A DNA stretch of 34,822 nucleotides from positions 1 to 34,822 of IMG/VR virus record IMGVR_UViG_3300029624_000203; one strand, written 5' to 3'. The notes beneath the pieces are model-generated. The model saw nothing but the letters and a program-made list of their open reading frames with translations, did no database searches and was not told where the DNA came from. This document shows, piece by piece, positions 1-34,822 of the stretch. The translations under genes and the position numbers were made by a program. How positions within the stretch are numbered: position 1 is the first letter of the stretch; the number at the start of each line of letters is the position of its first letter. The DNA comes from a virus.

Positions 1-396
1 GTGTTACGGAAGCGACTCGGCCAGCGCATATTCGCGCTCAGGAAGTGGCGCGTGTTGTCTCAGGAGAAGCTCGCGGAGGCTTCCGACTATTCAGTTGATT
101 TCATCAGCCTGGTCGAGCGCGGCATCAACGCCCCGACCATCGAGGGCTGCGGACGAATTGCCGATGCGCTCAAGCTGGAGCTGAAAGACCTCTTCGACTT
201 TGAGGCCTACGTCCCCGAGTGCAAGCGCCCAAAAAAGAAGTCTGCTCCCCACAAGACCTACAAGCGGCGCAAGCCACGAGCGGAGAAGACGACTGCTGCC
301 GCGAAAACACCGTCCCGGAAACGGACCGCGATAAAGCAGCCCGCGAAGGTGGCCGCTAGGAAATCTGCCCGTAAGCGAGGTCGTCCCGTAGGCTAA
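1..396 (+). CDS. XRE-family HTH regulator with basic tail
   Basis: This 131-residue protein begins with a GTG at the first base of the window, so a longer N-terminus cannot be excluded. Residues about 5-65 form a Cro/C1-type helix-turn-helix: an RKRLGQRIFALRK first helix, an SQEKLAEASDYSVDFISLVERG recognition unit and a C-terminal DALKLELKDLFDF helix. Residues about 75-131 are a low-complexity Lys/Arg/Ala/Pro tail resembling histone H1 or AlgP tails, ending in KRGRPVG, which contains the AT-hook core RGRP. It is convergent with the minus-strand phage genes. It is probably a DNA-binding repressor or nucleoid-type regulator. Whether it belongs to the phage or the flanking host DNA is not decidable here. 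Confidence 0.75.
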   Translation: MLRKRLGQRIFALRKWRVLSQEKLAEASDYSVDFISLVERGINAPTIEGCGRIADALKLELKDLFDFEAYVPECKRPKKKSAPHKTYKRRKPRAEKTTAAAKTPSRKRTAIKQPAKVAARKSARKRGRPVG

Positions 397-445
397 TCAG
401 TTCCCCCGTTGTTTGCCGATGGTTACAAGGATGGTTCTACATCCC

Positions 446-904
446 TCACCGCTTGGTAATCTGGTTGCCGAAGAACATCCCGATGATGGTGATGAGGATG
501 TTGTTCGTGACTGGGCTAATGACGATTGGGCGGAGGCCGGAACCGATAGCGATCCAATTGATCGTTTCATAGGTGCTCGACCATGGCCAAAAGCCTCGGG
601 CCGTGTCGTAGTAACCGATGACGATGGTGATGTCCGGAATGAAGGCAGGCAGAAGGATTGGCAGAGTTACAGCCGAGAGGACGACAATCAAGGCAATGGC
701 CCGGCGGGTGAAATGGAAGCCCTTGTCGCCTTTGAACTCGCGAGCGGCAGCCTGCGAGGCCTCGGTAGCCTGATGGCGTTGGACCGCAGCTTCAAGAGCA
801 AGCTTCTCGCGCTCGGCACGATCTTTCATGCCTTGGGCCCAAATGGTAAGCAGGCCACCTCCGACGGGGCTTCCAATGGCGTTGATGAGTTCGAAGGTTC
901 CCAT
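446..904 (-). CDS. phage membrane protein, holin-like
   Basis: The protein has 152 residues. After a short N-terminal segment (MGTFELINAIGSPVGG) comes a charged helical stretch rich in Glu/Ala/Arg (residues about 25-65). Two hydrophobic stretches then follow: one near 68-95 (AIALIVVLSAVTLPILLPAF) and a C-terminal one near 115-150. Being small, multi-spanning and last in the late operon, next to a small lipoprotein, it fits a holin or holin-like lysis protein, but no family signature is decisive. The start codon lies six bases after a CTTCAATC repeat and has no Shine-Dalgarno sequence. It could also be a membrane protein unrelated to lysis. Confidence 0.6.
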   Translation of the reverse strand: MGTFELINAIGSPVGGGLLTIWAQGMKDRAEREKLALEAAVQRHQATEASQAAAREFKGDKGFHFTRRAIALIVVLSAVTLPILLPAFIPDITIVIGYYDTARGFWPWSSTYETINWIAIGSGLRPIVISPVTNNILITIIGMFFGNQITKR

Positions 905-910
905 GGCTCG

Positions 911-941
911 GATTGAAGATTGGAGATTGAAGAATGAAGAT
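911..941 (-). repeat. CTTCAATC-type leader repeat
   Basis: On the minus strand this gap before the membrane-protein gene is made of imperfect repeats of AATCTTC/CAATCTC units and ends CTTCAATC, six bases before the ATG. The same kind of repeat precedes the genes starting at 3605 and 11059. No promoter or Shine-Dalgarno sequence is seen in it. Confidence 0.7.
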
Positions 942-1118
942 TTAGCGGGGGCTCTGGATTTCCAGATAGAAGACGTTGTCGCGCTTGACCCATTTGACGG
1001 TTGGCTTTGGAGCCTCTTCAGTGGACTGAGGGGCGATGACCGTCATGCGGCCGCCGGATTGCGTGGATTGGCAGCCAGCCAGCGCGAGAAGGGTCAGGAA
1101 GAGCATTGCGAGCTTCAT
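942..1118 (-). CDS. small lipoprotein, candidate outer-membrane spanin
   Basis: This 58-codon gene starts at ATG 1118 and stops at TAA 942. It begins MKLAMLFLTLLALAGCQS: a Lys at position 3, a hydrophobic core and a clear lipobox LALAGC with the lipidated Cys at residue 16. The mature part is about 42 residues with Ser/Thr/Pro-rich and charged segments and no further membrane segment. Its size, the lipobox and its place between the tail-tip gene and a holin-like gene fit an Rz1-type o-spanin, though no i-spanin partner is recognised. A GTTGACA heptamer ends exactly 13 bases before the start codon. Confidence 0.75.
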   Translation of the reverse strand: MKLAMLFLTLLALAGCQSTQSGGRMTVIAPQSTEEAPKPTVKWVKRDNVFYLEIQSPR

Positions 1119-1131
1119 ACCTGAAGCGGCA

Positions 1132-1138
1132 TGTCAAC
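1132..1138 (-). promoter_or_regulatory. GTTGACA heptamer, 13 bases before a start
   Basis: Minus-strand GTTGACA with exactly 13 bases between it and the ATG of the lipoprotein gene. The same arrangement recurs before the starts at 12650, 17002 and 18953 (13 bases) and at 25276 and 24408 (14 bases). No -10 box follows at promoter spacing. Confidence 0.5.
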
Positions 1139-1167
1139 CAAAGCGGTAGAGCGCCAGATGAGCGGCA

Positions 1168-3153
1168 TTATGGAGGCGGCGGTGCCGCTTCGGGAATCTC
1201 GACCAGCATTGCTGCAGCGGTGGCGATGTCCTGCTCCTTGGCAATGGTGTAAGAGGTCGTCTTGAAGTAATGGGTGCTCCCCCGGTGGAAGCTCGACGCA
1301 CGCAGGACATTCAGGTGTTCTCGCCGGACCAAAAAGGCGCGTTCACCGGCGAGGTGCATGGTGGCGTTCGTTCCGAAACGTCCACGGCGCAGATTGGTAA
1401 GTGTGACCGAGTCATCGGCCCCCACGACATACCCTTCGACCGACATGATTTCATTGCCCAAGAAAAGCAGAACGGTGTCGGCATCTGCCTGCTCTGGCGT
1501 TTGTGACGCAAGCGTCAAGCGATCTACAGGATGCATTTCCAGCACACCATCGGTGCCGGTATCAAGCAGGTCAGCGAGCAACGTCCCGGATGCAGCGAAG
1601 AACCGGGCTTGCGCCAGAAAATTATAGCTCAGGTCGTCCGGTGAATGGAATACATTGTAGCCCGAAATCAGACCATGCGCTCGAACGCCCAAATGCGCCA
1701 GCGTGACGCTGGACTCATTGAGGGGCTCCGCCCCTACGCTCCCGCTGGTCGCTACCCCATCGGGCAACACAATCACTCGTTCAAACGGCATCGGATCGGC
1801 GTCGTAGGTCTCCTCCTCCGGTGGCGTGTAAGGAGCTGGCGTGATACCAGACACCTGATTGGCAACATCGAGCACGAACCCGATCTCCAGTTCCACGTCA
1901 TCGCTTCTGCGCTGGGATTTGCGCGTTACCCGGCAATTCAGCAAATAATCCGCACCGGGATAGGGACGCAGCTTGATGGGGTCGCCGGGATTCAGCAGGG
2001 CGGACTTGGAATAATGCGCCATGACTTTGCCGCTGACCTGTGGCAGCGCGGCCCGGCGACCAGCTTTGGCGACTTGCGCGTTGGCGACCGTTTGCCGGGT
2101 AATCCAGCGGCGTTGAAAAGTAATCGGCTCTTGAGTGCCATTCAGGGCGTGTGCCGCCGCATCATGATGAATGGCCACCGACTCCTTGAATTCCCGCTGC
2201 CGGTCGGTGTAAACCAGGCGCGTCTCACTGCTGACTCTCGCGAAGGCTCCCGTATCGATTTCGGGAAAATCGGTCTGGTCACTCGTATCGATGACCACCG
2301 CCTCGGCGAAATCCGCCGGAAGTGAAGCGGAACCGAACCGATACCGTCCATCTTTCTGATAGAGAAACCCGTCAAAGTAACCGAGGATTTCAGCCAAGGC
2401 CTGCGGCAAGGACTGGGCATTGCTGATGAGCGGTGAGAGCCCGATGTCCGCATCGACGAGTTTTTGCGAAGTTTCCTCTCCGCTGCCATCGAAGTCGGAC
2501 AGATAAATGCCGAGGCCATAGCGCGGGTGCGTCGCGAGTTCGATGGCGGCATGCACCGGGCACACGTCTCCATTCATGTCGGGATTGGCGTAGCCCGGAA
2601 TGACTGTCTTTCGCGAGACGACCACTTCTATTTGGGGAGCACTCGTGCGGTCACGGCCAAAGATCAGCGGGTCGAACACAATGTAACATTGCCCGCGATA
2701 AGCCGGATGCCCGCGAGGTTCGAGCAGTCCATCAACGAGCTGGCTGTCGCTGCCCCAGTAGAAACGCGCTTGGCCATAGTTCGGCAAGGTAATGAATGAA
2801 AACTGCCCGGTGATGGCTGTTAGCGGCCCTTCCCATACCTTGACCGTATCCACGTAAATGGCGTGCAGGGTGTCGATGGGCCCGCTGCAAATCACTCCTG
2901 CCAGCGCGGCCTGATAGGTATAGCCCACTGTCGCCGTCGAGGTGCTATCCTTGCCGCTTTGGTAGGTCGTCGTGATGGGAATCGCCTGCGGGTTTATCGC
3001 CGGTGTAATCCACGTAAGACCGAGACGAACCGTTCCCGCCACCCACGGCAGCGGACGGGCCTCCTCATTGGTATTCACCCGAACTGGCTGAATGTTAGTC
3101 AGCGTTTGAGTGGGCGGCGGCACCTTGTGACTGCTGCGAAAGAGAAAACTCAT
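1168..3153 (-). CDS. phage tail tip / host-specificity protein
   Basis: The 661-residue protein is read from ATG 3153 (MSFLFRSSHKVPPP), whose ATGA overlaps the stop of the peptidase gene. The open frame runs further upstream, but that part is an out-of-frame shadow of the peptidase. The N-terminal 150 residues hold an LPWVAGTVRLG...GYTYQAALAGVICSGPID segment typical of tail-tip/J-like attachment proteins. The middle is beta-rich (RPYPGADYLLNCRVTRKSQ) and the C-terminus ends in a Pro run. With the three upstream genes it matches the distal end of gene-transfer-agent and lambda-like tails, where the last large protein contacts the host. The assignment rests on position and N-terminal resemblance; the receptor is unknown. 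Confidence 0.75.
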   Translation of the reverse strand: MSFLFRSSHKVPPPTQTLTNIQPVRVNTNEEARPLPWVAGTVRLGLTWITPAINPQAIPITTTYQSGKDSTSTATVGYTYQAALAGVICSGPIDTLHAIYVDTVKVWEGPLTAITGQFSFITLPNYGQARFYWGSDSQLVDGLLEPRGHPAYRGQCYIVFDPLIFGRDRTSAPQIEVVVSRKTVIPGYANPDMNGDVCPVHAAIELATHPRYGLGIYLSDFDGSGEETSQKLVDADIGLSPLISNAQSLPQALAEILGYFDGFLYQKDGRYRFGSASLPADFAEAVVIDTSDQTDFPEIDTGAFARVSSETRLVYTDRQREFKESVAIHHDAAAHALNGTQEPITFQRRWITRQTVANAQVAKAGRRAALPQVSGKVMAHYSKSALLNPGDPIKLRPYPGADYLLNCRVTRKSQRRSDDVELEIGFVLDVANQVSGITPAPYTPPEEETYDADPMPFERVIVLPDGVATSGSVGAEPLNESSVTLAHLGVRAHGLISGYNVFHSPDDLSYNFLAQARFFAASGTLLADLLDTGTDGVLEMHPVDRLTLASQTPEQADADTVLLFLGNEIMSVEGYVVGADDSVTLTNLRRGRFGTNATMHLAGERAFLVRREHLNVLRASSFHRGSTHYFKTTSYTIAKEQDIATAAAMLVEIPEAAPPPP

Positions 3154-3605
3154 GATTCCATCAGCCGGTAGGCGGCGCTCATGCGCTTGGCGTAGGTTGG
3201 GTCGTTGATTTGGCCATAGGCGGTTCCCAGCCCGCGCATGGAATGGATGAAGACAGGCGGCTTGACCATCATGGCCAAATGATGTGGAGCCCGTCCCATG
3301 ACGAAGGTAACGAGGTCGCCCGTGATGAGTGGCGTCACTTCGGCCAGGCGAACACATCCCGGAATCGCAGCGAGATAATCATCCAGCATCGAGTCGTCCC
3401 GATGGGACGTGGCATCTAGAGTATAGCGCGGCGGTTTTAGCTCGTGCGGGAAACCGCTGGCGGATGCCAGTTGATACACCAGATGGACGCAGTCGCACCC
3501 GCCGCGTTTAATCCCTTGAAAGGGAACAAAAGGCGTGCCGATCCAGCTCTCTGCTTCGCGCTGAAGTTGCCGAATCCGATCCAGGTTCTTGAAGAAGGGT
3601 TTCAT
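3150..3605 (-). CDS. NlpC/P60 tail peptidase
   Basis: This 151-residue cell-wall peptidase of the NlpC/P60 family is associated with tail tips. The nucleophile region is GGCDCVHLV, with Cys39 as the likely catalytic residue. The second motif APHHLAMMV supplies His108 or His109, and His121 in FIHSMRG can be the third polar residue. It sits between the DUF2163/BR0599-like hub and the tail-tip protein, the same order as in gene-transfer-agent tails. Its expected role is local peptidoglycan cleavage during DNA entry. It starts with ATG six bases after a CTTCAATC repeat and overlaps the next gene by four bases. Confidence 0.85.
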   Translation of the reverse strand: MKPFFKNLDRIRQLQREAESWIGTPFVPFQGIKRGGCDCVHLVYQLASASGFPHELKPPRYTLDATSHRDDSMLDDYLAAIPGCVRLAEVTPLITGDLVTFVMGRAPHHLAMMVKPPVFIHSMRGLGTAYGQINDPTYAKRMSAAYRLMES

Positions 3606-3611
3606 GCGATG

Positions 3612-3692
3612 GATTGAAGATGGAAGATTGTAGATTGAAGATTTTGGGAGTCAGCCGTTAGCATTCTTCAATCTCAAGTCTTCATTCTTCAT
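3612..3692. repeat. GATTGAAGA repeats in opposing orientation
   Basis: The gap between the hub gene and the peptidase gene consists of ATTGAAGAT/GGAAGATT units at 3612-3644 and the opposite-strand form (CATTCTTCAATC, CTTCATTC) at 3662-3692. The two halves can pair imperfectly into a hairpin with a loop containing GGGAGTCAGCCG. The part next to the peptidase start reads CTTCAATC on the minus strand, six bases before the ATG. Confidence 0.7.
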
Positions 3693-5174
3693 TCACTTCT
3701 TGCCGCCACTGGCTGCGGGAGTGACCAGAGGCATGGCTTTGAGGGTTGGGTTCTCGTAGGGAATGAACGGGTGCCCGCCATAGTTGATGAAGTTGTCAAA
3801 GCGGTTCTTGCAGTGGTCGGGGGTGCGGTTGCATCCCGGCCACGCCGAACAGGAGTCGGCAACCGCTGATGTTCGCAGCGAAGCATTCAGGAATAGCCGA
3901 TGAACGGTGTCCGACAGCACCTGCGCATCTCTTATGGTTCGGACTTCAACGTGAGGCGGCGTGCCAATTTCAAGGTAGCCTCCGGCCAGCCAATCGGCGG
4001 CTTTGCCGCTTAGGCCTGCGGATTCAAAATCGACGCTACCAGCGTCGGCATCAATAGCCTGAAGGTGTCCTGAGATGCGGAAGTTGCTGGCGGCGACGCG
4101 GCAGGTGGAGCCGTCGAAGAGCTGGTAGTTGCAGCGCGTTTGCAGGAAGAACCGGGGCACGCGCTTGTCTCCATAGGCCAGCGGGCTGATCGCTTTCGCC
4201 TTGAGCTCATGACCCTGACGCGTCACTGACTCTACGATGCCACGAAACAGAATCGTCGGCGCTTCCAGAACAACCCCCGTCGCTTCATCGACATGACTTT
4301 GACTCAGCACGATTCCAGTTGGCTGACCAATGTGAATTGGGAGCCAATCCTCGAAGGGATTTCCCTCCCAAGCGAACAGTTCGAGGTTCAGTTTGTCGGT
4401 GTCGCCTTCAGTCGAGACCGAAAGGCCACCATGGTCGATGGGCACAGGATGCCAGGTGAACGCGCCGCTTTGCACCGGCTGGTCGTGGCTGGTCAGGTGC
4501 ATGGAGTAGATATTGCGGACGCCATAGCGGCGGGTGATGCGGTAGAAATAGACCGGGCGGCGTGTGGCCAGAGTGTTGGGCTCTGCGTATTCCAGAGGAA
4601 GCTCAGTTACCGCAAAACGGATGCGTGCGTGGTTGTCGGCCTCGAAATCGAACTCGATCTCGTCGCTCGTCAGGCGCACGAAGAGCAGACGGTTTACCCG
4701 CCAGACATCGGCTATGGCCGGAAGTGCTGCATCCAGAGCGAGCATCGCCTGGCCCGCGCTGAAAGCGGGTTCGACCGCAAGCACTTCCCGGTAGTGCCAG
4801 TCTCCTTCCGGCGAGAAAAACGCCAGGTGCTTACCCGCAAGATGCGACCAGTCGCTGAACGTTTCCGAATGGATGAGGATTGCCGCTGAGGCCGCCGTGG
4901 TGATCGCGGTTACATCCTCAGACATGGTTGGCATCCAGAACCCCTTGAAGCGCCCTCTTTGTTCCTGGAAGAATGCCTCCACCGCATCCATTGCGTCGGC
5001 CTTTTCGGCGACGGTGACGACCTCAATACGCTCGCGGACGTGGGTCTGCGTGGCGACCGCCGGATGCTTCCCGTAGCCGAATGCATGTTCCTCCGGCTCA
5101 TATTGCAGACGGCGACGAACGGTTTCGCCCAAGTCAGCCAGCAGCGGAAAAACGGGCAAATCTCGGTATTGCAT
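3693..5174 (-). CDS. tail hub protein, DUF2163/BR0599-like
   Basis: The protein has 493 residues. The C-terminal region carries the Cys-containing signature of the phage BR0599 family: TRCNYQLFDGSTC in the middle and CSAWPGCNRTPDHCKNRF followed by NFINYGGHPFIPYENP. The preceding part is beta-rich, as in DUF2163 tail proteins (the gene 13-type hub of gene-transfer agents). Such proteins form the ring linking the distal tail protein to the tail tip. The start ATG overlaps the stop of the upstream gene as TAATG and is preceded by GGGAG eight bases away, one of the few clear Shine-Dalgarno sites in the tail operon. The N-terminal 150 residues are longer than the minimal family. Confidence 0.8.
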   Translation of the reverse strand: MQYRDLPVFPLLADLGETVRRRLQYEPEEHAFGYGKHPAVATQTHVRERIEVVTVAEKADAMDAVEAFFQEQRGRFKGFWMPTMSEDVTAITTAASAAILIHSETFSDWSHLAGKHLAFFSPEGDWHYREVLAVEPAFSAGQAMLALDAALPAIADVWRVNRLLFVRLTSDEIEFDFEADNHARIRFAVTELPLEYAEPNTLATRRPVYFYRITRRYGVRNIYSMHLTSHDQPVQSGAFTWHPVPIDHGGLSVSTEGDTDKLNLELFAWEGNPFEDWLPIHIGQPTGIVLSQSHVDEATGVVLEAPTILFRGIVESVTRQGHELKAKAISPLAYGDKRVPRFFLQTRCNYQLFDGSTCRVAASNFRISGHLQAIDADAGSVDFESAGLSGKAADWLAGGYLEIGTPPHVEVRTIRDAQVLSDTVHRLFLNASLRTSAVADSCSAWPGCNRTPDHCKNRFDNFINYGGHPFIPYENPTLKAMPLVTPAASGGKK

Positions 5175-6367
5175 TAGCGGACTCCCAGTAAGGTGAAGAT
5201 GTCGTTCAGGTATTCCTCAGCACTGCGGCCCGACGGGATACCAGTTTCGAAGGAAACGAACTGGCTGGCCAGTGCCTGGCCGAGGGATGCGTAGCTGCCC
5301 GCTCCGTTGATCGCGGCCGTCAGGTGCTCGTTGAAGGCGAGATTGTCGTCCTCCCAACTGGCCGCCGTGGGGTCAATGGAGTAGACCTTGCATCGCGAAT
5401 ACTCACGCCGGGCAAACTCGTTCTGAAACGCCACGTAGTCATTGGAAAACGACGAGGTCGGCTCGTTGGCCGCATTGCGCGGGACCTGATGGTAGCCGCC
5501 GCTGGCTTCGTTGATAAAAGCCAGGGAGACATAGCGGGCGGCCTGCTCGCCGGAAACGCGGTAGCCCAAGCGATCCAGCCAGCGCTCGCTCGACCAGTTC
5601 TGTACCCGCACAAAGTGATCCGCTTGCGCCTGATCGCCGCCATAGACCAGATCGCGCAGCCGCGCTTTCAGCTCGTTGGCGGCGGCCGTCACGTTCGGCA
5701 CGTCGGCATCCATGCTGCCCGAGGTATCAATGAAGAACAGGAAGTAGAGGTTCGACAGGAACGACAGCCAGTTGCTCTCGGTATCGACTTCGGTGAAGAC
5801 GAACTCCGCCGGAATCGACTCCAGCGGCGATTCACCCCTAAATTGAATCTCGAAGCTGCGCCCGGCACCGCCAACTACCTCGGACGGCACGGACTCAATT
5901 CGCCCCAGTTCCAGCGGCACCAGCAGGTCGCCGGGCAGAGCATTCACGGCGCTGTCCGTCACGATGGATGAGCCGTTTACAGAGGTAACCTTCGCAACTT
6001 CTGTGACATCACTAAATGGCTTCGCGATCCCGACCCACTGGCCGACTTCGATGTTTGGAGCCGAACGTTCCAACTGAACGGTTGCGCCGGTGACGCCCGC
6101 AATGACCTGCTCACGTCCCCAGAGCGGAACGGCGGCTTTGGCACTTTCGAGGGCTTCACGCAAAGCCGCTTCGACTGCAAAGGTGCGGTCAGCGGTGTCG
6201 GTTGAGATCGTGTATTGGATGCGTCGCTTGGGTTTTGAAAACCATGCGGCGCGTTCCTCCATTCCAGTTACTCCTTCGGCCACCGATGCACGATGCGCCA
6301 GGCGATGTTTGACCGCAAATGACCAGTCGGGAGCGAAGGGAACGAGCCTGTGATTGTTGATTTCCAT
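5174..6367 (-). CDS. distal tail protein with von Willebrand A domain
   Basis: The protein has 397 residues. Residues 1-200 resemble a distal tail protein: VPFAPDWSF near the start, FSKPKRRIQYT at 43-53, and a beta-rich region. From about residue 205 a von Willebrand factor A fold begins with LYFLFFIDTSGSMDADV, giving a complete MIDAS DxSxS (Asp214, Ser216, Ser218). The rest has alternating helices and strands typical of that fold. The gene lies between tape measure and hub, where the distal tail ring protein is expected. A metal-dependent adhesion domain here suggests attachment to a host surface protein or polymer. The domain assignment is firm; the adhesive role is inferred. Confidence 0.75.
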   Translation of the reverse strand: MEINNHRLVPFAPDWSFAVKHRLAHRASVAEGVTGMEERAAWFSKPKRRIQYTISTDTADRTFAVEAALREALESAKAAVPLWGREQVIAGVTGATVQLERSAPNIEVGQWVGIAKPFSDVTEVAKVTSVNGSSIVTDSAVNALPGDLLVPLELGRIESVPSEVVGGAGRSFEIQFRGESPLESIPAEFVFTEVDTESNWLSFLSNLYFLFFIDTSGSMDADVPNVTAAANELKARLRDLVYGGDQAQADHFVRVQNWSSERWLDRLGYRVSGEQAARYVSLAFINEASGGYHQVPRNAANEPTSSFSNDYVAFQNEFARREYSRCKVYSIDPTAASWEDDNLAFNEHLTAAINGAGSYASLGQALASQFVSFETGIPSGRSAEEYLNDIFTLLGVR

Positions 6368-6371
6368 GAAT

Positions 6372-8606
6372 TTAGCCCGGAACGCCGATGCGCAGCTTAT
6401 TGCGGTTCATGATGTCAAGGATGACGGCCTCGCCTTCACTGGTTTCGAGGAAGCGGCGCAGGTCATTGCGCGTGCCGGTGACGGCGATGTTGATTGAAGA
6501 TTGAGGAGTTGGGGTCGTAGACGGGGCGGGATTGGGAACCAGACCACCTTCGGCGAAGCCCGGCATGCTGGGCAGCGAGGGACGCTCGACCCGAAGCTGG
6601 CCGACAAGGTGGTTGAAGTAGTCTGGCCCCTGTCGCGAAACCACATCCGCCGGGATCACGAACTCGCCCCGGTGAACGATGCCCGCCGGTTCGTATTTGC
6701 CGCCTGCGCCCGTGTAGCCGCCTGCGGCGAAGCCGCCCATTGAGGCCATGACGGCGGTCAGCACGGCAGCACCGATCAGGGCCGCTGCGCCAAAGGAGCC
6801 GATGGACGCAAGCATGGCGGTCGGCCCCATCGCGGTTTGCTTCACTGCCTCCTGGGCGACGGTGCTGGAGGTCTCGGCCTGCTTGAGGGTTTCGCCCATC
6901 ACGAACATGCGGATGCGGTCGGCGATCCAGTTGGCTGCCATCTGCGAGAAGGACTGAAGGAGTGAGCCTCGCACCGCCGTCGAAACGCCGAGCAGCGCGT
7001 CGCGCCAGGTGTGGGTGCGCATGACGAGGCCCTCGATGCTCCCGGAGAGGCCGCTGCGCAGGGCACTGTCCACCGAGTTGAAGGTATCTTCGGCGACTCC
7101 GCCGGTAGCTTCAATCTCCGAGGCCAGGGTGCTGACTGGGCTTTCCTCACGAGCGTCAGCCTGCGGGGCCGCATCCACGGTCTGGGCTTCGCGCAGAGCA
7201 ATCCGCTCTTCGATTAAATCATTCAGCCGCTGGGTGGCCGTCAGCTCGCGTTCGGCTTCGTCGGCGCTGAGGCCAAGCGCTTCCCGGCTGGCTTCGAGGT
7301 TTGCGTTGAGCTGCTCCTTGACGAGCGTGCTGATTTGTTCGATGCCTTCACGTTGTTCGTCCAGCAACTCGTTAAATTCCCGAGCAGGGCGGATGACTGA
7401 GTTGCCCCAGTCGACACGTCCGAAACTCACTTGCCCGATCTGGATGCCATCGGTGAAGGGCAAGGCGGCAGTGATGGCGTTGACCCGCTCGATCACCCCG
7501 TTGAGAAGATCTTCGAATCCGGCGGTGATGGTGTTGAGCACCGCCGCGAAAGCCCGGGCCAGCAGGTCCCCGGCAGTCTGGAAGATGACTCGCGCCTCTT
7601 CGCCGATTTTCCGAAAGCCCGCCGAGAGCCAGGTAAGCGGTTTCGCCAGTGCATCGATCAATGCCTTGGCCGCTTCGGTGCCGAAAGTCATGACCCCGTT
7701 GAGCACCACCTTCCAGCCATCGCCACCGGAGCCCAGCCAGGCGAGGGACTCGTCGATCATGCGTCGGGCCGCCGCCGTGCCCTGCTCGAAGCCTGCCTCG
7801 ATGGTCAAGCCGATAAACTGCGCGAGGGTGCCATCCCGAAAGGCGTCTATGGCAAGGTCGATAAAGGCACCGATGCGTTGCCCGAACTGGGTGAAGTCGA
7901 TTTGGTTGATGGCTTCGAGTGGCTTTAGCAGCTCATCGGAAAGGATGTCGCCGACACCGGCAAAGACCTGACGCGACTTATTGGGCATGCGGCCCAGCAA
8001 GGTGTCGATGCGCTCGAAGGCCACGCTGTTTCGCTCCAGCACTTCAGGCATGGCACCCAGTGAAGCGCGGGCATCGTCGAGTGCGCCGCCACTGCGAAAC
8101 AGCGGCATGAGTTCCGCTCCAGCTTCCCCGAAGAGACGCATGGCAATAGCAGCCCGGTCAGCGGGGTTTTCCAGTGAGGCGATCTTTCGGGATAGGATTT
8201 CAAATTGCTCTTCGGGCGAGAGGCCGATCAAGGTTTCCGCGCTAAGGCCGAGTTGATCCAGGGCCTGTTTGCCTTCTCCCATGCCTTGCGCGGCTTCCGA
8301 GATGCGCTTTTGCATGTCGTTGATCGTCTTGCCGACCCGCTCGCCGCTGGAGCCATTGTCGTCGAAGGCTTGTCGCAAAACCGAAAGTGAGGACACAGCG
8401 ACGCCCGTGCGCGTGGAGAGGTGATCCAGATCGGCCCCGAGCCCAATGATGTCGCGGGCTCCGCCGATCACCGACCTCACCGAAAGGTAAGCGGCGGTGA
8501 AGCCCGCAACCGATTTGATGAGACGCCCAAAGCCCGCCGAAGCCTGTTCGAGGCCCGCGAGCCTCGAGCGAATATCAATCAATACACTGACGCGGGAATC
8601 GGCCAT
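6372..8606 (-). CDS. tail tape measure protein
   Basis: The 744-residue protein begins with a tape-measure N-terminus (SVLIDIRSRLAGLEQASAGF, then a GLGADLDHLSTRTGVAVSSL segment). Long helical stretches follow, with a hydrophobic region near residues 600-640 (AAALIGAAVLTAVMASMGGFA). The C-terminus holds the glycine-rich GGYTGAGGKYEPAGIVHRGEF motif common in lambda-type tape measures. It sets tail length, is threaded through the tube and is ejected with the DNA. It follows the tail chaperone genes and precedes the distal tail gene. At about 744 residues it predicts a rather short siphovirus tail. The ATG has no Shine-Dalgarno sequence. Confidence 0.9.
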   Translation of the reverse strand: MADSRVSVLIDIRSRLAGLEQASAGFGRLIKSVAGFTAAYLSVRSVIGGARDIIGLGADLDHLSTRTGVAVSSLSVLRQAFDDNGSSGERVGKTINDMQKRISEAAQGMGEGKQALDQLGLSAETLIGLSPEEQFEILSRKIASLENPADRAAIAMRLFGEAGAELMPLFRSGGALDDARASLGAMPEVLERNSVAFERIDTLLGRMPNKSRQVFAGVGDILSDELLKPLEAINQIDFTQFGQRIGAFIDLAIDAFRDGTLAQFIGLTIEAGFEQGTAAARRMIDESLAWLGSGGDGWKVVLNGVMTFGTEAAKALIDALAKPLTWLSAGFRKIGEEARVIFQTAGDLLARAFAAVLNTITAGFEDLLNGVIERVNAITAALPFTDGIQIGQVSFGRVDWGNSVIRPAREFNELLDEQREGIEQISTLVKEQLNANLEASREALGLSADEAERELTATQRLNDLIEERIALREAQTVDAAPQADAREESPVSTLASEIEATGGVAEDTFNSVDSALRSGLSGSIEGLVMRTHTWRDALLGVSTAVRGSLLQSFSQMAANWIADRIRMFVMGETLKQAETSSTVAQEAVKQTAMGPTAMLASIGSFGAAALIGAAVLTAVMASMGGFAAGGYTGAGGKYEPAGIVHRGEFVIPADVVSRQGPDYFNHLVGQLRVERPSLPSMPGFAEGGLVPNPAPSTTPTPQSSINIAVTGTRNDLRRFLETSEGEAVILDIMNRNKLRIGVPG

Positions 8607-8891
8607 TTATTTCAAGGTTTGCACGGGCAGACCCGCGCTCTGGTAGAGCTGCTTGAGGTTCGCGGGTTTGCCTTTGCTCTTCATCTGCCTGTCAACGCGC
8701 AGCGACTCCTCGAAGCGCCCCAGCGCCTGCGCAGCGGACTTGCTCCAGACAGCGGAGGCGGCGAGAGCCCGCGACTGCGTCTGCCAGCGCAGTTCTTCGA
8801 AGCGGCGCGTCTGGTCTTGCTGGACGATCAGGATCGCCTCGGGCAAGGACAACGAGGCGGCGACCTCCGTCACGCCCTTGCCAAGGATCAA
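8607..8891 (-). CDS. small tail protein upstream of tape measure
   Basis: This 94-residue, mostly helical protein starts with TTG, overlapping the preceding stop codon as TTGA, and ends one base before the tape measure start. It begins ILGKGVTEVAASLSLPEAIL and carries many Gln/Arg/Glu residues. Its position directly before the tape measure is that of the second tail assembly chaperone (the T part of lambda G/T). No family motif is recognised, so the role comes from context. The TTG start is chosen because it exactly fills the space. Confidence 0.6.
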   Translation of the reverse strand: MILGKGVTEVAASLSLPEAILIVQQDQTRRFEELRWQTQSRALAASAVWSKSAAQALGRFEESLRVDRQMKSKGKPANLKQLYQSAGLPVQTLK

Positions 8892-9256
8892 TCCGACTTC
8901 GGCGCAGAGCCGGGGAAGGCTGACTGGATCGCGTACCCGCTTTGCGCGATGGGCAGCAGGGCTTCGTTGAGCTTGGCCCGCCGTTCTCCCCAGCGGCAGG
9001 CATTCCTGAAATTTAACTCATGCCCCTTCTCGCAGACATCGAGCAGCGAGTCGACTTCGAGGGTCTCGGCCCAACCTGCCTCCTTCCCGCAAAGGAACTC
9101 CGCAAGCTTTTCCTCGTCGTCGACGAGTCGCAGGTAGTCCGGAAACTCACGGATTTTGAGAAGCCTTACGGTCGCGCTTTCGCGGCTTCCGTCGCTCTTT
9201 TTTAAGGCGACGCTCACGCCGCCGGTCAGCACGGCCTGCTCTTGGGTTTCGTTCAT
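8888..9256 (-). CDS. putative tail assembly chaperone
   Basis: This 122-residue protein is read from ATG 9256 (MNETQEQ); an in-frame ATG at 9283 would add nine residues. It has a short beta-rich start (AVLTGGVSVAL) and then helices with SATVRLLKIREFPDYLRLVDDE, the look of small tail assembly chaperones encoded before tape measures. It overlaps the 3' end of the upstream ORF by 110 bases in another frame. The overlap contains the slippery heptamer A AAA AAG (9203-9197, minus). It ends in a four-base overlap with the next gene. Frameshifting between the two frames is possible but not shown. Confidence 0.65.
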   Translation of the reverse strand: MNETQEQAVLTGGVSVALKKSDGSRESATVRLLKIREFPDYLRLVDDEEKLAEFLCGKEAGWAETLEVDSLLDVCEKGHELNFRNACRWGERRAKLNEALLPIAQSGYAIQSAFPGSAPKSD

Positions 9257-9506
9257 GGAGGGGTGGCTCAGGTTCGGGTTCATAATCTTCAATGGGGTCC
9301 AGCAGACCGAGACTCGCGATGCCTGCTTCCAGCTCTGCCTCGGTGTCAAAATCCGCGATCTCGTGAATGGAGTCGGTTTCGCCATCGGTCTCGAACGCGC
9401 CGAGCACCCGCTGTCCATCGTGGATGCAGCGCCAGACCTTCTTGCCTTTCTTGGGGCGCTTGGCGCGTCTGAAACGCAGGCCTTCTTCCTGAATGTCTTC
9501 GATCAT
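9147..9506 (-). CDS. hypothetical tail-module protein
   Basis: This 119-residue ORF starts two bases after the LRR gene stop. Residues 1-15 read MIEDIQEEGLRFRRA, then a basic KRPKKGKKVWRCIHDGQRVL segment and an acidic ETDGETDSIHEIADFDTEAE stretch. The C-terminal 40 residues are almost all Arg/Lys and lie over the next gene in another frame, so they may be translated only because of that gene's composition. The first 80 residues look like a genuine small beta domain. Its place before the chaperone-like gene recalls the G of a G/GT pair, but fusion would need a +1 or -2 shift. I do not recognise the family. Confidence 0.55.
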   Translation of the reverse strand: MIEDIQEEGLRFRRAKRPKKGKKVWRCIHDGQRVLGAFETDGETDSIHEIADFDTEAELEAGIASLGLLDPIEDYEPEPEPPLHERNPRAGRADRRRERRLKKERRKPRKRDRKASQNP

Positions 9507-9508
9507 GA

Positions 9509-10513
9509 TCAGATAGTGATGGACCAGCCGCGACTGGTCAGGGTAGACTTGGCGGTATTGGCGGCGGCGGAGCGCTGGTCGTTGGGCGCTCCGGGATTGC
9601 CGGAATAGTTGAACTGCCCGTTGGTCGCCATGCCGGAGGCAGCCAGCTGGATCAGTGCTGCATCGATGGCGGCGGCAGTTAGCTGATTGTTTTGGGCATG
9701 GACGTAACGCAGCTTCGTCAGGCCCGTGAAGGCGGGCAGTTCCGTGAGCTGATTGTCGTAGCAGCGCAGGTTGACCAAGGCGGTCAGCCCGGCAAGGCTC
9801 GGCAGCGCAGTCAATGCGTTCTCGAAGCAGTAGAGGTTTTGCAGGAGAACCAGGGCGCTCAGGCTGGGCAAAGTGCTCAGCTCATTCTGCTCGCAGTAAA
9901 TGTTCCGTAGGAGCGTCAAAGCGCTGAGGTCGGGCAAGGTCGTGAGCTGATTGCCGTTCACCCGTAACTGGTCGAGATTTACGAGCCCGGAAAGGTCAGG
10001 CAACTGCACCAGTTGATTGTTGGACAGATAGAGGCCTCGCAGCTCGGCCATCCCGCCGAGTTCCGGCAGAGAAGTCAGTTCGTTGTTGCCCAATTCAAGA
10101 TAACGCAGATTGGTCAGCGCACTCAGCCCTTCAATCGTTTCGATGTCGCCATCGGCCAGGTAGAGCGACTCAAGGTTCACCAGCGGACTCAAATCCGGAA
10201 CTGTGCGGAACTGATTTCCATAGAGGCTCAGGTAGCGGAGCCCGGTCAGATGCAAGATGGACGGGAAACGCTGCAACTGGCTGTAGTAAAGCTCCAGCGA
10301 ATCGATGTTCGTCATCCCTTCCCAGTGCAGTTCACGCATCTGCAGGGAGTCTATGTAGACGTAGCTGGTTGCCGGGTCGCCCCAGATGCGAAGGTTCGGG
10401 GAGCGCTCGCCATCGGGCAGCGACGCGATGTTGTCCACCAGTTCATCCAGATGATTTGGCGGACTTGAGGGCAAAGTCCGGGCGGGACCGAAGAGTTCGT
10501 TGAGTGCGCTCAT
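9509..10513 (-). CDS. leucine-rich repeat protein in tail operon
   Basis: The protein has 334 residues. Residues 67-286 are ten consecutive 22-residue leucine-rich repeats of the form LxxLxxLxLxxNxLxxLPxLxx. Asn positions are conserved and the spacing is identical throughout, the internalin/BspA type. A 66-residue N-terminal cap and a 48-residue C-terminal cap ending TSRGWSITI flank them. There is no signal peptide. The gene lies between the tail tube and chaperone genes, immediately downstream of the tube gene (three bases), and has the strongest Shine-Dalgarno in the operon (AGGAGG, eight bases before ATG). It is probably a virion-associated binding protein, such as a tail decoration or receptor contact. 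A cytoplasmic role against host factors cannot be excluded. Confidence 0.8.
   Translation of the reverse strand: MSALNELFGPARTLPSSPPNHLDELVDNIASLPDGERSPNLRIWGDPATSYVYIDSLQMRELHWEGMTNIDSLELYYSQLQRFPSILHLTGLRYLSLYGNQFRTVPDLSPLVNLESLYLADGDIETIEGLSALTNLRYLELGNNELTSLPELGGMAELRGLYLSNNQLVQLPDLSGLVNLDQLRVNGNQLTTLPDLSALTLLRNIYCEQNELSTLPSLSALVLLQNLYCFENALTALPSLAGLTALVNLRCYDNQLTELPAFTGLTKLRYVHAQNNQLTAAAIDAALIQLAASGMATNGQFNYSGNPGAPNDQRSAAANTAKSTLTSRGWSITI
9656..10315 (-). repeat. ten 66-bp units coding LRRs
   Basis: The coding repeats correspond to ten in-frame 66-base units inside the LRR gene. DNA similarity between units is clear in words such as CAACCAGCTC/GTCAACCT-type triplets, so unequal recombination could change the repeat number. 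The first and last units are the most diverged. Confidence 0.7.
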
Positions 10514-10516
10514 GCT

Positions 10517-11059
10517 TTAAGCCTCCTGACGCAGAAAGACGGTGCCGACGGGTGAGAGCACATCGACTTTGAGTTCATAGCCAAACCAGTCGTCGCCCAA
10601 TTCCGGCTGATTGTTCAGCCGCACATTGCAGCGGAAATCCTTGTGCATGAGGCGCGGATTCTGGGCATCCTGATCGTCCCAGACCCGGAGCCGCGCAAAA
10701 CCGTTCAGACTCTGCGGACGTTGCAAGGGGTTGATCAGTCGGTAGTCGGGATTGCCGCCGGTCAAACCACTGGAGCTGCCATAAAACAGGGTCTCGACGA
10801 TGCGGTCGTTGACCTCCTCCAGTTGGAGCATGTAACCGAGCCGAAGCTGCGTCGTGAACACCTTGTCCAAAATCCGCACGCCACGATACGAGCCGAAGTG
10901 CTCCTTCGTCTCGGCCTGATTTTGAAATGAAAAGGCTTTCAGGTTTCCGAACAGTGCCTCGGCAGCATCGTAATCGGCTTCGTTGGCCGGAGCCACGGAA
11001 ACACCTGTGATGAGCGAAAAATCACCGCTGCCAATGAGGAGTAAGTTCGGGTTGGACAT
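10517..11059 (-). CDS. major tail tube protein (putative)
   Basis: This 180-residue protein has a beta-rich pattern (LLLIGSGDFSLITGVSV..., FGYELKVDVLSPVGTVFL) and no membrane segment. It lies directly after the tail terminator gene and before the chaperones and tape measure, where the tube protein is encoded in siphoviruses. It contains RGVRILDKVFTTQLRLGYML, compatible with the strand pattern of tube subunits. No sequence signature is decisive, so the call relies on order, size and predicted fold. The start follows a CTTCAATC repeat by eight bases with no Shine-Dalgarno sequence. Confidence 0.65.
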   Translation of the reverse strand: MSNPNLLLIGSGDFSLITGVSVAPANEADYDAAEALFGNLKAFSFQNQAETKEHFGSYRGVRILDKVFTTQLRLGYMLQLEEVNDRIVETLFYGSSSGLTGGNPDYRLINPLQRPQSLNGFARLRVWDDQDAQNPRLMHKDFRCNVRLNNQPELGDDWFGYELKVDVLSPVGTVFLRQEA

Positions 11060-11067
11060 GAGGTTGG

Positions 11068-11092
11068 GATTGAAGAATGAAGATTGCAGATT
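11068..11092 (-). repeat. CTTCAATC-type leader repeat
   Basis: The minus-strand gap before the tube gene reads as CAATCTTC/ATTCTTC units ending CTTCAATC, eight bases before the ATG. It is the same repeat family as at 911-941 and 3612-3644. Confidence 0.7.
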
Positions 11093-11096
11093 TCAG

Positions 11097-11528
11097 CTAC
11101 TGGAGCGTCTTCACCATGAAGTTGCAGAAGTAGACGATCAGCCCGCTGTCGAGGGGCCCTGCTTCGTAGGCAGGGGTGTCAACTTGCAGGACATGCCGCA
11201 GGCCGCGCTCGGTCGCCCAACTCGCCTGATGCAGTGATTCGAGAACCTGCTCGGCAACCTCCAGAGCCCCTTTGCCTGTCTGATTCCGCGCCGGGTTTTC
11301 CAGGACGGAAACCACCACTTCGTTATGCAGCAAAAGCCGGGGTGCGTCGGGCTTGGGAGCACTGCCGGAGGATTGCACCACGACGATGGCGAGACCCGTC
11401 TCCCGAATGGCAGTTTCCAGTCTCTGGTTGTGATCCGGTGCGATGTTCGCGATGATTTCCAGCCCGGCCAGAAAGGGATCGGCCTCAAGGTGGTTGGTGA
11501 CGGCGGTGATGACCTCGGAAAGTTTCAT
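11097..11528 (-). CDS. tail terminator-like protein
   Basis: This 143-residue alpha/beta protein starts MKLSEVITAVTNHLEADPFL, a helix typical of tail terminator or tail completion proteins. It continues with a central strand GLAIVVVQSSGSAP and a C-terminal LIVYFCNFMVKTLQ strand. It lies between the neck/minor tail gene (four-base ATGA overlap) and the tube gene, matching the terminator position of lambda gpU. The terminator caps the tube and joins it to the connector. No motif beyond this general shape is available. Confidence 0.6.
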   Translation of the reverse strand: MKLSEVITAVTNHLEADPFLAGLEIIANIAPDHNQRLETAIRETGLAIVVVQSSGSAPKPDAPRLLLHNEVVVSVLENPARNQTGKGALEVAEQVLESLHQASWATERGLRHVLQVDTPAYEAGPLDSGLIVYFCNFMVKTLQ

Positions 11529-12103
11529 GGGAAGATACGGGCAATGGTGCGCTTCAAGGCCTCCTGCTGTTTGCCCCGGACATACGTCTTCATGTCGGCG
11601 GCCTGTGCCCGCAGGGCCTTGTCAACGAGGTTGCGCTGACGGTTCTGAACCATCACTCCTCGCAGAAAACTGGTCAGGCGAACGTAGGGGCGGCGCTTGC
11701 CCTTGGCGGTACGGACGAGCGCCTCGCCGATTTGCCGGTTGCGCCGTGACTTCGCGGAGAACTGCGAACTTTGGCCTTCCCGATTTGTCCTCCATGCACG
11801 GAACAGATAGCTGACCGAGAGGTAGCCAATGGATCGCTTCCGCAGGGCCAGCTCCTGATTGACCGATAGCCGCTTGCCATTCGCTCCCATGCGTCGCCGA
11901 ATGGCATAGCCTCGCGATGCGGCTTCCTGTTCGATCTTGTTTTTGGTAGGCGCAATTGCCTTGAACTGCCGATACAGCTCCCATTGCACGCGCTTGCCGC
12001 GGTTCTCAATGAGCGGGCCAGTCTCGCGCTTGTTCCAGCGGAGGTATTCCTGAAGCGCCCTGTCGAACTGCCGCAGCGAATGACTCGAAGCGCCGCCTTC
12101 CAT
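11525..12103 (-). CDS. minor tail / neck protein, gpZ-like
   Basis: This 192-residue, very basic protein is read from ATG 12103 (MEGGASSHSLRQFDRAL). The open frame extends upstream, but that part overlaps the preceding gene and is not protein-like. It has a helical N-terminus and a central ASRGYAIRRRMGANGKRLSVN segment; a C-terminal Arg/Lys-rich helix ends in LKRTIARIFP. Its place before the tail terminator and its basic helical nature fit lambda gpZ-like neck proteins. The start shares one base with the upstream stop (TGATG) and has only a weak GGAAAG ahead of it. Confidence 0.55.
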   Translation of the reverse strand: MEGGASSHSLRQFDRALQEYLRWNKRETGPLIENRGKRVQWELYRQFKAIAPTKNKIEQEAASRGYAIRRRMGANGKRLSVNQELALRKRSIGYLSVSYLFRAWRTNREGQSSQFSAKSRRNRQIGEALVRTAKGKRRPYVRLTSFLRGVMVQNRQRNLVDKALRAQAADMKTYVRGKQQEALKRTIARIFP

Positions 12104-12336
12104 CAAAGCTTTCCGATGAACTTGAGTATGGCCAGAACCGCAACAACCAGCGGCGGGATGGCTGTGGCCACCCAGAAGAAACGCAGGAGCGTATCCATCT
12201 TGCGCTTCAGCTCGCGAATGTCCGAGCGAAGTCCGTTGTGCCCGTCCGCTCCCCACAAGACCGTCTCGATGCGGGTCAGGCGCTCTTCGGTTTTGCGCAG
12301 GCGCTCGAAGATTTCAGTGGGTGGGTGGTTACTCAT
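12103..12336 (-). CDS. small coiled-coil membrane protein
   Basis: The protein has 77 residues. Residues 1-50 form a charged amphipathic helix (EIFERLRKTEERLTRIETVL, then RSDIRELKRKMDTLLRF). A single C-terminal membrane segment follows (FFWVATAIPPLVVAVLAIL) with FIGKL at the end. This architecture is that of XhlA-like holin partners. The ATG at 12336 is preferred because it overlaps the upstream stop as ATGA and has GAGGTGA seven bases before it. It is odd that a lysis-type protein lies among connector genes, so a membrane role in assembly or exclusion is also possible. Confidence 0.6.
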   Translation of the reverse strand: MSNHPPTEIFERLRKTEERLTRIETVLWGADGHNGLRSDIRELKRKMDTLLRFFWVATAIPPLVVAVLAILKFIGKL

Positions 12337-12650
12337 GGATGGGTCACCTCGCATTCGAAGGTTACGGTGAGGTCGCCCGGCGTGCGGGCTATGCGCGTAA
12401 CCCGGTAGTGCGTGCCGAGTTCGTCTTCGAAGCCCGCACCGATGGCTGGGAGCGAACCTCCGAAGGCCGACCGAAAGGCGCGGATTAGGGCGGCGTTGTC
12501 ATCGCCAGGCGTCAGGTCGTAGCGCTCTTCCTGCGGCTGGAGCGTGCGGATCAGGGCGGCAAACTCATGGCCGTCCCAGTTCAGGCGAGATCCGGCGACG
12601 TCGAGGAGTTCGGCAAAGCCCTCGGCTTGGTCAGATTGTTTGGGATTCAC
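12333..12650 (-). CDS. head-tail connector-like protein
   Basis: This 105-residue protein starts with GTG at 12650 (NPKQSDQAEGFAELLDVAG). The N-terminal half is helical and the C-terminal half is beta-rich (HYRVTRIARTPGDLTVTFECEV). It lies between the glycosyltransferase and the membrane protein and is transcribed toward the tail genes, where a small head-closure or adaptor protein is expected. No family is recognised. A GTTGACA heptamer ends 13 bases before the GTG, and there is no Shine-Dalgarno sequence. Confidence 0.55.
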   Translation of the reverse strand: MNPKQSDQAEGFAELLDVAGSRLNWDGHEFAALIRTLQPQEERYDLTPGDDNAALIRAFRSAFGGSLPAIGAGFEDELGTHYRVTRIARTPGDLTVTFECEVTHP

Positions 12651-12663
12651 CCAAGCGCGGGCT

Positions 12664-12670
12664 TGTCAAC
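12664..12670 (-). promoter_or_regulatory. GTTGACA heptamer, 13 bases before GTG
   Basis: Minus-strand GTTGACA between the glycosyltransferase stop and the connector gene, with exactly 13 bases to the GTG start at 12650. No -10 box follows at 16-18 bases. Confidence 0.5.
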
Positions 12671-12673
12671 GGA

Positions 12674-13285
12674 TCACACCCACGACCGCAGCCGATGCAG
12701 TGTGTGGAGGGCGATGGCCTCCTCGTTCGCTTCGGTCGAAAACCAGTAGCGATGGCTGACCACGCGTTGGTCGGGCGTCAGGTTGTCGAGAATAAACTCG
12801 GCCAGCGGTTTGCCGCCGGGGGCCCAGCGGGGAGTTTCGTAGGCTTCGGCGAGAAGCTTCTCGACCGCTTTCGATCCGGGGCGAGCCGCGAGCACAGTGA
12901 TATCGGCAACCTGCCGCTTCCGATCCTCCGGTGGCAGTAGTCCGACCACCAGCGAGGCGGTGGCGACCTCGTTGAAGAAACTGTCAAAGGCGACCAAGGG
13001 CTCAACATCCACATCGGCGTAGATGCCACCGAGGTCCCGCAGCAGGAGAAAGCGGAGCCGGTTGGCGATGTGCGCTTCGCGGCAGGTCTCGCGGGCGCGG
13101 TAAGCCTTCAGGAACGGGTCGGCGGCGTAGCGCTCCCACAGCTCGTTGCCGTGGAGGTTCACCTCCCATTCCGGGTGGAGTTCCTTCATGCGGGCGACGA
13201 AGACGGCGCACTTCTCCGGCAGCGGCGCGGGCTTCTGGCCTTTGCCGATCCAGATCTGGTGGATGATTTTAGGGATGCGTTTCAT
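12674..13285 (-). CDS. GT32/OCH1-type glycosyltransferase
   Basis: The 203-residue protein reads MKRIPKIIHQIWIGKGQKP, the hallmark N-terminus of the sugar-binding DXD glycosyltransferase family (GT32, Gly_transf_sug). Then come PEWEVNLHGNELW and RFLLLRDLGGIYADVDVE, with the metal-binding DVD at residues 91-93. The ATG at 13285 is preferred over an upstream one at 13315, because the extra codons run into an intrinsic terminator. It is soluble, with no signal peptide. The gene sits between major capsid and connector genes, so modification of capsid or tail protein, or of host surface sugar, is plausible. The substrate cannot be read from sequence. Confidence 0.85.
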   Translation of the reverse strand: MKRIPKIIHQIWIGKGQKPAPLPEKCAVFVARMKELHPEWEVNLHGNELWERYAADPFLKAYRARETCREAHIANRLRFLLLRDLGGIYADVDVEPLVAFDSFFNEVATASLVVGLLPPEDRKRQVADITVLAARPGSKAVEKLLAEAYETPRWAPGGKPLAEFILDNLTPDQRVVSHRYWFSTEANEEAIALHTLHRLRSWV

Positions 13286-13292
13286 GGGAACG

Positions 13293-13327
13293 AAAAGGGC
13301 CGTCCACCGCAGCAAGATGGACGGCCC
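13293..13327 (-). terminator. intrinsic terminator after capsid gene
   Basis: On the minus strand a perfect 10-bp stem, GGGCCGTCCA paired with TGGACGGCCC (arms 13318-13327 and 13297-13306), encloses an 11-base loop and is followed by TTTT. It starts 16 bases after the major capsid stop. It should end or attenuate transcription from the head genes, leaving the glycosyltransferase and tail genes to read-through or another promoter. Confidence 0.85.
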
Positions 13328-13343
13328 CGTCGGTTGTCATGAG

Positions 13344-14273
13344 CTACGAGCCACTGCCGGACCCGCCGCCAGCAGGCGCGACGATGCGCTTGAGGCCTGC
13401 GCTGAGGGCGGGAACAAAGCCGTAGAGGCATTCAAAGGCCACGATCTCCTTGCCGCTGTCGTTGTCGTAGAAGCGGCGGTAGCCGAAGGTGATGCCGGTT
13501 TCCGGGTCGGAGACCGGACCGGATTCGAGGTAGGACTCGGGGCGCAGCGGGGCGAGGTAGCGCATGGCGATGGCCAGCCCGGCCGGATGCGCGGCGAAGC
13601 CCACGAGGTTTTCGCCGTTGTCAGGTAGGACGATAGTGTCGTAGATGTCGAAGCCGTAAATGCGCGGGATGCGGGCCTCCATCAGCGACGGCTGGCTCAT
13701 CTGGGTGAGGTAGCTGTGGCTGATCTTCGGGTCGCCGAGCAAGGCCGTGTAGTAGGAGTCGTCGAGGATGAGGCTGCGCTCGGTCGTCGGCATCTTCGCC
13801 TGGGCACAGGCCCCGCGAATCCCGAGCACCTTCGAGGCGTCGAACTCGGAGGCCAGCACCTCGGGAATGGCCGGTGCTCCGTAGTTCGCGAGCGTGATGA
13901 CCGAGAAGATGTCCTGCAGCACGTCCTGCGCGAGCTGCTTGGCTTCCGATCCGGCGAGGCGTTCGAGCCGGATGAAACTCGACTCGGCGGCTTCCTTGTC
14001 GGTGAGGTGGAACGAGCGCACCTTGTGCCGGTTGCAGACCACGGGAATGGTCGTGACCGTGCGGTCGGCGTTCTGCGAATAGCTGCCCGCGAAGTCGGAA
14101 CTGGTCGGGAGCGCGTTGCCGACGACGGGCACATTCACGGTCTTGCCCCGTTCGAGGAACTCGGCGGAAAAGTCGGTCGAGAAGGCCCGCAGCGGCTGGA
14201 GCGCGGCGCGGAACGCTTCGAGGAAGGCCTGCGAGATGCGGATGTCCTGCAGATTAGTGAGGGTGTTGGGCAT
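13344..14273 (-). CDS. major capsid protein
   Basis: This 309-residue protein follows the protease and scaffold genes. The N-terminal helix (ISQAFLEAFRAALQPLRAF), a DFAGSYSQNADRTVTTIPV strand region, a central helix with LERLAGSEAKQLAQDVL, and the C-terminal GFDIYDTIVLPDNGENLVGFAAHPAGLAIAMR portion give an HK97-fold pattern; the last segment is common in P22-like and related coat proteins. The extreme C-terminus is a Gly/Ser tail. An intrinsic terminator lies directly downstream, as is common after very highly expressed coat genes. Identification is by order, size and segment likeness. The ATG has no clear Shine-Dalgarno sequence. Confidence 0.8.
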   Translation of the reverse strand: MPNTLTNLQDIRISQAFLEAFRAALQPLRAFSTDFSAEFLERGKTVNVPVVGNALPTSSDFAGSYSQNADRTVTTIPVVCNRHKVRSFHLTDKEAAESSFIRLERLAGSEAKQLAQDVLQDIFSVITLANYGAPAIPEVLASEFDASKVLGIRGACAQAKMPTTERSLILDDSYYTALLGDPKISHSYLTQMSQPSLMEARIPRIYGFDIYDTIVLPDNGENLVGFAAHPAGLAIAMRYLAPLRPESYLESGPVSDPETGITFGYRRFYDNDSGKEIVAFECLYGFVPALSAGLKRIVAPAGGGSGSGS

Positions 14274-14276
14274 GGC

Positions 14277-14690
14277 TTACTTGCGGTTGAGGATGCGGTC
14301 CTTGTGTTTGCGCCAGAAAGCGGTCTGCTCGGCGGGCGTCTTCTGGGCCTTGAGTTGTTCGGCGAGGTCGTCCGCATCGCGGTCGCCCTGCGGGGTGATG
14401 GGAAGGGGTTCAACGCCGACGCTGGCGCAGATCTCAGCAGCCTTGGCTTCGGCGGTCTTCGCCTCCGCTTCGAGCTTGGTGATCTTCGCGGTGGCGTCGG
14501 TGTGCTGCTGGCGGAGGGTCTTGAGTTCGTCCTGGAGCTGGCCGTTCAGGGCCGACTCGTCATTGCGGGCGGTTTCGGCCTCCGTGACGCGCTTTTGCAG
14601 GGCGGTGATCGAGGCGCGTTCGACTTCGAGCTGGCTCTCCAGTTCGGTGACTCGCGCTTCGGCGGCGGTGAGTTTTTCTTCCAAGGTCAT
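14277..14690 (-). CDS. coiled-coil scaffolding protein
   Basis: This 137-residue protein is read from ATG 14690, overlapping the protease stop as ATGA; an upstream extension of the frame lies over the protease gene and is not real. Residues 1-85 are one long heptad coiled coil (EEKLTAAEARVTELESQLEV...) rich in Glu, Ala and Lys. A basic C-terminal WRKHKDRILNRK helix follows, the usual capsid-binding end of scaffold proteins. Its place between protease and capsid gene is diagnostic of a scaffold removed by the adjacent protease. No other function is suggested. Confidence 0.8.
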   Translation of the reverse strand: MTLEEKLTAAEARVTELESQLEVERASITALQKRVTEAETARNDESALNGQLQDELKTLRQQHTDATAKITKLEAEAKTAEAKAAEICASVGVEPLPITPQGDRDADDLAEQLKAQKTPAEQTAFWRKHKDRILNRK

Positions 14691-15487
14691 GGCTGTTGTC
14701 CGTGGAGCGTTGTCAACTTGGCGAGGAGCGCGGCGCGGCTTGGGATGAGGCCCGTGACGAGATTCCGCTTGGCCGCTTCGCTTCCGTAGAAGGCCTGGCC
14801 TTCGAGCGCGGCGTCTTTCACGTAGCGGCGCTGGGCCTTCACGGACGCCTTGAACTCGCTGTGGATCTGATCGACCCGCTCTTGGAGGAGTGCCCGTTGC
14901 TCGTCGGTGAGACTGGTGCCGGGGAAGCCCGCCGCCTTGTAGGTGCCCGCCTTGATCAGATCGACAAAGAGTCCCGCCTGCGCGAAGGCGACCGAGGCGT
15001 CCAGCACGGCGAGGTAAACCCCCACGCTGCCCACGGTGGCGCTCCTGGTGCAAAGGAACTCGCCTGCCTGACTGCCCAGCCAGTAAGCGGCGGAACAGGC
15101 TTCACTGGCGGTGAATGCGTAGGTGGGCTTGGGGAAATTCGCGATCTGCTCGGCCACCTCGGGGATGCCGGTGACGGTGCCGCCCGGCGAATCGACATCG
15201 AGGAGCAGCGCCCGCACGTTCGGATCGGCGGCGAACTCGTGGAGCTTGGCAGAGAGGTCGAGCGTGTCGGTCGCCCCGAGCATCTTCTCGATGGGCATCA
15301 GCCCCTGCCCAAGGATGCCGGTGATCGGCAGAATCCCGATGCCGTGCTCGATCCGGGCTTGCGGAGGCTCGCCGAAGAGTTCCTTGAGCACGTCCGAGAA
15401 GCCGCCGCAACGGGCCACGAAGGCGGACAGCAGGCGCGGTTCGATGAGGAGCGGATCGTGACGGAGGATGGCGTTGGCGAAGGTCAT
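14687..15487 (-). CDS. S49-family prohead protease
   Basis: This 266-residue protease is related to SppA and lambda gpC. It has GILPITGILGQGL, the oxyanion-region strand ALLLDVDSPGGTVTG, and the nucleophile motif SEACSAAYWLGSQ with Ser132. Lys184 in IKAGTYKAAGFP lies 52 residues later, the spacing of the Ser-Lys dyad in S49 enzymes. It is expected to cut the scaffold and possibly capsid precursors during head maturation. It lies between the tRNA-like element/portal and the scaffold gene, overlapping the latter by four bases. A GTTGACA heptamer lies near its 3' end, 20 bases before the scaffold start. Confidence 0.9.
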   Translation of the reverse strand: MTFANAILRHDPLLIEPRLLSAFVARCGGFSDVLKELFGEPPQARIEHGIGILPITGILGQGLMPIEKMLGATDTLDLSAKLHEFAADPNVRALLLDVDSPGGTVTGIPEVAEQIANFPKPTYAFTASEACSAAYWLGSQAGEFLCTRSATVGSVGVYLAVLDASVAFAQAGLFVDLIKAGTYKAAGFPGTSLTDEQRALLQERVDQIHSEFKASVKAQRRYVKDAALEGQAFYGSEAAKRNLVTGLIPSRAALLAKLTTLHGQQP

Positions 15488-15494
15488 GGAGTTT

Positions 15495-15563
15495 GGGGGC
15501 AGGTGCCGGAGTCGAACCGGCGTCCCCAGGGGAATGAGCCCCGGGCGAATCCCATTGCCTGCC
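15495..15563 (-). tRNA. degenerate tRNA-Met(CAU)-like element
   Basis: A 69-base minus-strand element fills the gap between portal and protease genes. It has a perfect T arm (GCCGG, loop TTCGACT, CCGGC) and a 3' acceptor strand ACCTGCC followed by C and an encoded CCA. The 5' strand GGCAGGC pairs at six of seven positions. The anticodon arm resembles that of initiator tRNA, with GGG and CCC around loop CTCATTC, placing CAT at 34-36, but residue 37 is T. The D arm is only about 11 bases and cannot form a normal stem-loop, and the T8 position is A. It may be a decayed or minimal phage tRNA, or a structured processing element. Confidence 0.5.
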
Positions 15564-15565
15564 GC

Positions 15566-17002
15566 TTACTCCTGATCCGTCTTGTCAACGGGCGGCTCGG
15601 GCATCGCTAGCATCTGCGTGCCACTCGGCTTCCAGAGCATGCTCACGGGCACGCCATACTTCTCGGCTGCTTCCATGATCGCTTTGGCGTCCTGCGCCCG
15701 GCGTTCGAGTTCCTCGCGAAAGTCCATGCCCAGCTCCGAGTAGTGGTCCGATAGCGTCTTGAGTCCGGTCTCGACATCGGCGCGGTTCTGCTGGGCCTCG
15801 CGGCCCGCATCGACCGTCACCCGGCGTGGGCAGACCCAGCCGACGCGGTTCCAGTGCTTGACCGGCGCGAGTTCTCCCCGGTCGATGGCGTCGCCAATGA
15901 CGTAGCCCCAGGTCGGGCGCAGCAGCCGATGGATCAGGATCATCTGGCGGTAACTGAAGCGTCGGTCGGCCTTGGCCACGACGAGACGGATGCCCGCGCC
16001 GCCGATCTTCCCGGCGTCGAGGACGAACTCGTAGGGCAGCATTCCGGCGGCGGAGTCGCGCTTGAGGTGTTCGAGGAAGCCGGTGAAGACGGGGCTTGGG
16101 CGGTTCGACTGGAAACTCTCCAGCGATTCTCCTGGCTGGAGTGCAACGATCTTGCCGCCCACGATGCGCTGGAGCGTGACCGGATCGCTGGGTGTCGGCG
16201 CTTCCGCCGGGCCCGCGTGAACAGAAAAGTCGGAGTTCTCCTCCACGCCTCCATTGTCGCGCTTGATGATACGGGCGATGTCGGCGTTGTCCTTCACAGC
16301 GTGCTTCTCCAGCGCCAGCATCTCCATCTCGTCGAGGATATGGTTGATCGAGTGCTGGAGGGTCGGTGGCTGGCGCACGCCGCTGGCCGACTCCGGCTCG
16401 AAGATGTGGAGGACAGCGTTGGCGGGCACGTCGCGGGTGGAGTTGTCGTCGAGGATCAGGCGGTAGGCCAGAGGGGCTCCGTAGGCGTCGAGGCGGATGC
16501 CATCGACCGTCTCCGTCGAGGCAAAGGAGTCGCCGATGCGGTGGGCTTCCACCAGTTGCAGGCGCGGTCGCCCAAACCGGTCACGTACCTTGATGCAGAA
16601 GTATTCGCCGTCCACGTCGAGGCCTCGGCAGACGAGGTGCTGGCATTCCTCGAAGCTAAAGCGCTGGGTGATCTCGGCCCGAGCCGCCCAACGGGCGAAG
16701 AAGTCCTCGGCGGCTTTGTTCCACTCGAGGTCGTCGGTCAGCGCCTGCGGCTGGATGCCGTCGCCCGTCGAGTAGATGGCCATGTCGGCTACCATCTCTC
16801 GGGCAAAGCCGGAGTTCTTGTTGAGGTAACGGGAGCGCCGGACCAACTCCCGGCGCGTGTGGCTCGTCAGTTCCTTCTTCGCATCCGTTGGGGCTGCTCC
16901 CGGCACGGGTCCTCGCCGACGCGAGGGATTGGCGTTCTCGTAGGCGGTGGAGGACTTGGGCTGGAGCAGGCCAGTCCAGAACTGACGGGAAAACGGGTTC
17001 AC
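15566..17002 (-). CDS. phage portal protein, lambda family
   Basis: The 478-residue protein starts with GTG, overlapping the gpW-like stop as GTGA. It shows the lambda-type portal pattern: N-terminal RRELVRRSRYLNKNSGFAREMVADM, then IYSTGDGIQPQ, a strand GEYFCIKVRDRFGRPRLQLVE, and the central ASGVRQPPTLQHSINHILDEMEMLALEKHA helix region. It forms the dodecameric DNA gate and the packaging motor dock. Neighbours (gpW-like joiner upstream, protease downstream) match lambda W-B-C order. A GTTGACA heptamer ends 13 bases before its GTG, and another lies near its stop. No transposition or truncation is seen. Confidence 0.9.
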   Translation of the reverse strand: MNPFSRQFWTGLLQPKSSTAYENANPSRRRGPVPGAAPTDAKKELTSHTRRELVRRSRYLNKNSGFAREMVADMAIYSTGDGIQPQALTDDLEWNKAAEDFFARWAARAEITQRFSFEECQHLVCRGLDVDGEYFCIKVRDRFGRPRLQLVEAHRIGDSFASTETVDGIRLDAYGAPLAYRLILDDNSTRDVPANAVLHIFEPESASGVRQPPTLQHSINHILDEMEMLALEKHAVKDNADIARIIKRDNGGVEENSDFSVHAGPAEAPTPSDPVTLQRIVGGKIVALQPGESLESFQSNRPSPVFTGFLEHLKRDSAAGMLPYEFVLDAGKIGGAGIRLVVAKADRRFSYRQMILIHRLLRPTWGYVIGDAIDRGELAPVKHWNRVGWVCPRRVTVDAGREAQQNRADVETGLKTLSDHYSELGMDFREELERRAQDAKAIMEAAEKYGVPVSMLWKPSGTQMLAMPEPPVDKTDQE

Positions 17003-17247
17003 AGACCCAGCGGCCTGTCAACGTAGGAGGCGGCGACGCGGATCGGAGGCGGATACTTCGCTGGGTCGAGCTTCTGCAATGCCCGCTGGCAGGCCGCGAT
17101 GATCGTGTGGATCTCGTCGATCCGGCGCTTGGACACGCTCGACCCGTTGTCAGCGTAAGCTGCCAGCGTCTTCTTCAATTCCGCCTTCTGGATCGAGAGG
17201 ATTTCCTCGACCTCGGCGGAAGTGAAGCCTATGGAGTAGTCATTCAT
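16999..17247 (-). CDS. gpW-like head-tail joining protein
   Basis: This 82-residue small helical protein is read from ATG 17247 (MNDYSIGFTSAEVEEILSIQ). The open frame runs further upstream, but that portion lies antisense over the RusA-like gene. Two helices around GSSVSKRRIDEIHTIIAACQ resemble lambda gpW and its relatives, and its location immediately before the portal is the same as lambda W before B. It ends with PPPIRVAASYVDRPLGL, and its stop overlaps the portal GTG by four bases. The start is only 10 bases from that of the divergent RusA-like gene, with no obvious Shine-Dalgarno sequence. Confidence 0.65.
   Translation of the reverse strand: MNDYSIGFTSAEVEEILSIQKAELKKTLAAYADNGSSVSKRRIDEIHTIIAACQRALQKLDPAKYPPPIRVAASYVDRPLGL
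17016..17022 (-). promoter_or_regulatory. GTTGACA heptamer, 13 bases before portal GTG
   Basis: This minus-strand GTTGACA lies inside the last codons of the gpW-like gene (coding Val-Asp). Exactly 13 bases separate it from the portal GTG at 17002. The spacer starts GGCCGCT, like several other copies. Confidence 0.5.
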
Positions 17248-17257
17248 AGTCGGAAGT

Positions 17258-17635
17258 ATGTCTACAATTGCGTTTTTCGTTTCAGGAGAACCTCGATCTT
17301 GGGGATCCAATAAACCGAGGGCTTGGATACAAGCTATTGCGGATGCTCTATATGTTTCCACCGACCTCCGCAACTGTTGTGACGTCTGCAACTTGGAAGT
17401 GACGTGTCTTCTCGGACCCAAAGCCTATGAGAACCAAAAGGTCATTTGTCACGGTCCTGACATAGACAATCTGCTCTCTCCCTTCCTCGAAGCATTGAAG
17501 CTTCCAGATTCGAACGCTAAACGGGTATTCGATGACGATACATACTTTGAGGAGGCGAGGATTCGAAAGATACGGGTTCTCAATGACTCAGCTGCGGGAG
17601 CATTTGTTATTGTTCGTCGTCAGCCTCAAATTTAG
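17258..17635 (+). CDS. RusA-like Holliday junction resolvase
   Basis: This 125-residue protein is one of only two plus-strand genes. It has an FFVSGEPRSWGSNKPRAW start, like the substrate-binding strand of RusA, and the family core GPDIDNLLSPFLEALKL with Asp68, Asp70 and Asn71. A second acidic cluster RVFDDDTYFEEARIRK (Asp92-94) matches the catalytic aspartates 70, 72 and 91 of RusA in spacing. It is expected to cut Holliday junctions before packaging. It is AT-richer than its neighbours, inserted antisense between the methyltransferase and gpW-like genes, and overlaps the end of the methyltransferase by 29 bases. Its promoter must lie inside the neighbouring gene. Confidence 0.75.
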   Translation: MSTIAFFVSGEPRSWGSNKPRAWIQAIADALYVSTDLRNCCDVCNLEVTCLLGPKAYENQKVICHGPDIDNLLSPFLEALKLPDSNAKRVFDDDTYFEEARIRKIRVLNDSAAGAFVIVRRQPQI

Positions 17636-18953
17636 TCGTCACATCCTCGCCGTTCCGTAGCACCGGCCGACCTTCGCCGAGGGCCAGCCATCGCTTCACG
17701 ATGACGTCGCAGTAGGCGGGTGAAATCTCCATGCCGTAGACGCGGCGGCCGAGTTGCTCGGCGGCGATGAGCTGACTGCCGGAGCCGCTGAACGGCTCGT
17801 AGCAGAGTTCGCCGCGCTTGGTGTGCTGGCGCATGGGGATAGCGAAGCACTCCAGCGGCTTGGGCGTCGGATGGTCGGGGCGCTCGTCGTTGTTGATGCC
17901 CTCGATGTTCCAGACGCTGCGCAGATACTCGCTGTCGGCGCGGGGCGGCTTCTGGCCTTTGACCCAGCCGAAGAAGCAGGGTTCATGCGCCCAGAGGAAC
18001 CAAGATCGCGTGAGGATCGGGCGGTTGGGCTTGTGCCAGATGATCTGCTGATGGACGAACGCGCCGTTCTTCTCCCACGCTTGTTCAACCATCATTTGGC
18101 GGCGGCTGGCGTGCCAGCAATACCACGCAGCGTTCGGATGGATGGCGTGCTCAATGGCGACCTTGATAAAGCGGTCGTAGAGGTCGTTGTTGCGCTCGTC
18201 ATCAGCCTCGTCCCAAGTCGCGCCGTAGGTCTCTGACCAGTCGGTGTTCTTGGTGCGGGTCTGACCGGGGTGGTTGGTGCCGTCGTAGCCGACCAGATAC
18301 GGCGGGTCGGTCGCGAAGAGGATCGCCCGTTCTCCCTGCATCAGGCGAATGACGTCTTCAGCCTTCGTCGAGTCGCCGCAAAGAAGCCGGTGCTCGCCCA
18401 GCTCGTAGAGGTCGCCCGGTTGCGTGATCGGATCGACCGGCGGCGCGGACACGGTGTTCGATTCGTCCTCATGAGTGTCGAGGCGGTCCAGGATGTCGTC
18501 GAGCGAGTCCTCATCAAAGCCGGTCAGGTCGAGGTCAATTTCCCCATCGAGTTCCTGGAGGAGTTTCTTGAGGGCGTCCTCGTCGGTCTCGGAAAGTTCA
18601 GCCAAACGATTGTCTGCAACGAGCACAGCCATCTCGTCGGCTTCGGTAGCGAAGTTCTGGTAGTCCACCGGCACGAGCGCGACGCCGAGTTTCTTCGCCG
18701 CCATCAAGCGACCATGCCCGGCGACGATCAGCCCACTGCGCTTCGAGATGACGATGGGATGCCGCCAGCCCAGATACCGGATGTTCTTCGCCAGCAATTC
18801 GATCTGCGCGTCCGGATGCTGGTTCGGGTTGCGCGGGTTGGGCTTGAGTTCGGCGGTCGGCACCAGTTCCTCGAACTGGCACCAGACCTCGACCCCGGCG
18901 GCGATGGCTTTGGCCTTGGGCGTTTCAGGAGTTGCGGCGGCGGTCTCGCTCAT
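17607..18953 (-). CDS. ParB-domain DNA methyltransferase fusion
   Basis: The protein has 448 residues. Residues about 35-110 are a ParB/Srx-like domain with GLIVAGHGRLMAAKKLG (78-90 region), the nuclease/CTP-binding box. After an acidic linker comes a beta-class N4-cytosine or N6-adenine methyltransferase: catalytic DPPY at 216-219, then an acceptor region with WYCWHASRRQMM, and the AdoMet motif EPFSGSGSQ from about residue 386. The motif order DPPY before FxGxG defines the beta class. Such fusions are frequent in phages and prophages and may modify phage DNA against host restriction or regulate packaging. It has no cognate nuclease beside it. A GTTGACA heptamer ends 13 bases before its ATG, and a second copy lies 18 bases further upstream. 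Confidence 0.9.
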   Translation of the reverse strand: MSETAAATPETPKAKAIAAGVEVWCQFEELVPTAELKPNPRNPNQHPDAQIELLAKNIRYLGWRHPIVISKRSGLIVAGHGRLMAAKKLGVALVPVDYQNFATEADEMAVLVADNRLAELSETDEDALKKLLQELDGEIDLDLTGFDEDSLDDILDRLDTHEDESNTVSAPPVDPITQPGDLYELGEHRLLCGDSTKAEDVIRLMQGERAILFATDPPYLVGYDGTNHPGQTRTKNTDWSETYGATWDEADDERNNDLYDRFIKVAIEHAIHPNAAWYCWHASRRQMMVEQAWEKNGAFVHQQIIWHKPNRPILTRSWFLWAHEPCFFGWVKGQKPPRADSEYLRSVWNIEGINNDERPDHPTPKPLECFAIPMRQHTKRGELCYEPFSGSGSQLIAAEQLGRRVYGMEISPAYCDVIVKRWLALGEGRPVLRNGEDVTTKFEADDEQ

Positions 18954-18966
18954 GCGAGCGCCGGGG

Positions 18967-18991
18967 TGTCAACTAGGAATTGTCTGTCAAC
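18967..18991 (-). promoter_or_regulatory. two GTTGACA heptamers before methyltransferase
   Basis: Minus-strand GTTGACA copies at 18985-18991 and 18967-18973 stand 18 bases apart. The nearer copy is exactly 13 bases from the ATG at 18953, and the farther one contains the stop codon of the TIR gene. This marks the left edge of the AT-rich cargo operon. No -10 element is visible at normal spacing. Confidence 0.5.
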
Positions 18992-20693
18992 GTCTTCTTT
19001 CGGCTAGCTTCGCTACTAGCATTTCAACAACTCTATTGATTTCTGCGAGTGCGTCAGATGATTTGGATAAGCTGATTACGCCGATTCTACGAGTACGGTC
19101 TAGCCCGGCGAATCTCTCACCTGGCATTAAAATCGCCACAACTTCGCCCTTAGAAATTCTTTCATGAAACTCGTCAGATTCAAAGCATGTCCATACTCTG
19201 TCAGGGTAATCTTTCCCTAGAATCGCTACAACGAATAGTGACTCGGTTCTGTATATGGGACCAAGATACTCCTCTAAATCTTGTGCGACTATTCTGTATT
19301 GTTCATTGTGATCATAGAATACAGAGACTTGTCGCTTCTTTAATTCATCGAAAAGCTTAGACGCAAAAACTCGATCCGATCCGGCAAACGAAAGCGCTAT
19401 GTCATATCTCGAGTTAAATTCAGCATGGGTATAACCTAGCTGTTTAGCGAATCTCGTCCATTCTAAGTTTTTCAGATAGAAAACAAATTTTGGATCTTCA
19501 GCTACAAGAGATCTGGTGCGAGGATCATAATAAACTAAATCATTAAAATCACTATTGGTTGAAATGAATTCATCATACTCCCCCGATTCGATTATCGGAG
19601 AAACACTTCGTTCGATTTCTGCATGCTGATTGGTTACTTCATCTATTTGAATGGACCATTCTTTAGATTCCGCCAAATACTTCAAAACTTGCAGATATGG
19701 AGCCCGACCTTCTCTGTGAAGAACTGGTCCGGTTGCCAAAATTCGAGTGCGGTCACTATAAACAGGATAGATATCAGAGAATACACGTTGCTTAATCAGT
19801 TCCACACTTGTCTCTACGCCAATTACCCTCTGTTGAGCTTCAGTTACGCCAACATCTAGACAAGCAGCATGGCAGAACATTTGTGTCAGATGGAAGCTAC
19901 CATTTGCAGCCTCTATGATCTCGTCTGCCAGGTTAAATTTAACTTTGAGAACAGATTCTCCTTTCAGAATCAATTCAGCAATCTTTTCTTTTGAATTGGA
20001 CTCAAACTTAACTCGGTCGACCCGGCCTGCTAGGTCGGGTGCGAAGCTGACCAAAGAATGACCGGTGCGATTAATTCCAACGATTACTATTTTATCGGCA
20101 GGATTTTCTTCATCTGCGAGTTGCTTAACCTGATTGGCTATCTCTCCTTTGAGTATATCATCAAGTCTGTGGAAATCATCAATTATGACTAGACCGAAAT
20201 TGTTAGCACGAGGCAATTCCTGGATTTCCTTACGGTGTGTCGGTTTTCTAGCAGACAGCAACCTTGAAGAATTCCTAAGATTTAAAGAATCGATAACTTT
20301 GAGAATGCAGGTAGTTTTTCCAATCCCAGATGGACCTTCAACAACCAGTCCTCTTCCCGGAGTTCTTAATGCTACTTTCAGGTCTTGAAACTCTGATGGC
20401 TCAACAAAAGTATAAGTAGGAATTCCCGATTTCTTGAAAACCTGCTCAAGCCTGATTTTAGAGTCGGAATCATCGGCTGGGGGAAAGACGTCCTCAATCG
20501 AATAGTTTCCGACAGCAGCGATACTGTTTAATGCATGAAGTATCCGATATTGATAAGGACGCGTAGGATTTCTTGTATTGTTTGCTGCTGCGCTTACAGT
20601 TGATGTTGAGACTTTCGCGTACTTCGAAAGAAGGGAAAACGTGATGCCCTCCTTTTGGAGGATTTCTTTTAAGTTGTTCTGATTTTCCTCCAT
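18987..20693 (-). CDS. HTH-ATPase-TIR protein, candidate defence effector
   Basis: The protein has 568 residues. Residues 1-70 form a Cro-like HTH (GITFSLLSKYAKVSTSTVSA). Residues 110-310 are a P-loop AAA/STAND-type ATPase: Walker A GPSGIGKTT (120-128), Walker B GLVIIDDFHR (Asp172-Asp173), a sensor-like IVIVGINRTG and Arg224 in GRVDRV. Residues 330-410 look like a winged-helix region. Residues 430-545 form a TIR domain: YDIALSFAGSDR, VFYDHNE, and WTCFESDEF with Glu505 at the position of the NAD-hydrolysing glutamate. The likely role is a trigger-gated NADase causing abortive infection or superinfection exclusion. The gene is AT-rich and forms an operon with a paralogous small HTH gene 21 bases upstream. 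The domains are clear; the defence role is inferred. Confidence 0.85.
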   Translation of the reverse strand: MEENQNNLKEILQKEGITFSLLSKYAKVSTSTVSAAANNTRNPTRPYQYRILHALNSIAAVGNYSIEDVFPPADDSDSKIRLEQVFKKSGIPTYTFVEPSEFQDLKVALRTPGRGLVVEGPSGIGKTTCILKVIDSLNLRNSSRLLSARKPTHRKEIQELPRANNFGLVIIDDFHRLDDILKGEIANQVKQLADEENPADKIVIVGINRTGHSLVSFAPDLAGRVDRVKFESNSKEKIAELILKGESVLKVKFNLADEIIEAANGSFHLTQMFCHAACLDVGVTEAQQRVIGVETSVELIKQRVFSDIYPVYSDRTRILATGPVLHREGRAPYLQVLKYLAESKEWSIQIDEVTNQHAEIERSVSPIIESGEYDEFISTNSDFNDLVYYDPRTRSLVAEDPKFVFYLKNLEWTRFAKQLGYTHAEFNSRYDIALSFAGSDRVFASKLFDELKKRQVSVFYDHNEQYRIVAQDLEEYLGPIYRTESLFVVAILGKDYPDRVWTCFESDEFHERISKGEVVAILMPGERFAGLDRTRRIGVISLSKSSDALAEINRVVEMLVAKLAERRR

Positions 20694-20714
20694 GAAAGTA
20701 AGCGGGCGTTCAGT

Positions 20715-20945
20715 TTATTTAGAAGCACCAGTCCGAGCAGAGAAAATATCATGGACGCTATAGTTTTTCCTAGCGAGCATGTTTACCGCATTCGTAATTT
20801 TCGCCTTATAGGGATCTGAGGGGTTAGACCGTTTTCGGTAAGCCGCATTTATGGTTGAATATGAAATATCTGCTTTCTTAGCGACTTCAGTTTGCTTCAG
20901 CCCGTTGCTGTCAAGGATATCTCGTAAATTGTTTTTCACACGCAT
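20715..20945 (-). CDS. small HTH regulator paired with TIR protein
   Basis: This 76-residue protein is a stand-alone Cro-type HTH (GLKQTEVAKKADISYSTINA). It is visibly paralogous to the first 70 residues of the downstream TIR protein. Shared positions include NNL(R/K)(D/E)IL near the start, the ST(I/V)xAA recognition helix, NPxxPY, and NYS(V/I)xD(I/V)F at the end. It ends 21 bases before the TIR gene and is probably the repressor of the operon, or an antagonist that competes through the shared fold. A 6-bp palindrome lies about 30-50 bases upstream of its start, a natural operator. Confidence 0.8.
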   Translation of the reverse strand: MRVKNNLRDILDSNGLKQTEVAKKADISYSTINAAYRKRSNPSDPYKAKITNAVNMLARKNYSVHDIFSARTGASK

Positions 20946-20975
20946 GACTTATTCGCTAACATAGGAAAACCTACC

Positions 20976-20997
20976 TTTGTCAAGAAAACTCGACAAA
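20976..20997 (-). promoter_or_regulatory. palindromic candidate operator/promoter
   Basis: A perfect 6-bp inverted repeat, TTTGTC and GACAAA separated by 10 bases, lies in the AT-rich gap upstream of the small HTH gene. On the minus strand its right arm overlaps TTGACA, and TATGTT follows 14 bases later, a short promoter spacing. This arrangement, an operator over a -35 box, is typical of HTH autoregulation. The whole gap 20946-21038 otherwise contains only AT-rich sequence. Confidence 0.5.
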
Positions 20998-21038
20998 AAT
21001 ATGCAAAAATCGTGATTCATCGCCGATACTTCGTTTTA

Positions 21039-21485
21039 CTAGGTTTTTCGGAGACGGTCGATCTGCTCATCCGTCAACGGGGCGGGCTGGCCGTGGCGCT
21101 GCCAAGTGTGCTCGTTGCGCCCAAAGCCAAGCTGGACGTTCACGCTGGCCTTGGGCATCTCGATACCGTGGCGCTTCAGGATGGCGTCGGCTTCGGGATA
21201 CTTGACGCCCGCTTTGCCAAGGGCCTTGAGGACGGCGCAGGCGGAGAACCCGAGGATAAGCTTACGTTTGGACGTGTTCCTACAGGCGGGCTTCGCTGCG
21301 GCCTTTGGCGTCCGCTGCTCCACGATGAAGGCGGCGTGAACCTTGGCAGCGTCGGCATCGGTGAAGGTGCCGCAGAGGCGCTTACCTTCCCGGAGTTGAG
21401 ACTTCCCATTCTTGCAGGGAATGATTTTGAAGTCCCCGCAAGTGAGGACTTCACGGTCTTTATCGATGTGTTTTTGCCAGTTCAT
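21039..21485 (-). CDS. hypothetical protein
   Basis: This 148-residue, basic protein starts MNWQKHIDKDREVLTCGDFK, with a beta-rich first third and Cys residues at 16, 24 and 38. A Lys/Ala linker then leads to a helical C-terminal half containing AVLKALGKAGVKYPEADAIL and a final ASVNVQLGFGRNEHTWQRHG segment. I do not recognise the family. The gene lies between the terminase-side hypothetical and the AT-rich TIR operon, keeps phage-like GC-rich codon use and has a weak AAGAG before the ATG. It marks the right flank of the cargo insertion. Confidence 0.6.
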   Translation of the reverse strand: MNWQKHIDKDREVLTCGDFKIIPCKNGKSQLREGKRLCGTFTDADAAKVHAAFIVEQRTPKAAAKPACRNTSKRKLILGFSACAVLKALGKAGVKYPEADAILKRHGIEMPKASVNVQLGFGRNEHTWQRHGQPAPLTDEQIDRLRKT

Positions 21486-21504
21486 GCTTACTCTTGGTTG
21501 GTGG

Positions 21505-21849
21505 TTACTGATGGAGTTCGTCGTCTTCGAGGAGTTGCTGGTCAGTGCCCTGGCGCTTCATGCGGGCGAACTCTTGCGCCACCCACTTCTCGCCCGAGGC
21601 CTGTTGGATGCACTCGACGAGCGTGCCCTCGTAGAAGCTGGTGGCGTCGGCGAAGTGGCGTCCCCAGCGGGTGCGCAGGAAGTTGCGGATGGCCAGGTCG
21701 CTCGGCTGCCAGGGTGCGCTGCGGAGAATATTGAAGGCGTCGGCCCAGGCTTGGCTGGCGTCTTTCTCGCCAAGTTTTTCGTTGCTCTTGATCGTCCCGA
21801 AGAAGCCCCAGCAGTCTTCGGTCGGGGCGGTTAGGAAGGTGTCGTTCAT
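21505..21849 (-). CDS. small conserved hypothetical protein
   Basis: This 114-residue protein is read from ATG 21849, chosen because GGAG stands six bases before it; an in-frame TTG lies four codons upstream. It contains CWGFFGTIKSNEK, SQAWADAFNILRSAPWQPSD, FLRTRWGRHFADATSFYEG and an acidic C-terminus. The FFGT...AW...FL..R.GRHFAD pattern resembles a small hypothetical family found on plasmids and phages, whose function I do not know. It follows the terminase large subunit with a 100-base gap. Confidence 0.65.
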   Translation of the reverse strand: MNDTFLTAPTEDCWGFFGTIKSNEKLGEKDASQAWADAFNILRSAPWQPSDLAIRNFLRTRWGRHFADATSFYEGTLVECIQQASGEKWVAQEFARMKRQGTDQQLLEDDELHQ

Positions 21850-21949
21850 GTTGATCTCCAATGGTTTAAGTTTCTGAACGCATACACGCTCTGATAGCGC
21901 AGCCCAGCAAGGCTATTAGCCGCAGAATTCGATTATAAATCGTTCTTTT
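21850..21949 (-). promoter_or_regulatory. intergenic gap with TATAAT
   Basis: The minus strand of this AT-richer gap holds a perfect TATAAT near 21932-21937 (in GATTTATAATCG). No good -35 stands at 16-18 bases, although TTGAAA lies 10 bases upstream. It could be a weak promoter for the downstream hypothetical genes. A short AGCC...GGCT hairpin also occurs. No coding potential is seen. Confidence 0.3.
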
Positions 21950-23767
21950 TCAATGGTTTGCGGATGCCTCATTTTCATCCTCCGCCGGGGCTTCGATAGC
22001 TTCGCGTCCGACGATCTTGAGCATCGTGGCGGCGGCCGCCTGCATGGCTTCGCAGTCAAACAGGTGATTGGGTCGCGACCCGATCTGCTTCCACACCCAG
22101 ACGTTCTTCTCCTTGATGCGCTGCTCGGATTCCATCTGCGCGAGGTAGTCCTCGGGCACGTCGTCGGGCACCTCCCAGGTCGCCCCCTGCGACGGGTCTT
22201 GATTGCGCCGCAGCCGGGCCAGCGTGTCCTTGATGTTCAGGTTCGACCAGTAGTGAACGAAGCAGGCCCGCCGGTGGGAGAGGACGACCCGGCGGCGCGG
22301 TGAGTAGAAGCGCTGGATCGCTTTGCCGCCCTTCTGCTTGTGGACGAAGGTCAGTCGCCGGTCGCCGATGAGCGCGACCCAGCCCCGCTCGGCGCACTGC
22401 CGGTAAACTTCATAGGTGGCGTTGCCCGCGTCGACGAAGACGAGACTCGGATGGATCGAGAAGCGGGCCTGGAGCTGATCGACGTCCTCCCAGGTCAGGA
22501 CGCGTTCGCTCCAGATCAGGCGCGAGGAGCCCTCGATGCTCCACGACCGAACCACGAGGAAGAAGTGGTCCATCTGGCAATCCACCGTGAGGATACGCAG
22601 CGGCACGAGGGCCAGCGGATGCTCGTGTGGTGGCGGCACGATCCGGCCCTGCCGGTCAATGGCCGCTTCATCATCCCATGCATCGCCCAGCCGGTAGCCG
22701 GAGCGTGTGATCTCCAGCTTGTAGTCCTCGACCCATTCCCGCCACGGTAGCGCGAGGCGTTTTTGGTAGAACTGCTGGAGGAGCGAGGTGTCGCCCTTGC
22801 GGGCCGCGAGCTTGGCGCGGAGGTAAAGTTCCGCCAGCTTGCCCCACGACATCGAGGCGAGGCTGTTCCAGTGGAAGCCGACATTCTCCTTGGCCGCATT
22901 CAAGTTCTGCGGGACGAACCTGCCGGTGGCATTCAGGCGGCGGCGATTCTCGTCGGAGTCGGTGATAGCGTGCTGGCAGCGCTCGCAACGAAGGGTGGTG
23001 GTCGCCCGGACCCTTTCAAAGTCATACTGCTCCTGCGCATCTTTGCAGTCCTTCGACCACTCCACGTTCTCCCAGCGGAAGGGCTGGCGGTGGCCGCAAC
23101 TCGGACAGGCGAAGGTCCACTCCCGCATGTCGGTGGTCTCAAACTTGCGATGGGTGTCGTCGTCCTCCTCGCCGCCCTGGGACAAGAACAAGCACTTGCC
23201 CAGCCAGCCGAATGCGGTCACGCGGGCTTCGGCTTCAGCCATGTGCCCCTGCGGCCAGCGCCAGGTCTCGTCGCCAATCAGCCAGCGGATCGAGCGCCGC
23301 TGCAGGTTCGTCTTGTTGTGCGCGCCGAGCACCCACAGGGTCATGCCGTTGGCGAAGTGAACGGTGGTGTTCCGCTTCTTGTGGCGGTTTCGCGGGAACA
23401 GCGCACGGACGGGCGGGCACTCGTCAAAGAGCTTCTGCAGCCGGGACTCCGACTGGTCTTTCGCGTCCTCGTCGGTCTGGTCGAGCCAGAGGGTGGGGCC
23501 GGGCAGGTTGGCGATGATGTAGCAGAGCGTCAGTTCCGGCGCGGTGGTCTTCGACGATTGGATGCTGGCGAGGATCGAGACGAGGCGGACGCGGGGATCG
23601 ACGATGGCCTCCATGACCTCCCGCACCCACGGCGAGTTGTCCGAGCGGAATCGACCGGGCATCGGCGAATACGGGATCGCGCCGATGTGCTCCTCGCACC
23701 ACTGCCAGGGCGGACGGCGGTCCGGCGGTCGCCAGGCATCGCGCCAGATGGCGTTCAACTCCTTCAT
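21950..23767 (-). CDS. terminase large subunit, GpA family
   Basis: The 605-residue packaging ATPase-nuclease is of the lambda gpA/GpA type. The N-terminal ATPase has the deviant P-loop SIQSSKTT (Lys73) and an acidic Walker B region in RWLIGDETWRW. A zinc-binding pair, CPSCGH and CERCQH, lies in the middle, as in GpA-family enzymes. The C-terminal nuclease supplies Asp in LTVDCQMDHF, FVDAGN and LFDCEAM. It cuts concatemers and pumps DNA through the portal. Its ATG overlaps the small subunit by four bases and has GGAGGAG ten bases upstream. GpA-type terminases often cut at cos sites, but no cos site could be identified. Confidence 0.92.
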   Translation of the reverse strand: MKELNAIWRDAWRPPDRRPPWQWCEEHIGAIPYSPMPGRFRSDNSPWVREVMEAIVDPRVRLVSILASIQSSKTTAPELTLCYIIANLPGPTLWLDQTDEDAKDQSESRLQKLFDECPPVRALFPRNRHKKRNTTVHFANGMTLWVLGAHNKTNLQRRSIRWLIGDETWRWPQGHMAEAEARVTAFGWLGKCLFLSQGGEEDDDTHRKFETTDMREWTFACPSCGHRQPFRWENVEWSKDCKDAQEQYDFERVRATTTLRCERCQHAITDSDENRRRLNATGRFVPQNLNAAKENVGFHWNSLASMSWGKLAELYLRAKLAARKGDTSLLQQFYQKRLALPWREWVEDYKLEITRSGYRLGDAWDDEAAIDRQGRIVPPPHEHPLALVPLRILTVDCQMDHFFLVVRSWSIEGSSRLIWSERVLTWEDVDQLQARFSIHPSLVFVDAGNATYEVYRQCAERGWVALIGDRRLTFVHKQKGGKAIQRFYSPRRRVVLSHRRACFVHYWSNLNIKDTLARLRRNQDPSQGATWEVPDDVPEDYLAQMESEQRIKEKNVWVWKQIGSRPNHLFDCEAMQAAAATMLKIVGREAIEAPAEDENEASANH

Positions 23768-24408
23768 GGCGTGCAGGCTCCTCCGCCGTGGAGGGTTTCG
23801 CAGACCTCATCAATTGCGGCGGCGCACTCGCTTTGGATGCCGACGGCATCGAGGCCGGAGAGAACCGGTGGAAGCTCCGACTCGAACTTCGCCCGTAGCA
23901 GCGCGACGGCTTTCCCGACCTGCGTCGTCCACTCGACGCGGACCTGCTCCAGCGGAACGTAGTCGCCCTTAAGAATGGCGGTGCGGATCTCGCGCTGCTC
24001 GACCTCGGCCAGGAGTTTGCGGGCCTTGAGCGCTTCGCTTGCGCCCTGGACGGATTCTCCGCCCTTGAGGTCGCGGTCGCGCATGAACTGCCGCCAGGCG
24101 ATGACTGAGTGAAGGCAGTTGGCCTGCGGCTCCGGTGCGCCCTCCAGCTTCTTCCACTGGTAAAAGGTCTGGCGGCTCACCCCGAGGAGCATCGCCAGTT
24201 CCGCGATGTTGCGGGCGTGTGTGACGGTTTCGTTGCTGCCCGAGGCGATGGCCTTCACGCGGTTGAGTTCGGAGGGCGACAGGGTCTTCCCGTCGGCCAC
24301 CTTCTTCACGATGTTCTTCAGGTCGGCGGACAACAGCCGCTCCGCCATTTCCGGGCTGATGGAGTTCGGGCGGGCAGCGGGCTCGGGCGTGTCAGGCGAC
24401 GCGTTCAT
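23764..24408 (-). CDS. terminase small subunit, Nu1-like
   Basis: This 214-residue protein is read from ATG 24408 (MNASPDTPEPAARP). The frame stays open to a GTG at 24561, but the added residues look non-coding. A helix-turn-helix is clear in RNIAELAMLLGVSRQTFYQW followed by KKLEGAPEP, the DNA-recognition type of lambda Nu1. A helical C-terminal region (EALKARKLLAEVEQREIRTA) should bind the large subunit. It overlaps the large-subunit start by four bases. ATTGACA ends 14 bases before the ATG, a one-base variant of the heptamer seen before other starts. Confidence 0.85.
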   Translation of the reverse strand: MNASPDTPEPAARPNSISPEMAERLLSADLKNIVKKVADGKTLSPSELNRVKAIASGSNETVTHARNIAELAMLLGVSRQTFYQWKKLEGAPEPQANCLHSVIAWRQFMRDRDLKGGESVQGASEALKARKLLAEVEQREIRTAILKGDYVPLEQVRVEWTTQVGKAVALLRAKFESELPPVLSGLDAVGIQSECAAAIDEVCETLHGGGACTP

Positions 24409-24643
24409 GCCCGCAGGCAAGGTGTCAATCTGGACAGAGGTGCTGACAGGTTGGTCGATACCTGAAGTTTTGCCGGGACCCGCCTCCAGCACTGGACGGA
24501 GCCGGATGGCGTGGGCTGGCCAACCCCGGAAAAGTGTAAGGTTGGAAAATCCGCCTTTCACTCAAACTCGCCGCGCTTTTCGCGGACCCCGCAGAGCGCT
24601 ATTCGGTATGGGACCCCGAAACCATCCCCCCTGCCTCGGCCTG
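24409..24643 (-). other. gap between small terminase and upstream gene
   Basis: This stretch of about 235 bases holds the ATTGACA element and a CCGCG/CGCGG hairpin with a five-base CTTTT loop near 24575. A GTTGACA lies over the stop of the upstream gene. An in-frame extension of the small terminase from GTG 24561 is possible but has poor protein character. A packaging or cos site would be expected close to the small terminase, but none can be recognised. Confidence 0.4.
24423..24429 (-). promoter_or_regulatory. ATTGACA element, 14 bases before ATG
   Basis: Minus-strand ATTGACA with 14 bases to the ATG of the small terminase at 24408. It supports that start over the upstream GTG and differs from the GTTGACA copies elsewhere by one base. 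Confidence 0.45.
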
Positions 24644-25276
24644 TCAACCGGCCTTCAAACGGACTGCTTCGAGGAAGGCGATGGCCTCTTTCAAGTCTTC
24701 GAGGACGGCTTGCGCCCGCTCCTTTGAGAACGTCTCGACCTTCGGAAGCATGGTCCGCGACCATCGGTTGAAGGCCAGTGCTTCCGAGTAGGATTCGGAG
24801 GGCGGCTTCGTGGAATCGTCAAGCTTCGGATCACGCTTGGCTTTGCGAATGGCCGAGCGGAGCTTGGGGACCGGAAGCTTTTCTTCCTGGGCTTTTTCGA
24901 GCCACTGCTGGCCTTCTTTCACCGAGGTTGTGTTGGCGAGCATGGCTTCCAGATGGTGGGTCCAGCTCAAATCGTTGCACCGGTGCAACGGTTTGAAGAA
25001 TTTGGCCACCATTTTGTAGCGGCGGAGGGACTGCTGTTCCAGCCCGGCGAGTTCGGCATACTGTTGCGTGTAGTGCTCGCCATGCCGCTCCTCCTGCTTC
25101 ACGAGGAAGTCGCCCCACCACCAGGCCTTGCAGCCTTCCATCCGTTGCAGGGTCAGACCGATGGCCGCCATGTCTTCATCGGACGGATCGCCCGTAAACT
25201 CCAGCGAAGTCGGGGTGAGTCGGCAACCCGGCAGGGCGATGGTTTGGTTGAGGGGTTCGAGGGTGGCCGTGCTCAT
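24644..25276 (-). CDS. hypothetical helical DNA-binding-like protein
   Basis: The 210-residue protein contains CKAWWWGDFLVKQEERHGEH, QQSLRRYKMVAKFF and LSWTHHLEAMLANTTSVKEG. The WxWGD...LSWxHH...W pattern occurs in small plasmid and phage proteins with helix-turn-helix character. The C-terminal half is helical and ends FLEAVRLKAG. Its role is unknown; it may be a replication or partition accessory protein. Its start overlaps the upstream stop as ATGA. A GTTGACA heptamer ends 14 bases before the start, and another covers the stop codon. Confidence 0.65.
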   Translation of the reverse strand: MSTATLEPLNQTIALPGCRLTPTSLEFTGDPSDEDMAAIGLTLQRMEGCKAWWWGDFLVKQEERHGEHYTQQYAELAGLEQQSLRRYKMVAKFFKPLHRCNDLSWTHHLEAMLANTTSVKEGQQWLEKAQEEKLPVPKLRSAIRKAKRDPKLDDSTKPPSESYSEALAFNRWSRTMLPKVETFSKERAQAVLEDLKEAIAFLEAVRLKAG

Positions 25277-25797
25277 GCCCTCGAACGGTTTGTCAACGCG
25301 TAGATGTCGCGTGCCCGGTCGCTCTTCATGAATTCCGAGGCCGGAAGGTTAAAGGCCTTTTTGATCTCGCGGACACGCTTGGAAACGGCGGCGCGAGTCA
25401 GCCCGTATTGCTTGGCGACCTGCGTCTGGGTGAGACCACGGGCTGCGCCGAAGCCGAAGGCCAGCGAGATGCATTCGGCTTCGAGGCGAGGGTTCTGGCG
25501 TTCCTCGATGATGCGATAGAGAAACTCCTTGAGCAGTTCTCCCACCGCCCGGGCACTTTCAACACCCTCGCTGGGTATTGGGTCTGCGTGGTCAAAGTCC
25601 TCCGCTTCCGGTGCGGCAACAGGAAGATCGGAAATGTCGTGGTTCCTGCCGTTCCCAACATAGGAGCACTCGGGCTTGTCCAACCCCATCTGCGCCAGCT
25701 TCTGCCGCTCCTCGAAAGGGAGCGTGGCCAACCAATCGCGATACGCACTGGCGTATTCGCGGTCACGGCTGGCCTGAAGCTGGCGGGCATCGTTCAT
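25273..25797 (-). CDS. sigma-like HTH transcription regulator
   Basis: The 174-residue protein is read from ATG 25797, five bases after an upstream TAA, with GGAGG farther back at 13 bases. The first 60 residues are helical (DREYASAYRDWLATLPFEER), followed by an acidic linker. A C-terminal HTH (GLTQTQVAKQYGLTRAAVSK) then resembles sigma-70 region 4 or a small activator. It may control late genes just downstream, since it is followed by the terminase genes. The stop overlaps the next start by four bases. Confidence 0.65.
   Translation of the reverse strand: MNDARQLQASRDREYASAYRDWLATLPFEERQKLAQMGLDKPECSYVGNGRNHDISDLPVAAPEAEDFDHADPIPSEGVESARAVGELLKEFLYRIIEERQNPRLEAECISLAFGFGAARGLTQTQVAKQYGLTRAAVSKRVREIKKAFNLPASEFMKSDRARDIYALTNRSRA
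25291..25297 (-). promoter_or_regulatory. GTTGACA heptamer, 14 bases before ATG
   Basis: This minus-strand GTTGACA lies in the last codons of the sigma-like gene (coding Leu-Thr in frame). Exactly 14 bases separate it from the ATG at 25276. Confidence 0.45.
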
Positions 25798-25799
25798 GA

Positions 25800-26048
25800 T
25801 TACGCGACGCCCTCCGGGATGGGAGTTTTGAAATAGACGCGGTCGATGGTGGCATCGAGCAGGTCGAGCCACGAATCTGGGAAGAGCACGGCGCAACGGC
25901 GCTGCTTCGCCAGCCGATGCAGTTCGAGTTTCTCCACCTGTGAAAGGGTCGAGAAACGGCGGAAATACAGATCGCTGGCAGTGATCGTAACGATGCCTAC
26001 CAGCGAGCCAGTAGCAGGGAGACCGAGAGCCTCAATGCGCTCCCGCAC
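25800..26048 (-). CDS. hypothetical protein, start uncertain
   Basis: The credible part of this frame is the last 82 residues from a GTG at 26048: RERIEALGLPATGSLVGIV, an ASDLYFRRFSTLSQVEKLEL helix and a C-terminal DATIDRVYFKTPIPEGVA segment. The frame stays open to 26498, but that part runs through the iteron block and is repetitive (HLAVVAVVAV), so it is probably not translated. A TTG at 26144 is another possible start. The stop is two bases before the next gene's ATG. No family is recognised. Confidence 0.5.
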   Translation of the reverse strand: MRERIEALGLPATGSLVGIVTITASDLYFRRFSTLSQVEKLELHRLAKQRRCAVLFPDSWLDLLDATIDRVYFKTPIPEGVA

Positions 26049-26079
26049 TGTCCAGAATCCGGGCGTTGCCGGGGAGTTA

Positions 26080-26392
26080 CTGCGAGATGGAACCGCTACT
26101 GCGAGATGTTTTGAGCGATTCGACGCATCTCGCAGTGAGCGCAATCCCAGTAAACAAGCCGCTTCCAGAGGAGTTACTGCGACTACTGCGACTACTGCGA
26201 GATGGTTCGGGGAAGTTTTTGTATTACATGTGTGTGTGTGACGCACACGCACACACGCGCTATGGACGGGGAGTTGAAAACATCTCGCAGTATCGCGCAG
26301 TCTCGCAGTAAATGCCGCAGCTTGTTCATTGGCAGCGACTTCCAAACTGCGAGATGTTCTGCGAGATGTTTTTGCCCTGCGCGATCTCGCAG
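26080..26392. repeat. CTGCGAGATG iteron block, candidate origin
   Basis: A 10-bp word CTGCGAGATG occurs on the plus strand at 26080, 26099, 26195, 26347 and 26359, and its complement CATCTCGCAG at 26126 and 26281. Truncated copies (TCTCGCAG, GATCTCGCAG) lie at 26301 and 26383, and three 9-bp ACTGCGACT-type units at 26176-26204. Copies 26347 and 26359 are 12 bases apart. The block lies just downstream of the primase-helicase gene. It has the features of a replication-initiator binding region and is not coding. Confidence 0.7.
26229..26255. other. strong TG/CA hairpin within iteron block
   Basis: A 12-bp stem, TGTGTGTGTGTG against CACACGCACACA with one G-T pair, encloses a three-base ACG loop. 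It sits in the centre of the iteron block. Alternating purine-pyrimidine runs can adopt Z-DNA or extrude as cruciforms, which fits an origin or regulatory site. It has no T-run, so it is not an intrinsic terminator. Confidence 0.6.
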
Positions 26393-26400
26393 GAAATGGC

Positions 26401-28578
26401 TCAGAACGGGTCGGCATCGCCATCCTCCGGTTGAAGGTTTGCGTTGGCGAGGGCCTCGATCTGGTCGTCGCGATAAATGAAGAAGGTCCGGCGTCCATCC
26501 GTTCGGCACCGTCGCTGGGCGACCCAGAGGTAGCCCTGGTTGATCATGGCGCAGAGACGGCGGCCGATGGAGATTGTGTTGTAGGCGTTCTGGACGAGCG
26601 GTTTGATTGTCTCGTCGGTCACGAGTGCGCTGTTGAGTTCCGCCGAGGTCCCGGACCAGCAGGAATCGCTTTTGGCACTGGCGAAGTAGTTGCTCCTCCA
26701 CAGGTCGAGGATTTCGGCAAAGCTGTTGGTCACGCTGGACTGCCGGGCGATTTCCTCGAGTTCTGGGTCGATGAAAGATCGGACGCCGAAGCGGGCATTG
26801 CCGACACATTCGACGGGGATCTGGAAGTCGAGCAGCCAACGGGCGAAGAACGGAAGTTCGCGGGCGATGATGGAGGCTACATCGGGTGGAAAATCCTTTC
26901 GCGCCCGCTCGTCCGACTTCAGCAGAATCAGCTTGTCCTTGATCGAGACATCGAGGTCAGGGAGAATGCGGATGGATTCCGGGTCGTCGTTGCAGGTGAC
27001 GAGAATCCGCCCGTTCCACGGCACAGTGAGCTGATCGCGGAACTTTGCATGGTAGTTGAACGTGTGGTTGGCTGCGACTTTCTTGACGAGGTTGGAGAAG
27101 CGCAGGTGGGCCTTCGGATCGCCGGAAACGGGATCGTCATCGATGGTCCAGAGGGCGTATTCGAAAAGTTCCTTGTTGAAGTTGCTGCCGCCCAAGAGGA
27201 AGTCGGTCGCTTCCTGTTTTCCGCCCACGAGCGGTGCGACCAGCCGCTCGGACAAGAGGGTCTTTCCTACTCCGGCAGGACCGGCAATGAAGACCGCCTG
27301 GCCTTTCAGCAGCGCTCCGTTGTAAGCGCTCGCGTAGAAGCGTTTCAGCCACGAGAGGAAGATTCCCAGCGCTACGTCGGAGAACATCGAGCCAAGGTAG
27401 TCGGCGATGAACGGGAACTTATCTCCCCATGCCTGGGAGTCTTCGGCAGGCTCCAGACAGCGCGTCGTCGAGATGTTGAGGTAGACCTTCCGGTTGATGC
27501 GAATGAGGGTGTCCTTGTGGTGAACGAAAGGCATGGCCCCCGCGACGGCCTTGCGCTGTTCGATCTCGTGGATCACGCAGTCGAGTTCCGAGGCCGGTTC
27601 GCCGTAGGGGTCAGGATCGAGGCCAAACTCCACCCGCAGGTGGCGGGCGAGCGTGGTCGCATTCATGGCCTGCCAGGATCTATCCGGCAGCCGTCGCCAG
27701 TAGTGGCGTCCATCGAAGTAGATGTCCTCAATGGCCCCGCCGATCTTCTCCTGCTGGTGGCGTTCGACGAAATCCCGCCCGAAGATATCCGCCCAGCTCA
27801 TGAAAGGCTTTCCGCCGGTGAAGCATTGGCAGCCGGTGTCGCGCACGATCACGGACAGGGCGTCGGCGTCCGGGTCCCAGAAGCGCACGCCTCTGGCACC
27901 TTCGACGAAAGGACCACTCCAGCGCCCCGGAAACCGGACCAGAAGCTCCTTTTCGACCTCGGCCAATGGAATGACCGCCCCCGCCTTTTTGAAGTCCTTC
28001 TGGCGGCTGGCGGACTCGATCCAGTGCCAGAGGACATCGGGTCCGACGGGCGCACCTCCGAATTCCTGCCACTCCAGCCCGCATTCGTAGTAGCGGCACA
28101 CATCAAAGAAGGCCTCCTCGTCGAGTCCCGGCAGAAGCGCATTCAGACCCAAGCTCGTGCGGGCCCGGTTCAGCGTTCGCTTGAGAATTCCTGCCCCGTG
28201 GATGGGCATGGGAACGGCGAAGCGCCAGACAAGCCGGGCACCGCCCGAAAAGGTCCGCGAGCCGAAGGAAGGTAGAACCTTGCCGCTGGCCCGACTGATC
28301 GCGTCCCGCAGGGCGCTGTCGCCCAGATTGGCGTCATAATCGACGACCAGCCCGTGGAGGAATTGCGGCGGATTCTGTTTGGAGACCCGCAGGTTCGGAT
28401 TCAGCCCCTCGGTGAGGTTGTAGAAGAGGTGATCCGTCCCGTTCTCGGCGCACCAGGAGCGGAAGCGGCGCTTGTCCTTAAAGGCGTAACCCGGATGGGC
28501 AAACGAGGCGGGATCGCTGCGGGAAAGGCGGCTTTCAGAGAGGTTCGGAAGGCAGAAAAATGGAAGATCATCACTCAT
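26401..28578 (-). CDS. primase-helicase with D5/SF3-type ATPase
   Basis: This 725-residue replication protein has an N-terminal primase-polymerase-like part with VDYD at 79-82 and GSRTFSGGARLVWRF (106-120), as in AEP-type primases. A C-terminal superfamily 3-like helicase carries Walker A AGPAGVGKT (432-440), Walker B ALWTIDDDP, and a polar strand RILVTCNDDPESIR as motif C. The C-terminus is winged-helix-like. It should prime and unwind phage DNA. Its ATG lies inside the last codons of the RuvC-like gene. The iteron block sits immediately after its stop codon. Confidence 0.8.
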   Translation of the reverse strand: MSDDLPFFCLPNLSESRLSRSDPASFAHPGYAFKDKRRFRSWCAENGTDHLFYNLTEGLNPNLRVSKQNPPQFLHGLVVDYDANLGDSALRDAISRASGKVLPSFGSRTFSGGARLVWRFAVPMPIHGAGILKRTLNRARTSLGLNALLPGLDEEAFFDVCRYYECGLEWQEFGGAPVGPDVLWHWIESASRQKDFKKAGAVIPLAEVEKELLVRFPGRWSGPFVEGARGVRFWDPDADALSVIVRDTGCQCFTGGKPFMSWADIFGRDFVERHQQEKIGGAIEDIYFDGRHYWRRLPDRSWQAMNATTLARHLRVEFGLDPDPYGEPASELDCVIHEIEQRKAVAGAMPFVHHKDTLIRINRKVYLNISTTRCLEPAEDSQAWGDKFPFIADYLGSMFSDVALGIFLSWLKRFYASAYNGALLKGQAVFIAGPAGVGKTLLSERLVAPLVGGKQEATDFLLGGSNFNKELFEYALWTIDDDPVSGDPKAHLRFSNLVKKVAANHTFNYHAKFRDQLTVPWNGRILVTCNDDPESIRILPDLDVSIKDKLILLKSDERARKDFPPDVASIIARELPFFARWLLDFQIPVECVGNARFGVRSFIDPELEEIARQSSVTNSFAEILDLWRSNYFASAKSDSCWSGTSAELNSALVTDETIKPLVQNAYNTISIGRRLCAMINQGYLWVAQRRCRTDGRRTFFIYRDDQIEALANANLQPEDGDADPF

Positions 28579-29056
28579 ACTGGCGTGGGGGCGGTGTCAT
28601 CCGCGACCGAGCCCAGTCGGCCAGCAGGAGCGCATCGGCAGTGGCTTGCTTGACGCGAAGTTGTGGAAACCGACGGCAGGCTTCCGCCTTCAAGGCGGCC
28701 TTGCGGGCAGGGCCTTGCTTGCCGTGGAGTCCGGAGATGCCGCGTTGCCAGACCTGCGGCTTGACTAGTCTCAGGGGGAGACGCAGCGCAGCCAATGAGC
28801 CGGTCCAGAAGCCGACATTGCGCCCGAAGGTGAAGGCCGAACGCACGCCCATCTGCGGAGAGGAATGAACGTCCTCCATCCACACCGTGGTGTAGTCCGG
28901 ATGAAAATGGCGAAGCCACTTGACCGCTTCGGCCTCATCAGTGAAGGGAACAGGATCGCCGAAAATGCCCTCGCTATAGTCGACCATTCCGCCGGAAATA
29001 CCTGGGTCGATGGCCAGCAGCGTAGTCGGCAAAGGAAGCAGAGATTGTTCGCTCAT
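28571..29056 (-). CDS. RuvC-like Holliday junction resolvase
   Basis: The 161-residue protein is read from ATG 29056 (MSEQSLLPL). The RNase H-fold resolvase core is LLAIDPGISGGMVDY (first Asp at about 18), then TTVWMEDVHSS with Glu/Asp on the next strand, and a C-terminal ADALLLADWA helix with the final catalytic Asp. These are the acidic positions of RuvC. It would resolve branched DNA before packaging. It starts two bases after the polymerase stop and overlaps the primase-helicase by eight bases. The phage therefore encodes two unrelated resolvases, this one and the RusA-like protein at 17258. Confidence 0.8.
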   Translation of the reverse strand: MSEQSLLPLPTTLLAIDPGISGGMVDYSEGIFGDPVPFTDEAEAVKWLRHFHPDYTTVWMEDVHSSPQMGVRSAFTFGRNVGFWTGSLAALRLPLRLVKPQVWQRGISGLHGKQGPARKAALKAEACRRFPQLRVKQATADALLLADWARSRMTPPPRQYE

Positions 29057-29058
29057 GG

Positions 29059-30804
29059 CTATTTCGTGTAGCGGGTGGATTCGATGGCTTCGGCGGAAAC
29101 GGGAAGACCGGGTGCCCATTCAGGCGTGACAGACATCAGGCGCACGACTTCGGCGGCGGCTTCGCGGTCTTGGGCATCGACCTCGACAATGGCCTCGTCA
29201 TGGACATGCCAGACGATGTCGAAACCGGCGTCCTCAAGGCGCAGCAGGCACTCGGCAAACACGTCTCGCGCGGTCCCCTGGATCAGATTCTCGACCAGCT
29301 TGGAGCCCCAGAAACGGCGAGGCGCATCGCCCCGGGTGACGCGGGCGGACCAACCACGCGGGTTCACGTCGAAGTAGCGGATTTCGCGGCCCGACGGTAG
29401 TTCGAGGGTGTAGGTCTGGCCCCGGCTGAGTTTGAAGGCGTGGTCGAGGCGCTGCCAGAGTCCCGTGATGAGTGGGTTCGAACGTCGAAAATCGAGCACC
29501 GCCCGTTTCGCTTCGACCGGGTTCAGTTCCAGTCCGGCCATCTGCTTGGCGATGCGGATAAACGGCTCGTGAGAAGCGCCGTAGGAAAGCCCAAGGACAC
29601 GGGCCTTAGCCAGCGAGCGCAATTGCTTGTCGACTTCTTTCAGCGGTCGCGGGTCGTCATAGTTCATGGAAGCCCGAGCGTGCGCCTCGTAGGTATCTCG
29701 CCCGGAGGCGACGTGTCCCAGAAATTCCTGGTCACCGATCAGCCAGGCCAACACGATGGGCTCGATCTGGCGGAGGTCGGCGATGATGAACTTCTTGCCC
29801 GGTCGGGCGACGAAGCACTGGCGGATGTTGACGCCGTTGCTTTCTTCGCGCGGCAGGTTCTGCAGGTTCAAGCCACTGTCGCCGGACCAGCGGGCGGTGG
29901 CGGCCGCACCGCAATACTTCAGCGAAAATGGCATGACGCCGTCATTGCCTGTGCGATCCCGGATTGTCTCCAGAACACGAAGGGCTTTGTTGGCCTTGCG
30001 GTAGTCCCGCATGGCGCTGACCCATGGGTAGCGGTCGCCGAAACGAGTCTCCCATTCCTCACAGCCCGAATCGTCCTCGGCCGTGGACGGAGGGACCGCA
30101 ATGCCCTCGATCCGACAAGCCTCCGCCAGCGCCTTGGGCGATAGGGTTTTTACCTCCGAATCGGCCCACGGGATACGCCGCTCCGCCTCCCAGAGAACTG
30201 TTTTGAGATGGGCGATTCCCGCTTCGACGCGGTCCAGGTCAATGGCCACGCCCCGACGCCCGATTCTTGCGGTTTGCGTCGAAAGCCGACGTTCCCATTC
30301 CGGCCAGCCTGCATGCTCTTGCTGCCAGATGGCAAGGGCCGCTTCGGCATCGGCCAGCGCGTAGCGCTTCCAGTGATTCTGCTCGAAGGCGCTGAGTTCA
30401 CGGTACCGCCGACCCTGCATCTGTTTGCGCGTATCCTTGTCGAGGGTGATGCCGAGAAACTCACGCGCCGCGCCTTCGAGGTTGCGGGGTGCCTGGAGGT
30501 AAACGGACAGGTCGGCGGTGCAGCGCCAGTCCTTCGGCTTGGCCCAGTCGGGAATAAGTCCGAGTTCAGCGGCGCGATCCCGCACCTGCGCATCAAAATT
30601 CGCGTGATGGGCGATCCATGTTCTGCCCGCAATTTCCCGCCACGGGGCATCGGAAGGTGGACCAACATATCGGACATCTTCCCCGGCAATTGATACCAGA
30701 TACGGGTCGAAGTCGGGGTGAATCAGATACTGCTGAGTCGCCAGCTTCTTCAGCGAATATTCGCGGGAATAAAAGCATTCCCAATCTACAGCATAAATGC
30801 TCAT
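29059..30804 (-). CDS. family A DNA polymerase with exonuclease
   Basis: The 581-residue polymerase has an N-terminal 3'-5' exonuclease: DxE motif Asp7/Glu9, NFD at 69-71, and Tyr148/Asp152. The polymerase domain has motif A IIADLRQIE (Asp343, Glu348) and motif B with Arg396, Lys400 and Tyr408. It also has motif C HVHDEA (His535, Asp536, Glu537). The residue matching E. coli Pol I Phe762 is Leu404. There is no 5' nuclease domain. A Shine-Dalgarno GGAAGGAGC stands seven bases before the ATG. Its stop overlaps the HNH gene region upstream only at the start side (ATGA). It is expected to replicate the phage genome. Confidence 0.92.
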   Translation of the reverse strand: MSIYAVDWECFYSREYSLKKLATQQYLIHPDFDPYLVSIAGEDVRYVGPPSDAPWREIAGRTWIAHHANFDAQVRDRAAELGLIPDWAKPKDWRCTADLSVYLQAPRNLEGAAREFLGITLDKDTRKQMQGRRYRELSAFEQNHWKRYALADAEAALAIWQQEHAGWPEWERRLSTQTARIGRRGVAIDLDRVEAGIAHLKTVLWEAERRIPWADSEVKTLSPKALAEACRIEGIAVPPSTAEDDSGCEEWETRFGDRYPWVSAMRDYRKANKALRVLETIRDRTGNDGVMPFSLKYCGAAATARWSGDSGLNLQNLPREESNGVNIRQCFVARPGKKFIIADLRQIEPIVLAWLIGDQEFLGHVASGRDTYEAHARASMNYDDPRPLKEVDKQLRSLAKARVLGLSYGASHEPFIRIAKQMAGLELNPVEAKRAVLDFRRSNPLITGLWQRLDHAFKLSRGQTYTLELPSGREIRYFDVNPRGWSARVTRGDAPRRFWGSKLVENLIQGTARDVFAECLLRLEDAGFDIVWHVHDEAIVEVDAQDREAAAEVVRLMSVTPEWAPGLPVSAEAIESTRYTK

Positions 30805-31433
30805 AAACTTGCTCCTTCCTTGTCTTCAAATTTCCATCGAAATCCTCCTGCTCTTTTTGCTTTCCCCTTGAGCACCTGATTGATCGACGAAGGGCTGATG
30901 CGTAAGGCTTTGGCCGCATCGGACTGGCAGGCGAAGATGCGCCCCGTTTCTATTTGAACTACACGTCCCAACGCCTTCCTTTTGGCCTGAGAAACCGCGC
31001 GGGAAAGGTGAAGAAGATCGCGGTTTCGGGAGTTCTCCCTTCGCGTTACGAAGTGACAGTTAAACGGACTGTAGCCCTGGTCATTGTCTATTCGGTCAAT
31101 TTCCAGGCCAGGTGTATAACCATTGGCCATCGCCCAAGCAGCAAATACTGGCCATGATCTCTCCCATTCCTCACAAACTCGAATTCCCCGTTTCCAATAG
31201 CGATGCGCATAGCGGTAGTTCGGGGAGCACCGCGCGTGCATCTGGCAATAAACATTATACAGCGGTTTGATTCGCTCAGGGCTTTCCCGTGTCGCAAAGA
31301 GACTCGGGTATTTCTGATTTGGGTGAGCGGCCTGTTCGTCCCAGAGGCCGTCCTCCCAAAGCCGAGCTACCGCAGCGGCTTCTCCCTTTTGAGCCATCTC
31401 AGAAATCGATTCAATCGAGAAGACGTTCTTCAT
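30801..31433 (-). CDS. HNH-type homing endonuclease
   Basis: The 210-residue protein carries the HNH/AP2-associated core RYWKRGIRVCEEWERSWPVF, then NGYTPGLEIDRIDNDQGYSP and FNCHFVTRRENSRNR with the catalytic His/Asn region. The C-terminal part (RVVQIETGRIFACQSDAAKA and GGFRWKF) is a NUMOD-like DNA-binding repeat with a small HTH. These are free-standing mobile endonucleases of phages. It overlaps the polymerase start by four bases, a common place for such genes. The start ATG has GGAGG eight bases upstream and overlaps the 48-residue ORF stop. Confidence 0.75.
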   Translation of the reverse strand: MKNVFSIESISEMAQKGEAAAVARLWEDGLWDEQAAHPNQKYPSLFATRESPERIKPLYNVYCQMHARCSPNYRYAHRYWKRGIRVCEEWERSWPVFAAWAMANGYTPGLEIDRIDNDQGYSPFNCHFVTRRENSRNRDLLHLSRAVSQAKRKALGRVVQIETGRIFACQSDAAKALRISPSSINQVLKGKAKRAGGFRWKFEDKEGASL

Positions 31434-31576
31434 TTCTTTCGCCTCCAGTCGTTGAGTTCACGAAGGTTCAGGCGGGTCGCGTGCGCCGAGAGAGTGTCGG
31501 CCCAGGCTTGCGCCCGGACCGACAACCCCCGACATACCCGCACCAGCCAAAGGCAGGTGGACAGGCGCAGGCTCAC
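31430..31576 (-). CDS. 48-residue basic protein, tightly overlapped
   Basis: This small ORF starts with GTG at 31576, overlapping the stop of the upstream gene (GTGA), and its TGA overlaps the HNH gene start (ATGA). It therefore fills the gap exactly. The product starts MSLRLSTCLWLVRVC, continues through RAQAWADTLSAHATR and ends in basic WRRKK. Overlap on both sides argues for translation, while the short Arg-rich composition argues caution. No family is recognised. Confidence 0.5.
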   Translation of the reverse strand: MSLRLSTCLWLVRVCRGLSVRAQAWADTLSAHATRLNLRELNDWRRKK

Positions 31577-32316
31577 AGCACGCTTTCTTCAATGAAGTTG
31601 AGAAACATCGACTGGTGGAGCCCACGGGCGCGGACCACCGGCACATACCAGCTATTGCGCTGGTTCGTGCGCAGGGCGCTGGTCACATCCCAGCCGCCGC
31701 GATGGATGCCCTCGCGAAGGTGCCCGCAGACGGCGGCGGTCACGATGGGCTTGGCCGCCGAGTTGTAAGCGCTGGAAACGAGGGTCCAGAGGGCGCGGGT
31801 GTAGCCTCGATCATTGAACCGGACGGTGGCGTATTCCACCGGCACCGGGATGAGCACGACGAGGTCGGCCGCTTCCTTGACCCGGGGAAGGTTGCTGTCC
31901 CAGTCGGTGGTGAACCCTGCCGCGCGGGCGTCTTCGAGGCGCTCGAAGATCCGGGGTAGCTCGTCGGATTCACCGAAGGGCAGATCCTCCTGGTAGTATT
32001 TCCGGGCCGAGAGCACCGTCATGTCGAAGGCCTGGTTCCCGTCTCCGATCACCAGTTCCTTGTTGAAGACGAAAGCTCCCTTGGGGAACTCGTCGGCCAG
32101 TGTGCCGCTTTTCTGGACAAGAGAGAGGCGCGGGATTTGGATATCCCCGGTGCCCCATTCTCCGGTCAGACCTTTGATCGGCGGCGTGGTGGTGACTGGA
32201 GCGAGGACGCGGCTTTCCTGTTTGGCGACCGGTAGCGCGTTCTCGCTCGTTGCTTTTGCAGGGGCGACGGCAACGGCCGTGCCCGATTGGATGGCTTGTC
32301 TGAACGATGTCTTCAT
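31573..32316 (-). CDS. putative phage ssDNA-binding protein
   Basis: The 247-residue protein has a 40-residue Ala/Thr/Val-rich N-terminus and then WGTGDIQIPRLSLVQKSGTL, FPKGAFVFNKELVIGDGNQA and MTVLSARKYYQEDLPFG. A beta-rich C-terminus holds LVVLIPVPVEYATVRFNDRG and ends FLNFIEESVL. The beta-barrel-like strand content and its place between a nuclease-helicase and a polymerase suggest a single-strand DNA-binding role. The family is not certain. AAGGA lies ten bases before the ATG. Confidence 0.5.
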   Translation of the reverse strand: MKTSFRQAIQSGTAVAVAPAKATSENALPVAKQESRVLAPVTTTPPIKGLTGEWGTGDIQIPRLSLVQKSGTLADEFPKGAFVFNKELVIGDGNQAFDMTVLSARKYYQEDLPFGESDELPRIFERLEDARAAGFTTDWDSNLPRVKEAADLVVLIPVPVEYATVRFNDRGYTRALWTLVSSAYNSAAKPIVTAAVCGHLREGIHRGGWDVTSALRTNQRNSWYVPVVRARGLHQSMFLNFIEESVL

Positions 32317-32329
32317 GGACTTGTATTCC

Positions 32330-34822
32330 TTAGTTGTTGATTTGCTTGAGGTAGCGCACCGGTGCGCCGGAGGTGATGGCCTCGCGGTCGGTGAGCCGGT
32401 CCGCCAAGAGTCGTTTCCATTCCGCCTTCTTCCGGGGCGGAGCCTTGCTCGCGTAGAGGTCCTCCAGCTTCGGGAGGCTCACGTCGCAGGCTTGGAGAAA
32501 ATGATTGAGGGGCACGCCCGCGTCCTGCGCGATGTCCCACGCGGCGAGGAGGTTGGTGACGCTGCGGCGTCCCGCCCGCTCGGCCAGTTCGTAGCCGGGG
32601 ATCTCGATGCCCTGCTCGAGGCGCATGGCCAACGCGTGGCGCTTGACCGACTCCACCCACTTGTCGAGAAGCGCGGCCAGTTTCAGGGCTTTGGCCATGT
32701 CCGAGGGATCGGTGATGGCGGAAGAGTGAACCTCAACGGGCAGCGGGTATTGATCGCCCAGATACTTCGCGGCCAGCGGCAGAGCCTTGTTCATCAGCGC
32801 CGGGCACTTGGCGCGAAATCCGCAATACTCACAGAGGTTCGGCTGCGGGTGGTAGCTCTTGTCTGGGTCCAGCCAGCGGGCGCGGATGGTCTCCAGCCGG
32901 AGTTCCATCCAAGGCAGATCCGCCCGTCGGAAGACGTGGTGGAGGATAGCGTCGCAGCGGGGAATGAGAAAGTAGAACTCGATCTCCTCGACCTGGGGCT
33001 CGCGCAGAAACAGTCCCAGCGTGTAGGCGACGGCCTGCGGGTTGTTTTCCGGTTCCTCGACCAGTTTGAATCCAAACTTGTAGTCGACGATTATGCCCTT
33101 GCGGCCTTCGACCAGGAGCCAGTCGCAGTAGCCCCAGATCTCCGGGAAGCGCGTCTCCAGCTTCACTTCGGTCTGGATCAGGGCATTCGGGCGGCCTTCC
33201 TGAAGCTGCGTCGTAAAGGAATCGACGAGTTGCACGCACTCGCTCTCCGGAAGGGTAAGCGAAGAGGTGTCGCCGTTTTCCGCCGCATCGTGCATGGCGG
33301 TCCCGCGAAGCGTGACGGGGTGGATTTCCGCGTGGGGATCACGCTGGAAACCGGGGCATCGCTCGACATTGGCAAGGCCCGAGGGTGACAGCGGCGCATG
33401 CGGCCGCTCCGGTGCTGGTGAACTTGTGGTTGTACTCATAACTTCGAAAGGTTCCGGGGCTTGCCCCTCTGTTGGGTCTCTCCGCAGCGGCGCGGAAAAC
33501 CGTCTCAGGTTTTCGCCACTTTTTTCTGGGCGCACGTAGGCCAGGTCGCCGTCGTTGAGGAGGTCGATGTTGGCCAGTTTGCCCTCAACCCGACTGCGGA
33601 CGGTCTCCTCAATGGTGCCTGCCGCGAAGACGATGTACTGCTGGGCGGCGGACTTCGCTCCGGCGCGGTGAATGCGTCCGAGGGACTGGCGGAGGTCGGT
33701 GGCGGAAAAAGTCGGGCAAATAAGGGCGACGCGAGGAAAGGTGCCACTCACGTCATGGAGGCTCAGCCCGACGCCACCCGCCTGGATCATGCAAAGGATC
33801 ACTCGCGCCCGATCCTGCTGAAATGCGTCGATGGCTGACTGGCGCTCGTCTTCGCTCTGTCCGCCCTGAATCCGGCAGGGAACGCTATCGCCGTTGAGTT
33901 TCGTCGCGAGGGGCTCCAGCGCCCGCAGCGTTTCACGGAAGCACACAAAGATCGCCACGCTCCGACCTTCGGCGACGAGGTCTTCGGCGAGCTGGCCGAT
34001 GGCCTTGGCCTTCAGATACTCCGCTTTCTGCCGCGCCCGCAGACCCGCAACCAGTTCGGTCTCCGCGCCACTCGCCAACTCGTTCAACTCTTCGAGAATG
34101 GCCCGGTCGATGGCGTCCGACTCCCCGGTTTCCAGCGGCAGGGTTTCAACGCGGTTGGCAGGGAAGGCGTCGCCCAAATCGGCGATACGGGTGCGCACCG
34201 TGCGGGATCGCATGGAGGCCCAAATACGCGTCAGCCCCTTGGGGCCGCCCACATACTCGTAGCCCCCGAAGTAACCCTTGCGGCAACCGTTGTCTTTGCA
34301 CCACGGGAGGAAGTCCCGTCCGTTGTGCAATCCGAGCAGGTAGCCCAGCGCCTTCATTTCGAGCGGGTTCTGGGCGGCAGTAGCAGAGAGCAGAATCGCT
34401 TTCGCGCCGCAGTCCCGAATCGCCATGACCATCCGGCAGTTCTGCGTGTCCGCTCCCTTAGCGCGGTGGACCTCGTCGATCACCAGCAGGCAGTTGGCAG
34501 GAAGGGTCCACTGGAACTTCCGCTTCGAGGTCCACTTGCCGAGCGGGGTCTTGCCGGTCCGAAGTTTCTCGTAGTTGGTTACGTGCGTAACCCGGACGCC
34601 GACCTTGGCGGCGACTTCCTCCCAGACGCGGAGAATCGGCTTTGGGCACACCACGGCGATGTCCAGCCCCAGCTTCTTGGCGAGGAAACAAGTCTTCCAA
34701 GTCTTGCCTGTTCCGGGATCGCTGCTATCCAACGCGACATCCCAGCGAGTCAGCATCTCCGCGAGGGCGGCGATGTCTGGCTCCTGCCAGGAATAAGGTT
34801 GGACTGTGGCTGCTGCGCTCAT
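32330..34822 (-). CDS. SNF2-type helicase fused to Cas4/RecB-like nuclease
   Basis: This 830-residue protein begins exactly at the window edge (ATG at 34822), so the start is not checked against upstream sequence. Residues 1-430 are a superfamily 2 SNF2-like helicase: Walker A DPGTGKT (35-41), DEVH at 116-119, LLSATAAQNP, and motif VI QSLGRIHRAG. Residues about 465-830 resemble DUF2800/Cas4: Cys489, GTAMHDAAE, GYCDWLLVEGRKGIIVDYKF with Asp567, Asp580 and Lys582, and a Cys cluster at 664, 667 and 673, which with Cys489 can bind a 4Fe-4S cluster. The two halves meet at an MSTTTSSP sequence (codon at 33439) that looks like the start of a once-separate gene. Confidence 0.8.
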   Translation of the reverse strand: MSAAATVQPYSWQEPDIAALAEMLTRWDVALDSSDPGTGKTWKTCFLAKKLGLDIAVVCPKPILRVWEEVAAKVGVRVTHVTNYEKLRTGKTPLGKWTSKRKFQWTLPANCLLVIDEVHRAKGADTQNCRMVMAIRDCGAKAILLSATAAQNPLEMKALGYLLGLHNGRDFLPWCKDNGCRKGYFGGYEYVGGPKGLTRIWASMRSRTVRTRIADLGDAFPANRVETLPLETGESDAIDRAILEELNELASGAETELVAGLRARQKAEYLKAKAIGQLAEDLVAEGRSVAIFVCFRETLRALEPLATKLNGDSVPCRIQGGQSEDERQSAIDAFQQDRARVILCMIQAGGVGLSLHDVSGTFPRVALICPTFSATDLRQSLGRIHRAGAKSAAQQYIVFAAGTIEETVRSRVEGKLANIDLLNDGDLAYVRPEKSGENLRRFSAPLRRDPTEGQAPEPFEVMSTTTSSPAPERPHAPLSPSGLANVERCPGFQRDPHAEIHPVTLRGTAMHDAAENGDTSSLTLPESECVQLVDSFTTQLQEGRPNALIQTEVKLETRFPEIWGYCDWLLVEGRKGIIVDYKFGFKLVEEPENNPQAVAYTLGLFLREPQVEEIEFYFLIPRCDAILHHVFRRADLPWMELRLETIRARWLDPDKSYHPQPNLCEYCGFRAKCPALMNKALPLAAKYLGDQYPLPVEVHSSAITDPSDMAKALKLAALLDKWVESVKRHALAMRLEQGIEIPGYELAERAGRRSVTNLLAAWDIAQDAGVPLNHFLQACDVSLPKLEDLYASKAPPRKKAEWKRLLADRLTDREAITSGAPVRYLKQINN

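Follow-up and report, generated by a model that had tools for sequence, protein, structure and literature searches.

The origins of the PICI and SaPI elements are situated immediately 3' of rep and consist of two iteron sets flanking an AT-rich region, a layout that in 2018 was described as shared by PICIs and by no other known bacterial replicon (PMC6092414). SaPI Rep recognises the downstream iterons by way of its C-terminal domain, and the same holds for SCCmec Cch2 and the repeats that lie downstream of its gene, Cch2 being a SaPI5/D5-like helicase that has been proposed to load itself (PMC7581432). ORF904 of pRN1 likewise combines an archaeo-eukaryotic-type primase, an SF3 helicase and a C-terminal winged helix with an origin downstream of the gene, and the work on this protein also cites the P4 alpha protein and its iterons (PMC4234260). 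In lambda O type origins the iterons are placed inside the initiator gene. The alpha protein of phage P4 is a primase-helicase with a winged-helix origin-binding domain, and it too is associated with iterons.

The locus described here belongs to an uncultured bacterial virus, whose record of 34,822 bases was analysed over its full length and is referred to as the window. It resembles the PICI/SaPI origins in that a block of repeats sits immediately 3' of a primase/helicase gene, in that there are two iteron sets, the inner triplets of the window being inverted around a 76-bp core that would be the site of melting, in that the iteron sequence varies between elements, and in that the initiator would be a helicase, with or without a primase part, that carries a DNA-binding domain at its C-terminus, which in the window is predicted by modelling. 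It differs in that the window is a full tailed phage with portal, capsid, tail, terminase and PolA genes and not a satellite, in that its core holds an alternating TG/CA tract whereas the PICI/SaPI core is AT-rich, and in that the outer sites are conserved too in the window family. By analogy, the window origin would work like a PICI origin, although the window itself is not a PICI. The block lies outside the gene, unlike the lambda iterons, and the primase-helicase of the window gave no TOPRIM match, whereas the primase of P4 is of the TOPRIM type. Further differences are the mere three iterons and the separate polymerase serving as primase in SCCmec Cch2 (PMC7581432), and the stem-loop of about 100 nt and lack of iterons in pRN1 (PMC4234260).

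The repeat block and its surroundings

The window contains terminase, portal, major head, tape measure and tail genes together with a replication module, all of it on the minus strand, that comprises a helicase-nuclease, an HNH protein, PolA, a Holliday-junction resolvase and the primase-helicase. A gene of low GC content at 18987-20693 (about 41% vs 60%) encodes an HTH, an AAA/STAND-like ATPase and a TIR domain; it is a PADLOC candidate matching PDC-S59 and PDC-S66 and is possibly a phage-carried defence gene. The features of the replication locus are the following.

25273..25797, minus strand: gene of a sigma-like HTH protein downstream of the block, a disfavoured rival reader
26080..26392, both orientations: iteron block of 12 sites, proposed replication origin
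26080..26108, plus strand: outer pair, exact sites at 26080 and 26099
26126..26135, minus strand: outer exact site
26177..26204, plus strand: inner triplet on the far side, CTGCGA at 26177, 26186 and 26195 in 9-bp steps, inverted relative to the other triplet
26205..26280, no strand: core of about 76 bp between the inner triplets, proposed melting element, with an alternating purine-pyrimidine TG/CA tract inside
26229..26255, no strand: 12-bp TG/CA hairpin within the core, not conserved in the relative L007
26281..26308, minus strand: inner triplet on the primase side, pointing to the core, with CTGCGAGATG at 26281-26290, the degenerate CTGCGCGA at 26293-26300 and CTGCGAGA at 26301-26308; L007 counterpart at offsets 92/101/110
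26347..26368, plus strand: outer pair, exact sites at 26347 and 26359, 12-bp step
26383..26392, minus strand: outer site CTGCGAGATC, an eighth CTGCGAGATG-like copy with one mismatch and the first site past the primase stop codon, at a distance of 8 bp
26401..28578, minus strand: primase-helicase gene, 725 aa, DUF5906/SF3 helicase at about residues 420-600, proposed initiator
26470..26673, minus strand: predicted C-terminal winged-helix domain (residues about 636-703), proposed iteron reader

The block occupies the gap that follows the primase-helicase gene and consists of seven exact copies of CTGCGAGATG (starts at 26080+, 26099+, 26126-, 26195+, 26281-, 26347+ and 26359+), four variants and one degenerate copy, the site count being 12 with the last of these included, where the initial annotation had listed seven full and several truncated copies. 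The whole window holds a single further exact CTGCGAGATG, at 14229, and with at most one mismatch allowed there are 16 matches vs 3.7 expected and a maximum of 9 in 100 shuffles, which confirms the block of seven full copies in both orientations that had been reported. The truncated copies, the ACTGCGACT tandem, formed by the CTGCGA units of the far inner triplet, and the 12-bp TG/CA hairpin are all present as well. A scan of the whole window for clustered 9-mers revealed no second cluster as strong as the block and an 8-mer scan gave one weaker cluster of five copies (16330-16622); the enrichment of the word is specific to the place of the block. The initial annotation had the repeats run through open frames, but those in question (25800-26498 and others) match no family, and the corresponding stretch in relatives is an intergenic gap. 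Cumulative GC skew, which had been suggested as a check, proved uninformative, as it rises steadily through the window with no switch at the block.

Site maps and cores of the relatives

The closest primase relative, L007, has a primase that is 66% identical and carries in the equivalent gap a block of another word, TGTGAC[AG]T. Site maps were drawn with offsets counted from the primase stop and with F and R giving the orientation, the word of each locus having been picked by eye beforehand. The window map reads 11F 39R 51R 95F 113F, core, 203R 212R 221R 268F 299R 318R, and that of L007 reads 8F 34R 47R 92F 101F 110F, core, 199R 208R 217R 264F 276F 302R. Position (within 5 bp) and orientation agree at 10 of the 11 window sites, and none of 20,000 random maps gave 9 or more matches, the best reaching 8, with the same outcome when the window's own gaps were permuted. 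When positions were fixed and orientations shuffled, 51 of 20,000 maps reached 10 matches, and orientation alone is therefore the weaker part of the map evidence. The degenerate copy at offset 103 completes the inner triplet of the window and is the member missing from the 11-site map. Furthermore, the two blocks align as DNA with a score of 21 vs a shuffled maximum of 5. The spacing, which had been described as irregular apart from one 12-base pair, is not so, because it matches that of the relative site by site, and the two inner triplets with their 8-10-bp steps are regular as well. L007 has GTGA at 12 of 12 sites, and in the equivalent place the window has GCGA or GCGC at 12 of 12, GCGA being found at 11. 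Judged from the two sequences, the word has changed in concert at fixed positions, as is expected if a single protein reads all sites.

A wider primase search returned 46 loci from viruses and 11 from genomes, and where an organism was named it mostly belonged to the Verrucomicrobiota; 35 downstream regions were left for comparison once near-duplicates had been removed. About 18 of the 35, mostly Verrucomicrobiota-associated, have a repeated word of their own in the gap behind a homologous primase-helicase, the top 7-mer being present in mostly 4-9 copies and mostly above the shuffled maximum, which is 3-4 in most shuffles. Words found in this way include GTGTCCC, TGGACAC, GTGACAC, GCGTCAG, CATGACG and ACACCCT. 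The absence of the repeats from close relatives, which the initial annotation had named as grounds for rejecting an origin, thus applies to the literal word, since exact CTGCGAGATG is private to the window phage, but not to the block, which is common to relatives and found at the same place. The block is kept in L096 with another small gene intervening, the homologous primase-helicases of L008-L013, L101-L110 and L112-L115 have no block in the gap, and other clusters near the block are few in a whole-locus scan of the relatives. In 14 of 17 loci the inner sites on the two sides of the core have inverted orientations, and the usual layout in relatives is two inverted sets flanking a core of about 80-115 bp. 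A comparison of the DNA at 25400-27200 with annotated phages gave no match, nor did the primase proteins of the window and L100 match any of 50,697 deposited phage records. IMG/VR scans for tandem or inverted pairs of the word found no locus with a primase relative, and the dense clusters that they returned resemble coding repeats.

The core of the window contains an alternating purine-pyrimidine run of 20 bp (shuffle mean 6.9, p 0.001) and that of L007 one of 44 bp (shuffle mean 7), the combined p for alternating tracts in the cores being 2e-12 over 18 loci, among which relatives are not fully independent. The cores of relatives are usually either alternating (TG/CA/TA) or AT-rich, those of gut relatives being AT-rich, and the AT content of most is 55-80%. 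The window itself has no AT-rich melting region, with 49% AT in the core vs 46% in the flanks. The central hairpin of the initial annotation is present in the window, where its folding has only a modest advantage over shuffles (z -1.4), and L100 has a hairpin as well, but as a conserved element it was rejected because the L007 tract folds no better than shuffles. The conserved element is the alternating TG/CA/TA or AT-rich core and not the hairpin.

Candidate readers and function of the block

The AlphaFold2 model of the primase-helicase has a mean pLDDT of 87.7 and displays a predicted SF3-type helicase fold. Foldseek gave the C-terminal region of the NrS-1 phage primase-polymerase as best match to the helicase part (E 2.8e-13), further structural matches being vaccinia and mpox D5/E5, SaPI5 Rep and PriRep1. 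DUF5906 is present in 32 of 32 family members, and the primase N-terminus has a visible DYD motif and no Pfam primase family match. Residues 616-712 are modelled as helix-strand-helix-helix-strand-strand, and the winged-helix domain when folded alone has weak structural matches, mainly to MarR-type winged helices (E 0.01 and above), whereas its sequence profile found nothing significant in PDB or Pfam. Most block-bearing primase-helicases, including that of the window (26401-26420), carry an acidic tail whose last residues are PF, which we take to recall the C-terminal tip of SSB.

The winged helix is the least conserved part of the protein, with 31% identity between the window and L007 vs 83% for the helicase. 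In 16 close pairs, which are not independent of one another, word mismatch tracks winged-helix identity with a rho of -0.61, and the values for the other parts in the same pairs are -0.05 (helicase), 0.00 (N-terminus) and -0.20 (sigma-like HTH). Over all 17 block-bearing loci, a partial Mantel test of word vs winged helix did not reach significance (r 0.15, p 0.12). Since it is the least conserved part and the word follows its identity in close pairs, the winged helix, itself a prediction, is likely to be the reader of the iterons.

The locus is best explained, by analogy, as a PICI/SaPI-like origin that would be bound by the phage's own primase-helicase and opened at the core. The placing of an origin next to this gene in the initial annotation gains support from the comparison with about 18 relatives, from the conserved site map and from the PICI/SaPI layout, and on these grounds the block is likely to be an origin of replication whose cognate protein is the neighbouring primase-helicase. 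We infer a sequence of primase-helicase binding, core opening, double-ring loading and replication start at the block. Copies of the protein would bind the iterons, spaced at 8-10-bp steps in the inner triplets, via the C-terminal winged helix, and the two inverted triplets would set two rings facing the core of about 76 bp, the alternating TG/CA tract of which would open first. SF3 helicases would then load at the opened core and proceed outwards as they unwind the DNA, and synthesis would be started by the N-terminal primase domain together with the phage PolA.

The block could instead be an operator or enhancer bound by the downstream sigma-like/HTH proteins and controlling the following operon, as its place just upstream of the sigma-like gene in the window and many relatives might indicate, and iteron origins do often regulate too. 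The window and L007 proteins are however nearly identical in their HTH recognition region (79% over the C-terminal part) though every word has changed, neither promoter-like nor terminator-like sites turned up when looked for at the block, and the block persists in L142, where the next gene is a different one and not sigma-like; such a function is accordingly quite improbable. The initial annotation had named both proteins as candidate readers, of which the primase-helicase is the better one, because the DNA-binding helix of the sigma-like protein is nearly unchanged between phages with different words. It is unlikely, but less so, that the block is an origin read by host DnaA or an unseen phage initiator with the primase-helicase recruited later, which is a variant of the preferred explanation and compatible with an origin. 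The primase-helicases of gut relatives have an extra N-terminal HTH and separate in-gene arrays, and more than one DNA-binding activity is therefore present there, but the word varies from phage to phage, unlike a DnaA box, and among the compared domains only the winged helix follows it in close pairs. A partition, packaging or recombination site is brought to mind by a ParB-like/methyltransferase gene (17607-18953) and terminase genes on the same contig. These genes are however 2-8 kb from the block, whose place at the primase-helicase gene is constant among the relatives, and such functions do not require a core of the melting type, making this the least probable reading.

An origin cognate to the primase-helicase bears on the old question of how specificity can shift jointly in an initiator and in the many sites that it binds without loss of replication. 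In two homologous origins nearly every site position is kept while the word differs at each, and the predicted DNA-binding domain differs most, which suggests from sequence comparison that initiator protein and binding sites change in step. About 18 natural initiator-origin pairs permit a direct swap test. Rather speculatively, these Verrucomicrobiota-associated phages may change the word at every origin site jointly with the initiator's winged helix under a fixed map, possibly as an escape from satellites or competing phages with the same initiator, and if this is true the family is a natural set of mutually non-interfering initiator-origin pairs. The occurrence of a PICI-type layout in tailed phages with this primase family furthermore bears on where PICIs acquired it.

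Further repeat arrays among the relatives

Among the compared loci, in-gene arrays occur only in gut relatives, where a second repeat array lies within the primase-helicase gene (L090:2199-2450 and L093:2958-3180, also L122, L124, L126, L130, L136, L146 and L148). This array encodes the linker from the N-terminal HTH to the primase core, and its word varies by phage (GAGGTATCA, GACAATGCA, AGGGTTCA, AGGCTACA and others) and differs from the repeat of the downstream block. A third repeat block, TCATTCCCAC / GTGGGAA in both orientations, follows the primase at a downstream distance of about 2 kb and uses nearly one word across phages (L087:4225-4406, L090:6530-6745, L091:1815-2021, L124:8146-8349 and L126:8132-8301). 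L007 has a second TG/TA alternating tract at 6020-6180 between TTACTGTTAC / GTAACAGTA words, with one CTGCGAGAT among them, and in L089 a tandem array of GATTTAACCG units (2802-3155) is located directly 3' of the terminase gene.
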